Assembly (NCBI GenBank): GCA_020252485.1
Contig: JADCCX010000014.1
Coordinates: forward strand, 1-64,000
DNA from: Methylocystis sp.
GTDB taxonomy: Bacteria > Pseudomonadota > Alphaproteobacteria > Rhizobiales > Beijerinckiaceae
Direction: 5' to 3'
Length of the DNA stretch: 64,000 nucleotides
Positions 1-64,000 of this stretch are shown here, in pieces; position 1 is the stretch's first letter; every line of letters starts with the position of its first letter. The notes beneath the pieces are model-generated. The model was not told the origin of the DNA. It did no database searches and saw only the letters and a program-made list of their open reading frames with translations. Both the position numbers and the translations under genes were made by a program.

Positions 1-40
1 CGCGTGACATCGGGCGTCGGAGCGAATGTCAAATTCAAAA

Positions 41-146
41 GCTCCACTAGAATCATAGACTTGCTAGTGGTCCCTTTGATTCCGACATTTGCTCGCAGCG
101 TGATATCAAGCGGATGCAAATGTCGGAATCGGACCACTAGTGGAGC
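41..146. repeat. Nested inverted-repeat element overlapping the mazF start
   Basis: A structured non-coding element. The arm at 64-73 plus 78-92 pairs perfectly with 116-140 apart from a CTTT bulge at 74-77; the loop is 93-115. A second, outer perfect pair joins GCTCCACTAG at 41-50 with CTAGTGGAGC at 137-146, so the CTAG-ended arm can fold in two alternative ways. The right arm runs into the GTG start codon (140-142) of the downstream toxin gene. It resembles the dispersed palindromes of Rhizobiales genomes, but no second copy was found in this window, so the mobile nature is inferred. Confidence 0.75.
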
Positions 147-469
147 GTGGCGACATCTGGCGCGTCGGCTTGAACCCGGCGAAAGGCCGTGAACAGGCGA
201 ACCCCCGCTATGTCCTCGTGCTGACGCCGCGCGCATTCAATGCGCTCGGCACACCGATCGTCGCGCCGATCACCATAGGCGGCAATTTCGCCCGCGAACG
301 GGGGTTTGCGGTGCCGCTCTCCGGCGCGGGAACCAATGCCGCCGGGGTTGTTCTCTGCAACCAGTTGCGCGCGCTCGATCTGAAGGCGCGGGGCGCACAA
401 TTTTCCGAGAAGGTCCCTGATTCCATCATGGACGATGTGCTGGCGCGCGTGCAGCCGCTGTTTGAATAG
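140..469 (+). CDS. MazF/PemK/ChpB-family endoribonuclease toxin, apparently without its antitoxin
   Basis: 109 residues, the usual size for PemK/MazF toxins, which cleave mRNA. The N-terminal MERGDIWRVGL, the central PIVAPITIGGNFAR strand pair and the VVLCNQLRALDLKARGA segment are typical of the ChpB/PemK branch. The family is normally co-transcribed with, and overlapped by, a MazE/PemI antitoxin. None is visible in the 139 bases available upstream, where an inverted-repeat element sits instead. The start is GTG at 140, inside the right arm of that element, with only a weak GGA (131-133) as ribosome binding site. The original start may have been replaced when the element inserted, so expression is uncertain. 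Confidence 0.85.
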   Translation: MERGDIWRVGLNPAKGREQANPRYVLVLTPRAFNALGTPIVAPITIGGNFARERGFAVPLSGAGTNAAGVVLCNQLRALDLKARGAQFSEKVPDSIMDDVLARVQPLFE

Positions 470-557
470 GCGCGCATGGCGAAAGAGGCAGGGAGCAAGC
501 GGACGTCGCCGCTTTGGCCGGGACCCTCAGGCGGGTGTCAGCGACCAGGCTTGTCAC

Positions 558-588
558 TGGTAGCATAGAGTAGTAAGATTTGCTACCA
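558..588. promoter_or_regulatory. Probable ParD operator (inverted repeat)
   Basis: TGGTAGCA at 558-565 and TGCTACCA at 581-588 form a perfect 8-bp inverted repeat with a 15-bp spacer, ending 17 bases before the parD start. Ribbon-helix-helix antitoxins autoregulate through such palindromes, so this is the likely operator. Confidence 0.6.
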
Positions 589-605
589 AGGAAAGCCCAT
601 GAGCC

Positions 606-896
606 ATGCCCACAATTGAAAAGGTCAGCGTTGCCCTGACGGCCGAGCAGATCGCCGCGCTGCGCGCCGCCGTCGATGCCGGGGAGTATGCCACCACCAG
701 CGAGGTGGTCCGGGAGGCTATCCGCGACTGGCAGCTCAAGCGCCAGCTGCAACAGGACGACATCATGCGCCTCCGCCAGCTCTGGCAGGATGGCCTGGAC
801 AGCGGCTCCGCCGGTGAGGTCGATTTTGTTCAGCTGCGCAAGGACGCCCGCGCCCGGCTGGCCGCCGCAAAGAAAGTCGGCCAGGTTGCGCTGTAG
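606..896 (+). CDS. parD: ParD-like ribbon-helix-helix antitoxin
   Basis: 96 residues. The N-terminal half ([20 protein letters not shown], then [13 protein letters not shown] at about 33-45) is the CopG/ParD DNA-binding fold. The C-terminal half is the toxin-binding extension. It neutralises the ParE-family toxin encoded directly downstream; the two genes overlap by 11 bases, a standard antitoxin-first arrangement. A palindrome just upstream is the probable autoregulatory operator. The ATG at 606 is the only start giving the full RHH domain. Confidence 0.88.
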
Positions 897-1197
897 GCTG
901 GTCTGGACGCGCCAGGCCCGGGCCGACCTTCTGGACATCTATGAATTGATCGGCCTCGAACAGCCTGCCGCCGCCGAACGCTATTTCGATCGGATTGAGG
1001 CGTTGGCGATGATCCTGCGGGACCATCCCCGGCTTGGCGTCGGCCGGCGGGATGCGGCGCCAGGGCTCCGCATGATGGTCGAGCGGCCGTTTCTGCTGCT
1101 GTACCGGATTCTCCCCGACACCCGCGAGGGGCCGGTCGATGCGGTCGAGATCGTCCGGGTGGTTAACGGCCGCCGCGACCTGACGGGCCTTTTCTAG
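886..1197 (+). CDS. parE: ParE/RelE-superfamily toxin
   Basis: About 103 residues from a TTG start at 886 that overlaps the parD stop. The fold signature is clear: [19 protein letters not shown], then [23 protein letters not shown] and [10 protein letters not shown], ending in [13 protein letters not shown]. ParE toxins act on DNA gyrase, whereas RelE relatives cleave mRNA on ribosomes; sequence alone does not decide between them, though pairing with ParD favours ParE. No ATG or GTG lies near the N-terminus, so TTG 886 is chosen for its position relative to the antitoxin and the domain start. Confidence 0.85.
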
Positions 1198-1313
1198 CCG
1201 GAATACGTGCTCGGCATCCCCGGCGGGCACGGCAAGGCGCCCATCGGACGCGGCTACTTCTCAGGCGGAGGCGGGGCGAGGTGCATGGGTATCGGGAAGG
1301 GTTAGGTATCAGG

Positions 1314-1709
1314 CTAGAGTTTGATGCCGGTCAAGTCCTCCAGCTTTTTCTTGGCTAACCCCTTGGCGAGGTCTTTCAAGAGGTCGATGGTCCAGCCGCC
1401 AGCGGCTAATGCCCCGTCTTTGGTTTTCTTCCAAGTCTCTGGGTCGCGCACCGCATCTAGAAAATCGTAGCCCGCCATCGTGGGGCGAACGCCCCCGTCC
1501 AGGCTCATATGCGCGCGACGTCCATCGCTCAGCTTCGCTTGGATGATACGATGATCGAGCAGGCCCGCCTCGGTCATGATTTCGATGTGAAAGAGGGTCT
1601 GCTTCGTCGAATACCCGTCTAAGATAACAGACTTCGAGCTCACTCGGTCCGCATCTGTCGAATCAAAGTACAAAAGAATTTTTCGAACGAGGTCCATATC
1701 GCGCTTCAT
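1314..1709 (-). CDS. DUF2513-family protein
   Basis: 131 residues from the ATG at 1709, whose first bases overlap the stop of the upstream gene (ATGA). The N-terminus MKRDMDLVRKILLYFD followed by a winged-helix-like stretch (HIEIMTEAGLLDHRIIQ, then LDGGVRPTMAGYDFLDAVRD) is the DUF2513 pattern, a small family of unknown biochemical role found often on mobile elements. The C-terminal third (KDGALAAGGWTIDLLKDLAKGLAKKKLEDLTG) is amphipathic and Lys/Leu-rich. Tight coupling to the membrane protein upstream suggests that the two work together. Confidence 0.7.
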   Translation of the reverse strand: MKRDMDLVRKILLYFDSTDADRVSSKSVILDGYSTKQTLFHIEIMTEAGLLDHRIIQAKLSDGRRAHMSLDGGVRPTMAGYDFLDAVRDPETWKKTKDGALAAGGWTIDLLKDLAKGLAKKKLEDLTGIKL

Positions 1710-2428
1710 GGTTGATCCACCCATTCCAGCACCGGGCGGCAAAACCCTTCGATCAATGCCACCCCCTTGTCGATCTCTTTTCCTATTGTGTTCTCGTCAG
1801 CGTGCTCTCCGAGAGGCTCCCAGATGTCGCGCAGTAATCGTTCTCTAAGTTCGCGATCACTTGCGCCACGCTCTTCATCCCCGGCCATCATGATCAGCAT
1901 CTGGGCAGAGACGCGGACCTTGTGCATCGCACCATAAAAGGCGTCGAAAGCCTTCACTGCATCTTCTCCGAAATGGGCGCGGCAAGTGGTCCGACGGGCC
2001 ATCAAGGCGCTAATGAATTCCCCGTTCTGCTGCAGGCGCTCCAGCGGCACATAATAGGTCGTGCGTAACCGCTTGACGCCCTCGGACTCATGGGCGGCGA
2101 CTTTTCGGCTTTCGCCTTCGCCTTCCCACGCGCCGCCATTCCGAACGAACTTCATCAGGTCAGAAAAGCGATAGGCATCCGCCAGAACCTGCTCGGCCAA
2201 TTCGAAGCGGCGCTTAAACACGGCTTGCCGGCGATCATAGGCAAAGCGCTCGCGCGCCAACTGCTTGTCGAACTCGAACTTACGTTCAGCTAGGCGCTGG
2301 TCCGCACCCAGCTTCTCTTCGTGGAGGCGGATGGTTGTTGATCGGCTCACCAGCATGCCGACAACGGCAATGATGCCCGACACGACCGCAGCCACCACGG
2401 CCGGCCCAATGAAACTACCCCAGTCCAT
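1706..2428 (-). CDS. Membrane-anchored coiled-coil protein of unknown function
   Basis: 240 residues. One membrane segment at about 7-28 (IGPAVVAAVVSGIIAVVGML) is followed by a long charged helix at about 33-80 (RLHEEKLGADQRLAERKFEF onward) likely to form a coiled coil, then a mostly alpha-helical cytoplasmic domain. I do not recognise a named family or catalytic motif. It is the first gene of a two-gene operon with a DUF2513 protein and lies in an islet of toxin-antitoxin genes. A membrane sensor or effector is possible but is inference. The 269-base gap upstream (2429-2697) shows no convincing gene. Confidence 0.6.
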   Translation of the reverse strand: MDWGSFIGPAVVAAVVSGIIAVVGMLVSRSTTIRLHEEKLGADQRLAERKFEFDKQLARERFAYDRRQAVFKRRFELAEQVLADAYRFSDLMKFVRNGGAWEGEGESRKVAAHESEGVKRLRTTYYVPLERLQQNGEFISALMARRTTCRAHFGEDAVKAFDAFYGAMHKVRVSAQMLIMMAGDEERGASDRELRERLLRDIWEPLGEHADENTIGKEIDKGVALIEGFCRPVLEWVDQP

Positions 2429-2697
2429 CCGATGCCCTTTTGTATCTGACCAAGAATATAATCATAAATTTGGAGATGCCGAATATTCTTTCGGTGCGGC
2501 TCCGGTGGTTATTCCGGCCATGGTTGCGCTTTGTGCGGTGGGATTGAAGGCAGCGTTTGTTGGCAACGGCGCAATTCGTAAATTTGGTTAGATAACTGGT
2601 AGCCATGATTTCGCGCTAATCGCTTGTGAAAGAGAGCTTACATCGTCTTACGTCTCCCCTCGTGCGTTGCACGCTTCCGAATAGACTATGTACCCCC

Positions 2698-3021
2698 TCA
2701 CGCCAGTTCCACCCGCAACCGCCGCCCCACGGCATTGGCGGCACGGCGCAGCGTATTGAGAGTCACCGAAGGCGTTGCCGGATCAAGCAGCCGGTCGAGC
2801 TGGCGGCGGCTGGTTTTCATCCGTACGGCCATGGCGCTCTTGGTCAGGCCCTGCGCCTTCATCGCTTCGGCCAGCTGGGTCGCGATGATCTCCTTGATGG
2901 CCTGATCCTCGCAGACCTCAAGCAGGCCCTGTTCCGCCAGGAACTCATCGAAAGTTTCTTCGCTCACCCGGGCTTTTCCGTTGGTTGTCCGCGCGGACAG
3001 CTTTTTCGAGCGGTTGATCAT
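2698..3021 (-). CDS. HigA-like XRE-family antitoxin/regulator
   Basis: 107 residues from the ATG at 3021. The helix-turn-helix is in the C-terminal half (LTKSAMAVRMKTSRRQLDRL followed by VTLNTLRRAANAVGRRLRVEL). The Lys-rich N-terminal arm and the ALAEAMKAQGL-like helix match antitoxins that pair with HigB/Gp49-type toxins. Such a toxin would normally lie just upstream, but no reading frame of that kind exists between this gene and leuB. It therefore appears to be an orphan antitoxin, possibly a remnant of a module, with its operator still in place. Confidence 0.75.
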   Translation of the reverse strand: MINRSKKLSARTTNGKARVSEETFDEFLAEQGLLEVCEDQAIKEIIATQLAEAMKAQGLTKSAMAVRMKTSRRQLDRLLDPATPSVTLNTLRRAANAVGRRLRVELA

Positions 3022-3030
3022 TGATACCCA

Positions 3031-3048
3031 TGTACCAATTTTGGCACA
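3031..3048. promoter_or_regulatory. Probable operator of the XRE regulator
   Basis: TGTACCAA at 3031-3038 and TTGGCACA at 3041-3048 form an inverted repeat with one mismatch and a TT spacer. It lies 10 bases upstream of the XRE start codon, where an autoregulatory operator would overlap the promoter. Confidence 0.6.
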
Positions 3049-3242
3049 TAAATGCAAGCTTTGGCTATACACCCCCTTCCAATTCCCTAACACCCGCCCC
3101 CTTCCCCTGTCCCATCCTGACCGGCTGCACCCCCTCGCGAAGCCAAAGGCGGAACGAAGCGGCGACGAATCGGCCCCGGCCCTTGCGCCAGTGATTCCGA
3201 GGCTTTAGGCAAGCGCCAAACATCGCCCGCGTGAAAACGTGG

Positions 3243-3257
3243 TTAACCAATCGTGAA
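3243..3257. promoter_or_regulatory. CtrA-like half-degenerate box before leuB
   Basis: TTAA, seven bases, TGAA (3243-3257) resembles the CtrA full site TTAA-N7-TTAA with one mismatch. The same core, TTAACCAATCGT, recurs at 28692 before a GNAT gene. It is only a motif match. Confidence 0.25.
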
Positions 3258-3274
3258 GCGAAGGCTCGAAAACC

Positions 3275-4387
3275 ATGGCGACCCACAACCTCCTCCTCCT
3301 CCCCGGCGATGGCATCGGCCCCGAAGTGGCGACGGAGGTGGAGAAGGTCGCCGCGTGGTTCGGCAAGGCGGGCATCGCCACCTTCAACACCGAGAAGGAT
3401 CTGGTGGGCGGCGCCGCCTATGATGCGCATAAGGCCGCGATCACCGATGCGGCCATGGCGCGGGCCCAAGGCGCGGATGCCGTGCTCTTCGGCGCGGTCG
3501 GCGGCCCGCAATGGGCGAATGTGCCCTATCACGCGCGGCCCGAGGCCGGACTGCTGCGGCTGCGCAAGGACATGCAGCTCTTCGCCAATCTGCGCCCGGC
3601 GATCTGCTATCCGGCGCTCGCCTCCGCCTCCTCGCTCAAGCCCGAGATCATCGAGGGGCTCGATATCATGATCGTGCGGGAATTGACCGGCGGCGTCTAT
3701 TTCGGCGAGCCGAAGGAGATCGTGACGCTCGAGAACGGCGAGCAGCGCGCCGTCGACACACAGGTCTACACCACGCACGAAATCGAGCGGATCGCCCGCG
3801 TCGCCTTCGATCTCGCCCGCGTGCGGCGCAACAAGGTCACGTCCACCGAAAAGCACAATGTGATGCGCTCCGGCGTGCTGTGGAAGAAGGTCGTGACCGA
3901 GCTTCACGCCCGCGACTACAAGGACGTGACGCTAGAGCATCACCTGGCCGATGCCTGCGGCATGCAGCTGGTGCGCTGGCCGAAGCAATATGACGTTATC
4001 GTCTGCGACAACCTGTTCGGCGACATGCTCTCGGATGTGGCGGCGATGCTGACGGGCTCGCTCGGCATGCTGCCTTCCGCCTCGCTCGGCGCGCCGGACC
4101 CCGCGACCGGCAAGCGCAAGGCGCTCTACGAGCCTGTGCATGGCTCGGCGCCCGACATCGCCGGCAAGGGCCTCGCCAACCCGCTGGCGATGATCTGCTC
4201 CTTCGGCATGGCGCTCCGCTATTCCTTCGGGCTCGCCGATGCGGCCGACCTGCTGGACAAGGCCGTCGCCGCCGTGCTGGCCGATGGCGTGCGCACCGCC
4301 GATATCGCCGCGAAGGGGCAAAACGCCGTCGGCACCGCCGACATGGGCGATGCCGTCGTCAAGGCGCTCAGCAAGGCCGCGCATTGA
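3275..4387 (+). CDS. leuB: 3-isopropylmalate dehydrogenase
   Basis: 370 residues, standard for LeuB. It oxidatively decarboxylates 3-isopropylmalate to 2-oxoisocaproate with NAD and a divalent metal in leucine biosynthesis (cytoplasm). Visible signatures: the N-terminal [13 protein letters not shown], the substrate-binding loop [21 protein letters not shown] (arginines for isopropylmalate), [14 protein letters not shown], the catalytic Tyr/Lys region and the metal/NAD region [27 protein letters not shown], then [18 protein letters not shown]. The start ATG at 3275 matches the family N-terminus. A rho-independent terminator follows, shared with the convergent rpsT. Confidence 0.97.
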
Positions 4388-4400
4388 GGGCGCAACAAAA

Positions 4401-4423
4401 AAGGCTCCCGACGGGAGCCTTTC
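4401..4423. terminator. Bidirectional terminator between leuB and rpsT
   Basis: GGCTCCC (4403-4409), loop GAC, GGGAGCC (4413-4419), with A-rich sequence on the left (AAAAAA at 4397-4402) and TTTCTT on the right. It can therefore terminate leuB on the plus strand and rpsT on the minus strand. Confidence 0.9.
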
Positions 4424-4445
4424 TTAACTCAGAAACGTCCTGCTT

Positions 4446-4709
4446 TCAGGCCTGCAAAGCCTTCAGGCGCGCATTGAGGCGCGAAACCTTGCGGGCGGCG
4501 GTGTTCTTGTGGAGCGTGCCATTCTGGGCGGCCTTCATCAGGGCGCTTTCGGCGGCGACCAGCGCGGCGGCGGCAGCCTTCGGATCGGCGGTGATCGCCT
4601 CCTCAGCCTTACGGACCTGGTTGCGGACGCGCGTCGTGCGCATCCGGTTAATGGCAGTGCGCTTGACCGCCTGGCGGGCTGCTTTCTTGGCGGACGAGGT
4701 GTTGGCCAT
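4446..4709 (-). CDS. rpsT: 30S ribosomal protein S20
   Basis: 87 residues, the usual S20 size. The N-terminus [19 protein letters not shown], followed by long basic helices ([11 protein letters not shown], then [20 protein letters not shown]), is diagnostic. S20 binds 16S rRNA at the base of the body of the 30S subunit. The start at 4709 is fixed by the MANT N-terminus; longer readings upstream run through a repeat. The gene is convergent with leuB. About 360 bases upstream hold no other gene, only the leader and a dispersed palindromic repeat (4867-5060). Confidence 0.97.
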
Positions 4710-4866
4710 TTCCTTGGAAACCTTGTGTTCGATCAGGGGCCACCGGTTCTGACGCTTGTCCGACGATGGCGGTAAAACAGGATTGCCGCGAAGAGCATCG
4801 CGGCAAGAGGCTGCTCCATAGTCGCAAGCTCTCCCGGCGTCAATGCTTAGCCGCCGTGATCCAGGA

Positions 4867-5060
4867 CTGTGAATCCGGGTTAACGAGCGAACTCCATCCC
4901 TCCCCTTGACGGGGAGGGTCGGCGGCGAAAGCCGCCGGGGAGGGGTGATCATGAGGAAAAATCGGAAAAAGCCCCCCACCCGGCCTCGCTGCGCTCGGCC
5001 ACCCGCCCCGCAAGGGGGCGGGATGGGAGCTTGTGGAGGCAATCGTTAACCCGAGTTCAG
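4867..5060. repeat. Long palindromic intergenic repeat, family A copy 1
   Basis: About 194 bases with GC-rich inverted-repeat modules: ccctccccttgacggggagg (4898-4917), GGCGGC GAAA GCCGCC (4921-4936), and CCGCCCCGCAAGGGGGCGGG (5004-5023). Homology to the copy at 32419-32630, in opposite orientation, extends to both ends, including the terminal AATCGTTAACCCG and GTGAATCCGGG. The core module is also the one found inside uvrC at 42924-43054. It fills the rpsT-aldehyde dehydrogenase gap. Confidence 0.85.
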
Positions 5061-5070
5061 TTCCCTATCG

Positions 5071-6543
5071 TCATCCGTGGTTGATGACGATCGTCTTGCT
5101 GGCGGAGAACTCGTAGAGCGCCTCGAAGCCCTTTTCCCGGCCATGGCCTGATTTCTTGACGCCGCCGAAGGGCAATTCGATGCCGCCGCCCGCCCCGTAG
5201 CCGTTGACGAAGACCTGCCCGCAGCGCATCGCCCTGGCCATGCGCATGGAGCGCCTGGCGTCGCGCGTCCAGATGCCCGCGACGAGGCCATAGGGCGTGC
5301 CATTGGCCAGCGCCACCGCATCCGCCTCATCCTCGAACGGGATGACCGAGAGAACGGGGCCGAACACCTCGTCCATGGCGAGGCTGTTGGCGCGCGGCAC
5401 GGGGCCGAACAGCATAGGGGCCGCGTAGAACCCGCCGGAGGGGAGATCGGCTGGCAGCGCCGCCTCCGCCAGCACCGGCACGCCCTCTTCGCGGGCGCGG
5501 GCGGTGAACATGGCCACCCGCTGCTGCTGCTTGCGGTTGATCATGGCGCCCATGTCGCGATCGTCGGCATGCGTGCCGACGGCGATCTTCGCAAAGCGCG
5601 CGGCGAGCGCCGGCACCAGCACCTCATAAGCGCTCTTCTCGATCAGGATTCGCGAGCCGGCGGAACAGGTTTGTCCGCCGTTCTGGATGATGGCGTTGAT
5701 CAGCACCGGCAGCGCCGCCTCCAGATCGGCATCGGCGAAGATCACCTGCGGGGACTTGCCGCCCAGTTCCAGCGTGCAGCCGATGTGGTTGCGGGCCGCC
5801 GCCTGCTGGATCAGCGTGCCGGTTTCGGGCGAACCGGTGAAGGAGATGAAATCGATGCCCGGATGACCGGCCAGCGCCGCGCCCGCCTCGGCGCCAAGGC
5901 CCGTGACGATGTTGAGTACGCCCGGCGGGAAGCCGACCTCCAGCGCCAGCTCAGTGATGCGGATCAGCGAGAGGCAGGCATCCTCCGCCGGCTTCACCAC
6001 TGAGGTGTTGCCGCAGGCGAGCGAGGCCGCCACCGAGCGGCCGAAGATTTGCGCCGGATAGTTCCACGGCACGATATGGCCGGTGACGCCATGCGGATCG
6101 CGCACAATGGCGATGGTGTAGCCGTTCAGGAACGGGATCGTCTCGCCATGCACCTTGTCGGCGGCTGTGCCGTAGAATTCGAAATAGCGCGCCGCCGCCG
6201 TCATGTCGGCGCGGGCCTGCTTCAGCGGCTTGCCGCAATCCTGCGCCTCGAACTGGGCAAGCTCCTCATGGTTGCGGAGGATCGCTTCGCCAAGCTTGAC
6301 GAGCAGCCGGCCGCGCTCGATGGCATTCATCCGGCCCCAAGGCCCGGTCTCGAACGCCTCCCGAGCCGCTGCCACGGCGGCATCGACATCGGCCTTGCCG
6401 GAACGCGGGATGGCCGCAAAGGAAAGCCCGTCGGAAGGACAGACGCAGTCGAGGATGCGTCCGTCGGCCGCTTCCCGGGCGATGCCGCTGACGATGTTGC
6501 GATGGAGTTTCAGCAAAGCCGAAACATTGGCGGGCTTGTTCAC
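5071..6543 (-). CDS. NAD(P)-dependent aldehyde dehydrogenase family protein
   Basis: 490 residues, a full-length ALDH. Catalytic Cys293 in GGQTCSAGSR, general-base Glu259 in TLELGGKSP, and the cofactor region VPWNYPAQIF (Asn161) and SFTGSPETG are intact, as is EVFGPVLSVIPF near the C-terminus. It oxidises an aldehyde to the acid in the cytoplasm; the substrate cannot be read from sequence, though similarity to betaine- and aminobutyraldehyde-type enzymes is plausible. It stands last in a minus-strand run after an acyltransferase gene, with a 46-base gap. Confidence 0.92.
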   Translation of the reverse strand: MNKPANVSALLKLHRNIVSGIAREAADGRILDCVCPSDGLSFAAIPRSGKADVDAAVAAAREAFETGPWGRMNAIERGRLLVKLGEAILRNHEELAQFEAQDCGKPLKQARADMTAAARYFEFYGTAADKVHGETIPFLNGYTIAIVRDPHGVTGHIVPWNYPAQIFGRSVAASLACGNTSVVKPAEDACLSLIRITELALEVGFPPGVLNIVTGLGAEAGAALAGHPGIDFISFTGSPETGTLIQQAAARNHIGCTLELGGKSPQVIFADADLEAALPVLINAIIQNGGQTCSAGSRILIEKSAYEVLVPALAARFAKIAVGTHADDRDMGAMINRKQQQRVAMFTARAREEGVPVLAEAALPADLPSGGFYAAPMLFGPVPRANSLAMDEVFGPVLSVIPFEDEADAVALANGTPYGLVAGIWTRDARRSMRMARAMRCGQVFVNGYGAGGGIELPFGGVKKSGHGREKGFEALYEFSASKTIVINHG

Positions 6544-6589
6544 GATGATCCTCCCAAAATCAGAATTGGCCTTTCTCAGAATGGGCCGT

Positions 6590-7651
6590 TTATGGCGTCC
6601 TCGGCCCCTGCAGGGCGCGAGTCACCGGCTTCTCGAACCACGTCGAGACAATCATGGCGGTGATGCAGGCGAGTGTCACGCCGGCCGCCAGAAAAAGCAG
6701 CGGCGACAATCCTGCCAGCAGGCCTCCGAACGTCACCGCCAGCCCCCGCAGCACGAAGGGATGCAAGAGGTATAGCGCGTAGGTCGCATCGCCCAGCCGG
6801 GTCAGCAGGCGCAGCAGGGCATTGTCCTTGCCGTCGCCTTCGAAGGCGAGGGCCGCCATCACCAGCAAGGCCGCCGGCAGCCCGTAAAGCAGGGCCCGGT
6901 CGGGCAGGAGCGCCGGCGTGAGCTTGCCGAGGATCAGCAATCCCAGCGCCGCCGCAGCAAGCGATGCCGCCATGGCGGGGGCGGGGCGGACGCCCGTCAG
7001 CGCCATATGGCCGATCAGCATGCCGAAACCGAATTCGAGGATGATCGACCGGGTCCAGAAATAGGGCGCCGTCAGCGACGAAGGCACGACCTGCCCCAGG
7101 GTCACCAGCAGCATCAGGACGAAGACCACGACCGGGACTGCGCGCTCGCGCGGCAGAGGCAAAGCCAGCGCGAAGAGGCAATAGAAGAACATCTCGTAAT
7201 TGAGCGTCCAGCCAAGCCCGTAAATTGGCTGCACAAGCCCATCCGGCCTGAGATAGGGGATGAAGGCCAGCGTCGCTGCAATCTCCGTTGCCGATGGAGC
7301 CACCCGGTTGAGGGGTGCGAGCCCACTGAACGCAAGCGCGATGAGCAACGCCGTCACGGCAAAGTAGATCGGTACGATCCGGGCCAGCCTCCGGCGCAGG
7401 AAGGGGATGATCGAACCCGCCGAACCGAACAGATCGCGCGAGGCAAAGACCATCACGAAGCCGGAAATGACGAAGAAGAGATCGACGCCCGCCTCCAGCG
7501 GCAGCCAGGCCTGCCAGGCGAAGCCGCCGCCCGACCGCTGCGCCAGTAGATCCGCCTCGTGCAAGCCATGATGGACGACGATGGCCAGCGCAGCGATGGC
7601 GCGCAGAATCTGGATGGAGGCGAGCGTCCTGACTGGGGAAAGGGCAAGCAT
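6590..7651 (-). CDS. Acyltransferase-3 family integral membrane protein
   Basis: 353 residues with about ten hydrophobic segments. The N-terminus has the acyltransferase-3 signature IQILRAIAALAIVVHHGLHE (the conserved His in VVHHG) followed by GVDLFFVISGFVM and RRLARIVPIYF. These enzymes transfer acyl groups (acetyl, succinyl) to sugars or lipids at the inner membrane. It lies downstream of a periplasmic glucan gene of OpgG type with an S4-domain gene between, so decorating the glucan, as OpgC does in other bacteria, is a reasonable guess but not shown. Confidence 0.87.
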   Translation of the reverse strand: MLALSPVRTLASIQILRAIAALAIVVHHGLHEADLLAQRSGGGFAWQAWLPLEAGVDLFFVISGFVMVFASRDLFGSAGSIIPFLRRRLARIVPIYFAVTALLIALAFSGLAPLNRVAPSATEIAATLAFIPYLRPDGLVQPIYGLGWTLNYEMFFYCLFALALPLPRERAVPVVVFVLMLLVTLGQVVPSSLTAPYFWTRSIILEFGFGMLIGHMALTGVRPAPAMAASLAAAALGLLILGKLTPALLPDRALLYGLPAALLVMAALAFEGDGKDNALLRLLTRLGDATYALYLLHPFVLRGLAVTFGGLLAGLSPLLFLAAGVTLACITAMIVSTWFEKPVTRALQGPRTP

Positions 7652-7687
7652 CGGTCATCTGTTAGGCGGTTGACGGGCCGCTGTCAG

Positions 7688-7954
7688 CTACAGTTCCTCG
7701 TAGAGCCGCGCGGCGTCGCTGGCGGGGCCCCGCCGTTCCGCCACATCCTGGACCTTCAGCACCCGCACGCGCGACGGCAGCGCGATCGTCAGGACATCGC
7801 CGATGCGGATCGCCTTCGCCGCGCTCTCGGCCCGCTGGCCATTGACGCGGACATGGCCGGAACCGGCAAGCTCCTGCGCGACCGCGCGCGTCTTCACCAC
7901 GCGCGCGAACCAGAGCCATTTGTCGAGACGGATTTTCCCGCCGTCTTCAACCAT
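7688..7954 (-). CDS. Small S4-domain RNA-binding protein (Hsp15-like)
   Basis: 88 residues consisting almost entirely of one S4 RNA-binding domain: IRLDKWLWFARVVKTRAVAQ, then GHVRVNGQRAESAAKAIRIGDVL. The KWLW...VVKTR pattern is that of Hsp15/YrfH, which rescues stalled 50S subunits carrying nascent chains. It is shorter than E. coli Hsp15 (about 133 residues) and lacks the C-terminal extension. It follows the glucan gene with a 12-base gap, so the two are probably co-transcribed. Confidence 0.85.
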   Translation of the reverse strand: MVEDGGKIRLDKWLWFARVVKTRAVAQELAGSGHVRVNGQRAESAAKAIRIGDVLTIALPSRVRVLKVQDVAERRGPASDAARLYEEL

Positions 7955-7966
7955 GGCCGCAGCCGT

Positions 7967-9562
7967 TCATTCCGGCCGCCAGGGGTAGGTCCAGGTCTCG
8001 GTCAGCGCTTTGTTGCCAGCCTTGAGGAAGGCGCGGATATCGGCTGACTGACCTGCGGGGACATCGACATCGATCCCGGCGCGGAAGCCGCCCGTCTGCG
8101 GATTGGGCACAAGGAAGGTCCGCACGATCCGGCCATTGGAAATGGAGGGCACAACCTGCACCTGATCGGGCGCCTTCGCGTAAAACGGCAGCTGGCCGTC
8201 GGTGAAATCGATGATGAAACGCGCCATCGTCGGCGTCACGGGCTCGGCTGAGCCGAGCGCTTTGGGCCGCGTGCGATAGGTGTTGCGGGCGATGCCCCCC
8301 GGCGTGATCTCGCTTTCGTCCATCGTCGCGGTGATCTTGTAGCGCCAGACCCGGCTCGATCCCGCCTCCATCGGCTGGGCCGGGGCCCATTGCGCGACGA
8401 CATTGTCGTTGGTTTCATCGGAAGTCGGGATCTCGAAAAGTTCGACCTTGCCCTCGCCCCAGGGCTCCAAGGGCTCGACCCAGTAGCTCGGCCGCAGTTC
8501 ATAATGCAGGTCGAGGTCCTGGTAATGCTCGAAGGTGCGGTCGCGCTGCATCAGGCCGAAGCCGCGGATGTTGGTGTCGAGGAAGGCCGCTCCTTCGATA
8601 CGCGTCGGATTGCGCAACGGCCGCCAGATCCATTCACCCTCACCCGTATGCATCAGCAGGCCGTCCGAATCATGGAGTTCGGGCCGAAAATCATCGACAT
8701 AGCGGCGGTCATTCTCGCCGGTGAAGAACATAGAGGTCAAAGGCGCGATGCCGAGCTTCTCGATCCGCTTGCGGGCGAAAAGCGTCGCTGTCACTTCCAG
8801 CACAGCGTCCCTGGCCGCATAGAGATCGAACCGGTAGGCGCCGGTCACGCTTTCGCTGTCGAGGAGCGCGTGGATCACCGCTTTGTCGGCGCCGGATTCA
8901 GGTTGCTCCACCCAGAATTCGCGGAAAACCGGAAACTCCTCGGTCTCCTTCGCGCCAACGCCGATCGCCAGGCCCCTCGCCGAAAGCCCGTATTTCTGAC
9001 CCTCGCCGAGAAAACGGAAATAGGATGCGCCCAGGAAGGAGATGATCTCGTCATGGACGCGCGGATCGTTGAGGGGATAATGCAGCCTGAACCCGGCGAA
9101 GCCCGTGTTCACCGGAAACGGCCGCTCGAAGCGGTTGCGTCCGTATTCGAACAGGTTCGCCGCATAGGGAATGGGCGCGGGAACGCCGTCGCGGATCAGG
9201 TTGATGGTGACCGGCCGCGTATAGAGAAATCCGGGATGGAAGGTCTGGAGCCTGAAATTGCTGCCCGGAGCCTGCAGCAGGGCCCGCTCGGGACGGAAAC
9301 GGATATCGCGCCAGCTGTCGAAATCGAGCTTCGCAAGGCTTTCGGGCAAAGGCGGCGGCGGCTCGTGGGGCGTCGCGGCGAGGTCACGCGCGCGCCTGAC
9401 AACGTAATCATAAGAGAACCGCACCTGTGGCGGGGCGGGAGGCGCGGCGGGAGCCGGCGCTGGTGGGCTCTGGGCTGGACGATTCTGGCCAAGTGCCGCC
9501 CCGGCAGCAACGACCAATGCCTTTGCGGCCGCCGCGCCAAGAAGCTCGCGTCTGTTCATCAC
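7967..9562 (-). CDS. opgG: Periplasmic glucan biosynthesis protein, MdoG/OpgG-OpgD family
   Basis: 531 residues. The N-terminus MMNRRELLGAAAAKALVVAAG has a twin-arginine-like motif and a hydrophobic stretch, as in OpgD, which is exported by Tat. A Pro/Ala-rich linker (about 27-45) leads into the MdoG domain: VRFSYDYVVRRARDLA, LDFDSWRDIRFRPERALL, FHPGFLY, later LTSMFFTGEN and GLMQRDRTFEHYQDLDLHYELRPSYWVEP, all strongly conserved in the family. It shapes osmoregulated periplasmic glucans. The gene starts an operon with an S4 protein and an acyltransferase. OpgG and OpgD cannot be separated confidently here; the Tat-like leader leans toward OpgD. Confidence 0.9.
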   Translation of the reverse strand: MMNRRELLGAAAAKALVVAAGAALGQNRPAQSPPAPAPAAPPAPPQVRFSYDYVVRRARDLAATPHEPPPPLPESLAKLDFDSWRDIRFRPERALLQAPGSNFRLQTFHPGFLYTRPVTINLIRDGVPAPIPYAANLFEYGRNRFERPFPVNTGFAGFRLHYPLNDPRVHDEIISFLGASYFRFLGEGQKYGLSARGLAIGVGAKETEEFPVFREFWVEQPESGADKAVIHALLDSESVTGAYRFDLYAARDAVLEVTATLFARKRIEKLGIAPLTSMFFTGENDRRYVDDFRPELHDSDGLLMHTGEGEWIWRPLRNPTRIEGAAFLDTNIRGFGLMQRDRTFEHYQDLDLHYELRPSYWVEPLEPWGEGKVELFEIPTSDETNDNVVAQWAPAQPMEAGSSRVWRYKITATMDESEITPGGIARNTYRTRPKALGSAEPVTPTMARFIIDFTDGQLPFYAKAPDQVQVVPSISNGRIVRTFLVPNPQTGGFRAGIDVDVPAGQSADIRAFLKAGNKALTETWTYPWRPE

Positions 9563-10152
9563 GATCCGACCCTGAAAAGCGGCGATTCCTTCGCGCCGAA
9601 ATCCGGCGGCGTCAAGGCAGAAAAACCGTATATTTCAGCGACTTGCTGAACGATCATTCAGGAGCGGCGGACATTGCGAAAATTTAATCGCAAAAATTCA
9701 CCATCGGGGGTCATTTCCGCTTGCAATGGCGAGCGTTTGTAGTACCTCTCCTCTCGCCCAATTTCGCACGTGCCTGTGGTTGCGTGCCGGTCGGTGGATC
9801 TCCGGACAAGAGGCCGGAAAAACGCCAACAGTGCTTGAAGTGTCTTGATGGAAACTTCCATCGCTGGACATTTCGCGGACCGGCAGCCGGAGGCGAAAAC
9901 CGGCGGCCCTGCCCGAAGCAGGTGACGCAGCTCAAAGCAACGACGGAGCGGGCTTTTTTAGGCTCTTGTCGGCCCCTCCAAAGGCCGGCGAACTAAAGAG
10001 GCTTGTCCATCTTGCCGGCCGTGCGGTGGGTCTATTCCCCCCAATCGAAAGCGGTTCTCTTTTGAAGTGTCGGCGCAAGCCGGGATTTCACGGGAGGGGT
10101 TTGCTTACGGCGTCACTCGCGCCGGCGAAAGCCGGCATCGGTAGCGATCTTC
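9563..10152. other. Long intergenic region between opgG and the decarboxylase leader
   Basis: About 590 bases between divergent genes with no convincing protein. It should hold the opgG promoter (minus strand; AT-rich 9650-9700) and the promoter and 5' leader of the decarboxylase. Noted structures: a GCCCG (9911-9915) to CGGGC (9949-9953) pairing followed by TTTTTTA (9954-9960), terminator-like but with a long loop, and GCCGGC GAAA GCCGGC at 10121-10136. Confidence 0.5.
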
Positions 10153-10246
10153 ATGTCGCGCGTCTCCACAATGCGCGATGTGCGGCGAAGCTTCCGCCTG
10201 GGTTTGCTCTTGTCCGGTCCTCGCTGAGGCCGTCATGGGGGAAGAA
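10121..10246 (+). promoter_or_regulatory. Candidate speF-type decarboxylase leader
   Basis: The 5' leader of an ornithine/lysine decarboxylase gene. It contains a perfect 6-bp stem with GAAA tetraloop (10121-10136), a 24-codon Arg-rich ORF, and a hairpin CCTC-GCT-GAGG (10219-10229) spanning that ORF's stop, just before the GGGGGAAG ribosome binding site (10237-10244). Alphaproteobacteria are known to carry a conserved speF RNA motif upstream of such genes; I could not verify its consensus by eye. Confidence 0.45.
10153..10227 (+). CDS. Arg-rich leader peptide of the decarboxylase (24 codons)
   Basis: ATG at 10153 to TGA at 10225-10227 gives 24 residues beginning MSRVSTMRDVRRSF and ending SGPR, with arginine at positions 3, 8, 11, 12, 15 and 24. 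It ends 19 bases before the decarboxylase start, and its stop codon sits in a hairpin. An Arg-rich leader whose translation senses arginine or ornithine would fit control of polyamine synthesis, as in the enterobacterial SpeFL case, but homology to SpeFL is not claimed. There is no strong ribosome binding site ahead of it. Confidence 0.4.
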   Translation: MSRVSTMRDVRRSFRLGLLLSGPR

Positions 10247-11380
10247 ATGAACGACCGTATCCGCGATTTCCTGCGCTGCCGCCGCGACGAAGGCCCGATC
10301 CTTGTCGTCGACAAATCCATCGTGCGCGAGAACTATCTCGCCTTCGCGAAGTCGCTGCCTGATACGCGCGTCTTCTATGCGGTGAAGGCCAACCCGGATC
10401 CCGCCATCCTTGAGATGCTGACGCAGCTCGGCTCCTGCTTCGATTGCGCCTCGATCGGCGAGATCGAGATGGTGCTGGCCGCCGGCGCGACCGCGGACCG
10501 CATCTCCTATGGCAACACCATCAAGAAGGAGCGCGATATCGCCAAGGCCTTCGAGAAGGGCATCCGCCTCTACGCCGTCGACTGCGAGGTCGAGGTCGAG
10601 AAGATCGCGCGCGCCGCTCCGGGCTCGAAGGTATTCTGCCGCATCCTGTGTGACGGCAAGGATGCCGAATGGCCGCTGTCGCGCAAGTTCGGCTGCGAGG
10701 CCGAGATTGCGCCCCGCGTGCTTGAGCATGCCCATCGTCTTGGCCTCAAGGCCTATGGCGTGTCGTTCCATGTCGGTTCGCAGCAGCGCAACACCGAAAT
10801 GTGGGACGGGGCGCTGGCCTCCTCGGCCTGGATCTTCCGCGAGATGGCGGAGCGCGGCATCAACCTGTCGATGGTCAACCTCGGCGGCGGTTTCGCGACG
10901 AAGTACCTCAAGGAGATCCCGGCGGTGGAGAGCTACAGCTCGGCCATCTTCCGGGCGCTTCGCAAGCACTTCGGCAACAACATCCCCGAGACGATCATCG
11001 AGCCGGGCCGCGGCATGGTGGGCAATGCGGGCATCATCGAGGCTGAGGTCGTCCTCATCTCGAAGAAGTCCGACAAGCAGGAAGACCCCCGCTGGGTCTA
11101 CCTCGACATCGGCAAGTTCCATGGCCTCGCCGAGACCATGGACGAGGCGATCCGCTACCCGATCCGCACCCGGCACGACCATGCGGAGAAGGTGCCTTGC
11201 GTGCTGGCCGGCCCCACCTGCGATTCGGTGGATGTCATGTACGAGAAGGAGCCGTATATGCTGCCTTTCAGCCTGGAGATCGGGGACAAGGTCCTCATCG
11301 AAGGGACTGGCGCCTATACGACGACCTATTCGAGCCGTGACTTCAACGGCATGCCGGGCCTCCGGCAGATCGTCATCTGA
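10247..11380 (+). CDS. PLP-dependent ornithine/lysine decarboxylase (alanine-racemase fold)
   Basis: 377 residues, typical of bacterial group IV ornithine/lysine decarboxylases. The PLP lysine is Lys47 in RVFYAVKANPDP; His175 in FHVGSQ stacks on PLP; NLGGGF (211-216) and EPGRGMVGNAG (252-262) bind the phosphate; Cys325 in AGPTCDSVDV is the second-subunit catalytic cysteine. It makes putrescine (and perhaps cadaverine), the substrate of homospermidine synthase encoded 1.4 kb downstream. ATG 10247 is chosen over ATG 10235 because GGGGGAAG lies at the right distance. The long structured leader suggests post-transcriptional control. Confidence 0.95.
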   Translation: MNDRIRDFLRCRRDEGPILVVDKSIVRENYLAFAKSLPDTRVFYAVKANPDPAILEMLTQLGSCFDCASIGEIEMVLAAGATADRISYGNTIKKERDIAKAFEKGIRLYAVDCEVEVEKIARAAPGSKVFCRILCDGKDAEWPLSRKFGCEAEIAPRVLEHAHRLGLKAYGVSFHVGSQQRNTEMWDGALASSAWIFREMAERGINLSMVNLGGGFATKYLKEIPAVESYSSAIFRALRKHFGNNIPETIIEPGRGMVGNAGIIEAEVVLISKKSDKQEDPRWVYLDIGKFHGLAETMDEAIRYPIRTRHDHAEKVPCVLAGPTCDSVDVMYEKEPYMLPFSLEIGDKVLIEGTGAYTTTYSSRDFNGMPGLRQIVI

Positions 11381-11385
11381 GCGAA

Positions 11386-11452
11386 CTCTTCTCTCCGTCC
11401 GCGGGGAGAAGCCAGCAAAGCGCTCCTGCCCTCTCCCCGTGAACGGGGGGAG
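11386..11452. repeat. Degenerate palindromic intergenic repeat (family B)
   Basis: ctctccgtccgcggggagaa (11391-11410) and ccctctccccgtgaacgggg (11428-11447) are two hairpins of the CTTCTCCCCG-type rhizobial palindrome, also seen in a better copy at 37245-37366. It lies between the decarboxylase and the GNAT gene. Confidence 0.6.
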
Positions 11453-11531
11453 GGTCAACCACCCTTCCGTTTCATCTCCCGTTCGGCCGCCTCAGGGCTG
11501 GTGCGAGGGCTTCCTTTTCCAGGAGGCTTTC

Positions 11532-12131
11532 ATGACTCACGCTGTGTTTTCTGACCTCATGCCGTCAACCGTCAGCATCGCGCAGGAAGCTCCTGCCGAT
11601 ATGGCTGGCCGCGAGGCTTTGCTTGAAGCCGCCCTTGGGCCGGCGCGCCACCGCAAGACGAGCGCGCGTCTGCGCGCGGGCCGTCTGCCGGCGGAAGGCC
11701 TTGCCTTCACGGCCCATGATGGCATCCATGTGGTCGGTACGATCAGGCTCTGGCATATCATTGCCGGCGGCGTTCCCGCGCTGCTGCTCGGCCCGCTTGC
11801 CGTGGCGAAGAGCCATGAGGGCCAGGGCCTCGGCTCGCGGCTGATGCGGCGCGCGCTGGCGGAAGCCGCTTTCCGCGGCCATGCTGCCGTCATCCTGGTG
11901 GGCGATGCGCCTTATTACCAGCGCTTCGGGTTCAGCCGCTCGCTGACGGAGAACCTGATCCTGCCAGGGCCGGTGGAGCCCGACCGGTTCCTGGGCCTTG
12001 AGTTGAAGCCGGGAGCCTTGTCAGACGCCTGCGGCCTCGTCGTCGCCGCAGGCGAACGCGCGCCTGCTGCCAACCGGGCCGCACGAAGCCAGTCTGGATC
12101 CAGGGACCGGCTTGAGCGGAAGGCGGCTTGA
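11532..12131 (+). CDS. GNAT-family N-acetyltransferase (polyamine locus)
   Basis: 199 residues from ATG 11532, preceded by a perfect AGGAGG (11521-11526). The acetyl-CoA site is LLLGPLAVAKSHEGQGLGSRLMRRAL (Q/R-x-x-G-x-G/A form EGQGLGS), and the C-terminal GDAPYYQRFGFSR is typical of the YhbS-like branch. The substrate is unknown. A GNAT gene in this place between decarboxylase and homospermidine synthase suggests acetylation linked to polyamines, but this is contextual only. The C-terminal 50 residues are low-complexity. Confidence 0.85.
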   Translation: MTHAVFSDLMPSTVSIAQEAPADMAGREALLEAALGPARHRKTSARLRAGRLPAEGLAFTAHDGIHVVGTIRLWHIIAGGVPALLLGPLAVAKSHEGQGLGSRLMRRALAEAAFRGHAAVILVGDAPYYQRFGFSRSLTENLILPGPVEPDRFLGLELKPGALSDACGLVVAAGERAPAANRAARSQSGSRDRLERKAA

Positions 12132-12223
12132 ATTCGGGCCGCCTGATTCTCGGGCGGCGGAAATGGCGCGATGTCTGAGGCCCCTTACCGCAACAGCCTT
12201 TCGCGCTGTCGAAATGTGTGATA

Positions 12224-12254
12224 CTTTGAATACAAGCATCACTTGTATTCAAAG
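12224..12254. promoter_or_regulatory. Perfect palindromic operator of relBE
   Basis: CTTTGAATACAAG (12224-12236), loop CATCA, CTTGTATTCAAAG (12242-12254): 13 base pairs without a mismatch, ending 9 bases before the relB start. It is AT-rich in a GC-rich neighbourhood and overlaps where the promoter and ribosome binding site (GAGGGGA) should be. The expected function is binding of the RelB ribbon-helix-helix dimers. Confidence 0.75.
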
Positions 12255-12263
12255 AGGGGAGCC

Positions 12264-12491
12264 ATGCCCACATCCATCCGTCTGGACGCCGCGATCGAGC
12301 GCCGCCTTGATGTCCTCGCGCGGGAGACCGGCCGCACCAAGGCGTTCTACCTGCGCGAGATCATCGAACAAGGCATTGAGGATATTGAAGATTATTACCG
12401 TGCTGAGCAGGTGATGCAGCGCGTCAGGCGCGGCGAGGAGAAGGTTCATTCCCTTGACGAAGTGAGCGCCGAGCTTGGCCTGGACGATTGA
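12264..12491 (+). CDS. relB: RelB/DinJ-type ribbon-helix-helix antitoxin
   Basis: 75 residues. [45 protein letters not shown] is a complete ribbon-helix-helix domain; the tail ([26 protein letters not shown]) is the toxin-wrapping segment. ATG 12264 is preceded by GAGGGGA. It overlaps the relE start by 17 bases. The module sits between the GNAT and homospermidine synthase genes, so it was probably inserted into the polyamine cluster. Confidence 0.9.
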
Positions 12492-12741
12492 GCTGTCCGA
12501 TTCAGCCAGGCGCGACCTGAGCAAGCTTGACCGGCAAGCCGCGATAAGGATCAGGAATTTTCTCAGGGATCGGGTGGCCACGAGCGATGATCCAAGAGCC
12601 GTCGGCAAGGCGACAAGCGGTCCTCTTGCTGGCTATTGGCGCTATCGTGTCGGAGACTACCGTGTCGTTTGCGAAATACAGGATGTCCGCGTAACCGTTT
12701 TTGTCATCCGAATTGGCGACAGGAAAGACGTCTACCGCTAA
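12475..12741 (+). CDS. relE: RelE-family mRNA interferase toxin
   Basis: 88 residues from a TTG start at 12475 overlapping relB. The sequence [28 protein letters not shown], then [18 protein letters not shown] and [14 protein letters not shown], is canonical RelE with the Arg/Tyr active-site set (R-x-G-D-Y-R and the terminal VYR). It would cleave mRNA in the ribosomal A site and be neutralised by RelB. Use of TTG may keep toxin translation low. Confidence 0.92.
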
Positions 12742-12787
12742 CTGACTTAACGCCGCTCTGACGAGCCTATTTTCTGGAGTGAATGAA

Positions 12788-14221
12788 ATGCCCAACTGGC
12801 CTATTTACGGCGAAATCACCGGCCCCATCGTGATGATCGGCTTCGGCTCGATCGGCAAAGGCACGCTGCCGCTGATCGAACGTCACTTCAAGTTCGACAA
12901 GCAGCGCATGGTCGTCATCGACCCGGAGGACAAGGATGCCGCGATCCTGAAGGAGCACGGCGTGCGCTTCATTAAGGAGCATGTCACCAAGGCCAATTAC
13001 AAGAAGCTGCTGAAGCCTTTGCTGACCGAAGGCGGCGGACAGGGCTTCTGCGTCAACCTCTCGGTGGACACCTCGTCGGTGGACATCATGGAGCTCTGCC
13101 GCTCGCTCAATTGCTTCTACATCGACACGGTGGCCGAACCCTGGGCCGGTTTCTACTTCGACACGAAAAAGGGTCCGGCCGAACGCTCGAACTATGCGTT
13201 GCGCGAGGTGGTGCTCGATGCGCGCCGCCGAAGCCCTAGCGGCATCACGGCTGTTTCCTGCTGCGGGGCCAACCCCGGCATGGTCTCCTGGTTCGTCAAG
13301 CAGGCGCTGATGAACCTCGCCGCTGACCTCGGCCTCAAGGTCAAGGAACCGAAGACAAAGGAAGATTGGGCGGCGCTGATGAAGAAGGCCGGCGTCAAGG
13401 GCATCCATATCGCCGAGCGCGACACGCAGCGCTCGAAGCAGCCGAAGCCGCCGAACGTCTTCGTCAACACCTGGTCGGTGGAAGGCTTCGTCTCGGAAGG
13501 GTTGCAGCCGGCGGAACTCGGCTGGGGCACGCATGAGAAATGGCTGCCGAAGAACGCGGGCAAGCACAAGACGGGCTGCAAGGCCGCGATCTATCTGCTG
13601 CAGCCGGGCGCCGACACGCGCGTGCGCTCCTGGTGCCCGACGCCTGGCGCGCAATTCGGCTTTCTGGTGACCCACAACGAGGCGATCTCGATCGCGGACT
13701 ATTTCACGGTCCGCGACGGCAAGAAGGTGAAGTATCGGCCGACCTGCCATTACGCCTACCATCCGTCCAACGACGCTGTGCTCTCGCTGCACGAGATGTT
13801 CGGCGCGGCGGGCGCCAGGCAGCCGGCCAGCCACATCCTTGACGAGAACGAGATCGTCGATGGCATCGATGAGCTGGGCGTGCTGCTCTACGGCCACAAG
13901 AAGAACGCCTATTGGTATGGTTCGCAGCTCTCGATCGAGGAGACGCGCCGCATCGCGCCCTACCAGAATGCGACGGGTCTGCAGGTCTCCTCCGCCGTGC
14001 TGGCCGGCATGGTCTATGCGCTCGAGAACCCGGCGATGGGCATCGTCGAGGCCGACGATATGGATTATCGGCGCTGCCTTGAGGTGCAGAAGCCCTATCT
14101 CGGCCCGGTCATCGGCCAGTATACCGACTGGAACCCGCTGAAGGACCGGCCGGGCTTCTTCCCCGAGGACATCGACAAGAAGGACCCCTGGCAATTCCGG
14201 AACATCCTGGTCAGGGATTGA
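12788..14221 (+). CDS. hss: Homospermidine synthase
   Basis: 477 residues. It uses NAD to couple two putrescines (or putrescine and spermidine) into homospermidine, the main long-chain polyamine of many Rhizobiales. The N-terminal NAD fold is GPIVMIGFGSIGKGTLPLIE; further marks are FCVNLSVDTSSVDIMELC, CFYIDTVAEPWAGFY, SCCGANPGMVSWFVKQAL and HVVAYHP-like PTCHYAYHPSNDAV. ATG 12788 has TGGAG 8 bases upstream; a GTG at 12779 is in frame but poorly placed. It belongs functionally with the decarboxylase at 10247, although relBE now lies between. Confidence 0.95.
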   Translation: MPNWPIYGEITGPIVMIGFGSIGKGTLPLIERHFKFDKQRMVVIDPEDKDAAILKEHGVRFIKEHVTKANYKKLLKPLLTEGGGQGFCVNLSVDTSSVDIMELCRSLNCFYIDTVAEPWAGFYFDTKKGPAERSNYALREVVLDARRRSPSGITAVSCCGANPGMVSWFVKQALMNLAADLGLKVKEPKTKEDWAALMKKAGVKGIHIAERDTQRSKQPKPPNVFVNTWSVEGFVSEGLQPAELGWGTHEKWLPKNAGKHKTGCKAAIYLLQPGADTRVRSWCPTPGAQFGFLVTHNEAISIADYFTVRDGKKVKYRPTCHYAYHPSNDAVLSLHEMFGAAGARQPASHILDENEIVDGIDELGVLLYGHKKNAYWYGSQLSIEETRRIAPYQNATGLQVSSAVLAGMVYALENPAMGIVEADDMDYRRCLEVQKPYLGPVIGQYTDWNPLKDRPGFFPEDIDKKDPWQFRNILVRD

Positions 14222-14280
14222 GGGAGCGCCCGTTGGCGATGCCTTGCCTCTCATGATACGATCACGACAAGGAGGTCAGC

Positions 14281-14844
14281 ATGTCAGCGCTCTTGAAGCA
14301 GAAACCCCGCTACAACGTGGCGGCTTTTGTCGAATACATCCGGCCGTTTCCCGATCACGAGCGCTGGGAGTTGCTGGATGGAGAACCCGTTCTGATGGCT
14401 CCCGCAGGCGATCGGCATCAGCGGATCGTTATGAACATTCTGCGCAAGGTTGATCGATTGGCACGTGAGCGTGGTTGCAATGCAACTCCTGGCCTTGGCA
14501 TCTTGAACGACGCGATCGACGATTATGCTCCCATCCCGGATGCTGTTGTCCGCTGTGGCCCGCCCGTATCTGGAGGCTACATAACCGATCCTTTGCTGGT
14601 AGCGGAAGTTCTCTCGCCCAGCACCGCCGCTAATGACCGTGGCCGCAAGCTCGACTTCTATCAAACTATCGCTGGCTTGGTTACGATCCTGCTGGTCTAT
14701 CCAAACGAGCGGCGTGTGGAGCATTGGTCGCGCACCGGCAATGGCTGGGCGGAGGGCATCACGCAAGGTGATGGCATCGTCCCGCTGGAGGCGGTGGGTG
14801 GCGAGATGACGATCGACGAAGTTTACGAGGGCCTCGACGGCTGA
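14281..14844 (+). CDS. Uma2-family (DUF820) putative endonuclease
   Basis: 187 residues. Uma2 proteins have a PD-(D/E)xK nuclease fold: here the motif residues are in IPDAVVRCGP, LLVAEVLSPSTAANDRGRKLDFY (Glu of AEVLSPS and the Lys of RGRKLDFY), with the N-terminal HERWELLDGEPVLMAPAGDRHQ. The family is abundant in cyanobacteria and scattered in proteobacteria; its biological role is unknown. ATG 14281 follows AAGGAGG (14270-14276). The 3' end overlaps the convergent GNAT gene by 22 bases. Confidence 0.85.
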   Translation: MSALLKQKPRYNVAAFVEYIRPFPDHERWELLDGEPVLMAPAGDRHQRIVMNILRKVDRLARERGCNATPGLGILNDAIDDYAPIPDAVVRCGPPVSGGYITDPLLVAEVLSPSTAANDRGRKLDFYQTIAGLVTILLVYPNERRVEHWSRTGNGWAEGITQGDGIVPLEAVGGEMTIDEVYEGLDG

Positions 14845-15347
14845 TCGAGCCAGAGCTCCATCAGATGGTCGTCGATGTAGCGCCCGTCCGTGAGTTTCAC
14901 CATCCCTCGCTCCGTGCCGTAGATCGTGAAACCGAGGCTCTCGTACAGCTTCACGACATGGGTAAGGTGCGTCGAAGCCGTCAGGACGACGGCCTCGAAG
15001 CCGAGGCGTCGCGCCTCGGCGATGCACGCTCCCATCAAGCTGCGCGCAATTCCCTGACCGCGGACGGCGGGATCGACATAGACCGACCAGATCTCGCACT
15101 TGTGGCGGGTCTGGATGCGGGGCCGCGCCGTGATGCCGAGAATCGCCAGGCCGACCATGCGTCCATCAGGCGCGAAAGCCGTGAACGTCGGGTTCTCGCT
15201 GATAAGCTCCTGGTAGCGGTCGACCGGGATGTTCCATTCCTCTGCCGTCGAATGGAACGCGTCAGGCTGGTCGCGCAGACTTTGCAATCGAAACGGCTTC
15301 AGCGCCGCAGCATCAGCGGGCTCGAGGGTCCTGATCGAAACGGTCAC
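14823..15347 (-). CDS. GNAT-family N-acetyltransferase
   Basis: 174 residues with a full acetyltransferase-1 domain: RTLEPADAAALKPFRLQSLRD at the N-terminus, IWSVYVDPAVRGQGIARSLM (RGQGIA acetyl-CoA loop) in the middle, and VVKLYESLGFTIYGTERGMV near the end, as in RimI/YjgM-type enzymes. The substrate is unknown. The stop lies 4 bases from the start-side of the adenylate-forming ligase gene, so it is probably not its partner; the two are in tandem on the minus strand with this gene downstream. Confidence 0.88.
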   Translation of the reverse strand: MTVSIRTLEPADAAALKPFRLQSLRDQPDAFHSTAEEWNIPVDRYQELISENPTFTAFAPDGRMVGLAILGITARPRIQTRHKCEIWSVYVDPAVRGQGIARSLMGACIAEARRLGFEAVVLTASTHLTHVVKLYESLGFTIYGTERGMVKLTDGRYIDDHLMELWLDQPSRPS

Positions 15348-15351
15348 GGAA

Positions 15352-16578
15352 TCACCCCCGCTCGTCGCTGATGACCTTGCCGTCGTTCGGCAGGCTGCCC
15401 GGCTTCACCAGCTCCACCGCGCCCTTGAGCTTGAGCAGGCCGGCCAGCGTCTCGCCCACCTTCTCCGCAAGCCCTGCGGACGCATTCTGGGCTTCGGCCT
15501 TCAGCATCATGACATCCTGCTCGTTGGCGCGGCTGACGGTCAGGCGCAGGCGTCCGAGCTCCGGGTGGCGCTTGCCGATGGCATCCACCTGTGCGGGATC
15601 GACGAACATGCCCTTCACCTTGGTGCGCTGATCGGCGCGGCCCATCCAGCCGGCGAGCCGCCGGTTGGTGCGCCCGCAGGGCGAGAGGCCGGGCAGGAAC
15701 TTGGAAAGATCGCCGGTGCCCAAGCGGAGCAGCGGATATTCCTCGCTCAGGCGGGTGACGACGACCTCGCCGACTTCGCCGTCCTGGACCGGATCATCAG
15801 TGCCGGGCCGCACGATCTCGACGATGATCCCCTCGTTGCAGATCAGGCCCTGGCGCGCCTCGCTCTCATACGCGATGATTCCGAGATCGGCCGTGGCATA
15901 GGCCTGATAGGCATCGACGCCCAGCTTCTTGACCTCCGCCTGCAGCGAAGGCGGGAAGGCCGCGCCGGAGACGAGCGCCTTCCTGATGCAGGAGATATCG
16001 GCCTTCGTCTCAGCGGCCTTGTCGAAGAGAATCTTCAGGAAATCCGGCGTGCCGCAATAGGCGGCCGGGCGGAACAGGGCGATGGCCTGCAGCTGCTGCT
16101 CGGTATTGCCGGGTCCGGCGGGGATCACGGCGCAACCCAGCGCCTGAGCGCCCGAATCCATGATGAAGCCGCCCGGCGTGAAGTGATAGCTGAAGGTGTT
16201 CAGCACCACGTCGCCCTTCGCGAAACCCGCTGCGGCCAGCGCACGGGCGGCGCCCCACCAATTCATGTAGATGCCTTCGGGATCAGCGATCGGCCCCGGA
16301 GAGATGAGCAGGCGGGCGAGTTGCCCGGGCTTCACGGTGGTGAACCCTGCGAAAGGCGGCGCAGCCTGCTGCAAAGCCAGCAGGTCGGACTTGCGCAGGA
16401 CTGGAACACCAGCCAATGCCTCGCGACCCTTGAGCATCTTGATATCGATGCCCTTGAGCTGCTTCTTCAGCGCGGGGGCCTTGCCCCTCGCGTATTCGAG
16501 CAGCGCGCGCAATTCCCTGAATTGGGACTTCTCCCGCTTTTCGGGATCGGCAGTCTCGCGTTTGTCGAAAAAGGGCAT
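15352..16578 (-). CDS. Adenylate-forming ligase of the phenylacetate-CoA ligase / PaaK type
   Basis: 408 residues. The sequence runs FRELRALLEYARGKAPALKKQL, PVLRKSDLLALQ, VLNTFSYHFTPGGFIMDSGAQALGCAVIPAGPGNTEQQL, PDFLKIL, ALVSGAAFPPS, YATADLGIIAYE and RLGTGDLSKFLPG, the order seen in PaaK and coenzyme F390 synthetase-like proteins. It should activate a carboxylate to an acyl-AMP and then a CoA ester. The usual nucleotide-binding Ser/Gly-rich loop is replaced by ISPGPIADPEG. ATG 16578 is preferred (GGAG 8 bases upstream). Substrate unknown. Confidence 0.8.
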   Translation of the reverse strand: MPFFDKRETADPEKREKSQFRELRALLEYARGKAPALKKQLKGIDIKMLKGREALAGVPVLRKSDLLALQQAAPPFAGFTTVKPGQLARLLISPGPIADPEGIYMNWWGAARALAAAGFAKGDVVLNTFSYHFTPGGFIMDSGAQALGCAVIPAGPGNTEQQLQAIALFRPAAYCGTPDFLKILFDKAAETKADISCIRKALVSGAAFPPSLQAEVKKLGVDAYQAYATADLGIIAYESEARQGLICNEGIIVEIVRPGTDDPVQDGEVGEVVVTRLSEEYPLLRLGTGDLSKFLPGLSPCGRTNRRLAGWMGRADQRTKVKGMFVDPAQVDAIGKRHPELGRLRLTVSRANEQDVMMLKAEAQNASAGLAEKVGETLAGLLKLKGAVELVKPGSLPNDGKVISDERG

Positions 16579-16619
16579 GGGGAAGGCTCCAGCAGCGGCA
16601 ATCGGCAATAGCAGCCGGA

Positions 16620-16979
16620 TCAGACCGCAGCCAGACCTTTGGCGATCCGCTCGATCCGTTCCGCCAGCGCCGCAATGGTTTCGGCGGTCTTGTTGTCCCG
16701 CTCCGCCTGTCGGCGATCCACCTCGGACAATGCTTGCCGCTCTGCCGAGAGGTCGGTTTCGAGCGCGGCCAAACGGCGCCGCAGCTCCATGATCTCATCG
16801 GCGGTGGTGATGGCCGCCATGATCGTCAGGCGCATATCGCCGATTTCGCCGAAAGAGCTGCGCATCTCCTGAACACGCCCGTCGAAATAGGCGGCGAGGC
16901 TTTCCAGATGCGCCTCCTGACCGTCATCGCAGACCATGCGGTAGGACTTGTTGTCGATGGTGACGGTGACCTGTCCCAT
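16620..16979 (-). CDS. zapA: Cell division protein ZapA
   Basis: 119 residues. The N-terminus MGQVTVTIDNKSYRMVCDDGQEAHLESLAAYFDGRVQEM is the ZapA globular domain; the rest is a coiled coil (about 60-115) rich in Glu, Arg and Leu. ZapA binds FtsZ and cross-links protofilaments at the division ring. The start at 16979 follows the stop of the DUF4164 gene by one base, so the two are coupled. Many bacteria have 6S RNA after zapA; here the next gene begins too close for it. Confidence 0.93.
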   Translation of the reverse strand: MGQVTVTIDNKSYRMVCDDGQEAHLESLAAYFDGRVQEMRSSFGEIGDMRLTIMAAITTADEIMELRRRLAALETDLSAERQALSEVDRRQAERDNKTAETIAALAERIERIAKGLAAV

Positions 16980-16980
16980 G

Positions 16981-17277
16981 TCAGCCGCCTTCCGGTGGCG
17001 GTGTCCGGGCGAGCGCGCCCTGCACAAGCCCGATGGCGCTGTCCACTCTTGCGGTGATATCCGTGTGAACATTTTCCAGTGCGCGGCCGCGGGCGAGAGC
17101 CTCGTCCAGCAATTCGGCGAGCTTGGCCCTGTCGCCCCGCATCAGCTCAAGCTCCGTCGCGCGCGAAGCCTCGTTACGTTCAGCCGAAAAGCGGCGCGCG
17201 GCTGCGGCATCCAGAAGATCGGCTGCGGAACCCAGCCGCTGCAGGGCGGAAACGAGAGGGAGTGACGCGTCACTCAT
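16981..17277 (-). CDS. DUF4164-family small coiled-coil protein
   Basis: 98 residues, mostly helical and Ala/Glu/Leu-rich (ALQRLGSAADLLDAAAARRF, LMRGDRAKLAELLDEAL). DUF4164 genes commonly precede zapA in Rhizobiales, and the one-base spacing here implies co-translation, so a helper role in division is plausible but unproven. The first codons lie in a 16-bp perfect palindrome, GAGTGACGCGTCACTC (17260-17275). Confidence 0.8.
   Translation of the reverse strand: MSDASLPLVSALQRLGSAADLLDAAAARRFSAERNEASRATELELMRGDRAKLAELLDEALARGRALENVHTDITARVDSAIGLVQGALARTPPPEGG
17260..17275. promoter_or_regulatory. 16-bp perfect palindrome over the DUF4164 start
   Basis: GAGTGACGCGTCACTC is perfectly self-complementary and overlaps codons 1-6 of the DUF4164 gene. 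It could be a regulator site or only chance; no partner is known. Confidence 0.35.
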
Positions 17278-17467
17278 AGGCAGCTGTACCAGTCTTCACA
17301 TCGGTTCAACTCGTGGCAGCGCCAGATGACCCGGCGAAACTCTTGCGAGTCAATGCGTTACCGAAAAGAGTTTAGATGGCGCCATAACGCGGCGTCAACG
17401 CAGCTTGCGATCAAATCCCCACGAAAACAACGGGAGGCTTGCGCTCCACAGCAAATGGCTGCCCGGC

Positions 17468-17887
17468 TCAGCGGGGGAGCGCGGCGACGATGGAGATCCG
17501 CTCCCGCATGGAATCGGGCAGGCGCAGCGCCTTGCGGCGCGCGAGGTCGAAGAGCGCGCAGATGCATATGGCGCTGGCCACCAGCCTGCCGGAGATGCGG
17601 ATGTCCTGCGCGAAGGTCATCGAACTGCCGCCGATCCGCGTGATCGCTGTCGTGATATCGGCGGCGCCGGGATAGCGGGCCTCGGCCCTGAAATCGATCT
17701 CCAGCCTGACGATGACATAACCGGCGCCCTCGGGCGTCATCGCCGCCAGCTTCTCCTCGACATAGGCCACGCGCCCGGCCTCGAACAGCGTCGCATAGAC
17801 CGCGTTGTTGAGATGCCCGAGGACATCCATGTCACAATAGCGCAGCGTCACCGATGTGAGGAATGCGCCTTCACCTGCCGCCGTCAT
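17468..17887 (-). CDS. Acyl-CoA thioesterase, 4HBT hot-dog family
   Basis: 139 residues from ATG 17887. [29 protein letters not shown] has the catalytic Asp of the 4-hydroxybenzoyl-CoA thioesterase group ([13 protein letters not shown]); [14 protein letters not shown] and the hot-dog strands follow. It hydrolyses acyl-CoA thioesters in the cytoplasm; the chain length is unknown. It is divergent from the enoyl-CoA hydratase gene, 115 bases away, which fits a role in acyl-CoA metabolism. Longer N-terminal readings would run through the shared promoter. Confidence 0.88.
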
Positions 17888-18002
17888 GCCTGCTCCATCG
17901 TCAACCTGCCTCAACCGGCAATGCATTAGACTATGGCGTGACTGGACGGAACCTCCTGCACTATGGTTCGAGAAACCAGAACAAGCAGGAGGAACGCCAT
18001 CC

Positions 18003-18788
18003 ATGGCTCATGACAAGACCTATGAAACCATCATCGTTGAGATTCACGGCGCTGTAGCCGTCATCAAGCTGAACCGGCCCGAGGCGCTCAACGCGCTGAA
18101 TTCGAAGCTGATCGGCGAAGTGAACAAGGCCATGGATGGCTTCGAGAAGGACAAGGCGATTGGCTGCATGATCCTGACGGGATCCGACAAGGCCTTCGCG
18201 GCCGGCGCCGACATCAAGGAGATGCAGAACAAGCGCTACCCCGGCACCTATATGGATGATCACATCGCGCCATGGGACCGGATCGGCCAGCGGCGCAAGC
18301 CGGTGATCGCTGCGGTCGCCGGCTTTGCGCTCGGCGGCGGCTGCGAGGTGGCCATGATGTGCGACTTCATCATCGCGGCGGATACGGCCAAGTTCGGCCA
18401 GCCGGAGATCAAGCTCGGCGTCAGTCCGGGCGCGGGCGGCTCGCAGCGCATGGCCCGATTCATCGGCAAGGCCAAGGCCATGGACATGTGCCTGACCGGA
18501 CGCATGATGGACGCGGCGGAAGCCGAGCGCTGCGGGCTCGTCTCGCGCCTCGTGCCTGCCGACAAGCTGATGGACGAGGCGCTCAAGGCCGCCGCAACCA
18601 TCGCCGGTTACTCCCAGGTGATCACCGCCATGACCAAGGAATGCGTCAATCGCTCCTTCGAGACAACGCTTGCGGAGGGCGTGCGTTTCGAGCGCAGGGT
18701 CTTCGCCGCGATGTTCGCCACGGCGGATCAGAAGGAAGGCATGGCCGCCTTCGTGGAGAAGCGCAAACCGGCCTTCAAGGACCGGTAA
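18003..18788 (+). CDS. Enoyl-CoA hydratase
   Basis: 261 residues, crotonase fold. Both catalytic glutamates are in place: the one in [23 protein letters not shown] (near 118) and [19 protein letters not shown] (near 138); the oxyanion-hole loop is [11 protein letters not shown] and the second GFALGGGCE. It hydrates trans-2-enoyl-CoA in beta-oxidation. ATG 18003 lies after AGGAGG (17989-17994). It is followed by an SDR gene 35 bases later, likely in the same operon. Confidence 0.94.
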
Positions 18789-18823
18789 ACCAGTAAACCG
18801 CCAGCGGAAGGAAGGAAAAAAAC

Positions 18824-19570
18824 ATGCGCCTCAAGGGCAAGACGGCCATCGTCACGGGAGCGGCACAGGGGTTCGGCTACGGCATTGCCGAGACCTTCCT
18901 CCGCGAAGGCGCGCGCGTCTGCGTCATGGACATCAACAAGGACAAGGCGCGTGACGCCGCGAAGGCGCTTGGCCGCAAGGCTTTCGCGATTGGCTGCGAC
19001 GTGGCGAAATCGGCGAGCGTGAACCGTGCCTTCACGAGCGCCGTCGCCAGGCTCGGCCGGGTGGATATCCTCGTCAACAATGCCGGGATCAGCCACCGCA
19101 ATCAGCCGATGCTGCAGGTCGGCGAGGCCGAGTTCGACCGGCTTTATGACGTCAACGTCAAGTCGATCTATCTGACGGCTGTGGCGCTGGTGCCGCATTT
19201 CCGCCAACACGGCGGCGGCGTCATCATCAACATCGGCTCGACGGCCGGCATCCGGCCCCGCCCGGGCCTAACCTGGTACAACGGCACCAAGGGGGCCGTG
19301 AACTTGCTGTCGAAATCCATGGCTGTCGAACTGGCGCCCGACCGGATCCGCGTCTGCTGCATCGCGCCGGTGGCCGGCGAAACGCCGCTGCTCGCCACCT
19401 TCATGGGCGAGGATACGCCCGAGAAGCGGGCGATGTTCCGCGCCTCCATCCCGCTCGGCCGGCTCTCGACACCGGGCGACATCGCCAATGCCGCGCTGTT
19501 CCTGGCATCGGATGAGGCGGCGATGGTGACAGGCAACGTGCTGGAAGTGGACGGCGGCCGCTGCATCTGA
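18824..19570 (+). CDS. SDR-family oxidoreductase (3-ketoacyl-ACP/CoA reductase type)
   Basis: 248 residues. The cofactor loop is TGAAQGFGYGIAE, the NNAG motif is ILVNNAGISH, and the catalytic Ser-Tyr-Lys is in INIGSTAGIRPRPGLTWYNGTKGAV. The C-terminal LSTPGDIANAALFLASDEAAMVTGNVLEVDGG is the FabG/3-hydroxyacyl dehydrogenase pattern. It reduces or oxidises a hydroxyl/keto group with NAD(P); the substrate is undetermined. Co-transcription with the enoyl-CoA hydratase suggests fatty acyl metabolism. Confidence 0.93.
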   Translation: MRLKGKTAIVTGAAQGFGYGIAETFLREGARVCVMDINKDKARDAAKALGRKAFAIGCDVAKSASVNRAFTSAVARLGRVDILVNNAGISHRNQPMLQVGEAEFDRLYDVNVKSIYLTAVALVPHFRQHGGGVIINIGSTAGIRPRPGLTWYNGTKGAVNLLSKSMAVELAPDRIRVCCIAPVAGETPLLATFMGEDTPEKRAMFRASIPLGRLSTPGDIANAALFLASDEAAMVTGNVLEVDGGRCI

Positions 19571-19652
19571 TGCGCCAAGGTTTTCCAGGCGCTGTATTTG
19601 CGCCGCTATCGCCAATCCCGTAGACTGATGTTTGGTCGCGTCAGGGGGAACC

Positions 19653-20741
19653 ATGCAGGATATCATGCAGCGTTTGGGAGTGCCTGCCGAAGATCATTCG
19701 CCCTTCGATCACAATACGGCAGCGATCACGCTCGCCATGGCTATGAACAAGGCGCGGCTGGAGCTGGCTGATCGTGATGGCATGAAGGCCGACACCAAGA
19801 CCTTCGCGGTGGCGCGCCTGCAGGCGCTGCGCAAGGCGCTGGAGCCGCTTTATGCCGCCATCCCGCCCGAGGTTGAGCTCTTTGATCTTGGCCTTGTGGC
19901 GCAGGAGCGCCCGCGCCTGTTCGTCGATATTCTCGCCTATGTCGAAATGAACCGCGGCCAAAGCGGCTTCCGGCTCATGCAGGATACAAGGGGCGGCCGC
20001 ATCCTGCTGGCGGAAACCGGCGATGAGCGGGCAATGATCGACGAGATCACCACCTACGTCGCGCGCCGGCTTGTGGACCGGGAGAGGCGGCTCGCGGCCG
20101 AGGAGGCGCTGCCGCACGCTGCTCCCGAGTTCGCTGTGGAGCCGCATGCCGAAATACCCCGGCAGGAGCCGGTTGAGCCCGAGCCGTCCGAGCTGGCGCG
20201 GCGGGCAATGCCAGCCGCGATGCCTATGACGGCCGCTGAGGCCTTTCGTCAATGGACGGGGCATCCCCCGGCGAGCATGATGGGAAAACCATCGGCCGAG
20301 ATGGCGAAGGACATCAGCAGCGCGGTCAGCGCGAGCGCCCCGGCCCCAGCCGCTGATGCTCCTGAAGCGGATCAGGACGAGGCCAAAGAGGAGGCAGCCG
20401 GCAAGAAGACGGGAGAGGCGGAGACGCGATCGCCGCCGCGCGCCGAAACGGCCGAACTGCCCTCACCGGCCGTGAACGGACCCGATCACGTCGAGCAACC
20501 GCCCGTTCTTGCCTTGCAGCCGGCCGCCCCTGTCCCTCTGACTCCGGCGCCTGCGGCGAAACCGGCAACGCCGCCAATGCCGCCGAAATCCGCCTCGGGA
20601 TCGGCGCGGCTGCCGGACCGAACCCCTCTCGTCCGGCGCGAAAGCAGCGGCCGTTGGCTCGGGCCGTTGCTTGCATTGCTGATCGGCGCAGGCCTTGGCG
20701 CGGCGGCGCTTTATCTCTACGCCGCCAGCCTGGTGCGTTAG
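19653..20741 (+). CDS. Hypothetical protein with disordered linker and C-terminal membrane anchor
   Basis: 362 residues from ATG 19653 (GGGGGAACC before it). Residues about 1-150 form an unrecognised alpha/beta domain (FDHNTAAITLAMAMNKARLEL, FDLGLVAQERPRLFVDILAYVEM, GFRLMQDTRGGRILLAE). Residues about 150-325 are Pro/Ala/Glu-rich and disordered, and about 340-360 are one transmembrane helix (LGPLLALLIGAGLGAAALYLYA) ending in three residues. It is therefore tail-anchored with the body in the cytoplasm. Function unknown. The stop overlaps the convergent DUF1127 gene by 4 bases. Confidence 0.75.
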   Translation: MQDIMQRLGVPAEDHSPFDHNTAAITLAMAMNKARLELADRDGMKADTKTFAVARLQALRKALEPLYAAIPPEVELFDLGLVAQERPRLFVDILAYVEMNRGQSGFRLMQDTRGGRILLAETGDERAMIDEITTYVARRLVDRERRLAAEEALPHAAPEFAVEPHAEIPRQEPVEPEPSELARRAMPAAMPMTAAEAFRQWTGHPPASMMGKPSAEMAKDISSAVSASAPAPAADAPEADQDEAKEEAAGKKTGEAETRSPPRAETAELPSPAVNGPDHVEQPPVLALQPAAPVPLTPAPAAKPATPPMPPKSASGSARLPDRTPLVRRESSGRWLGPLLALLIGAGLGAAALYLYAASLVR

Positions 20742-21100
20742 CTCTGAGGCTGGCAGAGCGAGGGCGCCACCGTCTCGACGCTGCGACGAGGCTTTGCAGC
20801 ACCGCCGCCAGACACAACCGCGCCGGGAGTTGGGCCGGCAGCCGGACGACCGCGCCTGACGCAGGCTACGCTGGCTAGGTGCATGGAAGGATCCCGCAGC
20901 AACGGCTGATCCAGCGCCGCCATGACTTCGGAACGCGTCAGGCCGATATCTTTCAGCGTGCGTTCGTCGAGATCGGTCAAACGGGCGACCTGACGGCGAT
21001 TCCTGATGGCTACGAACATGCGCTTGACGGCGCTGAGCAGAATGCCGGCCAGCGCCATCATGAAGGTCGAACCGCGGTTCGCGGGTGCGATACGGGTCAT
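20738..21100 (-). CDS. DUF1127 (YjiS-like) domain protein
   Basis: 120 residues. The DUF1127 core is at about 30-65: RNRRQVARLTDLDERTLKDIGLTRSEVMAAL. Small DUF1127 proteins in alphaproteobacteria affect phosphate and carbon metabolism and bind RNA, but this one has extra N- and C-terminal extensions, the latter Ala/Gly/Arg-rich. It is divergent from a LysR gene with 151 bases between, which may regulate it. Confidence 0.87.
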   Translation of the reverse strand: MTRIAPANRGSTFMMALAGILLSAVKRMFVAIRNRRQVARLTDLDERTLKDIGLTRSEVMAALDQPLLRDPSMHLASVACVRRGRPAAGPTPGAVVSGGGAAKPRRSVETVAPSLCQPQS

Positions 21101-21251
21101 GTCACATCTCCAGAAAAACCGATCGATCAGGATAGACCATCAGCGAAGCTGATATCTCACAGGCCGATACATACATAAAACGAATGTTTTTGAGCTTGAA
21201 CATCACAGAAGTTGAATTATGCTCGAAATCGGTTGGAGCGGGAGAAAGACC

Positions 21252-22151
21252 ATGGCGCATCTGCTGGATATCGATCAGCTCCGGACGCTGATCGCCATCG
21301 CGGATACCGGCTCTTTCACCAGAGCCGCCGACATCGTCCACAAAACCCAGTCGGCCGTCTCCATGCAGATGAAAAGGCTGGAGGAGCGCGTCGGCCGCGA
21401 TATCTTCGAAAAGGACGGACGCGCTTCGCGGTTGACCGAGGACGGCGAGCGGCTTCTCGATTACGCCCGCCGCATCGTCGGACTCAATCACGATTGCATC
21501 ATGAGTTTTTCTGATGCTGCGCTGTCCGGCCGGGTCAAGCTCGGCGTGCCCGATGATTACGCCGACCGCTATCTGCCGGAGATTCTCGCCCGCTTCACCC
21601 GCTCCAACAGCAAGGTCGAGGTGACGGTCATCTGCGAGCCGACGCCGATGCTGGTCGAGCGCATTCAGGCCAACGAGCTCGATCTCGCGATTATCACGCA
21701 TTCGGACCATCGCGGCCCTGCCGAAGTGATCCGCCACGAGCGCCTGCTGTGGGTGACCTCGTCACGCTCGCAGGTGCATGAGGAAACGCCTGTGCCGCTC
21801 GCGCTAGGACGGCCGACCTGCCAATGGCGGCAGGCGGCGACCGAGCGCCTCGAGCGGATCGGCCGCCCGTTCCGCGTTCTCTATGCGAGCTGGAACTCCA
21901 CCGCCGTCAGCGCGACGGTGACGGCGGGGCTGGCGGTGTCGGTGCTGCCAGAAAGCGCCATCAGGCCCGGCATGCGGGTGCTGGGCCCCTCGGATGGCTT
22001 CCCGGCCCTGCCCTCGGTCAAGATCGCCCTGATGCGCAACCGGCTCGAGCCATCGCCCCTGATGGACAAGCTCGCCGAGCATATCATCTCCAGCCTCGAC
22101 AACCTGTCCGGACGCCAGCCTGAAGCGCCTCCGGCCATCGCTGCGGAATAA
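21252..22151 (+). CDS. LysR-family transcriptional regulator
   Basis: 299 residues from ATG 21252. The HTH is LRTLIAIADTGSFTRAADIVHKTQSAVSMQMKRLEERVG; the effector domain begins at about 90 (GRVKLGVPDDYADRYLPEILARF). This branch of LysR proteins often stands divergent to a DUF1127 gene, as here. The ligand is unknown. It is followed 13 bases later by an SDR gene, probably in the same transcript. Confidence 0.93.
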   Translation: MAHLLDIDQLRTLIAIADTGSFTRAADIVHKTQSAVSMQMKRLEERVGRDIFEKDGRASRLTEDGERLLDYARRIVGLNHDCIMSFSDAALSGRVKLGVPDDYADRYLPEILARFTRSNSKVEVTVICEPTPMLVERIQANELDLAIITHSDHRGPAEVIRHERLLWVTSSRSQVHEETPVPLALGRPTCQWRQAATERLERIGRPFRVLYASWNSTAVSATVTAGLAVSVLPESAIRPGMRVLGPSDGFPALPSVKIALMRNRLEPSPLMDKLAEHIISSLDNLSGRQPEAPPAIAAE

Positions 22152-22163
22152 CGGGATCGGCCC

Positions 22164-22847
22164 ATGACGACCGTTCTCATCACCGGCGCCAACCGCGGCA
22201 TCGGGCTCGCGCTTGCGACATTTCTCGTCAACCGGGGAGACCGGGTGATCGCCACCATGCGCGATCCCTTTCGGATCCCCGATTTCCTGAAAACCGCGCC
22301 GCGCGAGCGCATGATGGTTCTTGGGATGGATGTGACGGATGACCGCTCGGTCCAGCGGGCCGCGGCCGCGGTCAAGGAGCCGATCGACGCGCTGGTCAAC
22401 AACGCCGGCATCCATGGCCCGCGCGGCGGCACGGCGCTCGATACCGATCTCGCCGTCTTCGCGGAGGTCCTGGCCGTGAACACGATCGCGCCGATCCGGG
22501 TCGCCAGGGCTTTCCTGCCGCAGCTTAAGCAGGGGAAGAACCCGCGGATCCTGACGGTCTCCAGCCAGATGGGGGCGCTGTCAGGCAGCGCCCAGGGATC
22601 GATGGCCTACCGGACATCGAAGGCTGCCGTGAACAAGGCGATGCAATGCCTGGCGGCCGACCTGAAGCCCGAGGGCGTCGCCGCCATCGTGCTGCATCCC
22701 GGCTGGGTGCAAACCGACATGGGAGGCGCTTCGGCCGATCTCACACCGGAAGAGAGCGCAGCCGGCATTGCGGGATTGATCGACATGATCGGCATGAAGG
22801 AGACTGGGCGCTTCTACCGCTGGGACGGAACCATCCACCCCTGGTGA
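22164..22847 (+). CDS. SDR-family oxidoreductase (carbonyl-reductase / C-factor-like)
   Basis: 227 residues. TGANRGIGLALATFLVNRG is the cofactor loop, ALVNNAGIHG the NNAG motif, and SSQMGALSGSAQGSMAYRTSKAAVN the catalytic Ser-Tyr-Lys; the C-terminal LHPGWVQTDMGG resembles the CsgA/C-factor-type SDRs. The substrate is unknown. Its 13-base spacing from the LysR gene suggests co-transcription. Confidence 0.92.
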   Translation: MTTVLITGANRGIGLALATFLVNRGDRVIATMRDPFRIPDFLKTAPRERMMVLGMDVTDDRSVQRAAAAVKEPIDALVNNAGIHGPRGGTALDTDLAVFAEVLAVNTIAPIRVARAFLPQLKQGKNPRILTVSSQMGALSGSAQGSMAYRTSKAAVNKAMQCLAADLKPEGVAAIVLHPGWVQTDMGGASADLTPEESAAGIAGLIDMIGMKETGRFYRWDGTIHPW

Positions 22848-22851
22848 GGGT

Positions 22852-23589
22852 CTACAGACCCAGCACCCGGCGCGCGGCACCGATGATCTGGCCCGGTTTC
22901 TTTTCGGACCCGGTCTGCACGAGCACGACCACGCCTTCCGCATCCTCGGCGATAGCCGACTTCGGAATCTCGATCGACGCGGCCTCGCCGCTCCAGGGCC
23001 CGATTCGCGTGAGGCTTCGGACAACGTTGGTATAGGTCATGTTGCGGCCGGTGTTTTCGCCCCGGCCGATCTGAACGGAGCGTTCGCGCACCGTGGAGAG
23101 CACCCAGACATGGCCTGAAAAACCGGCGCTTTGGGCGATATTGACCGTGAGCCCCAGATCGCCCTTTTCGATGGCGACTGGCACCGAGAGGACGCCGGGC
23201 TGCAGCTTCGTTGAGATGATCGCCTGATCGATCGCGGATTTCTCCGAACCCACCGCATGGCTGGCGCCGTTGATCACCGCCTGCGGCGTATAGACCTGCC
23301 GGTCGCCGCGGACGGCCGAATAGGCCCGCTGGCGCTGCGTGAAGGCTGCATGAGCCAACGTGTCTTTCCAGCCGAGATAATCCCAGTAATCGACCGGCAA
23401 CGTCAGCACGATCAGGTTGGGATCCCTGGAAAGCTCGGTCATCAGCTTGTCGGCCGGCGGGCAGGACGAGCAGCCCTGGCTCGTGAACAATTCGATCACC
23501 GCCCGAGGCTTCGGCTGCGCACCCGTCTGCGCGGCGGCGGGAGCCGCAACCGCGATCGCGGCGGCAAGGATGGTGAACAGGGTCTTCAT
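22852..23589 (-). CDS. DUF1223 secreted thioredoxin-fold protein
   Basis: 245 residues from ATG 23589. A signal peptide (MKTLFTILAAAIAVAAPAAAQ) is followed by AVIELFTSQGCSSCPPADKLM, the DUF1223 thioredoxin-like core with a CxxC, and VDYWDYLGWKDTLA. It should be periplasmic. The redox role is inferred from the CxxC; no substrate is known. Convergent with the SDR gene 4 bases away. Confidence 0.9.
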   Translation of the reverse strand: MKTLFTILAAAIAVAAPAAAQTGAQPKPRAVIELFTSQGCSSCPPADKLMTELSRDPNLIVLTLPVDYWDYLGWKDTLAHAAFTQRQRAYSAVRGDRQVYTPQAVINGASHAVGSEKSAIDQAIISTKLQPGVLSVPVAIEKGDLGLTVNIAQSAGFSGHVWVLSTVRERSVQIGRGENTGRNMTYTNVVRSLTRIGPWSGEAASIEIPKSAIAEDAEGVVVLVQTGSEKKPGQIIGAARRVLGL

Positions 23590-23634
23590 AGGCGCCTTTG
23601 CAAATTCACGATCTTTCATGAACCGCGCCGCCCG

Positions 23635-24603
23635 TCACTGAAAAGTCACGTTCGCTTGATCGGCCTGCGGGTTCTTTGCCGAGGCCCGGACGGGCCCGTT
23701 CTGACGCCAGCGGCGGTGCATCCAGAGCCATTGCTCGGGGTGTTCGCGCACCCAGCCCTCGATGACCCTGGTCATGGCCGCCATGGCGCCTGTCACATCC
23801 ACTTCGCCGGCGGCATTGCGCGGCAGATCGAGCGGCGGCGTCAACTCGAGTTTGAAGCGGTAGCCCGGCTGGCGGATAACGCGCACACCATGCACCGGGC
23901 AATCGAAGTATCGCGCGAATTTGCCGAGCACGGGATTGGTGAGCGCAGGCCGCCCCATGAAGGCGACCAGGACGCCCCGGGTGAAATGCTGGTCGATCAG
24001 CATGCCGAGATGGCCGCCCTTCTCCAGCACGTCGCGCATCGCATAGGAGGCGCCGGGCCCGGCGGCGGCCAATCCGCCCATCGCGCCGGCCCGGATCGAA
24101 TGAATGATGGCGCGCGCCGCGGGGTTGTTTGGCGCGCGGAAGACGGCGGTCGCATCCAATCCGTAGCGCGCCGCGCAGATCGCTGGCAACTCCCAGTTCC
24201 CGAGATGGGCGGAGAAGATCAATCCGGGTCTGCCGTCGTCGCGCAGGGCTTCGAAATACTCAATGCCTTCGACGCTTGTGCGGCCGGCGCCGGGCTTCTC
24301 GGCATCCCAGTCGAACAGGTGATGGAGATGGGCGTATTCAGCGCCCGTACGGCCGAGATTCTCCCAGGCTCCGCCGGCGATTCGCTTGATTTCGGCATCG
24401 GGGAGAACCGGAAAGGCGGCCCTCAGGTTGGCGAGCGCGGTCCGGTGCGCCGGCAGCAGGGGTCCGACGAGCCGGGTGAGGAACCCGCCAAGGTTCGACG
24501 CGCGCTCCGGACCCAACAGCCGCAAAAACCCGAAAACGAGTTTGACGATTCCGATGGTCACCGCAGTCAGCAAGGATTGCAGCGGCAACAGCAGAGGTTT
24601 CAC
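23635..24603 (-). CDS. Lipid A acyltransferase, LpxL/HtrB family
   Basis: 322 residues from a GTG at 24603 (VKPLLLPLQSLL). The lysophospholipid acyltransferase motif is FSAHLGNWELP (H-x4-E), followed by RAPNNPAARAIIHSIR and LIDQHFTRGVLVAFMGRPALTNP. It adds a secondary acyl chain to lipid A at the inner membrane; the N-terminus has a membrane helix. It is shorter than E. coli LpxL. The assignment to lauroyl or very-long-chain type is not possible here. The C-terminus ends in a basic, polar tail. Confidence 0.9.
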   Translation of the reverse strand: MKPLLLPLQSLLTAVTIGIVKLVFGFLRLLGPERASNLGGFLTRLVGPLLPAHRTALANLRAAFPVLPDAEIKRIAGGAWENLGRTGAEYAHLHHLFDWDAEKPGAGRTSVEGIEYFEALRDDGRPGLIFSAHLGNWELPAICAARYGLDATAVFRAPNNPAARAIIHSIRAGAMGGLAAAGPGASYAMRDVLEKGGHLGMLIDQHFTRGVLVAFMGRPALTNPVLGKFARYFDCPVHGVRVIRQPGYRFKLELTPPLDLPRNAAGEVDVTGAMAAMTRVIEGWVREHPEQWLWMHRRWRQNGPVRASAKNPQADQANVTFQ

Positions 24604-24717
24604 GCTGTGGGTTTCCCTTCCCGGCCAAGTTGCGGCGATGCAGGAGCCGGAGATTGGCGTCAAGCCGCACCGGCGGGTTTTGACATCCAGCCGTGAACTC
24701 ACCATATGCCATGTCAC

Positions 24718-25227
24718 ATGCAGTCCACACTCACACCCCTGATCCATCCGAAATCGAAGCAATCGCAGGTTTTCCTGGTGATCGCGCTCGTCGCCGTAGT
24801 TTTGACCTCCTACATCGGCTCAACCGCAACGGCGCCCTCCATCCCCACCTGGTACGCGGCGCTGAACAAACCCTGGTTCAACCCGCCGAACTGGTTGTTT
24901 CCGGTGGCCTGGACGACGCTGTTTCTGCTGATGGCGTTCAGTTTCTGGCGCATCCTGCGGCAGGTCGGCGGTGGGCGGCCGCGGACCATCGCCATCATCG
25001 CCTTTGCCGTGCAGCTTATCATCAACATGTCCTGGTCGCTGGCGTTCTTCGCCGCCCGGAACATCGGCGCAGGACTTGTGGTCGCCGTTCTGCTGGTTGC
25101 GGCCGTAGCGTTCATGATCGTCGCTTTCCGCCGGATCGATCCGCTCGCCGGCAACGTCCAGTTGCCTTATCTCGCCTGGGTGACCTTCGCGCTCGTGCTG
25201 AACGCAACGCTTTGGCAGATCAACTGA
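24718..25227 (+). CDS. tspO: TspO/MBR-family membrane protein
   Basis: 169 residues with five transmembrane helices. The conserved PSIPTWYAALNKPWFNPPNWLFPVAWTTLFLLMAFSFWRI segment and later NMSWSLAFFAARN and WVTFALVLNATLWQIN are the TspO signature (tryptophans and the WxPP-like PPNWLFPVAW). TspO binds porphyrins and lipids and acts as an oxygen/redox-linked regulator in Rhodobacter. Start ATG 24718 is preferred over 24706, neither with a good ribosome binding site. Confidence 0.92.
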   Translation: MQSTLTPLIHPKSKQSQVFLVIALVAVVLTSYIGSTATAPSIPTWYAALNKPWFNPPNWLFPVAWTTLFLLMAFSFWRILRQVGGGRPRTIAIIAFAVQLIINMSWSLAFFAARNIGAGLVVAVLLVAAVAFMIVAFRRIDPLAGNVQLPYLAWVTFALVLNATLWQIN

Positions 25228-25236
25228 CCAGAGCGC

Positions 25237-25569
25237 ATGACCGGGCATCTGGACCTCCTCGGACCGGCGCTCGCCGGAACCATCGTGTCCGTGGTCCTCT
25301 GGTTCTGGCTTTCGCGACGCCTTACCGCGCGGGGCCGGACGCGCTGGCGCGCAGCGCCGCTATGCCTGCCGCTCCTGCTCGTCTCCATTGGCTACGGCCT
25401 ATACTGGTTCGGCTTCTTCCAGAGTCCCGCCGCTGCGGTGCAGCTCCATGCGGTCAAGCTGACCGTCAGCCACGCAACCGAAAGCTTAGCGCCTTATGCG
25501 CTTGCTGCCTGGCTGGCCGCCTCGCTGCTGTTGCTCTGGCCCATCGTTACGCGGAGGCAACCGGACTGA
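25237..25569 (+). CDS. Small integral membrane protein of unknown function
   Basis: 110 residues with three predicted membrane helices at about 8-26, 40-60 and 85-104, separated by a basic loop (RRLTARGRTRWR). I recognise no family. It begins 10 bases after tspO, so it is probably its operon partner. Confidence 0.6.
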   Translation: MTGHLDLLGPALAGTIVSVVLWFWLSRRLTARGRTRWRAAPLCLPLLLVSIGYGLYWFGFFQSPAAAVQLHAVKLTVSHATESLAPYALAAWLAASLLLLWPIVTRRQPD

Positions 25570-25624
25570 ACCATGCGATCCGCCGCCCTTGCGGCCCGAT
25601 CCTCTGCCGACTATAGATAACGTT

Positions 25625-25739
25625 ATCTCGTCGGGGTGCCCGAAGGATCGCCAGATCCGGGCTGAGAGATGGACAGGCGCAAGCCTTGATATCAACCCGC
25701 CGAACCTGATCCGGGTTATGCCGGCGGAGGAATCGAGAT
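25625..25739 (+). ncRNA. TPP (thiamine pyrophosphate) riboswitch
   Basis: Contains the invariant thi-box parts TCGGGGTGCCC (25631-25641), GGGCTGAGA (25659-25667) and CCTGATCCGGGTTATGCCGG (25705-25724). The 3' part of P4 overlaps the GGAGG ribosome binding site (25726-25730). P1 can be closed by ATCTCG (25625-25630) with CGAGAT (25734-25739), which includes the first two bases of the permease start codon, so ligand binding should block translation initiation. GATAACGTTATC (25616-25627), a perfect 12-bp palindrome, overlaps the 5' side of P1. Confidence 0.95.
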
Positions 25740-26592
25740 GTCCCTGGCCCTTGAGGGCAGCGGCGCTGGCCGCCAGAACGCTGCCATCCTGTCCCCGCGA
25801 AAAGTTTCTGCGGCCCTGTTGTCTCTGCTGCGATTGCTGCTGAAGCCGCAGGTTGTGGCCCTGCTGGGCGCAGCATTGCTCTGGGAAGGAGCAGTGCGGT
25901 TTTTCCAGATCCCGCTGTGGTATCTGCCGCCGCCCAGCCACATCGCGGTCACCGTCTATCGCAACTTCTCCTACATCCTGCCCAGCGCCGGGATCACAGC
26001 CCTCGAGACGCTGCTTGGGCTGCTGATCGGCATCGCGATCGGGATGGCGCTGGCGCTCGGCATGGCGGCCTCGCGCTGGCTGGCTGAGGCGCTCTCGCCG
26101 CTCGCGGTCGTCAGCCAGGCGATCCCCTTCATTGCGCTCGCGCCCCTGATGATGATCTGGTTCGGCTTCGGGATCACGTCGAAGATTGCGATGGCCGCCA
26201 TCACGATCTTCTTCTCGGTCACCGCGGCCTTCTACGAGGGCCTGCGGCGGACAGATGAGAACCTGCTCGATCTGGCGAGGCTCTACGGCGCTTCGCCCGC
26301 ACAGATCCTGTTCAGCATCAGGGTTCCGGCCGCGCTGCCGCATCTCGCGGCGGGCCTGAAGCTCGCGGCCGCCTACGCGCCGCTTGGCGCCATCGCCGGC
26401 GAATGGGTGGGCTCGGACGGCGGGCTCGGCATCATGATGACCTATCACAACGCCCGCATGCAGACCGACATGGTCTTCGCCGCCATGGTGGTGCTGATCG
26501 CCTTCTGCCTCGCCAACTGGCTTCTGATGTCGCTGCTGACCCGTTATCTGCTGCGCCATTTCCCCGACACGCTGAGCCAACGCGCCGCCTGA
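25738..26592 (+). CDS. thiX: ThiX-type ABC transporter permease (pyrimidine/thiamine precursor)
   Basis: 284 residues with about six membrane helices. The BPD_transp_1 EAA loop is near DLARLYGASPAQILFSIRVPAALPHLAAGLKLA. The upstream helix region LALGMAASRWLAEALSPLAVVSQAIPFIALAPLMMIWFG is typical of nitrate/sulfonate/HMP-type permeases. Control by a TPP riboswitch and pairing with a ThiY-type binding protein indicate import of a thiamine pyrimidine precursor. The start lies inside the riboswitch P1 region. No ATPase gene (thiZ) is found nearby. Confidence 0.9.
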   Translation: MSLALEGSGAGRQNAAILSPRKVSAALLSLLRLLLKPQVVALLGAALLWEGAVRFFQIPLWYLPPPSHIAVTVYRNFSYILPSAGITALETLLGLLIGIAIGMALALGMAASRWLAEALSPLAVVSQAIPFIALAPLMMIWFGFGITSKIAMAAITIFFSVTAAFYEGLRRTDENLLDLARLYGASPAQILFSIRVPAALPHLAAGLKLAAAYAPLGAIAGEWVGSDGGLGIMMTYHNARMQTDMVFAAMVVLIAFCLANWLLMSLLTRYLLRHFPDTLSQRAA

Positions 26593-26630
26593 ATTCCGAA
26601 ATTGAAATTGCCCTCAAGAAGGAGGTTCCG

Positions 26631-27578
26631 ATGACCCGACGCCTGTTCACCGCGCTGCTGCTGGCGCTCAGCTGCCTTGCCCCGCCGGCGGCGATGGCGC
26701 AGCAGCCGGAGAAGCTGACGCTGCTGCTCGACTGGTTCGTGAACCCGGATCATGCGCCCATCATCATCGCGAAGGAGCGCGGCCTGTTCGCCAGGCGCGG
26801 CCTTGACGTCCAGATCGTCGAGCCCTCGGATCCTTCGGCGCCGCCGCGCCTGATCGCGGCAGGTCAGGGCGACATCGCCATCAGCTATCAGCCGAGCTTC
26901 ACGCGCGCCGTCAAAAGCGGCATCCCCGTCGTGCGCATCGGCACGCTCGTGGCGACGCCGCTGAACACGCTGACGGTCCTCTCGGACGGCCCGGTCAAGA
27001 CGCTCGCCGATCTCAAGGGCCGCACCATCGGCTACTCCGGCTCGGGCATCCATGACATGATGCTGAAGACGATGCTGAAGAGCGTCGGCCTCACCGAAGC
27101 CGATGTGAAGCTTGTCAATGTCAATTTCGCGCTGACGGCCGCGCTGGTCTCCGGCCGCGCCGATGCGATCATCGGCGGGTTCCGCAATTTCGAAGGCACG
27201 GAGATCGAACTCGCCGGCAAGAAGCCGAAGATGTTCTTCCCGGAAGAGCATGGCGTGCCGGCTTACGATGAACTGATCTATGTCGTGAAGCAGGAGCGGT
27301 TCGATGACCCGCGCTTTGACCGGTTTTTCGCAGCCATCGAAGAGGCGACGATGATGATCCTGAACGATCCGCAGGGAACCTGGGCGACATTCATCAAGGC
27401 CTATCCGAAGCTGGACGATACGCTCAACAGAAAGGCCTGGATGGATACGATGCCGCGCTTCCAGGCGTCGCCCCGCGCTGTCGATCCCGCCCGCTATCTT
27501 GCCGTGGCCGAATTCATGCGGCAGGCCGGCATCATCGACAAGGTCGAGCCGATCGAGCGCTATATCGGCAAGCGCTGA
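26631..27578 (+). CDS. thiY: ThiY-type substrate-binding protein (NMT1-like)
   Basis: 315 residues from ATG 26631 (AGGAGG at 26619-26624). A signal peptide (MTRRLFTALLLALSCLAPPAAMA) precedes KLTLLLDWFVNPDHAPIIIAKERGLFARRGLDV, the conserved NMT1/THI5-like opening, then GQGDIAISYQPSF and IGYSGSGIHDMML. Family members bind formylaminopyrimidine (HMP precursor). It is periplasmic and delivers substrate to the permease upstream, in the same TPP-riboswitch-controlled operon. Confidence 0.92.
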   Translation: MTRRLFTALLLALSCLAPPAAMAQQPEKLTLLLDWFVNPDHAPIIIAKERGLFARRGLDVQIVEPSDPSAPPRLIAAGQGDIAISYQPSFTRAVKSGIPVVRIGTLVATPLNTLTVLSDGPVKTLADLKGRTIGYSGSGIHDMMLKTMLKSVGLTEADVKLVNVNFALTAALVSGRADAIIGGFRNFEGTEIELAGKKPKMFFPEEHGVPAYDELIYVVKQERFDDPRFDRFFAAIEEATMMILNDPQGTWATFIKAYPKLDDTLNRKAWMDTMPRFQASPRAVDPARYLAVAEFMRQAGIIDKVEPIERYIGKR

Positions 27579-27592
27579 GCGGGATGCGGCCG

Positions 27593-28639
27593 ATGAACCT
27601 TTATTTCAGCCCAACGCAATTGCTGCATCGGCCGCAAAAATTCATGGCGGCCGGGCAGGTGGCGGCGCCGCTCGAGAATCCGGATCGGGTCACCATGCTC
27701 TCGGAGCGCCTCGCGGCGGCAGGCCTGACCGTGATGCCGCCCAAGGACCACGGCATGGCCGCGATCGCAAAGGTGCATGACGCGCAATATCTGGCCTTCC
27801 TCGAAACGGCATATGCCGAATGGATGAAGCTGCCCAAAGCCGGATCGGAAGTCTGGCCCAACATCCACCCCTGGCGCGGCACCGGCGCCAATCCGGACCG
27901 CAAGGGCCCGCCGCAGGGCGGCATCGTCGGCAGGGCCGGCTGGTATATCGGCGACATGGCGGTGGCCATGGGCGAGGGCACCTTCGCGGCCGCCTATGCC
28001 TCGGCGCAGACGGCCATCGCCGCGGCGAATGCCGTTCTGGCAGGGCATGGAGCGGCTTTCGGCCTCTGTCGGCCCCCCGGACATCATGCCTATGCCGACA
28101 GGGCCTCCGGCTTTTGCTTTCTCAACAATGCGGCCATCGCGGCGGAAATCCTGCGGCAGCGTTTCGACCGGGTCGCGATCCTCGATTTCGACACTCACCA
28201 TGGCGACGGGACGCAGGCGATCTTCTATGACCGCGCCGATGTGCTGGTGGCTTCCGCGCACACCGATCCGACGCACTACTATCCCTTCTACTCCGGATTC
28301 GCGGATGAGAGGGGGCGCGGCGAGGGCCTGGGCTTCAATCTCAACCTCCCCCTCCTCCCGGGAGCTGACGACGCGGCCTATGAAGCGGCCTGCCGATCGC
28401 TGGCCGATGCCGCCCGGGCTTTCGGCGCGCAGGCCGTCGTGCTCTCCGCTGGCTGGGATGCGCATCGCGACGATCCCCTGTCGAAGCTCGCGGTATCCTC
28501 CGCAGCCTTCGCGGCGATCGGAACCCTGTTCGGATCGCTCCGCCTGCCAACCGTCATCCTGCAGGAGGGCGGCTATTCGCTCAGCGCCGCAGCAGAGGCA
28601 GCGCCCCGCTTCGTGACGGCCTTCCTGGCCGCGCGCTGA
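27593..28639 (+). CDS. HDAC-fold zinc amidohydrolase, TPP-riboswitch operon
   Basis: 348 residues. All zinc ligands and the catalytic His pair are present: LCRPPGHHAY, ILDFDTHHGDGTQ (Asp, His) and LSAGWDAHRDDPL (Asp); EGGYSL near the C-terminus matches the family glycine-rich loop. Bacterial members deacylate acetylpolyamines or other N-acyl amides. The gene starts 5-14 bases after thiY (ATG 27584 or 27593), so it should share the TPP riboswitch. A deformylase acting on imported formylaminopyrimidine is an attractive hypothesis, but polyamine deacetylase is the standard alternative. Confidence 0.9.
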   Translation: MNLYFSPTQLLHRPQKFMAAGQVAAPLENPDRVTMLSERLAAAGLTVMPPKDHGMAAIAKVHDAQYLAFLETAYAEWMKLPKAGSEVWPNIHPWRGTGANPDRKGPPQGGIVGRAGWYIGDMAVAMGEGTFAAAYASAQTAIAAANAVLAGHGAAFGLCRPPGHHAYADRASGFCFLNNAAIAAEILRQRFDRVAILDFDTHHGDGTQAIFYDRADVLVASAHTDPTHYYPFYSGFADERGRGEGLGFNLNLPLLPGADDAAYEAACRSLADAARAFGAQAVVLSAGWDAHRDDPLSKLAVSSAAFAAIGTLFGSLRLPTVILQEGGYSLSAAAEAAPRFVTAFLAAR

Positions 28640-28691
28640 GGGTAGCGTTCACTTCTAGGAGCACGCAAACTTTCGGGCTTTACGGTGATGG

Positions 28692-28706
28692 TTAACCAAT
28701 CGTAAA
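28692..28706. promoter_or_regulatory. CtrA-like box before GNAT gene
   Basis: TTAA, CCAATCG, TAAA at 28692-28706 is near the CtrA consensus TTAA-N7-TTAA with one mismatch and shares its core with the 3243 site. It lies 7 bases before the ATG at 28714. Motif match only. Confidence 0.25.
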
Positions 28707-28713
28707 CAAGCTC

Positions 28714-29220
28714 ATGAGCACGAGAACGATCCGAATCCGTGTTGCCGAACCCGCCGACGCCGCAGGCGTGGCCGATGTCCATGATGCGGCCTGGATGGAA
28801 GCCTACCGCGGCATTATTCCCGGCGCTCATCTCGAACGGATGGTGCAGCGCCGCGGCCGGAAATGGTGGGCCAACGCGTTGTCCCGCGGCAGCAGGATCG
28901 CCGTCCTGGATTTCGACGACACGATTGCGGGCTATGCAAGCTACGGGCGCAACCGCGCGGTTTCGCTGCCCTATCGCGGTGAAATATTTGAGCTTTATCT
29001 CAAGCCGGCCTATCAAGGCCTTGGTTTTGGGCATCGCCTGTTCAGCGCAGCACAAAAGGAACTGGCCAATCTCGGCCTCAACTCCGTGCTGGTCTGGTCA
29101 CTGGCGGATAATGAGCGCGCCATCGCCTTCTACGAGCGGCTGGGCGGCATCCTGGTCGGACGAGCTCACGAGACCTTCGGCGACGTCTCTCGCGAACGGC
29201 TGGCCTTCGGCTGGCGCTAG
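28714..29220 (+). CDS. GNAT-family N-acetyltransferase
   Basis: 168 residues. IRVAEPADAAGVADVHDAAWMEAYRGIIP is the opening of a RimI-like GNAT, EIFELYLKPAYQGLGFGHRLFSAAQKEL holds the acetyl-CoA loop (YQGLGFG), and NERAIAFYERLGGILVG the C-terminal strand. Substrate unknown. Its TAG stop (29218-29220) lies inside the CTAG target-site duplication of a MITE (29217-29335), so the insertion is exactly at the 3' end of the gene. Confidence 0.88.
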   Translation: MSTRTIRIRVAEPADAAGVADVHDAAWMEAYRGIIPGAHLERMVQRRGRKWWANALSRGSRIAVLDFDDTIAGYASYGRNRAVSLPYRGEIFELYLKPAYQGLGFGHRLFSAAQKELANLGLNSVLVWSLADNERAIAFYERLGGILVGRAHETFGDVSRERLAFGWR

Positions 29221-29335
29221 CAGGCTGCTGAAAAAGTCTAAAATGACGGGTACAAACCGGAAACATAACGGATTCGAACGGGGTTCAAACCGGAATCGCG
29301 GTGTGTCAAAAATGTGTTTTTCAGCAGCCTGCTAG
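29217..29335. mobile_element. MITE with CTAG target duplication
   Basis: Perfect 18-bp terminal inverted repeats (TAGCAGGCTGCTGAAAAA at 29218-29235 and its complement at 29317-29334), about 80 bases of non-coding interior, and flanking CTAG at 29217-29220 and 29332-29335. The target-site duplication of a CTAG tetranucleotide is characteristic of IS5-group transposases. No transposase is present. The element inserted at the GNAT stop codon. Confidence 0.8.
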
Positions 29336-29437
29336 AGCATTTTCCGAAGAAGTGGATACCGGTTCTTCGAAAGAAAATGCGGTAAATCAAGAGCTTAGAG
29401 CGGCCGATCTGATTCAGTCAGATCGGCAACCGCTCTA
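29336..29437. repeat. RIME-like mosaic intergenic repeat
   Basis: Begins gagcattttccgaagaagtg (29335-29354) and includes ataccggttcttcgaaagaa, then an AGAGCGG ... CCGCTCT pair enclosing GCCGATCTGA (29403-29412), loop TTCAG, TCAGATCGGC (29418-29427). This resembles the Rhizobium-specific intergenic mosaic elements. It abuts the MITE, so the gap 29221-29564 is mostly repeats plus a promoter, without a gene. Confidence 0.75.
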
Positions 29438-29564
29438 GGGCGCGGCGCGATAAGAATCATTGTCAAGCGCTTAACCCGATCATTTGTCCAGAATACCCTA
29501 ACGCTATGTTAAAGCATCGCGGTCATCCTGTTTTCTGCGAAAGAGCATCGGTGCCTGTGGCAAC

Positions 29565-29870
29565 ATGTGGAAACTCGCCGGATTAGCGCATCTGACGGAC
29601 AAGGAGCAATACCTGCTCCTTGTAATCGCTATCTGCTGCTCGTTTGCTATCGGCTGGTTCATGAACCTGATCATGGGCCGCGCCGGCTTCGGCATCTTCG
29701 GCAATGCGTGCGTCACGATGATCGGCATCTTCGTCGGCCTGATGAGCTACAACCGCTTTTACGGCCGCATGACGTCACCGGATATTTCCGTATTGTTCAC
29801 TTTCGTCATCGCATCAGTGATGCTGCATCTCGTCCTGCTCTCGGCGATTCGGCGGCTGATGCGGCTTTAG
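29565..29870 (+). CDS. GlsB/YeaQ/YmgE-like (transglycosylase-associated) small membrane protein
   Basis: 101 residues, three or four hydrophobic helices. SFAIGWFMNLIMGRAGFGIFGNACVTMIGIFVGLMSY matches the glycine-rich repeat of the YeaQ/GlsB family. These are stress-related inner-membrane proteins of unknown mechanism. A CtrA-like box CTAA-N7-TTAA lies upstream at 29498-29512. No strong ribosome binding site. Confidence 0.75.
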   Translation: MWKLAGLAHLTDKEQYLLLVIAICCSFAIGWFMNLIMGRAGFGIFGNACVTMIGIFVGLMSYNRFYGRMTSPDISVLFTFVIASVMLHLVLLSAIRRLMRL

Positions 29871-29881
29871 AGCATGGCGCA

Positions 29882-30514
29882 TCAAGGCTTAGAGCATGGC
29901 GGCGCGCTGACGACGGGAACGTCGCTCCAGCCTCGTTTCGCCATCTCAAGCGCCATATCGTTCTGGAACCGTTCGCCTTCGCCCTTGATCAGGCGCGGCA
30001 GCACATCCCCGCATAGGCGCGCCATATCCTCGGCCCAGCCCTCTTCGCTTCGGGCGAAGTCGCTGAGCACATAGGCATGCACCATCGTCTTGTCGCCGGG
30101 ATGGCCGATGCCCATGCGCACCCGCACGTAATCATTGCCGCAATGGGCCGAGATCGAGCGCAGGCCATTATGGCCGGCGATGCCGCCGCCGGTCTTGACC
30201 CTGAGCTTCGCCGGGGCGAGGTCCAACTCGTCATGAAAGACGATGATATCGCCGAGCGCGACCTTGTGAAACCGCATCGCTTCGCCGACCGCGCGACCGG
30301 ATTCGTTCATGAACGTCTGCGGCTTCATCAGCAGCAGCTTCCCGCCTTCGGCGGCGGCCTCCGTCACCTCGGCTTGGAACTTCGCGCGCCACGGCTTGGC
30401 GTTCCACCGCCGGGCGATCGCATCAAGCGCCATGAAGCCGATGTTATGCCGGTTCCGGGCGTATTTGGCGCCTGGGTTGCCGAGTCCTACGATCAGATGC
30501 AGGCGGTCCGCCAT
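29882..30514 (-). CDS. pth: Peptidyl-tRNA hydrolase
   Basis: 210 residues. The active-site His is in YARNRHNIGFMALDAI; LLMKPQTFMNESGRAV, IIVFHDELDLAPAKLRVKTGGGIAGHNGLRSI and DYVRVRMGIGHPG are all conserved. Pth releases peptides from peptidyl-tRNA after premature drop-off. It follows rplY on the same strand, a classical pair (ctc-pth), with a terminator-like hairpin in the gap. The C-terminal 15 residues are unlike the family. Confidence 0.97.
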   Translation of the reverse strand: MADRLHLIVGLGNPGAKYARNRHNIGFMALDAIARRWNAKPWRAKFQAEVTEAAAEGGKLLLMKPQTFMNESGRAVGEAMRFHKVALGDIIVFHDELDLAPAKLRVKTGGGIAGHNGLRSISAHCGNDYVRVRMGIGHPGDKTMVHAYVLSDFARSEEGWAEDMARLCGDVLPRLIKGEGERFQNDMALEMAKRGWSDVPVVSAPPCSKP

Positions 30515-30532
30515 GCTGGCCTCCTCAACAGG

Positions 30533-30556
30533 AAAGGCCGGGTTTCCCCGGCCTTC
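30533..30556. terminator. Strong hairpin between rplY and pth
   Basis: AAGGCCGGG (30534-30542), loop TTTC, CCCGGCCTT (30547-30555): a perfect 9-bp stem. In the transcription direction it is followed by TCCTG rather than a T-run, so it may attenuate rather than stop transcription into pth. Confidence 0.6.
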
Positions 30557-30580
30557 ACCCGCTTCACCTGATAGAGCTGC

Positions 30581-31231
30581 TTACTTCTTGGCCGCAGGAG
30601 CCGGAGCAGCAGCAGCGGCGGGAGCAGCAGCAGCGGCGGAAGCTGCGGCTTCCTCGGCTGTCTGAGCCTTGGGCGGCGTGATCGTCGCGATGGTGAAGTC
30701 GCGGCCCTGGATCACCGTCTTCGTACCGGCCGGCAGCGTGATCTGGTGGATCTTCACCGCATCGTTGAAGGCAAGGCCGGTTAGGTCCGCCGTCAGGCTG
30801 TCGGGGATGGAATCCGCCGGGACGATCAGTTCAACGGCATGGCGCACGATGTTCAGCGCGCCGCCCTGCTTCAGGCCCGGCGAGGCTTCGTGGTTGATGA
30901 AATGCACCGGCACCTCGACACGGATCGTTGCGCCTTCGGAAAGGCGGAGGAAATCAACATGCAAGGGCGTATCGCGCAACGCATCGAGCTGATAATCGCG
31001 CGGAATGGCGCGGATCGTCTCGCCTCCGACCTTGATCTCGAACACGGTCGTCAGGAAGTGGCCAGCGTAGATGAGCTGGTTGGTGCGGTTGTAATCGAGC
31101 GAAATCGACACGGGCGCCTGGCCACCGCCATAGATCACCGCTGGAACGCGATGGTCACGACGTGTAGCCCGGGCGGCCCCCTTGCCGACCCGCTGACGCG
31201 GTTCGGCGTCAAGCTGCTTCAAGGAAGCCAT
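30581..31231 (-). CDS. rplY: 50S ribosomal protein L25/general stress protein Ctc
   Basis: 216 residues, the long (Ctc) form of L25 with the TL5-type C-terminal beta domain. [42 protein letters not shown] is the 5S rRNA-binding domain; [25 protein letters not shown] is the C-domain. The last 25 residues are a low-complexity Ala/Pro tail ending in KK. It binds 5S rRNA in the 50S subunit. The order rplY-pth is conserved in bacteria. Confidence 0.96.
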
Positions 31232-31366
31232 GGGTCATCTCCGGTTTGCAAAAACAAAAACACGGCGAAAACCGCCGCGTTCACCGTCGCCTCCAAGGGT
31301 GCGGGACGGTTGCCGATGCCTATGGCAGAAAATACCCCGGATGGGAAGAGGCGGCCATAACCGCAC

Positions 31367-32326
31367 TCAGGCCTCCCGGAACCTCCCGTCCTCGACGCCA
31401 TGGATGAATGACGTCACCTTGCGGATGGTCGCCCGATCCGCAAGCAGGGGCGCATGCCCTTCGCCCGGAACGACATAGGCCTCGCAATGGGGGTGACGGC
31501 GGGTCATTTCAGCCTGGGTTTCCGCCGAGAAGAGGTCCGAATTCTCGCCCCGGATCGAGAGCACCGGGAAGCCGCGCAGCCCATCGAAATATTGCCAGAG
31601 GGGCGGCAGCGGCTTTTCGAGGTCAAACTCCTCCAGGCTTTTCATGAGCCTCGGGTCATAGTCGGGAGCCAATCCTGCCGGGGTCTCCTTGAAGCTGCGG
31701 CGGGCGAAGGTTTCCCAATCCGCAGCCGAAAGCCGGGTGAAATGCTGGCTGGCGATGCGCTTCAGGATCGCGACGGCCTCGGTGTAATCCGCCGGCTTCG
31801 GGAGCTTGCCGACATAGCTCTTGATGCGCGCCAGGCCCTTGCCCTCGATGATGCCGCCGATATCGTTCAGCACCACGCCCCTGATGCAGGCGGGGCGGAC
31901 GGCGGAGAGGCCCATGCTGATGATGCCGCCCCGCGACGTGCCGATGAAGACAGCCTGGTGGATGCCGCAGGCGGTCATCACATCCTGAACGTCCTGCAGT
32001 TCGACGCGGATATCGTATTTGCCGGGATCGGAATCATACTCCGAACGGCCCCTCCCCCGGTAATCCATGGCGAGCACCATGCGCGGGCGCGAGCGATGGG
32101 TGGAGAGCGCCGTTGCGATCTCGTGGAAATCCACTCCATTGCGCGTCAGGCCCGCCAGGCAAACAACGGGCAGATGCCCGGCAAGAGGGGAGCCGTAAAG
32201 CCGGTTGTGCAGCCTCAGCCCATCCTGGCTGGTGCAATAAAAGCTTTGCCAGAGGCTGCCCTCCCCCTCCTGCAAAGCCGCCTTCGGCAGCGCATTGACC
32301 GGGCCGCTCGCTACGCCTGCGCTCAT
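31367..32326 (-). CDS. Alpha/beta hydrolase fold protein
   Basis: 319 residues from ATG 32326. Nucleophile Ser in FIGTSRGGIIS (G-x-S-x-G), an Asp in ISIRGENSDLF and His in VPGEGHAPLL complete the triad; oxyanion region VVCLAGLTRNGVDFHE, then MDYRGRGRSEYD. An esterase, lactonase or dehalogenase-type hydrolase; substrate unknown. Longer N-terminal readings into the repeat at 32419-32630 are unlikely. Confidence 0.88.
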   Translation of the reverse strand: MSAGVASGPVNALPKAALQEGEGSLWQSFYCTSQDGLRLHNRLYGSPLAGHLPVVCLAGLTRNGVDFHEIATALSTHRSRPRMVLAMDYRGRGRSEYDSDPGKYDIRVELQDVQDVMTACGIHQAVFIGTSRGGIISMGLSAVRPACIRGVVLNDIGGIIEGKGLARIKSYVGKLPKPADYTEAVAILKRIASQHFTRLSAADWETFARRSFKETPAGLAPDYDPRLMKSLEEFDLEKPLPPLWQYFDGLRGFPVLSIRGENSDLFSAETQAEMTRRHPHCEAYVVPGEGHAPLLADRATIRKVTSFIHGVEDGRFREA

Positions 32327-32418
32327 CAAATCATTATCCTGCCGGCGGTTGCGCCATCCGGGGAGAACATCACGGCCCCGGGCGATTTTCAAGCGGACAA
32401 GGCCTTTCCCGCACGGCC

Positions 32419-32630
32419 CTGAACGCGGATTAACGATTGCCTCCACCAGCACCCATCCCGCCCCCTTGCGGGGCGGGTGGCCCGGACCCCGGACTTGATC
32501 CGGGGGAAGGGCCGGGTGGGGGGCTTTTTCTCCTTTTCAACCTCATGATCACCCCTCCCCGGCGGCTTTCGCCGCCGACCCTCCCCGTCAAGGGGAGGGA
32601 TGGAGCCCGCATGTTAGCCCGGATCCACAG
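32419..32630. repeat. Long palindromic intergenic repeat, family A copy 2
   Basis: About 212 bases, the inverted partner of 4867-5060 with both ends matching (TTAACGATTGCCTCCAC and GCCCGGATCCACAG). Modules: CATCCCGCCCCCTTGCGGGG (32454-32473), GGCGGC TTTC GCCGCC (32561-32576), CCCTCCCCGTCAAGGGGAGG (32579-32598). It carries a GGACCCCGGACTTGATCCGG insert absent from copy 1. It fills the 400-base gap before the amidase, where no gene was seen. Confidence 0.85.
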
Positions 32631-32726
32631 CCCGTCCTTCCCGCCGGATAGACGGGGATGACGCCGCCTTCAGCCAAAGGCCTGGTTGCACGGTTGCCCG
32701 CCCAACTGGCATGATGCGCCGGCTGA

Positions 32727-33953
32727 ATGTCGGATCGACAGCAGCTCCCGTTCATTCTCGCGCCGAGGCCGATCATGCTTTTGAAGGAAGACCCCTCGCG
32801 GGGGTTCATGCCCTATCCGTCCGTCAAGGTTCCAGGTGCCCGCTCCGGACCGCTCAAGGGCCTCACCTTCGCCGTGAAAGACCTCTTCGATGTCGCCGGC
32901 TATCCCACGAGCGCAGGCAGTCCGCATATGCTCGCCATGTCCGGCATCAAAACGAGGAATGCGCCGATCGTTCAAAAGCTGCTCGACGCCGGCGCGGCCT
33001 TCGTCGGCAAGACCATCACCGACGAACTCGCCTTCTCAATGAACGGCAAGAACGCCCATTTCGGTACGCCCGTGAACGGGGGAGCGAAGGATCGCATCCC
33101 GGGGGGATCGTCGTCGGGCTCCGCTGCAGCCGTCTCCAACGGCTTGTGCGATTTCGCGCTGGGCAGCGACACGGGTGGATCGGTGCGCGCGCCCGCCAAC
33201 CATTGCGGGCTCTACGGGCTCAGGCCGACGCATGGCCGCGTCTCGCTGAAAGGGGCGCATGACCTGTCGAAGAGCTTCGACACCTGCGGCTGGTTCGCCC
33301 GTGACGCTGCCACCTTCGCCCGCGTGGCGGATGTCATGCTGGGCAAGGACAAGCGCCCATTGCCGGAAAAGCCGCGCCTGCTCATCGCCGAAGATTGCTT
33401 CGGCCTTCTCGACGATGCGGTAAGGTCGGCGCTGGCCCCCGCCATCAAGCGCCTCGAGAAGCTTTACGGCCCCGCCGAACCGGTGACGGCGGCCAAGGGC
33501 GGCTTCGAAGAGCTCTACTGGGCCTTCCGGCGCATTCAGGGCAAGGAGGCCTGGGATACTGACGGCGCCATGATCGACAAGTACATGCCGCCGCTGGGTC
33601 CGGGCGTCGCCGAGCGCTTCGCTTATTCCAAAGGCGTCAGGCAAGCCGAAGTCGCCGCCGCCGACAAGGTGCGGGCGCGGCTGACGGCCGAGCTGACGAG
33701 CCTGCTGGGCAAGGATGGCGTGCTGATCCTGCCGAGCATGGCCGATATCGCGCCGAAGCTCTCGGATACGGAAGCTGAACTCCAGGCCTACCGGGACAAG
33801 AGCATCAACATCCTCTGCCTGTCGGGCCTGTCACGGCTGCCGCAGCTGTCGATGCCGCTGGCGAAGCGCCTCGGCGCGCCGCTCGGACTATCGATCATGG
33901 GACCGGCTGGAACCGACCGCAGCCTCATCCGCATCGCCGAAGCGATCGGTTGA
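32727..33953 (+). CDS. Amidase signature-family hydrolase
   Basis: 408 residues (or about 392 from ATG 32775). The catalytic Lys is in LTFAVKDLFDVAG, the cis-Ser and Ser nucleophile in RIPGGSSSGSAAAVSNGLCDFALGSDTGGSVRAPAN; later SGLSRLPQLSMPLAK. It is slightly short for an amidase (usually 450-500). It hydrolyses an amide; specificity unknown. The start is uncertain: neither candidate has a clear ribosome binding site. Confidence 0.92.
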   Translation: MSDRQQLPFILAPRPIMLLKEDPSRGFMPYPSVKVPGARSGPLKGLTFAVKDLFDVAGYPTSAGSPHMLAMSGIKTRNAPIVQKLLDAGAAFVGKTITDELAFSMNGKNAHFGTPVNGGAKDRIPGGSSSGSAAAVSNGLCDFALGSDTGGSVRAPANHCGLYGLRPTHGRVSLKGAHDLSKSFDTCGWFARDAATFARVADVMLGKDKRPLPEKPRLLIAEDCFGLLDDAVRSALAPAIKRLEKLYGPAEPVTAAKGGFEELYWAFRRIQGKEAWDTDGAMIDKYMPPLGPGVAERFAYSKGVRQAEVAAADKVRARLTAELTSLLGKDGVLILPSMADIAPKLSDTEAELQAYRDKSINILCLSGLSRLPQLSMPLAKRLGAPLGLSIMGPAGTDRSLIRIAEAIG

Positions 33954-34045
33954 GCGATTTTCGCAATGCGGCTTGAAACGCGGGACCGTTCGGACTAATC
34001 ACGCCGTCGAGGGGACGCGCCCGCGACGGTGCATTGCCCGGTCAT

Positions 34046-34122
34046 GCAGCTGTAGCTCAGTTGGTTAGAGCGTCGGAATGTGGCTCCGAAGGTCCCCCGT
34101 TCGAGCCGGGGCAGCTGTACCA
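34046..34122 (+). tRNA. tRNA-His (anticodon GTG)
   Basis: Cloverleaf: acceptor GCAGCTG (34046-34052) with CAGCTGT (34112-34118), D-stem GCTC/GAGC, anticodon stem TCGGA/TCCGA with loop ATGTGGC (anticodon GTG at 34080-34082), T-stem CCCCG/CGGGG with loop TTCGAGC, A73 and an encoded CCA. There is no G at -1 (it is T), the discriminator is A and the first pair is G1-U72, the derived alphaproteobacterial form. Confidence 0.97.
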
Positions 34123-34181
34123 CTCCCCAGATGAGAACGAGATCGATCAGCCCGGGCTTCCGGCGATGCCGCGTCCGCCGC

Positions 34182-34910
34182 TCAGGCGGACGCAGGCCGG
34201 CGACGCATGATCGCGCCGCCTGTCAGGACAATCGCCGCGCCAACCGCTGCCGCGCCGTAATACAACATCTTGATCGGAATGATCTCGGTCAGCTGCTTGG
34301 GGTTGGGCATGACCCAGGCGGGCATGTTCGCCTTCAGCCAGTCGATGATGATCGGGTCGGTGGCGATCATTTCACCGGCGATCCAGCCCAGCAGGGCGGC
34401 GCCCAACCAGATGAACACCGGGAAGCGTTCGATGATCGAGGTGATCAATTGCGCGCCGAAGATGATCAGCGGAATGGAAAGAAGCAAGCCGAAGATAAAC
34501 AGCCACACATTGCCATGCGATGCTGCGGAGATGGCCAGCACATTGTCGAGGCTCATCACCGCATCGGCGATGGCGATGGTCTTCACTGCGCCCCAGAGCT
34601 GATCGGAAGCCTTGACGTCCTCATGAGCCTCATCCTCCCCGGTCGCAAGCTTGACACCAATCCACAGAAGCAGCAGGCCGCCGATGATCTTGAGGAAGGG
34701 AACGCCGAGCAGGAATGTGATCATCAGCGCGAAGATGATCCTGAGGCCAATAGCAGCCCCGGCGCCAAGCAGCATTCCCATCCGCCGCTGCTCGGGGGGA
34801 AGATTCCGACACGCGAGGGCAATGACGATGGCGTTATCGCCCGAAAGCAGGAGATCGATCCAGACGATCTGAAGAACTGGCCAACCATATTGTGCAACGA
34901 AATCAGCCAT
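34182..34910 (-). CDS. TerC-family integral membrane protein (YjbE type)
   Basis: 242 residues with seven membrane helices. VWIDLLLSGDNAIVIALACRNLP and IADAVMSLDNVLAISAASHGN are the paired SGDN/SLDN motifs with metal-binding acidic residues of TerC. Members export manganese or calcium, some assisting metalation of secreted proteins. The C-terminus carries an additional helix at about 215-235. No yybP-ykoY riboswitch was found upstream. Confidence 0.9.
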   Translation of the reverse strand: MADFVAQYGWPVLQIVWIDLLLSGDNAIVIALACRNLPPEQRRMGMLLGAGAAIGLRIIFALMITFLLGVPFLKIIGGLLLLWIGVKLATGEDEAHEDVKASDQLWGAVKTIAIADAVMSLDNVLAISAASHGNVWLFIFGLLLSIPLIIFGAQLITSIIERFPVFIWLGAALLGWIAGEMIATDPIIIDWLKANMPAWVMPNPKQLTEIIPIKMLYYGAAAVGAAIVLTGGAIMRRRPASA

Positions 34911-35014
34911 GCCTTCGCCTCGGACTTTCGGGGAGAGTGCACACCTAATGGATCATGCTGAATTTGCAACCCACCGGACGCCCGAGACGGTTGCTTGGCG
35001 GCTTACCTTAACCC

Positions 35015-37219
35015 TCACGCTGCTTGTTTGCGGCCCGCCATCCTTCCATAGAAGGTCTCGCCCTTCGCCGCCATCTCCACCAGCAGCTTGTTCGGCTTGA
35101 AGCGGGGCCCATGCTTCTTCTCGAGCTCTTTGCAGAGCGCGGCGAAGGCCTTGGCGCCCATCCCGTCGATGTAGCTTAGCGTGCCGCCGGAATAGGGAGC
35201 GAAGCCGAAGCCCAGGATCGAACCGACATCCGCCTCGCGCGGATCGACGATGACGCCGTCCTCCACGGTGCGGGCGGCCTCCAGCGCCTGCGTCACCAGC
35301 AAACGGTGCTTCAGTTCGCCGATGTCGATCTTGTCCGGGTCGAGCTTCTTCTTCTGCAGTTTGGCGAGGCCAGGCCAGAGCTTCTTGTTGCGGCCGTCGT
35401 AATCATAGAAGCCCTTGCCGTTCTTGCGACCGAAGCGCTCGTTCTTGACGACCATGAATTCGAGGATCTTCTCCTGCACGGGGCTGACCGCCTTGGGTCC
35501 AAGATCGGCCTTGGTGGCGTTCAGGATCTTCCAGCCGAGGTCCAGCGCCACCTCGTCGTTGAGGCTGAGCGGTCCGACGGGCATGCCCGCCATCTTGCCG
35601 GCATTCTCGATCATGGCGGGCGGGATGCCCTCATCGAGCATCAGATGGCCTTCGAGGATGTAGTTCAGCACGCAGCGGTTGGCGAAGAAGCCGCGGCTGT
35701 CGTTGACCACGATTGGCGTCTTGCGGATAGCGCGCACATAATCGAGCGCCGTGGCGAGAGCGAGGTCGCCTGTCTTCTCGCCGAGGATGATCTCGACAAG
35801 CAGCATCTTCTCGACGGGCGAGAAGAAATGGATGCCGATGAATTGCTCCGGCCGCTTCGAATTCTTGGCAAGCTGCGTGATCGGGATCGTCGAGGTGTTG
35901 GAAGCAAAGATGATGTCCTTGCCGATCACGGCCTCGGTCTGTTCGGTGACGCCTTTCTTGACGTCCTGTTGCTCGAAGACAGCCTCGACGATCAGGTCGA
36001 CGCCCTTAAGGTCGGCGTAATCCGCCGTCGGCCTGATGCGGGCGAGCAGCGCATCACGGTCGGCCGTCTTGGCGCGGCCTTTCATGATCTGGTCGGTCAT
36101 CAGCTTGTGGGAATAGGCCTTGCCCTTTTCGGCGGCCTCCATGTCGCGGTCGAGCAGGATGACATCGATGCCGGCCTGCGCGGTGACATAGGCGATGCCC
36201 GCGCCCATGAAGCCGGCGCCCAGCACGCCGACGGTCCTGATCGTCTGCGGCGGGGCCTTCGGCGGGCGGCGGGCGCCTTTCTCCAACTCGCCCTTCGAGA
36301 CAAAGAGCGTGCGGATCATCATGGCCGCTTCCGTGGACCGCAGGATCTTCGCGAAGTAGCGGCTCTCGACCCTCAGCCCAAGGTCCATCGGCAATTGGAG
36401 ACCCTCATAGACCGAGGAGAGAATGGCGCGGACAGCCGGATAATTGTCCTGCGTCTCGCGGCGCGCAATGGCGGAGGCCGGCGGCCAGATCTGCATGCCG
36501 GCAGCGCTATAGACCTTGTTGGAAGGCAGCTTGTAGCCCTCGGTATCCCAGGGCGCTTTGGCCGCCGGGTTCGCTTTCAGCCAATCCTTCGCGATCTGGA
36601 CGATCTGCTCGCGCGGAGCGACGGCGTGGATCAGGTTCATGCCCTTGGCGGCTGCCGCCCTGATCTGCTCGCCCTTGAAGAGCATCTGGAGCGCATCGCC
36701 GGTTGGCATCAGGCGGGCCACGCGCTGCGTGCCGCCTGCGCCAGGAAAGAGGCCCACCTTGACCTCGGGCAGGCCGACGCGCGTCCTGGCATCGTCGGAT
36801 GCGATACGGAACTGGCAGGCCAGCGTCAGCTCGAAGGCGCCGCCGAGGCAGGTGCCGTGGATCGCCGCTGCGAAAGGCTTGCCGCAGGTTTCGAGGCGGC
36901 GATAGATCTTCGACAGACGCGCCGAAGAATCGAGGAGGAACTGGTTCGCGGCCTCCGCGCCCTTCGTCTTCAGCAGCCTGGCGTATTCCGCGCCGGATGC
37001 CTGCAGCATCGTCAGGTCCGCGCCGCCGGAGAACGAATCCTTGCCGGAGGCGATGACGCAGCCCTTGATCGCTTCCGTGCCGGCGAAGTGATCGATGATC
37101 TGGTCGAGCTCGTCCATCACCGCGACGGTGATGACGTTCATCGACCTGTCCTTCATGTCCCAGGTGGCCAGCACAATGCCGTCGGCATCAGTTTCGATGG
37201 TGAAGTTGGTGAGTTTCAT
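35015..37219 (-). CDS. fadJ: Bifunctional enoyl-CoA hydratase / 3-hydroxyacyl-CoA dehydrogenase (FadB/FadJ type)
   Basis: 734 residues. The N-terminal crotonase domain (about 1-190) has GKDSFSGGADLTML, HGTCLGGAFELTLACQFRIAS and LPEVKVGLFPGAGGTQRV with both catalytic Glu; the NAD domain begins near 315 (VGVLGAGFMGAGIAYVTAQAG), with DLIVEAVFE, SNTSTIP, IGIHFFSPVEKMLLVEII (catalytic His) and NDSRGFFANRCV. It does two steps of beta-oxidation. Start ATG 37219 is preceded by GGAGAAACGACC. It is last in the operon, separated from the thiolase gene by a palindromic repeat. Confidence 0.96.
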   Translation of the reverse strand: MKLTNFTIETDADGIVLATWDMKDRSMNVITVAVMDELDQIIDHFAGTEAIKGCVIASGKDSFSGGADLTMLQASGAEYARLLKTKGAEAANQFLLDSSARLSKIYRRLETCGKPFAAAIHGTCLGGAFELTLACQFRIASDDARTRVGLPEVKVGLFPGAGGTQRVARLMPTGDALQMLFKGEQIRAAAAKGMNLIHAVAPREQIVQIAKDWLKANPAAKAPWDTEGYKLPSNKVYSAAGMQIWPPASAIARRETQDNYPAVRAILSSVYEGLQLPMDLGLRVESRYFAKILRSTEAAMMIRTLFVSKGELEKGARRPPKAPPQTIRTVGVLGAGFMGAGIAYVTAQAGIDVILLDRDMEAAEKGKAYSHKLMTDQIMKGRAKTADRDALLARIRPTADYADLKGVDLIVEAVFEQQDVKKGVTEQTEAVIGKDIIFASNTSTIPITQLAKNSKRPEQFIGIHFFSPVEKMLLVEIILGEKTGDLALATALDYVRAIRKTPIVVNDSRGFFANRCVLNYILEGHLMLDEGIPPAMIENAGKMAGMPVGPLSLNDEVALDLGWKILNATKADLGPKAVSPVQEKILEFMVVKNERFGRKNGKGFYDYDGRNKKLWPGLAKLQKKKLDPDKIDIGELKHRLLVTQALEAARTVEDGVIVDPREADVGSILGFGFAPYSGGTLSYIDGMGAKAFAALCKELEKKHGPRFKPNKLLVEMAAKGETFYGRMAGRKQAA

Positions 37220-37244
37220 GGTCGTTTCTCCCGGTCTGTTCTTT

Positions 37245-37366
37245 CTTCTCCCCGTTCGCGGGGAGAAGGTGGCGCGAAGCGCCGGATGAGGGGCTGGGTG
37301 AGTTCGCTCGGTGTTCAATCACCATGCCCCTCACCCCGACCCTCTCCCCGCGAGCGGGGAGAGGGA
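37245..37366. repeat. Palindromic repeat (family B) inside the beta-oxidation operon
   Basis: CTTCTCCCCG TTC GCGGGGAGAAG (37245-37267) and CCCTCTCCCCGCGAGCGGGG (37340-37359) flank ggtggcgcgaagcgccggat. It is the CTTCTCCCC type widespread in Rhizobiales. It lies between the thiolase and hydratase/dehydrogenase genes, so it is transcribed within the operon. Confidence 0.8.
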
Positions 37367-37373
37367 GCAAAGT

Positions 37374-38582
37374 TCACACCCGCTCGATGATCGTGGCCAC
37401 GCCCATGCCGACGGCGACGCAGAGCGTCACCAGCGCGGTCTGCTTGTTGGTGCGCTCCAGTTCGTCGAGCACGGTGCCCAGGATCATCGCGCCCGTGGCG
37501 CCCAGCGGATGGCCCATCGCGATGGCGCCGCCGTTGACGTTGAGGATTTCGGGATCGATGTCGAACGCCTGCTGGAAACGCAGCACGACGGATGAGAAAG
37601 CCTCGTTCAATTCGAAGAGATCGATATCCGATTGCTTCATTTTCGCCTTCTTGAGGACGAGCCTGGTGACATCCACCGGCCCCGTCAGCATCAGGCCGAG
37701 ATCGGAGCCGACGGTGGCGAAGGCCCGGATGCGGGCGCGCGGCTTGAGGCCGGCCTTGCGGCCCGCCGCCTTGCTGCCGACGAGAACCGCCGCCGCGCCA
37801 TCGACGATGCCGGATGAATTGCCGGCGTGGTGGACATGGTTGACCGCCTCCACTTCCGGATGGCTCTGGATGGCGACGGCGTCGAAGCCGCCCTGCTCGC
37901 CCATCATGGCGAAGGAGGCCTTGAGCGCGCCCAGCGCCTGCATGTCGGTGTTCGGGCGGATCGTCTCGTCCCTGTCCAGGATGGTGAGGCCGTTCACATC
38001 CTTCACTGGAATGATGGAGTTCCTGAAATAGCCCTTCTCCCAGGCCCTGGCCGCCCGCTTGTGCGACTGGACGGCGAAGGCGTCGACATCATCACGGCTG
38101 AAGCCATAGCGCGTGGCGATCAGATCCGCCGCCACGCCCTGCGGCATGAAATAGGTGTCGATGGCGACCGAGGGGTCCATGGCGATGCCGAAGCCCGAGG
38201 CGCCCATGCCGACGCGGCTCATGCTTTCAACCCCGCCGCCGATCGCCATTTCCTTCTGGCCGGACATGACCTGCGCAGCCGCGAGGTTCACAGCATCAAG
38301 GCCGGAGGCGCAGAAGCGGTTGATCTGCACACCCGGCACAGTCTTGCCGTAACCCGCCTTCAGAGCGCAGGTGCGGGCGATATCCGCCCCCGCCTCGCCG
38401 ACCGGATCAACGCAGCCGTAAATGACATCCTCGACGAGCGTGACATCAAGGTTGTTGCGCTCCTTGAGCGCCCGCAGCGGCTGGGTGCCCAGCTCGATGG
38501 CGGTCACCTCATGCAGGGAGCCATCGGCCTTGCCCTTGCCGCGCGGCGTGCGGACGTGATCGTAGATGAAGGCTTCGGTCAT
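37374..38582 (-). CDS. fadA: Acetyl-CoA C-acyltransferase (3-ketoacyl-CoA thiolase)
   Basis: 402 residues. The acyl-binding Cys is in VQINRFCASGLDAVNLAA, the second set NGGAIAMGHPLGATGAMILG (His) and the C-terminal CVAVGMGVATIIERV (Cys). EAFIYDHVRTPRGKGKADG opens the protein. It cleaves 3-ketoacyl-CoA in beta-oxidation, the last step of the cycle that FadJ performs. Start 38582 fits MTEAFIYDH. It precedes fadJ and follows hicB on the minus strand. Confidence 0.96.
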   Translation of the reverse strand: MTEAFIYDHVRTPRGKGKADGSLHEVTAIELGTQPLRALKERNNLDVTLVEDVIYGCVDPVGEAGADIARTCALKAGYGKTVPGVQINRFCASGLDAVNLAAAQVMSGQKEMAIGGGVESMSRVGMGASGFGIAMDPSVAIDTYFMPQGVAADLIATRYGFSRDDVDAFAVQSHKRAARAWEKGYFRNSIIPVKDVNGLTILDRDETIRPNTDMQALGALKASFAMMGEQGGFDAVAIQSHPEVEAVNHVHHAGNSSGIVDGAAAVLVGSKAAGRKAGLKPRARIRAFATVGSDLGLMLTGPVDVTRLVLKKAKMKQSDIDLFELNEAFSSVVLRFQQAFDIDPEILNVNGGAIAMGHPLGATGAMILGTVLDELERTNKQTALVTLCVAVGMGVATIIERV

Positions 38583-38600
38583 TCTATTCCTCCCGCGGAT

Positions 38601-39029
38601 TCAGGCCGCTTCAACCTGTATTGTTATCTTGCGCCCGATGGCTTTGAAGGCGGCCTCGAGTGTGTCGAGCTTCGTGTTGTGGCCCACCGCGAGAATGCGG
38701 CGGGCCTCTTTTTCATCGACGCCGAGGCGGGCGGCGAGTTCGGTCTTGGTCAGCTTCGCTTTCGCCATTTCGAGGCAGAGAGCGAGCTTGCTGGAGTCGA
38801 GGGCAGAGAGTTCGACGATCACGTGATCCCTGGTCGCTTTTGAGCGTGGCGGGAGCGCGGCATGATCCCAAATGTAACTGTCGAGCATGATCCCCAGCGC
38901 ATCCTGCGCCATTTCATAGGCTTCGGCATGACCTTCACCGTTGGTGGCGCAGCCCGGAACATCCGGAAACTGCACGAAGATGAAACCGTCTTCGTCGTCC
39001 ACGAAAGTCGCCGGATAACTGATGTTCAT
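38601..39029 (-). CDS. hicB: HicB-family antitoxin with C-terminal helix-turn-helix
   Basis: 142 residues from ATG 39029. The RNase-H-like HicB fold is MNISYPATFVDDEDGFIFVQFPDVPGCATNGEGHAEAYEMAQDALGIMLDSYI; the C-terminal half is an XRE-like DNA-binding domain (ELAARLGVDEKEARRILAVGHNTKLDTLEAAFKAIGRKI). It binds HicA and the hicAB operator. A longer in-frame start is possible at 39056, overlapping nothing essential, but 39029 gives the standard domain. Confidence 0.92.
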   Translation of the reverse strand: MNISYPATFVDDEDGFIFVQFPDVPGCATNGEGHAEAYEMAQDALGIMLDSYIWDHAALPPRSKATRDHVIVELSALDSSKLALCLEMAKAKLTKTELAARLGVDEKEARRILAVGHNTKLDTLEAAFKAIGRKITIQVEAA

Positions 39030-39048
39030 GCCTCGCCTCCCGATTCGC

Positions 39049-39243
39049 TTAATCAAGGTCCAGATCCTTCAGAACCGACCTACGAATGAACCGTCCTAGC
39101 TTGGCCGGTACGACAGTCTGCCGTTGGCCGACCCGAACCTTGTAGTGACTGCCCTTGCCATGCTTCATGTCGATGACGAGAAGCTGATTCTTCTTCCGTG
39201 CCAGTGCCCGAAGCTCCCTCAGAAAATCCTCGCGCTCACCCAC
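39049..39243 (-). CDS. hicA: HicA-family mRNA interferase toxin
   Basis: 64 residues, the normal HicA size. The double-stranded RNA-binding-like fold has its active His in MKHGKGSHYKVRVGQRQTVVP (G-S-H-Y). It cleaves mRNA independently of ribosomes and is neutralised by HicB, encoded next. The module lies inside the acyl-CoA dehydrogenase / thiolase / fadJ run; the palindrome 39258-39281 precedes it. Confidence 0.9.
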   Translation of the reverse strand: MGEREDFLRELRALARKKNQLLVIDMKHGKGSHYKVRVGQRQTVVPAKLGRFIRRSVLKDLDLD

Positions 39244-39257
39244 CCTGCACTCCTACA

Positions 39258-39281
39258 GTATCGGACAAATATGTCCGATAC
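39258..39281. promoter_or_regulatory. Perfect palindromic operator of hicAB
   Basis: GTATCGGACA (39258-39267), AATA, TGTCCGATAC (39272-39281): 10-bp perfect arms, 14 bases upstream of the hicA start. The HTH of HicB is the likely binder. It lies between the acyl-CoA dehydrogenase stop and hicA. Confidence 0.75.
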
Positions 39282-39289
39282 AACCCCTT

Positions 39290-41083
39290 TCAAAACGCCT
39301 CGGCCGGCAGCGCCATGATACTCTCCGCGCCGGACTGGATGCGGGCAAGCTGCGCCGCCGTTTCGGGCAGCATGCGCTCCATGAAGAACCGCGCCGTGAC
39401 CAATTTATGATTCATGCGCTCGGTGGAGCCATTGGCGCCCGCCTTGAGCTTTTCCTGCGCGGTCCTGGCGATCTGGGCCCACATATAGCCCAGCGCCACG
39501 AGGCCGAAGCAATGCATGTAATCGTTGCTGCCGGCGCCAGCGTTATCCGGTTTCGCCATGGCGTTCTGCATGAACCACATCGTCGCCTGCTGGAGATGGC
39601 CGAGCGATGTGGAAAGCGGCTTGAGCAAGGGCTTCAGCGCCTCGTCGGCCTCCGCCTCCTTGATGAAGGAGCCGACCTCGTTGAAGAAGGCCATGACGGC
39701 GCGTCCGCCATCCTTGCCGAGTTTGCGACCGACGAGATCGAGCGCCTGAACGCCGTTGGCGCCTTCGTAGATCATGGCGATGCGGGCATCGCGCACGAAC
39801 TGGCTCATGCCCCATTCCTCGATGTAGCCGTGGCCGCCGAACATCTGCTGCGCCTTGACGGCATTGTCGAAGCCGAGATCGGTGAGCACGCCCTTCAGGA
39901 CAGGGGTCATCAGGCCCATGTAATCATCGGCCTCCTGCTTGGCTTTGGCATCATCGGAACGATGCGCCACATCAGACTTGATGGCCGCCCAGAGCACGAA
40001 GGCCCGGGCCGCCTCGTTGAAGGCGCGGATCGACATCAGGGTCCGGCGCACATCGGGATGCACGATGATGGGGTCGGCGGCCTTGTCGGGCGCCTTGGGG
40101 CCGGAGAGCGCGCGGCCCTGGAGGCGGTCCTTCGCGTAGATGACCGCGTTCTGATAGGCGACATCCGACTGGGCGAGGCCCTGGATCGCGACGCCGAGGC
40201 GCGCCTCGTTCATCATCACGAACATGGCGTTGAGGCCCTTGTTCTCGGCGCCGACCAGCCAGCCCGTGGCGCCGTCGTAGTTCATCACGCAGGTCGAATT
40301 GCCGTGGATTCCCATCTTGTGCTCGATTGAGCCGCAGGAAACGCCGTTCCGCGCCCCCAGCGAGCCATCCGGGTTCACCAGAAACTTCGGCACGACGAAG
40401 AGCGAAATGCCCTTCGTGCCCGCCGGCGCGCCCTCGATGCGGGCGATAACGAGATGCACGATGTTCTCCGCCATGTCGTGTTCGCCGGCGGAGATGAAGA
40501 TCTTCGTGCCCGAGATCGCGTAGCTGCCATCGCCATTGGGCACGGCTTTTGTCTTCAACAGCCCCAGATCGGTGCCGCAATGCGGCTCCGTCAGGTTCAT
40601 GGTTCCGGTCCAGTCGCCGGTGACCATGCGGGGGATATAGATCTGCTTTTGCTCCTCCGAACCATGCACGAGCAGCGCTGCAATCGCGCCCATCGTCAGG
40701 CCCGGATACATGGCGAGCGCCATGTTGGAGGCCGAGGCGTATTCGTTCATGACGGCGCTCAGCGTATAGGGAAGGCCCTGCCCGCCGTAAGTCTCCGGCA
40801 CCGCAAGGCCCATCCAGCCGCCGGCGCGGTAGGCATCATAAGCCTCCTTGAAGCCCTTGGGCGTGGTGACGCGCCCGTCGGCATGGCGCACGCAGCCTTC
40901 CTTGTCGCCCACCCGGTTGAGCGGGGCGAAAGCCTCTTCGCAGACTTTGGCGCCTTCTTCGAGAATGGGCTCGAGCATATCGCTCAGATCGGCGAAGCCT
41001 GGCAGATTGCTGTAGCGGCCGATACCGAACACATCGTTCAAGAGAAAAAGCGTGTCTTCAACAGGCGCTTTGTAGGTCGGCAT
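39290..41083 (-). CDS. Acyl-CoA dehydrogenase (long C-terminal, DmdC/FadE-like)
   Basis: 597 residues. FAD-binding and active-site segments: [77 protein letters not shown], catalytic-base region [43 protein letters not shown] (Glu in IYEGANG). The last 120 residues are the C-terminal extension of the DmdC-type. It oxidises acyl-CoA to trans-enoyl-CoA, passing electrons to ETF. It is the first gene of the beta-oxidation run; a palindromic operator lies 88 bases upstream. Confidence 0.95.
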
Positions 41084-41170
41084 GATCGTTCTCTCCCCTT
41101 ACGCATTTTTGTCCCCGCCGCTTCGCAGCATCGCGCAGCTTTTCCTGGCTGGGAAGACACAAGTAAGTTC

Positions 41171-41184
41171 GTTCACATGTAAAC
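41171..41184. promoter_or_regulatory. Candidate operator upstream of the beta-oxidation operon
   Basis: GTTCACATGTAAAC is palindromic with one mismatch (rc GTTTACATGTGAAC), AT-rich in GC-rich surroundings, 88 bases before the acyl-CoA dehydrogenase start on the minus strand. TetR- and MerR-type fatty-acid regulators use such sites; the regulator is not in the window. Confidence 0.4.
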
Positions 41185-41228
41185 TATCTCGGCCGAACTT
41201 GCAAGGGCTGAACTGAATGGGGCGGCGT

Positions 41229-41354
41229 CCTTCCGTCCCTCGAGGCTTTGGCTCGCGCCAAAGCGCCTCGGGATGAGGAGGTTGGGAGATGGCATGATTC
41301 TCCTCATCCCGAGGTGCGACCCCGGACCTGATCCGGGGGAGCCTCGAGGGACGC
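41229..41354. repeat. Palindromic repeat (family C) upstream of uvrC
   Basis: Outer arms CGTCCCTCGAGGCT (41334-type at 41234-41247) with AGCCTCGAGGGACG (41340-41353); inner CCTCGGGATGAGGA (41266-41279) with TCCTCATCCCGAGG (41301-41314). The CCTCATCCC-type repeat is frequent in Bradyrhizobium relatives. It occupies much of the 327-base gap 41084-41410, which also holds the two divergent promoters. Confidence 0.8.
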
Positions 41355-41410
41355 ACCAAACCAATACAGAAGCCCTTTCACATCCATGGTCATCACCTTA
41401 GATCAGCGGG

Positions 41411-43534
41411 ATGCGAAGCCCCACACCGAATCGCGGGATTCCTGCGGCCGACCTGCCGCCGGATACCGATGCCGAGGATGACGAGATCCCGCTGGAGCTT
41501 GAACCGCCGCTGGAGCCCGAAGCCGAGGCCGCAGCCTCGGATGTCGAGGCCGGCGCCGAAGTCATCAAGCGCTTCTGGAAAACATTGCCGAACTCGCCGG
41601 GAATCTACCGGATGCTCGATCGGGCGGGCGAGGTCCTCTACGTCGGCAAGGCGAAGAAGCTGAAAGCCCGCGTGGCGAGCTACGCGCGCGGCCAGGGCCA
41701 TTCCAACCGCATCGCGCGGATGATCGCCGAGACATCGGCCATGGAATTCGTCGTCACCGAGACGGAAACCGAGGCGCTGCTGCTGGAGACCAACTACATC
41801 AAGCAGTTCCGCCCGCGCTTCAATGTGCTGATGCGGGACGACAAGAGCTTCCCCTATATCCTCATCACCGGCGATCATGCCGCGCCGCAGATCGTCAAGC
41901 ACCGCGGCGCGCGCAACCGCAAGGGCGATTATTACGGGCCCTTCGCCTCCGCCTGGGCGGTCAAGCGAACGATCGATGCGCTGCAGAAGGCCTTCCTGCT
42001 GCGCACCTGCTCCGACAGCTATTTCGCCAACCGCACGCGGCCCTGCCTGCTCCACCAGATCAAGCGCTGCGCGGGGCCCTGCACCAATGAAGTCACGGAG
42101 GCGGAATATGCCGAGATGGTGCGCGAGGCGAAAGGCTTTCTCACGGGTAAGAGCCAGGCGGTGAAGGCGCATATGGCGGCCGAGATGATGAAGGCCGCCG
42201 ATGCGCTGGAATTCGAGAAGGCGGCCCGCTACCGCAACCGCATCGCCGCGCTTTCGGCGACCGGCGGCGGCAATGACATCAACACGCAGACCGTTGAGGA
42301 GGCGGATGTTTTCGCCATCGCCGAGGAGGCGGGACAATTCTGCATCGAGGTCTTTTTCTTCCGCACCTATCAGAACTGGGGCAACCGCGCCTTCTTCCCC
42401 AGGGCCCATGCCAGCCTGAGCAAGGCGGAGGTGCTCGATGCCTTTATGGCGCAATTCTATGACGACAAGCCGGCGCCCCGGCTGATCCTGCTCTCGGAGG
42501 AGATCGAAAACGCCGCGCTTCTCATGGAGGCCTTCAGCCTGCGCGCCGGCCGCCGGATCGAGATCGCGCGGCCCCAGCGGGGCGAGAAGAAGGACCTGAT
42601 CGCGCATGCGCTGAAGAACGCCCGCGAGGAGCTCTCCCGCCGCCTTGCCCACAGCGCGACGCAGACGAAGCTGCTGGCGGCTTTGGCCGAAGCCTTCGGG
42701 CTCCCGGCTCCGCCGCGCCGGATCGAGGTCTATGACAACTCGCATATCATGGGGACGAACGCCGTCGGCGGCATGATCGTCGCCGGGCTCGATGGCTTCA
42801 AGAAGCAGCATTACCGCATCTTCAACATCAAATCGGCGGAGATCACGCCTGGCGACGATTTCGGCATGATGCGCGAGGTGCTCGAACGGCGCTTCGGGCG
42901 GCTGGTGAAGGAGGGGGGCACCCCATCCCTCCCCCTTGCGGGGAGGGTGGCGAGCGGCAGCGAGCCGGGAGGGGGGCTGGACGATGCCGGCACCCTTCCC
43001 CCTCCCGGTTCGCCGCTTCGCGCCGAACCACCCTCCCCGCAAGGGGGAGGGATGCAGCAGGGCGATCCGGATGCCTTCCCCGCCTGGCCGGATCTGGTCC
43101 TGATCGACGGCGGCAAGGGTCAGGTGGAAGCAGCCAGGGCGACGCTGGAAGGGCTCGGCATCACCCATGTGCCGCTGGTCGGCATCGCCAAGGGCGCCGA
43201 TCGCGAAGCCGGACGCGAGACGTTCATCATGCCGGGCCGCGCGCCGTTCCGGCTGCCGCCGCGCGATCCGGCGCTCTATTTCGTGCAGCGGCTGCGCGAC
43301 GAGGCGCATCGGTTCGCGATCGGGGCGCATCGCGCCAAACGCAAGCGCGAGCTGACGAAAAGCCCGCTCGACGAGATCGGCGGCATCGGCCCTTCGCGCA
43401 AACGCGCGCTGCTCCTGCATTTCGGCACGGCGAAGGCCATCGCGCGGGCCTCGCTCGATGATCTGATGCGCACGCCGGGCGTCAATGCCGCCACGGCGAA
43501 AACGATCTACGCGTTCTTCAACGAGAAGGGGTGA
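41411..43534 (+). CDS. uvrC: UvrABC excinuclease subunit UvrC with an in-frame repeat insertion
   Basis: 707 residues, longer than usual (about 600-650). GIY-YIG domain: [32 protein letters not shown] (about 61-92); UVR domain [19 protein letters not shown]; RNase-H-like domain from [21 protein letters not shown]; (HhH)2 domain [22 protein letters not shown]. It makes both incisions in nucleotide excision repair. Residues about 502-548 are unlike the family: they are Pro/Gly-rich and encoded by the palindrome at 42924-43054. Just after them the conserved [17 protein letters not shown] resumes in frame, so the protein is probably active with a surface loop extended. Confidence 0.94.
42924..43054. 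repeat. Palindromic element inserted in frame within uvrC (family A core)
   Basis: 131 bases with perfect 27-bp ends: 42924-42950 is the exact reverse complement of 43028-43054. The interior is also largely self-complementary (GCGAGCGGCAGCGAGCCGGG against CCCGGTTCGCCGCTTCGCGC). The arm CATCCCTCCCCCTTGCGGGG matches intergenic copy 2 (32454-32473) with a single T/G difference. It is translated as residues 505-548 of UvrC. The length is not a multiple of three, so flanking bases must have restored the frame. Confidence 0.9.
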
Positions 43535-43563
43535 CGGAGCGCCGTCATGGCCGGCGCCCCAAC

Positions 43564-43659
43564 GTCATTGCGAGCGAAGCGAAGCAATCCAGCGCCACCC
43601 ATCAACCGCCCTACCGTTGGAGAGAGCGCTCTGGATTGCTTCGCTTCGCTCGCAATGAC
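43564..43659. repeat. Perfect-armed palindromic repeat (family D) downstream of uvrC
   Basis: 29-bp perfect inverted arms at 43564-43592 and 43631-43659, beginning GTCATTGCGAGCGAAGCGAA. A degenerate copy is at 45766-45883. This GTCATTGCGAGC repeat is widespread in bacterial genomes. It lies between uvrC and the porin terminator. Confidence 0.85.
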
Positions 43660-43718
43660 TGCAGCCGTGTCAGGCACAGGCATGACGAACCGCGCGATCC
43701 CCACCGCGCGCGCAAACA

Positions 43719-43744
43719 AAAACCCCGGGGCAAGCCCCGGGGTT
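43719..43744 (-). terminator. Rho-independent terminator of the porin gene
   Basis: AACCCCGGGG (43721-43730), loop CAAG, CCCCGGGGTT (43735-43744), a perfect 10-bp stem; on the minus strand it is followed by TTTGTTTG. It ends the porin transcript 25 bases after its stop. Confidence 0.9.
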
Positions 43745-43769
43745 CCTGATTGATGGATCGTGAGAACGA

Positions 43770-45269
43770 TCAGAAGTCGCGGACAACGCGGAAGCGGCCA
43801 AGGATCTGGCTGCCGTTCGAGGTCGTGAAGGCAGCATTGCTGATGGGAGCATTGCCAGTGCCACCGGCGACGTTCTTGTTGTTGTCAAAGATGCGGCCGC
43901 TTGGATCGACCACGATGTAACCGAGGTCGACAGCGAACTGCAGGCCGCGAACCGGCGACCAGGTGTTCAGCAGGCCGATCGACCAGATGTTGTACCTGCC
44001 AAGACCTCTGGTGTCGAAGTTGACATTTCCGGCAGTAACCGGGCCAGTTAAGGTCACACCGGTCTCGATCTGACCATAAGCGCCCGACAGCGTGGTCGCG
44101 ATCGTCGGCGTCCAGAAGTGCTGGATGCCGGCGTTGATCGCCCAGGCCCGCGTCGTCTTGAGCGAGCCGGAGAACGGATCGAACGCCGCGTCAACCGCCA
44201 CAACGTTCGCAGCACCCGTACCGGTCTGGTTGAGCGTGCCAATGCCGAAGTAGTTACCAGTCACCGCCGAGACGACGCCGTCAGAGTAGGTGCCGTTCAG
44301 GTAGAGCGCATCGCCAGCCGCAATCATCGGCAGGTTGATCTTCAGACCGCCCGAGATCGCGAAGCCATACTGCGTGCTGGCATAGCCCTGGTTCAAAAGG
44401 GTGCCAGACGGAGTCGTGAGGGTCGCCGTACGAACTTCCGACACGAGGCCCGACACTTCCGCAGAACCCCAGGCCTGATCAAGGCGCAGAGCGGCTACGA
44501 AGTTCGGCATGCGGATGTTGGCGTAGTTGTTGCCAACCACGAAGTTGTTGGGCACGGTCACGCCGTTGACGGTCGTCGTCGTGGTCGACGCGATGATGTT
44601 ACGGCGGGTGGTCGGATCTTCCATCGCGATCGTTGCGAGGAAGCCGTTGCCGAGAACGGCAGTGTAGGCGATCTGGTTCAGGTTGCCCGAACCAGGACCA
44701 AACGGCATGCCGATGATCGACGGCGCAAGGCCGACGGTGTTGTAGAACGAAGCCGTGCGGCCCATCGTGAAGCCAGCGAACTGGATGAAGCCCGAAGAGC
44801 CGGAGAAGTCGGTGCCGGCGCCGGTGCCGGCGACGGTGTTCACGCCGTTGGATGAGTTGAAGCCCGCGTCAATCGCCTGTCCCCAGCGCGTGCCGGTTCC
44901 GGTGCGCTGCGAACCGGTGCGATAGATCATCGACATGTTCACGAAGGCGCGGACATTGCCGTATTCCGACGGGGTGATGGCATCAAGGAAGATGCTGCCG
45001 CCGCCGCGGAAGCCGTTGGAGTTGGTGGGGTCGAAGCGCCTGTACGACTGGGCATAGCCGAAGTCGAAGCGGGCCTGGCCGCCGACGCGCAAGCAGGTCT
45101 GCGTGCCGGGAATGACGAAACCGCCCGAAGTGCCCCAGAGCGGGTTGTAGCAAGCACGAACGTACTCGACCGGCGATGGCTTTTTCGTAGCCAGATCGGC
45201 AGCCGAGGCACCCGACACCGCAACCATACCGGTTGCGGAGGCGAGGAGAAGGCTCTTGAAGAGCTTCAT
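43770..45269 (-). CDS. Outer-membrane porin, Porin_2 (Omp2b) family
   Basis: 499 residues. Signal peptide MKLFKSLLLASATGMVAVSGASAADL; then VEYVRACYNPLWGTSGGFVIPGTQTCLRVGGQARFDFGYAQ, the Porin_2 opening, and many amphipathic strands with Asn/Thr/Gly-rich loops; the final RFRVVRDF ends in Phe, the outer-membrane insertion signal. A general diffusion channel. AAGCTC-type promoter not identified; 630 bases of non-coding sequence lie upstream, and an EnvZ/OmpR-type pair is encoded just beyond, a plausible regulator. Confidence 0.93.
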   Translation of the reverse strand: MKLFKSLLLASATGMVAVSGASAADLATKKPSPVEYVRACYNPLWGTSGGFVIPGTQTCLRVGGQARFDFGYAQSYRRFDPTNSNGFRGGGSIFLDAITPSEYGNVRAFVNMSMIYRTGSQRTGTGTRWGQAIDAGFNSSNGVNTVAGTGAGTDFSGSSGFIQFAGFTMGRTASFYNTVGLAPSIIGMPFGPGSGNLNQIAYTAVLGNGFLATIAMEDPTTRRNIIASTTTTTVNGVTVPNNFVVGNNYANIRMPNFVAALRLDQAWGSAEVSGLVSEVRTATLTTPSGTLLNQGYASTQYGFAISGGLKINLPMIAAGDALYLNGTYSDGVVSAVTGNYFGIGTLNQTGTGAANVVAVDAAFDPFSGSLKTTRAWAINAGIQHFWTPTIATTLSGAYGQIETGVTLTGPVTAGNVNFDTRGLGRYNIWSIGLLNTWSPVRGLQFAVDLGYIVVDPSGRIFDNNKNVAGGTGNAPISNAAFTTSNGSQILGRFRVVRDF

Positions 45270-45509
45270 GGTATACCTCCAGAGTTGAGACCAAAAAAAC
45301 GGGAGCTTCAGGCTTGCGTTTGAGGTTGCCCTCGCCCTTCGCCCTTCCCCCTGTACCCGCGACTACCGACTTCCAGAAGATTCCGGCAGGCGCAGGAGGA
45401 ACGACTGGGGAGCCCCCTGTCGCCATCAAGTCCTGACACAGAGGGAAAACACCGGCAACACGCCAGACACACTAAGACGGTTTGCCGGGGGTGTTTTCAG
45501 GCCCCTGTT

Positions 45510-45530
45510 GCCAAAACGACACGTTTTGGC
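45510..45530. promoter_or_regulatory. Inverted repeat upstream of the porin
   Basis: GCCAAAACG (45510-45518), ACA, CGTTTTGGC (45522-45530). Perfect arms; not followed by T's on either strand, so an operator is more likely than a terminator. Confidence 0.4.
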
Positions 45531-45765
45531 CAGGCAATTGGCCGTCGGCGTTAACCATCCGTTAGGGCCTGAAGCGCCTCCGGCGCGAAGGCGGCGGACA
45601 AGCCCTTGATCTGATGAATATATTTTGCCGTATCCCGGATCGGATCAAGGATTCGTCAAGCATAAGCCGAATCGGGGAACCGCCGGGCAGAGGCGTGCGG
45701 CGATTGCGATTCCCGCCCGGCAGGTGATGCAGAGATGCGACTTACCCCATGGACCCGCCCTCACC

Positions 45766-45883
45766 GTCTTTGCGAGCGCAGCGAAGCAATCCGGCTTTCG
45801 GGGCCATCCGTTGCAGTCAGATCGAAACATTGCTTCGAAGCCGGAAGGCTGGATTGCTTCGTCGCTTCGCTTCTCGCAATGAC
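45766..45883. repeat. Degenerate family D palindromic repeat
   Basis: Left end GTCTTTGCGAGCGCAGCGAA (45766-45785) and right end GCTTCGCTTCTCGCAATGAC (45864-45883) match the perfect copy at 43564-43659 with several differences. It lies 17 bases downstream of the sensor kinase stop. Confidence 0.7.
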
Positions 45884-45900
45884 CTGATGGGCTGTCTCCC

Positions 45901-47271
45901 TCAGACCGGCAGCCTCACGGTCGCCCGCAAGCCGCCGAGCGGACTGTCCGACAGCATGATCTCGCCGCCGTGCGAGCGCGCGATGTCCCGCGAGATGGCG
46001 AGGCCCAGTCCCGAACCGCCGTGGTCCTGATTGCGGGCCTCGTCCAGCCGCAGGAACGGCCGGAACACATCCTCGCGGTTTTGCGTGGCGATGCCGGGGC
46101 CGTCGTCGTCCACATGAACTGTAAGGTAGCGGGAATCATGCACGGCGGTAATCTGGATATCGTCGCCGTAGCGCGCCGCATTGGAAACGAGGTTTCCAAG
46201 CAGGCGCCGCACGGCATCGCGCCGCAAGGTGACGTTGGGTTCGCCCTCCATCGTGAAGCTGGTGGGGTGGCCCTGGCGTTCGGCATCGGCGCGGAATTCC
46301 TCAAGGAGCGCCCGGATATCCGTCGGCTGGGCGATTTCGCCGGCATCGCCCCGGGCGAAGGCGAGATAGGCCTCCAGCATCCGCGACATCTCGTTGACGT
46401 CGCGGATGAGGTCCTCGCGCTCGGGGCTCGCCTCCAGCATCTCAAGCGACAGGCGGAAGCGGGTGAGCACCGTGCGCAGATCGTGGCTCACGCCATTGAG
46501 CATCGTCGTGCGCTGCTCGATCTGCCGGGCGATGCGGCGCTTCATGTCGAGGAAGGCGGCGCCGGCGCGCCGGACCTCGCGGGCGCCCCTCGGCCGGAAC
46601 TCCACCTCGCGGCCCTTGCCGAAATCCTCCGCCGCATCGGCGAGCGAGAGGATCGGCTTGATCTGATTGCGGAGGAAGAGAATCGCGACCGTGAGCAGAA
46701 TCAGCGAACTGCCGACCATCCAGATCAGGAAGATATGGGCGTTGGACGCATAGGTCTGGCTGCGTCTGGTGATCACGCGCATAATCGCGTCATTGAGCTG
46801 GACCCGGATCTCGACCAGATTGGAGCGGCCGACCGTATCGATCCAGAACGGCCGCGCCACGCGCAGGCGCACCTCGTTAGACAGCGCCGTATCCAGAATG
46901 TCGAAGAACGGCTTCGGCCCGATGCGGGGCAGCGGCCCGGCGGGCAGGATGTCGACATCGAGCCCCAGCTTCGATTCGGCGATGTCGGTAAGCGTCCGCC
47001 CATCCGTGCCCTTGTTCGGCAGCCGCTCGTAGATCTCGACGAGCGCCGCGATATCCGAGGCGACGGATGCCGAGAGCCGGTTCGTCACCGTCTGCCAATG
47101 CCGCTCCATGAAGGCGTAGGCGATCACCGATTGCAGCAGCACCACGGGCGCGATCACGATCAGCAGGGAGCGCGCGTAAAGCCCTTTCGGCAGCACCGAC
47201 TTGAGCAGCCGCGTCAGGCGCAGGAAGCCGCTGCGCGCGCCGAACAATGGCGAGGTGGGCCGGCCGATCAT
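45901..47271 (-). CDS. EnvZ-like sensor histidine kinase
   Basis: 456 residues. TM helices about 35-55 and 178-200 enclose a periplasmic sensor of about 120 residues; HAMP about 201-253; phospho-acceptor His263 in NGVSHDLRTVLTR (H-D-L-R-T, EnvZ type); N box LGNLVSNAARYGDDI, G1 DDDGPGI, G2 GGSGLGLAI. It phosphorylates the OmpR-type regulator encoded 25 bases upstream. The signal is unknown; the porin gene next to it is a natural target but this is inference. Confidence 0.94.
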   Translation of the reverse strand: MIGRPTSPLFGARSGFLRLTRLLKSVLPKGLYARSLLIVIAPVVLLQSVIAYAFMERHWQTVTNRLSASVASDIAALVEIYERLPNKGTDGRTLTDIAESKLGLDVDILPAGPLPRIGPKPFFDILDTALSNEVRLRVARPFWIDTVGRSNLVEIRVQLNDAIMRVITRRSQTYASNAHIFLIWMVGSSLILLTVAILFLRNQIKPILSLADAAEDFGKGREVEFRPRGAREVRRAGAAFLDMKRRIARQIEQRTTMLNGVSHDLRTVLTRFRLSLEMLEASPEREDLIRDVNEMSRMLEAYLAFARGDAGEIAQPTDIRALLEEFRADAERQGHPTSFTMEGEPNVTLRRDAVRRLLGNLVSNAARYGDDIQITAVHDSRYLTVHVDDDGPGIATQNREDVFRPFLRLDEARNQDHGGSGLGLAISRDIARSHGGEIMLSDSPLGGLRATVRLPV

Positions 47272-47296
47272 GCGGGCAACCGCGCGCCGCCCGGCA

Positions 47297-48016
47297 TCAG
47301 TCGACGATCAGGCGGTAGCCCGATCCCCGCACAGTCTGCAGATAGAGCGGATTCGCCGGATCGCGCTCGATCTTGCGGCGCAGGCGGTTGATCTGCACGT
47401 CGATCGTCCGTTCGTTCGCATCGGAATCGGGCCCGGAGAGCGCTTCCCGCGACACCGGGGCGCCATGCGCCTCGGCCAGGAGCCGCATCATCTCGCGCTC
47501 CCGGTCGGTGATCTTCATGGGCTCGCCATCCTGCATCAGCTCTCCCCGCGCAATATTGTAGCTGAAGCGGCCGAATGCGACCGATTCGGGGCCTGCCGCC
47601 TGATTCGGCGGCGGGGGCGCCGCCACCCGGCGCAGGATCGAGCCGATGCGCAGCAGCAGCTCGCGCGGATCGAACGGCTTCGACATGAAATCGTCGACGC
47701 CCATTTCGAAGCCTCTGATCCGGTCGTTGATATCGGCCAGCGCCGTCAGCATCAGAATCGGCACCGCAGAGGTCTCACGCAGCTTTTCGGCGAATTGATA
47801 GCCGTTTTCGCCGGGCATCATCACGTCGAGAACGATGAGGTCGAAGGACAGCCCCTCCATCCTGCGGCGCGCGTCGGCCGCGCTTTCCGCCGTCGTCACG
47901 CGGTAGCCGTTCGCTTTCAGGAATTGCGACAGCAGCGACCGGATGCGGGTATCGTCATCGACGATCAGCAGATGACTGGCGTCATCCGGCGGCGCCTGGA
48001 CAGCGGCGGCACTCAT
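47297..48016 (-). CDS. OmpR-family response regulator
   Basis: 239 residues. Receiver: LLIVDDDTRIRSLLSQFLK, phospho-acceptor Asp64 in FDLIVLDVMMPGENG, switch Thr in ILMLTALAD, Lys in FMSKPFDPREL. The C-terminal winged helix runs from SVAFGRFSYNIARGEL to NERTIDVQINRLRRKIERDPANPLYLQTVRGSGYRL. It is paired with the kinase downstream; the alanine-rich N-terminal leader is dispensable. Confidence 0.95.
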   Translation of the reverse strand: MSAAAVQAPPDDASHLLIVDDDTRIRSLLSQFLKANGYRVTTAESAADARRRMEGLSFDLIVLDVMMPGENGYQFAEKLRETSAVPILMLTALADINDRIRGFEMGVDDFMSKPFDPRELLLRIGSILRRVAAPPPPNQAAGPESVAFGRFSYNIARGELMQDGEPMKITDREREMMRLLAEAHGAPVSREALSGPDSDANERTIDVQINRLRRKIERDPANPLYLQTVRGSGYRLIVD

Positions 48017-48032
48017 GCGGGACTCATGTCTT

Positions 48033-48551
48033 TCATCGGGCGCTTTTCGCGATCATGGCCGTGATATGATCCCGCTGGGCGGGTTCGATCAAGCCCGTCA
48101 GGAAGCGCTGCACCATTTCACGCCCTCCCGGCCCGGCTTCGCGCAAGGCCTCGGCGATGCGCCGCCCCTGCCTGTCGGCCAGTTCATTCGCAAGAGCCGA
48201 TCCTTTTGGCGTCAGCCGCAGCAGCCGCTGGCGACGGTCGTCCGGGCCTGCCTGCTGCGTCACGAAACCGCCTTCGATCAGGTCCTTCAGCACCCGCGCC
48301 AGGCTCTGCTTGGTGATGCAGAGCACGTCAAGCAGGGCCGCGATCGTTAACCCCGAGTTGCGGTTGACGAAATGCAGCACGCGGTGATGGGCGCGGCCGA
48401 AGCCATAATGCGCCAGCACACGGTCCGGTTCACCGACGAAATCACGATAGCCGAAAAACAAGAGCTCGATCAACGCCATGTCCGGCTGCGCATCCCGCGC
48501 CGGAGCTGCCGCTGCCGCCTCGTTCGATTGCTTGCGGGGAGGGATCGTCAC
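48033..48551 (-). CDS. MarR-family transcriptional regulator
   Basis: 172 residues from GTG 48551. The winged helix is LTIAALLDVLCITKQSLARVLKDLIEGGFVTQQAGPDDRRQRLLRLTPKG, a clear MarR domain with the DDRRQRLLRLT wing. It stands divergent from ilvE with about 170 bases between, and a palindrome (48569-48591) lies just upstream of its start, suggesting autoregulation. It follows the same order, MarR-OmpR-EnvZ, as in many Rhizobiales. Confidence 0.92.
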   Translation of the reverse strand: MTIPPRKQSNEAAAAAPARDAQPDMALIELLFFGYRDFVGEPDRVLAHYGFGRAHHRVLHFVNRNSGLTIAALLDVLCITKQSLARVLKDLIEGGFVTQQAGPDDRRQRLLRLTPKGSALANELADRQGRRIAEALREAGPGGREMVQRFLTGLIEPAQRDHITAMIAKSAR

Positions 48552-48568
48552 GATGCCACCTGAAGAAA

Positions 48569-48591
48569 ATATGTCAGTGATGTTGACATAT
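48569..48591. promoter_or_regulatory. Probable MarR operator
   Basis: ATATGTCA (48569-48576), seven bases, TGACATAT (48584-48591): a perfect 8-bp inverted repeat, 18 bases before the MarR start; a second pair, GTGAT (48577-48581) with ATCAC (48590-48594), overlaps it. AT-rich, typical for MarR sites. Confidence 0.6.
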
Positions 48592-48620
48592 CACAGACCA
48601 ATTGTTACCCGTCAAGCGCT

Positions 48621-48641
48621 GCGCACGAAAGCTTCGTGCGC
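48621..48641. promoter_or_regulatory. Strong hairpin in the MarR-ilvE gap
   Basis: GCGCACGAA (48621-48629), AGC, TTCGTGCGC (48633-48641): perfect 9-bp stem, 78 bases before ilvE. No T-run follows on the plus strand, so it may be a 5' leader hairpin or operator. Confidence 0.4.
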
Positions 48642-48718
48642 CAAAAGCCTTCAACAAGGGCGCTTCGTTGCGGTCATGATGCCTGGCACGAAAGCGCTCG
48701 ACAGCAGGAGAGACGATC

Positions 48719-49594
48719 ATGGCGGCGCAGCCCTTCGACAAGCGCGACGGCTTTATCTGGATGGATGGCAAGCTCATCCCCTGGACGGATGCAAAGGTGC
48801 ATGTCCTCACCCATGCCATGCATTACGGCTCCGCTGTATTCGAGGGCGAGCGGGCCTATGGCGGCAAGATCTTCCAGAGCCGCAAGCATTCGGAGCGGTT
48901 GATCGAATCGGCCCGCATTCTCGATATGGCGGTTCCCTTCACAGCGGCCGAGATCGATGCGGCGAAGAAGGCCACCCTCAAGGCCAATAAGCAAGTGGAC
49001 GCCTATATCCGCCCCATCGCCTGGCGCGGCTCCGAGATGATGGGCGTTTCGGCGCAGCACAACACCATCCATCTTGCGGTCGCGACATGGGAATGGCCGA
49101 GCTATTTCGACCCTGCCCAGCGGATGCAAGGCATCCGGCTGGGCATGGCCGAATACCGCAGGCCAGACCCCAGGACGGCGCCCTCCAAGGCCAAGGCCGC
49201 CGGTCTCTACATGATCTGTACGATCTCCAAGCATAAGGCGGAGCGCGATGGCTTCGCCGATGCGCTGATGCTGGACTGGAAGGGCCGTGTGGCGGAATGC
49301 ACGGGCGCCAATGTCTTCTTCATCAAAGACGGAATCATCCACACGCCGAAAGCCGATTGCTTCCTCGACGGAATCACGCGGCAGACGGTGATCAGGCTTG
49401 CCCGCAAGAACGGCATGAAGGTGGTGCAGCGGCGCATCAAGCCGGAGGAGCTGCCGAGCTTCAACGAGTGCTTCATCACAGGCACCGCTGCGGAAGTGAC
49501 CCCCGTGGGCGAAATCGCCGGCATCAAGTACACGCCCGGCAATATGACCAAGACTCTGATCGACGCCTATTCCGACGCCGTAACGCCGAAGTAA
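48719..49594 (+). CDS. ilvE: Branched-chain amino acid aminotransferase (fold type IV)
   Basis: 291 residues. Opening WMDGKLIPWTDAKVHVLTHAMHYGSAVFEGERAY, substrate loop YIRPIAWRGSEMMGV, PLP lysine in APSKAKAAGLYM, EC-T-G in VAECTGANVFFIKDG and FLDGITRQTVIRLA match IlvE. It transfers the amino group between glutamate and branched-chain keto acids in Leu/Ile/Val biosynthesis or breakdown. AGGAGAG (48706-48712) precedes the ATG. Confidence 0.95.
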   Translation: MAAQPFDKRDGFIWMDGKLIPWTDAKVHVLTHAMHYGSAVFEGERAYGGKIFQSRKHSERLIESARILDMAVPFTAAEIDAAKKATLKANKQVDAYIRPIAWRGSEMMGVSAQHNTIHLAVATWEWPSYFDPAQRMQGIRLGMAEYRRPDPRTAPSKAKAAGLYMICTISKHKAERDGFADALMLDWKGRVAECTGANVFFIKDGIIHTPKADCFLDGITRQTVIRLARKNGMKVVQRRIKPEELPSFNECFITGTAAEVTPVGEIAGIKYTPGNMTKTLIDAYSDAVTPK

Positions 49595-49661
49595 GCCTCT
49601 CCGGTCCGCCTGGCGGGCCGGGGAATCATCAATTGCCCTTTTGCCGGAGAGGCAGCTCGCT

Positions 49662-50252
49662 GTGGAGACGCTTGTCCCATACATCCTCTATTGCATCGCC
49701 ATGTCCGGCACGCCGGGACCCAACAACGTGATGGTGATGGCGTCGGGCGTGAACTACGGCTATCGCCGCTCGCTGCCGCACATCTTCGGCATCAATGTCG
49801 GCTTCAGCCTTATGCTGGGCCTTATGGCGCTCGGTCTCGGAGCCGCGTTCCTCGCCGAACCGCGCCTGCAGATGGCGCTGAAGATCATGGGCGTCGCCTA
49901 TATGCTGTGGCTCGCCTGGAAGATCGCAACGGCCGGCGGCATCGCCGAAGGCAAGGCAGGCGGGCGCCCGATGACCTTCCTGGAAGGCGCTGCCTTCCAA
50001 TGGGTCAACGTCAAGGCCTGGTTCATGGTGATGGGGGCGATCTCGGTCTATGCTCCGGCAGGTCTGCCTCCGCTCGAAAAAGCGCTTTATCTCGGCGGCA
50101 TCATGCTGATCGCCGGCTCGCCGCCCACCCATATCTGGACGCTTTTCGGCGTCGGCATCCGCCGCTTCCTGCAAAACCCGAAGGCGTTGCGCGCATTCAA
50201 CATCACCATGGCGCTGCTGCTCGTGCTAAGCCTCTTCCCCATGCTGCGGTAG
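49662..50252 (+). CDS. LysE/RhtB-family amino-acid exporter
   Basis: 196 residues from GTG 49662. Six membrane helices; CIAMSGTPGPNNVMVMASGVNYGYRRSLPHIFGINVGF is the LysE signature, AAFQWVNVKAWFMVMGAI the second conserved block. It exports amino acids or derivatives. It follows ilvE by 67 bases and may be in the same transcript. The alternative start 49641 has no ribosome binding site. Confidence 0.88.
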   Translation: METLVPYILYCIAMSGTPGPNNVMVMASGVNYGYRRSLPHIFGINVGFSLMLGLMALGLGAAFLAEPRLQMALKIMGVAYMLWLAWKIATAGGIAEGKAGGRPMTFLEGAAFQWVNVKAWFMVMGAISVYAPAGLPPLEKALYLGGIMLIAGSPPTHIWTLFGVGIRRFLQNPKALRAFNITMALLLVLSLFPMLR

Positions 50253-50304
50253 GCGCGTTTGTGCACCATCCTTCGCGTCGCTCCGCCCTGACAGGAGATC
50301 TGCG

Positions 50305-50793
50305 ATGGACGGAAGCATCAGGACTTTGGCCCAGGAGCTGCTGGAAAGCGGCGTGGGAACGCTCAGCGATCGGGACAAGCGAATCATCGCGCGGATCGCG
50401 AAGCGCCATCACGTCACGCGCAATCTGAACGCCTCGATCGACGAATCGCTGACCATGGGCGAAAAGGTCGCGGATCAGGTGGCGCGCTGGGGCGGCTCAT
50501 GGACCTTCATCATCTGGTTCTTCGTGTTCCTGGGCGTCTGGGCGGCCCTGAATTCGGTGATCCTGGCGGCAGAGTCGCGGTTCGACGCCTATCCCTACAT
50601 CTTCCTGAACCTGCTGCTTTCGATGCTGGCCTCGATCCAGGCGCCGCTGATCCTGATGTCGCAGAACCGGCAGGCGGCCCGCGACCGGACGCAGGCGACG
50701 CTCGACTACGAGATCAACCTCAAGGCCGAGATGGAGATCCTCGAACTGCACCAGAAGATCGACAGGGTTCTGGCATCAGTCGAGAAGGCCTGA
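50305..50793 (+). CDS. DUF1003 membrane protein
   Basis: 162 residues. LTMGEKVADQVARWGGSWTFIIWFFVFLGVWAALN then FDAYPYIFLNLLLSMLASIQAPLILMSQNRQAARDR is DUF1003, with two membrane helices followed by a coiled coil. Function unknown; the family is common in alphaproteobacteria. Its 3' end overlaps moaE by 18 bases on the opposite strand. Confidence 0.9.
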   Translation: MDGSIRTLAQELLESGVGTLSDRDKRIIARIAKRHHVTRNLNASIDESLTMGEKVADQVARWGGSWTFIIWFFVFLGVWAALNSVILAAESRFDAYPYIFLNLLLSMLASIQAPLILMSQNRQAARDRTQATLDYEINLKAEMEILELHQKIDRVLASVEKA

Positions 50794-51240
50794 CCATTTT
50801 TCGAGAGCGCGGTCATCGGCGTCCTTCGCCTCCACCCAGGCGCCGGACGTCCCGTCGCGGCGGTGCTCCTTCTTCCAGAAGGGGGCGCGGGTCTTGAGAT
50901 AATCCATCAGAAACTCCGCTGCGGCGAAGGCCGCCGCGCGATGCCGCGATGCCGTGACGACCAGCACGATATTGCCCCCCGGCGCGATCTTGCCGTAGCG
51001 ATGCACGAGGATCGCGCCATCAAGCGGCCAACGCGCCCGGGACGCAGCCAGAACGCGGTTCATTTCCGCCTCGGCCATTCCCGGATAATGCTCCAGCTCC
51101 AGCGCCGCCAGCGTCCCCTCTTCATCCCGGCAAAGCCCCGTGAAGGTGACGACCGCGCCGATGTCGGTCCGGCCCGCCGTCAGCCGGACATGTTCGGCGG
51201 CGGCATCGAAATCCTCGGCCTGAACGCGGACGGTGAACAT
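50776..51240 (-). CDS. moaE: Molybdopterin synthase catalytic subunit MoaE
   Basis: 154 residues. IGAVVTFTGLCRDEEGTLAALELEHYPGMAEAEM, then VHRYGKIAPGGNIVLVVTASRHRAAAFAAAEFLMDYLKTRAPFWKKEHRRDG with the catalytic lysines (KTRAPFWKKE). It converts cyclic pyranopterin monophosphate to molybdopterin with MoaD as sulphur donor. The start overlaps the moaD stop (ATGA). Last in a pgsA-moaD-moaE operon. Confidence 0.96.
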   Translation of the reverse strand: MFTVRVQAEDFDAAAEHVRLTAGRTDIGAVVTFTGLCRDEEGTLAALELEHYPGMAEAEMNRVLAASRARWPLDGAILVHRYGKIAPGGNIVLVVTASRHRAAAFAAAEFLMDYLKTRAPFWKKEHRRDGTSGAWVEAKDADDRALEKWSGLLD

Positions 51241-51494
51241 CAGCCGCCCGTCATCGGCGGGAAGAAGGCGATCTCCCGGGCGCCCGCGACCGAGGCGTCA
51301 TGCTTCACATGCGTCCTGTCGATGGCGGCGCGGATCAAGGGTCCGTTCTCGAACGCATAGGCATATTCCTCGCCGCGGCCGGCAAGCCAGACGATAAGGT
51401 CTGCGATGGTGGTGACGCTGGCCGGCAAATCGACGGATTCCTCCGGCTTGCCGACCCGCTCGCGCACCCAGGCGAAATAGACCAGTTTGACCAT
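51240..51494 (-). CDS. moaD: Molybdopterin synthase sulphur carrier MoaD
   Basis: 84 residues. Ubiquitin-like fold; VKLVYFAWVRERVGKPEESVDLP at the start and the C-terminal GAREIAFFPPMTGG with the di-Gly that becomes thiocarboxylated. ATG 51494 overlaps the pgsA stop by one base (ATGA), and its own stop overlaps moaE, so the three are translationally coupled. Confidence 0.95.
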   Translation of the reverse strand: MVKLVYFAWVRERVGKPEESVDLPASVTTIADLIVWLAGRGEEYAYAFENGPLIRAAIDRTHVKHDASVAGAREIAFFPPMTGG

Positions 51495-52099
51495 CACGGA
51501 TCCTTATCATCCTCCGCGAGGATATGCTTGATGCCGGAGCGGAAATAATCCCAGCCGCTATAGAGCGTCAGCCCCGCTGCAACCCACAAGAGCGTGAGAC
51601 CGATCTGGAGCGTCCAGCCCTCGGGGAGGACGGCATCACCCGCCGGGCCGGCAATGAGGAAGCCGATGGCAACGAGCTGCGCCGTGGTCTTCCATTTTGC
51701 GATCTGCGTGACAGGAACGGAAACCCTGAGCTCCGCCAGAAATTCCCTCAGCCCCGAAACCAGGATCTCCCGCGACAGGATGATGATCGCCGCCCAAAGC
51801 GACCAGGATGTGATGGTCTCGTCGGCCACGAGCATCAGGAGCGCCGCAGCGACCAGCAGCTTGTCGGCGATCGGATCGAGCATGCGGCCAATGGCGGAAT
51901 ATTGATGCCAGGCCCGCGCGAAATAGCCGTCGAAATAATCCGTGATTGCGGCCGCCACGAAAAACCCGAGCGCCCACCAGCGCATCTCGTCCTCGCGCGG
52001 CCAGAAGAGAAGCGCCACGATCGCAGGCACAGCCAGAATGCGCAGATAGGTCAGCACATTCGGCAGCGAGAAGGGGTGGCTCTTGCGGTGCGGGGTCAT
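51494..52099 (-). CDS. pgsA: CDP-diacylglycerol-glycerol-3-phosphate 3-phosphatidyltransferase
   Basis: 201 residues, four to five membrane helices. The CDP-alcohol phosphotransferase motif D-x2-D-G-x2-A-R-x8-G-x3-D-x3-D is ITDYFDGYFARAWHQYSAIGRMLDPIADKLL. It makes phosphatidylglycerol phosphate, precursor of PG and cardiolipin. In Rhizobiales pgsA-moaD-moaE usually follows uvrC directly; here uvrC is 8 kb away on the opposite strand. Confidence 0.95.
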   Translation of the reverse strand: MTPHRKSHPFSLPNVLTYLRILAVPAIVALLFWPREDEMRWWALGFFVAAAITDYFDGYFARAWHQYSAIGRMLDPIADKLLVAAALLMLVADETITSWSLWAAIIILSREILVSGLREFLAELRVSVPVTQIAKWKTTAQLVAIGFLIAGPAGDAVLPEGWTLQIGLTLLWVAAGLTLYSGWDYFRSGIKHILAEDDKDP

Positions 52100-52295
52100 G
52101 CGATCGCGGCAGGTTGAGATATCGCTCGATTCGCCCCCGAGGAAGCGGTTTCATCATGATACGTAACGCGAACGGGGCCAAGAACAAACTTCGGCGTTGC
52201 CGTCAGCCCGCGCGCACCGCCCGGGAACGCGTCATTGCCCGTTCATCAGAACGCTGGCAGAGGCTGCCGAACCATGACGATAGAGGTTCGACCCC

Positions 52296-52697
52296 ATGTT
52301 TTCCGTTGAAGTGCGTGACCGCATCATGATCGCCCATTCGCTGCCCGATCCCTTCTTCGGGCCAGCGCAGAACAAACATGGCGCGACCTTCGTCGTGGAT
52401 GTCGCCTTCTATCGGGAGAAGATGACAGCGCAGAACGTCGTGGTCGATATCGGCGCTGCGCTCGACGTGCTCAACCGGACGTTGAAACCCCTCGCTTATC
52501 AGGACCTCGACACCCTGCCGCAATTCAAGGGAATCCTGACAACGACAGAGTTCCTTTGCAAATATGTTTTCGATGCGATGGCCGCAGCCGCGAAGGGCGG
52601 CGCGCTTGGCGCTGACGGACAGGGGCTCACGAAAATCCGTGTGACCCTGCATGAAACCGATCTCGCGCGCGCCGCCTATGAAGGCGCGGTTGCTTGA
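52296..52697 (+). CDS. 6-pyruvoyl-tetrahydropterin synthase (QueD/PTPS) homologue lacking catalytic residues
   Basis: 133 residues. The fold is recognisable: IMIAHSLPDPF (zinc His14), NKHGATFVVDVAFY (His28, but Ala30 where the third zinc His of HGH should be), VVDIGAALDVLNRTL (the VxDF-like strand), LPQFKGILTTTEFLCKYVFDAM and KIRVTLHET (substrate Glu). The catalytic Cys preceding HGH and the D-H-H of the usual DHH(Y/R)LND are missing (LAYQDLDTLP). It may bind a pterin without the normal chemistry. It overlaps the next gene by 4 bases. Confidence 0.72.
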   Translation: MFSVEVRDRIMIAHSLPDPFFGPAQNKHGATFVVDVAFYREKMTAQNVVVDIGAALDVLNRTLKPLAYQDLDTLPQFKGILTTTEFLCKYVFDAMAAAAKGGALGADGQGLTKIRVTLHETDLARAAYEGAVA

Positions 52698-53734
52698 TCG
52701 CTGTCGCCTTCTGCATCCCTGGCAATATCGGGCTGCCGACCGGCGGCTATCGCTACGACCGGGAGATTCTGGCGCGGCTCCCGGCATTGGGCGTAGCCTG
52801 CGCGCATGTTGCGCTGGACGGCAGCTTCCCATTTCCTTCTCCTGTGGTGCTGGCCGATTCAGAGAGCGTTCTGCGGTCAATCGACCAGAACAGGCTGCTC
52901 CTCATCGACGGTCTGGCGCTGGGCGCGATGCCCGCCGCCATGATCGCCGCGCTGCCGCATCGCGTGGTCGCGCTCGTCCACCATCCACTCGGTTTGGAGG
53001 CCGGGCTCGCTCCCGAGCAGGCGCAGCAACTGCTCGCCAACGAGAAGGCCGTGCTCGGCTGCGTCCGCCATGTCATCGTGACGAGCGCCACGACCAGAGA
53101 CCTGCTCATCTCCGATTTCGCCGTGGCCGAACGATCGATCACCGTCGCGGAACCGGGAACCGACCGGGCTGCGCGGAGCGCCGGCGGCGGCGATCCCGTC
53201 CGGATTCTCGCGGTGGGCGCCGTTTCGCCCCGCAAGGCCTATGACCTGCTCGTCGAAGCCCTTGCTCCCCTGACCGATCTTGACTGGCGGCTGACCATCG
53301 CCGGATCGCTGACCCTGGCGCCCGAGGCCGTGAGCCAGCTTCAGGCGGCCATCGTCCGCGCCGGTCTGGCGGAGCGCATCACGCTCGCCGGCGCCCTGAG
53401 CGAGCCCGAACTGGATGCGCTTTACGCGAAAGCAGACCTGTTCGCGATGTCCTCCCTGTTCGAAGGCTATGGCATGGCGCTGACGGAAGCGCTGGCGCAT
53501 GGCCTGCCGATCGTCTCGTCAACCGGCGGGGCGGCCGCCGCAACGCTGCCCGAGGCCGCAGCGCTCAAGATTCCGCCCGGCGACGTGCCGGCTTTGCGTA
53601 CGGCGCTGGCCCGCGTGATCGCCGACAAGGCCTTGCGGCGGCGCATGGCCGATGCCAGTTGGGCGGCGGCGGCGCTGTTGCCCGCATGGGATGACACGGC
53701 GCGCGAGATCGCCGACGTTCTGAAGTCGATCTGA
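52694..53734 (+). CDS. GT4-family glycosyltransferase
   Basis: 346 residues from a TTG at 52694 overlapping the upstream stop. GT-B fold: N-terminal IPGNIGLPTGGYRYDREIL, C-terminal RILAVGAVSPRKAYDLLVEAL and SSLFEGYGMALTEALAHGLPIVSS, the E-x7-E nucleotide-sugar motif of GT4. Retaining glycosyl transfer; the acceptor is unknown. It is flanked by the pterin-synthase-like gene and a methyltransferase in one operon, suggesting a glycosylated, methylated small molecule. Confidence 0.88.
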   Translation: MIAVAFCIPGNIGLPTGGYRYDREILARLPALGVACAHVALDGSFPFPSPVVLADSESVLRSIDQNRLLLIDGLALGAMPAAMIAALPHRVVALVHHPLGLEAGLAPEQAQQLLANEKAVLGCVRHVIVTSATTRDLLISDFAVAERSITVAEPGTDRAARSAGGGDPVRILAVGAVSPRKAYDLLVEALAPLTDLDWRLTIAGSLTLAPEAVSQLQAAIVRAGLAERITLAGALSEPELDALYAKADLFAMSSLFEGYGMALTEALAHGLPIVSSTGGAAAATLPEAAALKIPPGDVPALRTALARVIADKALRRRMADASWAAAALLPAWDDTAREIADVLKSI

Positions 53735-53746
53735 GGAGTTTGCCGC

Positions 53747-54589
53747 ATGAGTTTCAGCGCTGAATGGCTGTCGCTTCGGGAGCCGGCCGACCACGCCGCG
53801 CTGAATGCAGATGTGCGCCAGGCGCTGAGGCGGCGTTTCGAGGGCCGCGACGCTATTGCCGTGGTCGATCTTGGCTGCGGCGCGGGCTCGAACCTCAGGG
53901 GAACCTGGGCGGCCCTTCCGGCGCGGCAATCCTGGACGTTGGTCGATTATGACGCCCGGCTGCTTGCTGCGGCGCGGGAAAAGCTGATCGAATGGGCCGA
54001 TGCGGCCTCCATCTCCGGCGATGCGCTCAGCCTTCGCAAGGGCAGCGCCACGCTGGAGGTGAGCTTCCGCCAGGTCGATCTTTCCGGAGGCAATTTCGCC
54101 GGGGTGACGGAGGGCGCCGATCTCGTCACGGCGGCGGCGCTGTTCGATCTCGTCTCGCCCTCCGGCATCGAGGCGCTGGCCGCCTCGCTCGCCGCCCGCG
54201 GGCAGACCTTCTTCACGGTCCTGACCTACGATGGCGAGGCAAGCTGGCGCCCCTCGCACCCCGCCGACTCCGCTATTCTGGCGGCATTCAACGCCCATCA
54301 GACGAGCGACAAGGGCTTCGGGCCTGCCGCCGGACCGGGCGCAACCGACGCGCTGGCCAAGGCGTTCCACCGGCGCGGATATGGCGTCCTGCGCGGCGCA
54401 AGCCCCTGGTTGCTCGACCGCTCCTTCGCCCGATTGCGGGCGGAGCTGGACCGCGGGTTCGCCAATGCCGCCCTCGAGACCGGCCTTGTGCCGTCCGGGG
54501 ACGTTTCCGCCTGGCTGGCGCATCGCCTCGCGGGCGGCGAGCGCCTGTCGATCATCGGCCACGAGGATCTGCTGGCGACTCCGGAGTGA
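53747..54589 (+). CDS. Class I SAM-dependent methyltransferase
   Basis: 280 residues. Motif I VVDLGCGAGSNLRGTWAALP, acidic end of strand 2 TLVDYDARLLAAA, motif for strand 4 ADLVTAAALFDLVSP. The C-terminal 80 residues are unrecognised (FHRRGYGVLRGASPWLLDRSFARL). It lacks features that would name the substrate. Third gene of the operon, 12 bases after the glycosyltransferase; ATG 53747 follows GAGGAG. Confidence 0.87.
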   Translation: MSFSAEWLSLREPADHAALNADVRQALRRRFEGRDAIAVVDLGCGAGSNLRGTWAALPARQSWTLVDYDARLLAAAREKLIEWADAASISGDALSLRKGSATLEVSFRQVDLSGGNFAGVTEGADLVTAAALFDLVSPSGIEALAASLAARGQTFFTVLTYDGEASWRPSHPADSAILAAFNAHQTSDKGFGPAAGPGATDALAKAFHRRGYGVLRGASPWLLDRSFARLRAELDRGFANAALETGLVPSGDVSAWLAHRLAGGERLSIIGHEDLLATPE

Positions 54590-54597
54590 GGTCTCGC

Positions 54598-55176
54598 CTA
54601 GCGGGGCTTCAGGCCCGGCAGCATCCGCCGCAGCACATTGTCCTTGCGGATGAAGTGATGGAACAACGCCGCGCCGATATGGACAACGACAAGCCCCGTC
54701 AGGAGGAAAGCCCCGAGCTTGTGAAACGTGAAAATTGTTTCGGCGAGCTTGTCATTGGGCGCAGTAAGGGCGGGAAGGCTGAGGCCGAACGGAATGCCCA
54801 GCGCCGGATAGAGTGAAACGCCGATCCATCCCAGCAGCGGCACGACAAGCAGCAGGCCGTAGAGAACCCAATGGACGAGGTGAGACGCTGTCTTCTGCAG
54901 CGGGGCGAGCGTCGGCTCGTTCTTTGGCGCTCCCTTGATGAACCGGAAGGCGAGCCGCGCCACGACGATCCACAGCAGGATGAACCCCGCCAGCTTGTGA
55001 TTGGAGTAGAGTGTGTTGGTGAATGCGTCAAAGTTGGTCGCCTCGCCGCGATACACCATATACATTCCGACCGGCACGAGGATGAAGACGAAGACGGCCG
55101 TGACCCAGTGGAAATGCCGCGCTCCTGCCGGATAGGTCCCGGGATTGCCACTTGTCTCCAACTTGCTTTCCGCCAT
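54598..55176 (-). CDS. Cytochrome b561-type membrane protein
   Basis: 192 residues, four membrane helices. ARHFHWVTAVFVFILVPVGMY with His ligands, NHKLAGFILLWIVVARLAFRF (His), HLVHWVLYGLLLVVPLLGW (His) and FHKLGAFLLTGLVVVHIGAALFHHF (His) are the cytochrome b561 heme ligands. It probably oxidises quinol or transfers electrons to superoxide in the membrane (CybB-like). Convergent with the methyltransferase operon. Confidence 0.92.
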   Translation of the reverse strand: MAESKLETSGNPGTYPAGARHFHWVTAVFVFILVPVGMYMVYRGEATNFDAFTNTLYSNHKLAGFILLWIVVARLAFRFIKGAPKNEPTLAPLQKTASHLVHWVLYGLLLVVPLLGWIGVSLYPALGIPFGLSLPALTAPNDKLAETIFTFHKLGAFLLTGLVVVHIGAALFHHFIRKDNVLRRMLPGLKPR

Positions 55177-55212
55177 GTCGAACCTCCGATTGATCAGGGG
55201 ACTATCTCACCG

Positions 55213-55228
55213 TTAACGCGGCTTTAAC
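55213..55228. promoter_or_regulatory. Candidate CtrA binding site
   Basis: TTAA (55213-55216), CGCGGCT, TTAAC (55224-55228) matches the full CtrA consensus TTAA-N7-TTAAC without mismatch. It lies in the divergent gap between cytochrome b561 and the polysaccharide deacetylase, 73 bases from the deacetylase start. Confidence 0.5.
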
Positions 55229-55256
55229 ACAAGAGGGTTTCGGTGGAGGAGGAGCC

Positions 55257-55304
55257 ATGGCGCGCGATTCGACGCGCCGGACGGCAATCGTTGCGGAGCC
55301 ATGA
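55257..55304 (+). CDS. 15-codon upstream ORF coupled to the deacetylase
   Basis: ATG 55257 to TGA 55302-55304 encodes [15 protein letters not shown]. It has an excellent ribosome binding site (GGAGGAGGAG at 55245-55254), and its stop overlaps the deacetylase ATG at 55301 (ATGA). Expression of the main gene is therefore probably by translational coupling. Whether the peptide has a function is unknown. Confidence 0.4.
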   Translation: MARDSTRRTAIVAEP

Positions 55305-56512
55305 CGGCGAACGACCTCACCATTCCCCTGGGGCAGGGGCGCGACGCAGGCAAGCCGCTGCGCCGGAAACTTCCGCTCGGCAAGCTGCTGGCGGGCCTCT
55401 GTCTTTGCCTGCTTGCCGGCATTGGCGGCCTCGTCGCCTTCACCAGCGATCCGCTGGGCGGCGAACCCGTCGCCACGGCGTCGATACAGAAGCCTGCCCT
55501 AACCACTTCGACGGCGACCAAAGAAACCAAGACCCCTGCCGATACAGCGAACGTCAAGCATCTGCCTGCCGATGAATCGTCGCAGCAACGCCAAGCGGCT
55601 GCAGACCTTGAAACGGAGTCTGGCGTCAGGGTCACGCGTCAGAACGGCCAGGCGCCCGGCTCCGTCGTCATCCGCGTGCCGGATGCGCAGCCCACGATCC
55701 GCCTGGCGACGGCGCCAGACAGGCGTCTTGTCGAACGCGGGCGCCATGGCAACCTGCCGAAGATCGGACCGGACGGCCTTCGGCCTGCCGACGTTTACGC
55801 CAGACCTGTAACGCCCCAGCAGCGCGCGGCCCCGATCCGGATCGCGCTCGTGATGGGGAGCCTCGGCATCAGCGCTAACGCGACGCAGGATGCGATCCAG
55901 CGGTTGCCCCCCAACATCAGCCTTGCTTTCGCGCCCTACGGAGCCGATCTTGAGCGCCAGGTGGCGCGAGCGCGCGAGGATGGCCATGAGGTGCTGCTGC
56001 AGGCTCCGATGGAACCCTTCGATTATCCCGACAATGATCCAGGACCGCATACGCTGGTCGCCAGTCTGCCGACGGACCAGAACATGGATCGGCTGTATTG
56101 GCTGCTCACGCGCTTTCCGGGTTATGTCGGCATCATCAATTTCATGGGCGGGCGCTTCACCGCTAACGATGCGGTGCTGGCGCCGGTGATGAAGGAGCTG
56201 GCCCAGCGGGGCCTGCTTTATGTGGATGACGGCTCGTCAGGCCGCTCGCTCGCGCCGCAGGCAGCCGCAAGCTCCGGCGTCTCGGCCGCCCGGGCCGACG
56301 TGGTGATCGACGCCGTCCAGCGCGGGTCTGAAATCGATGCGGCGCTGGCGCGGCTGGAGAAGATCGCGCGCGAGAAGGGCACGGCCGTCGGCTATGGCGC
56401 GGCGCTCCCGGTGACGATCGAACGCCTCAGCCGCTGGGCGAAGGCGGCTGAAAGCCGGGGAATCACGCTGGTGCCGGTCAGCGCTCTGGTATCCTCGCCG
56501 CGCAAGAGTTAG
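55301..56512 (+). CDS. Divergent polysaccharide deacetylase family protein (YibQ-like)
   Basis: 403 residues. N-terminal membrane anchor at about 26-46 ([19 protein letters not shown]), a Thr/Lys/Pro linker to about 170, then the NodB-like barrel: [75 protein letters not shown] and [32 protein letters not shown]. It should act on cell-wall or capsule polysaccharide in the periplasm. rppH follows within 11 bases. Confidence 0.93.
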
Positions 56513-56523
56513 TGGCTATTTCC

Positions 56524-57036
56524 ATGACGCGGAAACCTGAAGACGCACCCTATCGGCGTTGCGTCGGCATCATGCTGATCAACAAGGCCGGCCTCGTCTG
56601 GATCGGGGATCGCCGAAAGGATTCCACGCCCGAGCATGTGAACGCCCGATACTCCTGGCAGATGCCGCAAGGGGGCCTCGACCGTGGCGAGAACCCCTAT
56701 CATGCCGCCTTGCGCGAATTGTCCGAGGAGACGTCTGTCACCTCGACATCGCTCCTCGCCGAAGCGCCGGACTGGTACAGCTACGATTTGCCGCTCGACG
56801 TCGCGACCCAGAGCTGGAAGGGGCGCTACCGCGGGCAGACGCAGAAATGGTTCGCGCTCCGGTTCGAAGGCGAGGACAGCGAGATCAACGTGCTGTCGCC
56901 CAACGGTGGCCACCGGCCCGAGTTTTCGGGCTGGCGCTGGGAGCGCATGGAGAAGCTTCCCGGCCTGATCATCCCATTCAAACGGCCCGTTTACGAGAAG
57001 GTTGTGGAGGCCTTCCGGCATCTGGGGGCGAAATAG
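56524..57036 (+). CDS. rppH: RNA pyrophosphohydrolase
   Basis: 170 residues from ATG 56524. Nudix box [23 protein letters not shown] (G-x5-E-x7-R-E-x2-E-E), preceded by SWQMPQGG, and ending [16 protein letters not shown], all RppH. It removes pyrophosphate from mRNA 5' ends to start decay. A GTG at 56512 would overlap the deacetylase stop. The deacetylase-rppH order is conserved in Rhizobiales. Confidence 0.96.
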
Positions 57037-57048
57037 GATAGCGAGGAT

Positions 57049-57071
57049 GCAGCGCGGCCGAGCCGCGCTGC
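57049..57071. terminator. Strong hairpin between rppH and the DUF2158 gene
   Basis: GCAGCGCGGC (57049-57058), CGA, GCCGCGCTGC (57062-57071), perfect 10-bp stem in a convergent gap. No T-run on either side, so termination would rely on the stem or Rho. Confidence 0.5.
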
Positions 57072-57111
57072 GCATTCCAGGACGTTACCGGACGAACCTT
57101 GGGAAAAAGAC

Positions 57112-57399
57112 TCAGGCGGCTTTCTTGCCGTCCTCTTCTTCCTCGGAATCGTCGTCTTCGGATTCTTCTTCTTCCGAATCCTCGTCGTCGCCGTTCTCAT
57201 GATCTTCGTCGTCACCGATTTCAGCGGGCATCAGGGCAACGACCGGCAGCATCGTTTCCTTGAATTCGCCAAGCTCGTCCGAAAAAAACACGCAATGGAC
57301 GTGGTCACCCGCCTGACCCAGGACCGTGAGCCCGGGACCGCCCGACTTCAACGCAACGATGGCGCCTACTTCAAACATATCAATCTTCATTTTAGGCAT
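57112..57399 (-). CDS. DUF2158 (YodC-like) protein with a long acidic tail
   Basis: 95 residues from ATG 57399. The N-terminal half MPKMKIDMFEVGAIVALKSGGPGLTVLGQAGDHVHCVFFSDELGEFKETMLPVVAL is the YodC/DUF2158 SH3-like module. Residues about 62-92 are almost only Asp and Glu (GDDEDHENGDDEDSEEEESE and on) with a final KKAA. The tail is encoded by GAA/GAT-rich repeats. Function unknown; a DNA- or RNA-mimic tail or chaperone contact is speculation. Confidence 0.78.
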   Translation of the reverse strand: MPKMKIDMFEVGAIVALKSGGPGLTVLGQAGDHVHCVFFSDELGEFKETMLPVVALMPAEIGDDEDHENGDDEDSEEEESEDDDSEEEEDGKKAA

Positions 57400-57585
57400 G
57401 ATAAATCCCTCGCTGGTTGGAACATCCCGGCAATGACGGAGAAGGATGAAAGCGGTGCGACATCCCGGTGACGGGACCATGTCATCACGCGGCTTGCCCC
57501 AATTTCAGCCCGCTCATCGACAAGGGGGATGCCTGCGACTAATGCAGTCCGGCTGGGAATGTCCGCTTGCTGCCGGAGAGGTGCG

Positions 57586-58434
57586 ATGGCCGCGTTTGTC
57601 TCGTTACAGGAAGCCGTCGCCGCCCATGTGCGTGATGGCGACAGCGTCGCAATGGAGGGCTTCACGCATCTCATCCCCTATGCGGCCGGCCATGAGGTAA
57701 TTCGCCAGCAGCGGCGGGGTCTGACGCTGATCCGCATGACGACGGATATCCTCTACGATCAGATGATCGGCATGGGCTGCGCAGCGCGCCTCGTCTTCTC
57801 CTGGGGCGGCAATCCGGGCGTCGGCTCCCTGCACCGCATGCGCGATGCGGTGGAGAACCACTGGCCGCACAAGCTCGAACTCACCGAGCACAGCCATGCC
57901 GCGATGGCGAATGCCTATGAGGCCGGGGCCGCCAACCTGCCCTTCGCCATGCTGCGCGGCTATATCGGCGCCGATCTGCCAAAGGTGAACCCGTCGATCA
58001 AATCGATCACCTGTCCCTATACCGGGGAAGTGCTGGCGACCGTGCCGGCGATCCGCCCGGATGTCGCGATCATCCATGCGCTGAGAGCCGACCGGCAGGG
58101 GAACGTCCTGCTGGAAGGCATCACCGGCGTGCAGAAGGAGGCGGTGCTGGCCGCCAAACGCTCCATCGTCACCGTCGAGGAGATCGTCGAGGATTTCGGC
58201 CCCCGCAACGCCAATGCTGTGATCCTGCCGCACTGGACGATCGGCGCCATCGTCACCGTGGCGGGCGGGGCGCATCCCTCCTACGCGCATGGCTATTACA
58301 AGCGCGACAATGCCTTCTACATTGCCTGGGACGCCATATCGCGCGACCGTGACACGTTCCTGGCCTGGATGGAGGAGAATGTCATGCGGGCGGGGCCCGA
58401 AGCTTTCGCCGCAAGGCCGCCGAAAGCCGCGTGA
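57586..58434 (+). CDS. pcaI: CoA-transferase subunit A, probably 3-oxoadipate CoA-transferase (PcaI)
   Basis: 282 residues from ATG 57586 (GAGAGGTGCG before it). VRDGDSVAMEGFTHLIPYAAGHEVIRQ and RMTTDILYDQMIGMGCAARLVFSWGGNPGVGSL are glutaconate/3-oxoadipate CoA-transferase A motifs. With the B subunit it moves CoA from succinyl-CoA to 3-oxoadipate in the beta-ketoadipate pathway. Followed by pcaJ and pcaF, which supports PcaI over glutaconate CoA-transferase, though the chain is glutaconate-like in length. Confidence 0.88.
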   Translation: MAAFVSLQEAVAAHVRDGDSVAMEGFTHLIPYAAGHEVIRQQRRGLTLIRMTTDILYDQMIGMGCAARLVFSWGGNPGVGSLHRMRDAVENHWPHKLELTEHSHAAMANAYEAGAANLPFAMLRGYIGADLPKVNPSIKSITCPYTGEVLATVPAIRPDVAIIHALRADRQGNVLLEGITGVQKEAVLAAKRSIVTVEEIVEDFGPRNANAVILPHWTIGAIVTVAGGAHPSYAHGYYKRDNAFYIAWDAISRDRDTFLAWMEENVMRAGPEAFAARPPKAA

Positions 58435-58445
58435 GGAGATCGACA

Positions 58446-59237
58446 ATGAACATCTCCGTTTCTCCCGCCGCGACCGTCACGCCGACAGAGATGATGACTA
58501 TCGCTGCGGCGCGGGCTCTCAAATCCACCGATGTCTGCTTCGTCGGCATCGGCGCGCCATCGGCAGCCTGCAACCTAGCGCGGCTGACGCATGCGCCGGG
58601 CATCACGCTGATCTATGAAAGCGGCACGATCGGCACCGAGCCGGACGTTCTGCCGCTCTCCATCGGCGACGGAGAACTCTGCGACACGGCGCTCACGACG
58701 GTGCCGGTGCCGGAGATGTTCCGTTACTGGCTGCAGGGCGGCCGCATCACCATCGGCTTTCTGGGCGGCGCGCAGATCGACCGCTTCGCCAATCTGAACA
58801 CGACGGTTGTTGGGCCCTACGATCAGCCGAAGGTGCGCCTGCCCGGCGGCGGCGGCGCGCCCGAGATCGCCAGCAATTGCGGCGAGGTCTTCATCACCAT
58901 GGCGATGGGGCATCGCTCTTTCGTGGAGAAGCTTCCCTTCATCACCTCGATGGGCCATGGCGAGGGCGGCGACCATCGCGAGCGTCTGGGCATGAAGACG
59001 AAGGGGCCGACGCGCCTGATCACCGACCTCTGCGTCTTCACGCCCGATCCGGTGAGCCGGGAGATGACGGTTGTCTCGCTCCATCCCGGCGTGACGCGCG
59101 ACAAGGTGCAGGAGAATTGCGGCTGGACGGTATGCTTCGCCGAAACATTGAGCGAAACGCCCCCCGCCACAACCGAGGAGCTGCGCGTGCTCAGGGACCT
59201 TCACGCCCGCACGAAAAAGGCGCACGGGGTTTCGTGA
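58446..59237 (+). CDS. pcaJ: CoA-transferase subunit B, probably PcaJ
   Basis: 263 residues from ATG 58446. DVCFVGIGAPSAACNLARLTHAPGITLIYESGTIGTEPDVLPLSIGD has the catalytic Glu region (YESGTIG) of class I CoA-transferase beta subunits, and LPGGGGAPEIASNC the substrate loop. Pairs with PcaI (11-base gap). Confidence 0.88.
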   Translation: MNISVSPAATVTPTEMMTIAAARALKSTDVCFVGIGAPSAACNLARLTHAPGITLIYESGTIGTEPDVLPLSIGDGELCDTALTTVPVPEMFRYWLQGGRITIGFLGGAQIDRFANLNTTVVGPYDQPKVRLPGGGGAPEIASNCGEVFITMAMGHRSFVEKLPFITSMGHGEGGDHRERLGMKTKGPTRLITDLCVFTPDPVSREMTVVSLHPGVTRDKVQENCGWTVCFAETLSETPPATTEELRVLRDLHARTKKAHGVS

Positions 59238-59262
59238 TGCTGATGACCGGGACCAATCACCC

Positions 59263-60462
<1,200 letters not shown>

Positions 60463-60472
60463 CGGGGGAGCC

Positions 60473-61183
60473 ATGACACGGGTTTTTCCACTGGACAGCA
60501 TGAAGGCGCATCCCGCCTCGCTGTCGCCGGATTACAAGAGCAGCCTCCGCCGTTCGCCGAGCCAGCCGCTGGTGATCATCCCGCCATCCATGACGGAGAT
60601 CACCGGACCCTTGTTCGGGCACAACGCCGTGCGCGCCGACGAGGCGGACCTGACGAAGCAGCACAAGGGCGAGCCGCTGGGCGAGCGCATCATCGTCGCC
60701 GGCCGCGTGCTCGACGAGGATGGGCGACCGGTTCCCAACACGCTGATCGAGGTCTGGCAGGCCAATGCCGCCGGGCGCTATGTGCATGCCGTCGACCAGC
60801 ATCCCGCGCCGCTCGACCCCAATTTCACCGGCGCGGGCCGGGCCGTGACCGATGCGGAGGGGCGCTACCGCTTCGTCACCGTGAAGCCCGGCTCCTATCC
60901 CTGGCGCAACCATCACAACGCCTGGCGGCCGGCGCATATCCACTTGTCGCTTTTCGGCGCCTCGTTCCTCAGCCGCATGGTGACGCAGATGTATTTCCCC
61001 GGCGACCCGTTGTTCGCCTTCGATCCGATCTACAATGCGGTGCCTGACGAGAAGGCGCGCCAGCGGATGGTCTCGTCCTTCGCGCTCGATCTGACGGAGC
61101 CCGAATGGGCGCTCGGCTACCGTTTCGACGTCATCCTGCGCGGCCGCAACGCCACGCCGATGGAGGAGCCGCATGATGACTGA
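60473..61183 (+). CDS. pcaH: Protocatechuate 3,4-dioxygenase beta subunit
   Basis: 236 residues. The N-terminal PcaH domain (HPASLSPDYKSSLRRSPSQPLVIIPPSMTEITGPLFG) and the intradiol core GRVLDEDGRPVPNTLIEVWQANAAGRYVHAVDQ (Tyr ligand), YPWRNHHNAWRPAHIHLSLFG (Tyr and two His ligands of Fe(III)). It cleaves protocatechuate to 3-carboxymuconate with PcaG. GGGGGAGCC precedes ATG 60473; overlaps pcaG by 11 bases. Confidence 0.97.
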   Translation: MTRVFPLDSMKAHPASLSPDYKSSLRRSPSQPLVIIPPSMTEITGPLFGHNAVRADEADLTKQHKGEPLGERIIVAGRVLDEDGRPVPNTLIEVWQANAAGRYVHAVDQHPAPLDPNFTGAGRAVTDAEGRYRFVTVKPGSYPWRNHHNAWRPAHIHLSLFGASFLSRMVTQMYFPGDPLFAFDPIYNAVPDEKARQRMVSSFALDLTEPEWALGYRFDVILRGRNATPMEEPHDD

Positions 61184-61766
61184 TCGTCCGGACGGCATCA
61201 CGCCTTCGCAGACGGTGGGCCCCTTCTTCCATTACATGCTGACACCGCATGCCTATGATGTGGCCGAACTCTTCGAGAGCGACCTGACCGCCGGAACCGG
61301 CCTCACCCAAACGATCCGGATCGAGGGCCGCATCCTCGATGCCGATGGCGAGCCGACGACCGACACGCTCGTTGAAATCTGGCAGGCCGATGCCAGCGGC
61401 CGATACGCGACGAGCGAAGCCGTGCTGGAAGGCAACCGGCGGCCTTTCCACGGCTTTGGCCGCTCTGACACCGACAGGCAGGGCATCTTCCGGTTCACGA
61501 CGATCAGGCCCGGACGCGTGCCCGGCGCCGATGGCAAGCTTCAGGCGCCGCATATCGCCGTCAATGTCCTGGGCCGTGGCCTGCTCCGCCACCTGACGAC
61601 GCGCTTCTACTTTGCCGGCGAGCCCGCGAACGCCGGGGATCAGGTGCTGGGCCTCGTGCCCGCCGCCCGGCACGAGACGCTGATGCTCAAGCCGGGCGCG
61701 GATGGCGTCTGGCGGATCGACATCCGCCTGGGCGGCGAAGGCGAGACGGTGTTCTTCGGCGTTTAG
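61173..61766 (+). CDS. pcaG: Protocatechuate 3,4-dioxygenase alpha subunit
   Basis: 197 residues. PDGITPSQTVGPFFHYMLTP opening, IRIEGRILDADGEPTTDTLVEIWQADASGRYAT, and FHGFGRSDTDRQGIFRFTTIRPGRVP, LQAPHIAVNVLGRGLLRHLTTRFYF match PcaG, the non-catalytic partner. It starts inside pcaH (ATG 61173 or 61176) and is last in the operon. pcaB, C and D are not in this window. Confidence 0.96.
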   Translation: MMTDRPDGITPSQTVGPFFHYMLTPHAYDVAELFESDLTAGTGLTQTIRIEGRILDADGEPTTDTLVEIWQADASGRYATSEAVLEGNRRPFHGFGRSDTDRQGIFRFTTIRPGRVPGADGKLQAPHIAVNVLGRGLLRHLTTRFYFAGEPANAGDQVLGLVPAARHETLMLKPGADGVWRIDIRLGGEGETVFFGV

Positions 61767-61778
61767 AGTCCGTCGATC

Positions 61779-62477
61779 CTACACATGCAGGAACCGGTCG
61801 ACTTCGGACCGTTGCGCGCTGAGGTCCGCCGATGTTCCCGTCCACACAACGCGCCCCTTCTCGATCACCACATGCCGGTTGGCGAGCGGCAGCAGCGCGT
61901 CGAGATGCTTGTCGATGACGAGGATCGACTGCCCCTCGTCGCGCAGCTGGCCGAGCGCCGCCCAGATCTCGGCCCGGATGAGCGGCGCCAGACCCTCCGT
62001 CGCCTCGTCAAGGATCAGGAGCTTCGGATTGGTCATCAGGGCGCGGCCGATCGCCAGCATCTGCTGCTCGCCGCCGGAAAGCTGGTTGCCGAAATTGCCG
62101 CGGCGCTCCTTGAGGCGCGGGAAGAAAGCGTAGACGGCGGCCAGATCGAACCGCGCCTTGCCGCTGCGGTTGGCGGCGGTGGCGATGAGGTTCTCCTCCA
62201 CCGTCAGCGTCGGGAACACCTGCCGCCCTTCCGGCACGAGGCCGAGGCCCGCCTGCGCCATGCGGTAGGGCGGCGCGCCGGTCAATTCCCGGCCCTCGAA
62301 GGCAATGCTGCCGCCGCGTGTCGGCATCAGGCCCATGATCGTGCGGATCGTGGTCGTCTTGCCCATGCCGTTGCGGCCGAGCAGGCTGACGACCTCCCCG
62401 GCCTCGACCTTGAAACCGATGCCGAAGAGCACCTGTGCCGCGCCATAGCCGGCTTCCAGCTTGGCGATTTCAAGCAT
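61779..62477 (-). CDS. livF: Branched-chain/aromatic ABC transporter ATPase LivF
   Basis: 232 residues from ATG 62477. Walker A LLGRNGMGKTTTIRT, signature NQLSGGEQQMLAIGRAL, Walker B PKLLILDEATEGL, His switch LVIDKHLDALLPL. LivF-type: GLGLVPEGRQVFPTLTVEENL. Overlaps livG by 8 bases. Convergent with pcaG, 12 bases apart. Such systems import branched-chain amino acids or aromatic acids. Confidence 0.95.
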   Translation of the reverse strand: MLEIAKLEAGYGAAQVLFGIGFKVEAGEVVSLLGRNGMGKTTTIRTIMGLMPTRGGSIAFEGRELTGAPPYRMAQAGLGLVPEGRQVFPTLTVEENLIATAANRSGKARFDLAAVYAFFPRLKERRGNFGNQLSGGEQQMLAIGRALMTNPKLLILDEATEGLAPLIRAEIWAALGQLRDEGQSILVIDKHLDALLPLANRHVVIEKGRVVWTGTSADLSAQRSEVDRFLHV

Positions 62478-63243
62478 GGCGAGCGTCTCCCGTTGCCTGC
62501 TCCTCGCCGAGATAGGCCTCGCGCACCGCCCGGTCCGCCCGGATCTCGTCCGGCGCGCCAGTCGCGATGATGCGGCCATAGACAAGCACGGAGACGCGGT
62601 CCGCCACGCGGAACACGGCGTCCATATCGTGCTCCACGAGCAGCATCGGGATCTTCGCCTTCAGCCTTTGCATGAGGCTGATGAGGCGCTGGCCCTCGTC
62701 ATGGCCGGCGCCCGCCATCGGCTCATCGAGCAGCATCACCTTCGGCTCCATGGCGAGCGCGATGGCGCATTCGAGCGCGCGTTTCTCGCCATGCGAGAGC
62801 ACGCCGGCGGGAACCTCGGCGCGTTCGGACAGGCCGACCTCTTCCAGCTTCGCCATCGCCGCGCTGTTCAGCCCGGCCTCGCCCGAAGCCTTGCCGAAGA
62901 ACCGGAAGCTGCTGCCCGAGCGCGCCTGCACGGCCAGCGCCACATTCTCCAGCGCGGTGAAGGCCGGCAGGATCGAGGTGATCTGGAAGGAGCGCGCCAG
63001 CCCTGATTGTGCGCGCTTCTCGGGCGCCAGCCGCGTCACGTCCCTGCGGCCAAGAAACACCTGGCCCGCATCGGGCCGCAGGAAGCCGGAGATCTGGTGG
63101 ATCAGCGTTGTCTTGCCCGCGCCGTTGGGGCCGATGACGGCGTGGATTTCGCCCGGACGCACCTCAAGCGAGACATCGTCGGTCACCCGCAATCCGCCGA
63201 AGTTCTTACGCAGACCTTTGAGGGAGAGGACGGGCTCAGCCAT
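62470..63243 (-). CDS. livG: ABC transporter ATPase LivG
   Basis: 257 residues. Walker A VIGPNGAGKTTLIHQ, signature VLSHGEKRALECAIAL, Walker B PKVMLLDEPMAGAG, switch MLLVEHDMDAVFRVADRVSVLVYGRII, and FLGRRDVTRLAPEKRAQSGLARSFQI (LivG insertion). Forms the ATPase heterodimer with LivF. Overlaps livM by 8 bases. Confidence 0.95.
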   Translation of the reverse strand: MAEPVLSLKGLRKNFGGLRVTDDVSLEVRPGEIHAVIGPNGAGKTTLIHQISGFLRPDAGQVFLGRRDVTRLAPEKRAQSGLARSFQITSILPAFTALENVALAVQARSGSSFRFFGKASGEAGLNSAAMAKLEEVGLSERAEVPAGVLSHGEKRALECAIALAMEPKVMLLDEPMAGAGHDEGQRLISLMQRLKAKIPMLLVEHDMDAVFRVADRVSVLVYGRIIATGAPDEIRADRAVREAYLGEEQATGDARHA

Positions 63244-64000
63244 TCTTGGCTCCGCTGATGCGCGCCAGAAATCCCAGGATGCCGCCCCGCATGAACAGCA
63301 CGATCAGCACCAGCATCGGCCCGAAGATCACCTTCCAGTGTTCGGTGAAGCCGGAAAGCCATTCCTCCAGCAGCAGGAAGGCGGCCGCGCCTATCACAGC
63401 GCCATGCAGGGACCCGATGCCGCCCATGATGACCATCACGATCAGCTCGCCGGAGCGCTGCCAGGACATGTAGGCCGGCGACACGAATTCCGTCTGATTG
63501 GCGAGCAGGAAGCCCGCGAAGCCGCCGATCATGCCCGCGATGACATAGGCCGCAAGCTGATAAGGATAGGGGTTGAAGCCGATGGCCTGCATGCGCTGCG
63601 GGTTCTGTTTGGCCCCCTGCAGCACCCGCCCGAAGCGGGAGCCGACGATCATGCGGCACAGCAGATAGACGCCGATGAGGCTGGCCAGCACGGCGTAGTA
63701 GAACACCCTGTCGTTCTCCAGGAGCCGGCTGCCGAACACCAGCGAGCGGCGTGCGACGGTGAGCCCGTCATCGCCGCCGTAAGCGCGCAGCGAGGCGGCC
63801 GTGTAGAAGGCCATCTGGCCGAAGGCCAGCGTGATCATGATGAAATAGACGCCCTTGGTGCGCAGCGAGATCGCGCCCGTGATCAGCGCGAACAGCGCCG
63901 ACGCCGCGAGCGCCATGACCAGCCCGGCCAGCAAGCCTTCCTGCCCATGCGAGGCGAGAATGCCCATCGCATAGGCGCCGATGCCGATGAAGGCCGCATG
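63236..64000 (-). CDS. livM: ABC transporter permease LivM (cut by window end)
   Basis: At least 255 codons; the 5' end lies beyond base 64000. The first visible residues, HAAFIGIGAYAMGILAS, are from the conserved N-terminal helix region, followed by several membrane helices, RMIVGSRFGRVLQGAKQNPQRMQAIGFNPYPYQLAAYVIAGMIGGFAGFL (the LivM EAA-like loop) and VMIMGGIGSLHGAVIGAAAFLLLEEWL. Start not visible; the ATG at 63967 is internal. Confidence 0.94.
   Translation of the reverse strand, partial: HAAFIGIGAYAMGILASHGQEGLLAGLVMALAASALFALITGAISLRTKGVYFIMITLAFGQMAFYTAASLRAYGGDDGLTVARRSLVFGSRLLENDRVFYYAVLASLIGVYLLCRMIVGSRFGRVLQGAKQNPQRMQAIGFNPYPYQLAAYVIAGMIGGFAGFLLANQTEFVSPAYMSWQRSGELIVMVIMGGIGSLHGAVIGAAAFLLLEEWLSGFTEHWKVIFGPMLVLIVLFMRGGILGFLARISGAKNG

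Follow-up and report, generated by a model that had tools for sequence, protein, structure and literature searches.

RPEs, the palindromic elements of Rickettsia, are found inserted in frame in protein genes, and the REPIN concept describes REP doublets that are moved by RAYT transposases. In the passages of PMC2229807 and PMC10969869 devoted to them, RPEs measure 105-146 bp, form a long stem-loop and occur both between genes and in frame in conserved protein genes; one carrier protein, a guanylate kinase, is reported there to be active. Correia elements, as treated in one part of PMC2229807, comprise an open-framed 107-bp subtype that is abundant in genes and a 155-bp sister that is almost only intergenic. 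Sections of PMC3733652 report REPs inside uvrA, uvrB, DNA polymerase I, recB and tRNA synthetase genes, name UvrABCD and DNA polymerase I in the Discussion and suggest that some REPs lie in flexible linkers or loops. The same sections describe REP dimers, as well as CGTC families that are prevalent in alphaproteobacteria, seemingly without a dedicated transposase. They place REPs of this gene class at different sites, except in recB of two Xanthomonas, and speculate that REP insertions may have changed repair-protein activity and so produced mutator strains. Repeats inside repair genes are already known, from Rickettsia RPEs and from REPs (PMC3733652).

The element described here lies in the uvrC gene of Methylocystis sp. 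(41411-43534, plus strand), in the window, i.e. the whole stretch of 64,000 nucleotides that was analysed. The 707-aa product is excinuclease ABC subunit C, with five Pfam models above cut-off, including GIY-YIG, UVR and both UvrC RNase H models, and 533 bits against TIGR00194. The palindrome covers 131 bp (42924-43054, plus strand). The first-pass annotation had described its ends as exact reverse complements and had read the element through as UvrC residues 505-548 or thereabouts, and both descriptions hold: the outer arms (42924-42950 and 43028-43054) are 27 nt long, 100% complementary and spaced by 77 nt, and the single open frame 41411-43534 carries the element as residues 505-548. The left arm (plus strand) is translated PSLPLAGRV, and the right arm, which as its exact reverse complement is oriented on the minus strand, reads PPSPQGGGM on the plus strand. 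An inner inverted pair (42949-42975 and 42998-43024) is 81% complementary and, together with the hairpin tip, occupies 42949-43024 (plus strand), so that almost the entire element folds back. As RNA, its predicted folding energy is -117.5 kcal/mol (z -11.5 against 200 dinucleotide shuffles), compared with a z of 0.47 for one 140-nt control stretch of uvrC; a hairpin of this kind in mid-gene may slow translation, as the first-pass annotation had suggested. In size and shape, the element thus has the dimensions of an RPE (~105-146 bp, one long stem-loop). Each arm has the form CCCTCCCC-CTTGC-GGGGAGGG, an 8-bp stem with a 5-nt loop present as an inverted pair, and conforms to the stem described for CGTC/GTAG REPs (8-9 bp stem, 4-5 nt loop, often dimers). 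Among the REP tags, for which we looked for terminal GTAG or CGTC (also TGTC and CCTC) by comparison with text descriptions only, the UvrC copy has CATC outside a 7-bp stem, and the tag position varies in other copies.

The element occupies a well-defined place in the protein. Excising its 44 residues leaves 35 aa from RRF to DGG.GQ, close to the 34-37 aa of the shortest insert-free relatives, which looks like a clean insertion. Downstream, a conserved 11-residue block resumes (43085-43117, plus strand), corresponding to a modelled strand (residues 562-566) with the aspartate of LIDGG, which we take to be catalytic; D566, G567, G568, G570 and Q571 are invariant columns in an alignment of 50 UvrC sequences. 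In an AlphaFold2 model built with 50 aligned UvrC proteins, residues 508-550 have a pLDDT below 50 and are modelled as disordered, between a helix (483-502) and the strand 562-566. Placing the block on a UvrC structure, as had been proposed, therefore locates it in a disordered excursion of the model. In the solved UvrC 3c65, the insert site runs from residue 79 to 82, compared with 502 to 559 here.

We then considered the copies of the element in its own genome (4.56 Mb, 176 contigs, 98.8% complete). The core CCCTCCCCCTTGCGGGGAGGG occurs six times in the window at up to 3 mismatches, against 0.01 expected; the 28-nt arm, at the same tolerance, occurs 91 times in the genome, against 0 for the reversed control, and the 28-nt stretch 42923-42950 has exact copies at other genome places. 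We delimited 83 clusters with 154 arms in 58 genome stretches plus the window; as the stretches were chosen at arm-search matches, copies missed by those searches fall outside this count. The clusters form two classes, 28 with UvrC-type arms and 55 with hybrid arms, hereafter the sister class, most of whose members are intergenic. The intergenic repeats of the window (4867-5060 and 32419-32630), to which the first-pass annotation had attributed the same arm as in uvrC, belong to this sister class: over the 21 positions of the UvrC core, their arms have 2-3 mismatches, namely 3 and 2 for the element lying between genes at 4897-5023, and mismatches to the core likewise in the second, at 32456-32600. 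Frames are open somewhat more often in UvrC-type elements (4.1 of 6 over 12 complete copies, versus 3.3 of 6 over 54 copies of the sister class), which may explain part of their presence within genes.

Three other features of the window were recorded: a copy of a third palindromic family (CTCTCCCCGC..GCGGGGAGAG) at 37342-37363, between FadJ-like and thiolase frames, both recognised by eye; an Rfam ar45 sRNA followed directly by a speF leader on the same strand (9756-10141); and a TPP riboswitch (25622-25749).

Copies of the element pass in open frame through UvrC and about nine other genes of this genome. Frames spanning an element were compared with Pfam, namely UvrC, ten frames, and then 30 of 34 further spanning frames of at least 200 aa (of the remaining four, L295, on the minus strand, was among the earlier ten and has no family, and three were outside the search); elements without a spanning frame of 200 aa were judged by codon score alone. 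Defining as firmly internal an element with above-cut-off domains on both sides, or with one domain around it, we found eight such cases among the 28 UvrC-type clusters, in UvrC, PdhB, PolA, an MCC-type biotin carboxylase, Mfd, an acyl-CoA synthetase, IleRS and PutA. QueG is less firm, its downstream HEAT match reaching 22.3 bits for a cut-off of 27.7, and so is PdhC, where a 4-mismatch arm lies between the E3-binding and catalytic domains. The count of copies inside coding genes called for by the first-pass annotation thus comes to 10 of 28 clusters, 8 of them firm, and the element has in this respect, too, the distribution of an RPE, with many copies both between genes and in frame in conserved genes. 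None of the 55 sister clusters is internal by these criteria, ten hybrid frames having been searched against Pfam, of which two have any domain, in both cases downstream of an element near the start. The difference between the classes is significant for all ten genes (Fisher, 5e-6), without QueG and PdhC (8/28 vs 0/55, 8e-5), and by codon score alone, with the same test of one frame on both sides applied to both classes (6/28 vs 0/55, p 0.001). Four further genes, encoding BchY, a family-2 glycosyltransferase, an FmdE-domain protein and an ABC permease, were not retained among the ten: the element lies only before the first domain, in a region of uncertain start codon. The frame of BchY, the chlorophyllide reductase subunit Y (L277:2081-3925, plus strand), is a match that suggests a photosynthesis gene set in this genome.

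In two of these genes, the insert is absent from all relatives compared. Between fixed anchors, Mfd has 71 aa here, and the insert is absent in 29 of 29 relatives (11-13 aa in 26, the other 3 judged by adjacent match pieces); at site 1 of IleRS, the 63 aa found here are likewise absent in 29 of 29 (8-13 aa in 21, short by a second pattern in 4, and judged by adjacent match pieces in 4). PolA is a weaker case for recent insertion, since its relatives align through the insert region; the PolA linker varies. Solved structures also have short or absent loops at the insert sites, as for UvrC 3c65 above: mitochondrial MCC alpha (8j4z) passes from 408 to 410 where the MCC-type protein here passes from 376 to 433, and PutA 3haz from 536 to 555 where PutA here passes from 557 to 610. 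In 7 of the 10 decorated genes, the right arm yields the peptide PPSPQGGG. In PdhC (pyruvate dehydrogenase E2; L268:4074-5558, plus strand, contig C101), both flexible linkers look element-derived (SSPLAGEVAA... and PPPSPAVEPVKTAQAGLHGGG), and PdhB, on the same stretch (L268:2065-3486), is decorated too. IleRS site 1 (L260) and the PdhC linker share an inner unit, SPAV..VKTAQA.LHGGG, as if the loop of the arm had been replaced by a longer palindrome.

Turning to relatives, we collected 210 UvrC loci and could read the loop in 207 (all except L185, L228 and L234), a number that is no count of independent species, since some loci come from duplicate genomes (L066 and L163 have the same loop). 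The 207 loops range from 21 to 101 aa (median 42) and are dissimilar in sequence, so the block is not conserved in all relatives; such conservation is what the first-pass annotation had set as evidence against insertion. Unrelated palindromes recur in the loop DNA: family A (CTCCCCCTTGYGGGGAG), the kind present in the window, and family B (CCTCATCCTGAGGAG ... CGTCTCGAAGGATG plus its mirror); at least two more families, C (G010) and D (G088), were recognised by visual inspection alone and left out of the counts. At up to 2 mismatches, the A core is present in 15 loops and the B core in 13, together 28 of 207 with that of the window included. Only 1 of 2842 same-length segments from the rest of uvrC matches either core, and codon-shuffled versions of the 207 loops give 0 A and 1 B matches. 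The other 179 loops (median 41 aa) have neither core, and most loop sequence is thus not traced to A or B repeats. These figures replace a blastn comparison of the loops with a pool of flanking DNA (matches in 41 of the 207 loops, and in 114 of 621 control segments), which was discarded because the pool contained uvrC pieces (L236, L165) and because the genome samples were too small for repeats at one copy per 50 kb; we relied instead on counting motifs in the loops and in the remainder of each gene, and on whole-genome pattern counts.

The A and B loops span seven genera (codes g1, g8, g12, g26, g43, g48 and g54), of which g12 is probably Bosea. On a tree of 127 genomes with the loop cut out (our own, 97 others of the family and the 29 nearest relatives from the same family or order), A is present in 11 genomes and B in 11. 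This tree requires no fewer than 14 changes when A, B and none are distinguished, at least 12 for element versus none, and at least 9 for element versus none on the starred branches alone; the tree is a quick one with long branches, and these changes count gains and losses together, the two not being separable on it. Within Bosea, A, B and none interleave, in a pattern where replacement, loss and new gain look alike. The genus of the window is represented in this comparison by its own genome alone, with no close insert-free sister of its uvrC. Both families are also dispersed repeats, with counts that may include the uvrC copy. Of 298 family genomes, 130 contain the long pattern of family B, for which the control gives 0 matches, and the ten tree genomes with B loops that belong to this sample have 1 to 28 B matches each. 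The family A core is found in 142 of the 298, with a control of at most 1 per strand and genome; among the 11 tree genomes whose loop is of type A, the number of matches runs from 1, in G281, to 97. By sequence comparison, the UvrC loop is thus a site apparently entered in seven genera by two unrelated families, and the first-pass annotation, which had envisaged an RPE-like process in this lineage, was too modest.

Once inserted, the blocks in Bosea change in a near-neutral way. For B-type blocks (7 of 13 loops, all Bosea), differences at the three codon positions are 0.268, 0.222 and 0.302, a position 3/2 ratio of 1.36, as against 7.78 for the rest of uvrC in the same set; for A-type blocks (6 of 15 loops, from Bosea plus one Rhizobiales isolate), the ratio is 1.22 against 3.14 (both rest-of-uvrC ratios computed over 410 codons). 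In Bosea, the UvrC block would therefore appear to drift almost neutrally, with the frame staying open, a pattern of substitution that speaks for tolerance and against a kept change of function. Our tolerance reading is in this sense opposite to the changed-activity argument of PMC3733652. All 13 occurrences of the right arm in A-type UvrC loops, however, lie in the frame that gives a PSPQGG-like peptide, though all three forward frames of the arm are open, which makes a filter at the peptide level likely; there may be protein-level selection on which insertions survive.

A second recurrent case is site 2 of IleRS (L260, residues about 544-577), which carries another palindromic family, CTCTCCCCGCNNGCGGGGAGAG, present at 50 places in our genome, 16 in G018 and 13 in G020, with a control of 0. 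Site 2 is readable in 26 of 29 relatives (of the 3 others, 2 are short in a separate anchor-length comparison): 22 are short, 1 is unclear (L310, from G009) and 3 have palindromic inserts, assigned by eye to the CTCTCCCCGCNNGCGGGGAGAG family in G018, a similar family in G020 and family B in G016. Judging from these alignments, IleRS site 2 is probably a second recurrent landing site, with different inserts in four genera (our own, G018, G020 and G016; L260, L309, L311 and L312).

Compared with the described systems, the UvrC element is RPE-like in being palindromic, of similar length and present in intergenic and in-frame copies. Unlike RPEs, it resides in a non-rickettsial, high-GC host of the Hyphomicrobiales, has G+C-rich arms and shares its UvrC loop with unrelated families; the likeness is one of description. 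It resembles the GTAG/CGTC REPs, as described in sections of PMC3733652, in being palindromic, often dimeric and located in DNA synthesis or repair and tRNA synthetase genes, and differs from them in affecting one site in seven genera, with two families and with decay. As in REPINs, there are two inverted REP-like arms per element, but the arms are 77 nt apart with an inner pair between them, and the genome has no Y1 transposase: PF01797, the RAYT-type model, has 0 matches in this 98.8% complete genome, the control search having found it in 5 of 14 genomes. RAYT-driven mobility is accordingly unsupported here. The split between UvrC-type and sister elements repeats the genic/intergenic subtype division of Correia elements, although these and other bacterial MITEs belong to other hosts. 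The words uvrC, Bosea, Beijerinck and Methylobacterium are absent from the main text of PMC3733652, though a uvrC case may figure in its Figure 7B or Additional file 3. Searching titles and abstract openings, with most subscription journals outside the scope, for a UvrC with a palindromic insert, for such repeats in these genera, for same-site insertion and for the encoded peptides, we found none that reports this loop. The feature that looks new is that different families have repeatedly colonised one and the same loop in several genera and have decayed there.

We propose, with a probability of about 0.85, that a non-autonomous palindromic element entered a length-tolerant loop of UvrC without breaking the frame and that, there, it is translated as a disordered loop and tolerated. 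The element is about 130 bp long, with inverted REP-like arms that enclose an inner inverted pair, and would be moved by a putative mobilising enzyme, landing widely. In UvrC, it would have inserted between the helix ending RRFGRLVKE and the strand PDLVLIDGG, in the RNase H endonuclease domain. Copies landing with an open frame in a flexible loop would survive, translated into a disordered Pro/Gly/Ser-rich loop in a UvrC that presumably still works, and would be kept as tolerated rather than useful, the sequence of the loop being renewed by insertion and then drift. The RPE-like entry into coding sequence, with retention as a loop, that the first-pass annotation had put forward is supported by the dissimilar loops of relatives, the ten genes and the disordered model.

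The strongest competitor, though an unlikely one, holds that insertions are not merely tolerated: the elements would prefer, or be retained in, excision-repair genes, either because their hairpin is handled by the machinery or through the mutator effect discussed in PMC3733652. UvrC, Mfd and PolA make up 3 of the 10 decorated genes, for a rough length-weighted chance of about 1e-5 (gene lengths and coding fraction being assumed values), or of 0.0006-0.002 when the category is widened to 2-3% of coding DNA and 9 genes are considered; sections of PMC3733652 likewise report many intragenic REPs in replication and repair genes and doubt chance targeting. The category was, however, picked after the fact, from among the decorated genes; the seven remaining decorated genes are metabolic or tRNA-related, large multidomain proteins have more linkers, and the almost neutral drift of the UvrC block in Bosea is unlike a kept function. 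More speculatively, and at similarly long odds, certain loops in housekeeping proteins, namely the RNase H loop of UvrC, the loop preceding the catalytic half of IleRS and the pyruvate dehydrogenase linkers, could be standing landing sites that unrelated palindromic families enter repeatedly throughout Hyphomicrobiales, their insertions providing raw sequence for new disordered linkers; these families would be concentrated in excision-repair proteins because that machinery processes the hairpin of the element during its spread.

Insertion with tolerance also has to be set against readings in which the element is not simply translated. One of them, that the product loses the element through RNA splicing, ribosome bypassing or proteolysis, would draw on the very strong predicted mRNA hairpin and is very improbable: the frame is open through the block in the 10 genes of our genome and in the 207 loops (the method of reading favours open frames), and in 0 of 28 UvrC-type clusters do the two flanks both exceed the coding threshold of 0.12 in frames that differ on the same strand (among the best frames). 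We reject splicing and bypassing on the ground that the frame is kept, which bypassing would not need. Equally remote is the idea that the hairpin is kept for tuning the expression of uvrC or the speed of its translation; the predicted mid-gene hairpin, at z -11.5, would suit such a role, but the repeats in the loop have decayed to varying degrees in relatives, and the same element is present in unrelated genes.

Less probable still is a Pro/Gly/Ser linker selected at the protein level that merely resembles the repeats. Long, variable UvrC loops do exist in this order without recognisable repeats, as the 179 of 207 loops without a core (median 41 aa) attest. Yet the match to genome repeats is at the DNA level, beyond the peptide, the arms are perfect inverted repeats, codon-shuffled loops do not reproduce the 15 A and 13 B matches, and the block has little codon-position bias; for the repeat-bearing loops only, the DNA matches already contradict this account. 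An assembly error at the repeat, the refutation that the first-pass annotation had foreseen and that a draft of 176 contigs with many repeat copies might invite, is scarcely credible, since both flanks belong to one protein in ten genes, where a misjoin at a repeat would fuse different genes, and since the same loop is affected in other assemblies, two of them single-contig with an A core in the loop (G259, G296).

Protein-coding palindromes have so far been known from Rickettsia, Wolbachia and scattered other bacteria, nearly always at dispersed sites. The UvrC loop offers instead a natural series at one place: empty, freshly filled by a perfect palindrome, filled by another family, or decayed toward a featureless linker. 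Such a series makes it possible to ask, by comparison, whether repair proteins simply tolerate their inserts or are altered by them, with the mutator effects considered in PMC3733652, and how fast non-coding repeat DNA turns into ordinary protein sequence. For annotators, it is a warning that repeats can be the origin of long Pro/Gly-rich insertions when these occur in conserved proteins of such bacteria. With read-through as predicted here, junk-like DNA would repeatedly become protein at one tolerant spot.

Follow-up and report, generated by a model that had tools for sequence, protein, structure and literature searches.

A conserved four-gene core around a PTPS-IV protein in Methylocystis and its relatives, with a possible origin in early riboflavin synthesis

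A dehydrogenase, a PTPS-IV protein, a GT4-family glycosyltransferase and a SAM-dependent methyltransferase (MT) form a four-gene core that is well supported as one pathway unit. The genes for the last three lie together in the window, that is, the whole stretch of 64,000 nucleotides analysed here from Methylocystis sp. (contig JADCCX010000014.1, positions 1 to 64,000), and the dehydrogenase gene is located on another contig of the same genome. We put at roughly 0.55 the probability that this core branches off early riboflavin synthesis and leads from GTP to a glycosylated, methylated pyrimidine or pterin. The features concerned are listed below.

52296..52697, + strand: PTPS-IV gene (T-fold, COG0720), 133 aa; Pfam PTPS, match to 3d7j, conservation over 114 homologues
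52356..52370, + strand: FGPAQ codons, the PTPS-IV signature, residues 21-25; found in 110 of 114 homologues
52377..52385, + strand: His28-Gly29-Ala30 codons (HGA replacing HGH); invariant in 114 of 114 homologues
52694..53734, + strand: GT4-family (GT-B) glycosyltransferase gene, 346 aa, TTG start; Pfam, NCBIfam, 6kih/7qsg, E257/E265
53747..54589, + strand: class I SAM-dependent methyltransferase gene (MT), 280 aa; Pfam, AF2 model, fold search
54598..55176, - strand: cytochrome b561 gene (PF01292), convergent neighbour and recurrent cluster accessory; Pfam
G000:C129:59509-60492 and 60610-62397 (L149:9510-12398): dehydrogenase and mdoH genes, a divergent pair on the other contig

The PTPS/GT4/MT trio is a tight operon. 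All three genes are on the + strand, the PTPS stop and the GT4 TTG start overlap by four bases (TTGA), and a 12-base gap separates GT4 from MT. A first-pass annotation of this DNA had described three overlapping or closely spaced genes, the second and third encoding a GT4 enzyme and a SAM methyltransferase; the layout is as it stated, and Pfam bears out both identities (Glycos_transf_1, E 3.6e-25; Methyltransf_25, E 2.7e-06). A divergent pgsA-moaD-moaE set adjoins the trio in this genome. An Rfam search of the operon and of seven related loci detected neither a riboswitch nor any other Rfam element. Elsewhere in the window, directly adjoining matches to the sRNA ar45 and the speF leader at 9756-10141 (+) suggest a single regulatory leader region, and a TPP riboswitch aptamer scores over the gathering threshold at 25622-25749 (+).

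The PTPS protein was recognised by Pfam (PTPS, E 4.9e-19), and the NCBIfam QueD model (TIGR03367) gave 27 bits, far under its cut-off of 89. Across 114 distinct homologues, H14, H28, A30, D51, D72, E85 and E120 are invariant. The zinc site is reduced, with His14 and His28 kept and Ala30 in place of the third His. Alignment to solved PTPS shows Ala-Tyr replacing the catalytic Asp-His pair; the sole cysteine, Cys88, is away from the catalytic position, and no Cys precedes HGA. The canonical PTPS/QueD pattern of Cys-(x)n-HGH with the Asp-His pair is absent from the window protein. Conservation of T83/T84/E85 and E120 preserves the Thr-Thr/Ser-Glu and C-terminal Glu anchoring motif, which is predicted to hold a pterin. 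The residue claims of the first-pass annotation (His14 and His28 present, Ala third, no catalytic Cys, no DHH) all hold, and its altered PTPS with probable substrate-anchoring residues is supported; nothing was found in favour of its other suggestion, that PTPS acts as a carrier.

Judged by its sequence, and in particular by FGPAQ, the protein is a member of the named subfamily PTPS-IV. Among solved proteins it comes closest to Streptomyces coelicolor SCO6650 (PDB 3d7j), with a full-length match at E 2.4e-35. The HGA, T/S-T-E and HE motifs are common to both proteins, which differ in that only about half of their residues are identical. Its depositors reportedly described SCO6650 as having no zinc and no catalytic triad and as inactive as PTPS, with possible pterin-holding residues retained. 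PMC5445326 names FGPAQ as the PTPS-IV signature and places a cyclohydrolase (PF00925) and RibD_C (PF01872) in the neighbourhood. Since the subfamily has been named and 3d7j solved, a PTPS that is altered and probably binds a ligand is no novelty in itself. The earlier idea of a possible undescribed pathway keeps its force, as far as the literature searched shows, for the gene core, and loses it for the subfamily, its solved structure and its RibA/RibD context, published in PMC5445326.

For the GT4 protein, NCBIfam concurs with Pfam and the nearest solved chains are 6kih and 7qsg. The E-x7-E motif of GT-B/GT4 enzymes is kept (E257...E265), with E257 near-invariant. MT has a conserved SAM site, D-x-G-x-G-x-G (D41/G43/G45/G47), and its AF2 model (pLDDT 96), together with Foldseek, predicts a Rossmann-fold class I enzyme. 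The Foldseek search gave many matches at a TM of about 0.6 or less and no clue to the substrate; MT is a family of its own, without a close solved relative.

The fourth core gene, not in the first-pass annotation, encodes a 330-aa dehydrogenase. It lies directly upstream of PTPS in 61 of the 65 full-length close loci sampled, and likewise in distant classes. The annotation reads 'zinc-binding alcohol dehydrogenase'; judged by motifs, with no structure alignment, the protein lacks the Cys in G-x-C and the His in GHE of zinc alcohol dehydrogenases, and S44-R-G-T-E48 (SRGTE) and G80-Y81 (GYQ/GYC) are conserved where the catalytic zinc ligands are expected. Its best NCBIfam match is BchC, far under the cut-off. 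In the window's genome the gene is divergent from mdoH, which relatives also have there. The trio and the dehydrogenase are two halves separated in this genome, and relatives carry the trio directly after the dehydrogenase. Trios without an adjoining dehydrogenase also occur in L041, L045, L047, L053, L058 and L073.

The distribution of the core was followed in 240 alphaproteobacterial genomes, related by descent (the window's genome is G000). The 30 genomes with PTPS-IV are precisely the 30 with the dehydrogenase; MT is present in 29 of those 30 and in none of the others. The gap is G053, whose PTPS sits at a contig end, and in G233 MT is present though far from PTPS. GT4 and MT follow PTPS in essentially every full locus. 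The hypergeometric p for the match between PTPS-IV and the dehydrogenase is about 7e-39 with shared ancestry ignored, a value that is too small because the sampled genomes are kin, chance being excluded all the same. Distance correlations among the four core proteins (0.58-0.78) do not exceed what common descent could produce and carry no weight here. The order dehydrogenase-PTPS-GT4-MT is conserved in Alphaproteobacteria, Gammaproteobacteria and Actinomycetota, and variant clusters were identified in Microbacterium, Agrobacterium, Methylosinus, Palleronia and the gammaproteobacterium Thiodictyon. The first-pass annotation had proposed the trio as a functional unit and had made this depend on its co-occurrence in other genomes. 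The neighbourhood survey found that co-occurrence, and the unit stands; it was drawn too small, without the dehydrogenase and a riboflavin-type supply module. On Streptomyces plasmids (L161, L163), PTPS-IV-like genes stand alone among cupin and MBL-fold genes, with none of dehydrogenase, GT4 and MT, possibly a side branch of the subfamily in another context.

The supply module is seen in the relatives. In 22 of the 30 genomes, counted from coordinates, a stand-alone RibD_C reductase is encoded no more than about 4 kb from PTPS-IV, and in 8 of the 30 no RibD is beside the cluster; Bosea loci and L002 likewise have no RibD-like neighbour. Among solved structures, the RibD-like protein is closest to a 2,5-diamino-6-ribosylaminopyrimidinone phosphate reductase. 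RibA adjoins the cluster in many loci, a creatininase-family protein recurs less often, and the cyclohydrolase beside the cluster is type II (PF00925). This RibA/RibD_C neighbourhood is absent from the window itself. In the 1.6 Mb genome G161, creatininase, dehydrogenase, PTPS, GT4, MT, RibD and RibA are encoded in one stretch, and no RibD_C besides this one was detected in that genome. The resemblance to riboflavin synthesis lies in the families that recur beside the core genes, RibA, RibD and the archaeal ArfB-type (creatininase-fold) deformylase. Unlike in that system, the cluster RibD-like protein has no deaminase fused to it, and the neighbours of these genes are GT4, MT and PTPS-IV instead of ribB, ribE and ribH.

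Searches of the window's genome turned up a single full RibA and a single canonical RibD. The supply step is not dedicated there, because the only RibD is canonical and riboflavin synthesis appears to use this RibA as well. This weighs against the riboflavin-branch reading, as do the eight genomes in which the cluster has no RibD beside it. A riboflavin locus of this genome (L151:5555-7773, on G000:C107) encodes RibB with a RibA-like tail and RibD, and the only GTP cyclohydrolase II at E <= 1e-60 in G000 is on C129.

Streptomyces fungicidicus shows the order CDP-alcohol phosphatidyltransferase, dehydrogenase, PTPS, GT4, MT, multi-pass ORF, creatininase and RibA, in which the unlisted multi-pass ORF reads like the flippase-like family. 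Its stand-alone RibA (L156) has Met where other RibA have Tyr and adjoins the creatininase, a further difference of the actinomycete neighbourhood from that of the window protein. Counted from SCO6650, the Streptomyces order places RibA fifth among the genes that follow, in agreement with SCO6655, a cyclohydrolase II. The SCO6655 enzyme is reported to have Met for Tyr and to stop at the formyl stage; an adjoining deformylase of the creatininase family would be consistent with this. A general rule that the Tyr/Met state of RibA tracks creatininase fits Streptomyces and fails in Alphaproteobacteria, where Tyr is kept even beside a creatininase.

Several neighbours are membrane proteins. In the window the cytochrome b561 gene converges on the trio; the gene was also observed in 44 of the 65 full-length related loci and, differently arranged, with the clusters of Thiodictyon and Agrobacterium. 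The Streptomyces, Microbacterium and Agrobacterium clusters have CDP-alcohol phosphatidyltransferase and LPG_synthase_TM neighbours. These proteins suggest a membrane-linked or exported product, a link that the first-pass annotation had not foreseen. MdoH, the osmoregulated periplasmic glucan synthase, adjoins most Hyphomicrobiales loci. YceI-like periplasmic proteins are also encoded near distant clusters, at L129:6197-7120 (-) and, from the same family, in L121, L123 and L138; E. coli YceI is paired with cytochrome b561.

From the gene unit, the co-occurrence, the neighbours and the residue conservation we infer the reactions, their order and the product alike. RibA (GTP cyclohydrolase II) would open GTP to give 2,5-diamino-6-ribosylaminopyrimidinone phosphate; in Streptomyces, the creatininase-family protein would deformylate the formyl intermediate. 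A RibD-like reductase would then produce the ribityl form. PTPS-IV may hold the 2-amino-4-oxopyrimidine edge through Thr-Thr-Glu and the second Glu and carry out a zinc-free reaction, and the dehydrogenase may alter the oxidation state of the side chain. GT4 would attach a sugar, and MT would cap the product by methylation. The CDP-alcohol phosphatidyltransferase, the flippase-like protein and cytochrome b561 could point to a membrane-associated, perhaps redox-active product. The glycosylated or methylated pterin of the first-pass annotation is retained in part: sugar transfer and methylation are still the leading idea, and the cluster neighbours favour an origin from GTP cyclohydrolase II over the pterin route through cyclohydrolase I. 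A more specific proposal, a new GTP-derived glycosylated, methylated pyrimidine or pterin cofactor that is linked to the membrane or carried across it, works with cytochrome b561 in membrane redox chemistry and is made through a novel reaction of a zinc-free PTPS-IV enzyme, is speculative and, on balance, unlikely.

GT4 could instead have a lipid or an envelope sugar as its substrate, which would count against the riboflavin-branch reading. On such an account the locus is a cell-envelope glycolipid cluster, in which the PTPS fold was recruited for a non-pterin reaction and GT4, the CDP-alcohol phosphatidyltransferase, the flippase-like protein and MdoH are the working parts. MdoH beside most Hyphomicrobiales loci, and beside the dehydrogenase in the window's genome, speaks for it, as do the CDP-alcohol phosphatidyltransferase and LPG_synthase_TM of the Streptomyces, Microbacterium and Agrobacterium clusters. 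However, no MdoH was seen in the inspected Gammaproteobacteria and Actinomycetota clusters, the pyrimidine enzymes RibD and RibA recur across classes, and the predicted pterin-anchoring residues of PTPS-IV are conserved; we regard this explanation as unlikely. A classical pterin glycoside, made from dihydroneopterin by the GTP cyclohydrolase I route with PTPS-IV as an altered pterin synthase, would account for a PTPS fold with anchoring residues beside GT4 and MT. It is rather improbable, given that the cluster cyclohydrolase is type II (PF00925) and accompanied by RibD_C, that the zinc and catalytic triad required for the dihydroneopterin reaction are absent, and that FolE was not found among the inspected annotated neighbours.

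It is very improbable that the protein serves as the cell's QueD in queuosine synthesis or as a substitute for FolB in folate synthesis. The idea draws on the fact that this is the only COG0720 protein in the window's genome, where FolB (PF02152) was undetected at 98.8% completeness, and on five genomes (G189, G035, G107, G128 and G229) that have QueC and no other COG0720 protein. Against it, QueC is absent in 16 of the 30 PTPS-IV genomes, the window's among them, which disfavours the queuosine role; FolB was found in 26 of the 30, nine have a second COG0720 protein, the zinc-site and catalytic residues have been lost, with invariant substitutes in their place, and the annotated neighbourhoods are without queuosine or folate genes. 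A secondary queuosine or folate role may exist in some hosts, given the FolB-less window's genome and the five QueC genomes. Coenzyme F420, too, derives from the ribitylaminopyrimidine branch. A role of PTPS-IV in its synthesis, given as an unpublished observation in PMC5041015, is the least credible reading and largely refuted for Alphaproteobacteria, as CofG, of the FO synthase pair CofG/CofH, is present in 6 of the 30 PTPS-IV genomes and absent in 24, including the window's, with a model that matches archaeal controls.

Toxoflavin-type pathways branch off riboflavin synthesis. They resemble the proposed riboflavin branch in using GTP cyclohydrolase II, a RibD-like protein and a methyltransferase to divert a riboflavin intermediate, and differ in that they are not known to have PTPS-IV, GT4 or the dehydrogenase. 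The cyanobacterial pterin glycosyltransferases also transfer sugar onto a pterin, but act on products of PTPS-II and GTP cyclohydrolase I. The PTPS-IV family treated in the accessible parts of PMC5445326 and PMC5041015 corresponds in FGPAQ and in the PF00925 and PF01872 neighbourhood; the dehydrogenase, GT4, MT, CDP-alcohol transferase, flippase-like protein and cytochrome b561 are not named in those parts, and the F420 assignment of PMC5041015 misfits these genomes. Literature searches on SCO6650, the gene combination and glycosylated pterin clusters returned no reports. The PTPS-IV subfamily and part of its gene neighbourhood are already known; as far as the literature searched shows, there is no earlier description of the four-gene core or of how strictly its genes co-occur, of the membrane accessories, or of the tests of F420, queuosine and folate roles.

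For PTPS-IV, a COG0720 subfamily that still lacks a demonstrated role, the core supplies concrete genes with which the making of an undescribed metabolite can be tested. In the plasmid records inspected, PTPS-IV proteins carry the label 6-carboxytetrahydropterin synthase (queuosine), and both the F420 and the queuosine labels misfit this group. Because the minimal gene set is small, genetics should be easy in the window's lineage. Roughly one in eight of the Alphaproteobacteria sampled has the core, its genes co-occurring almost perfectly, and Actinomycetota and Gammaproteobacteria carry versions of it.
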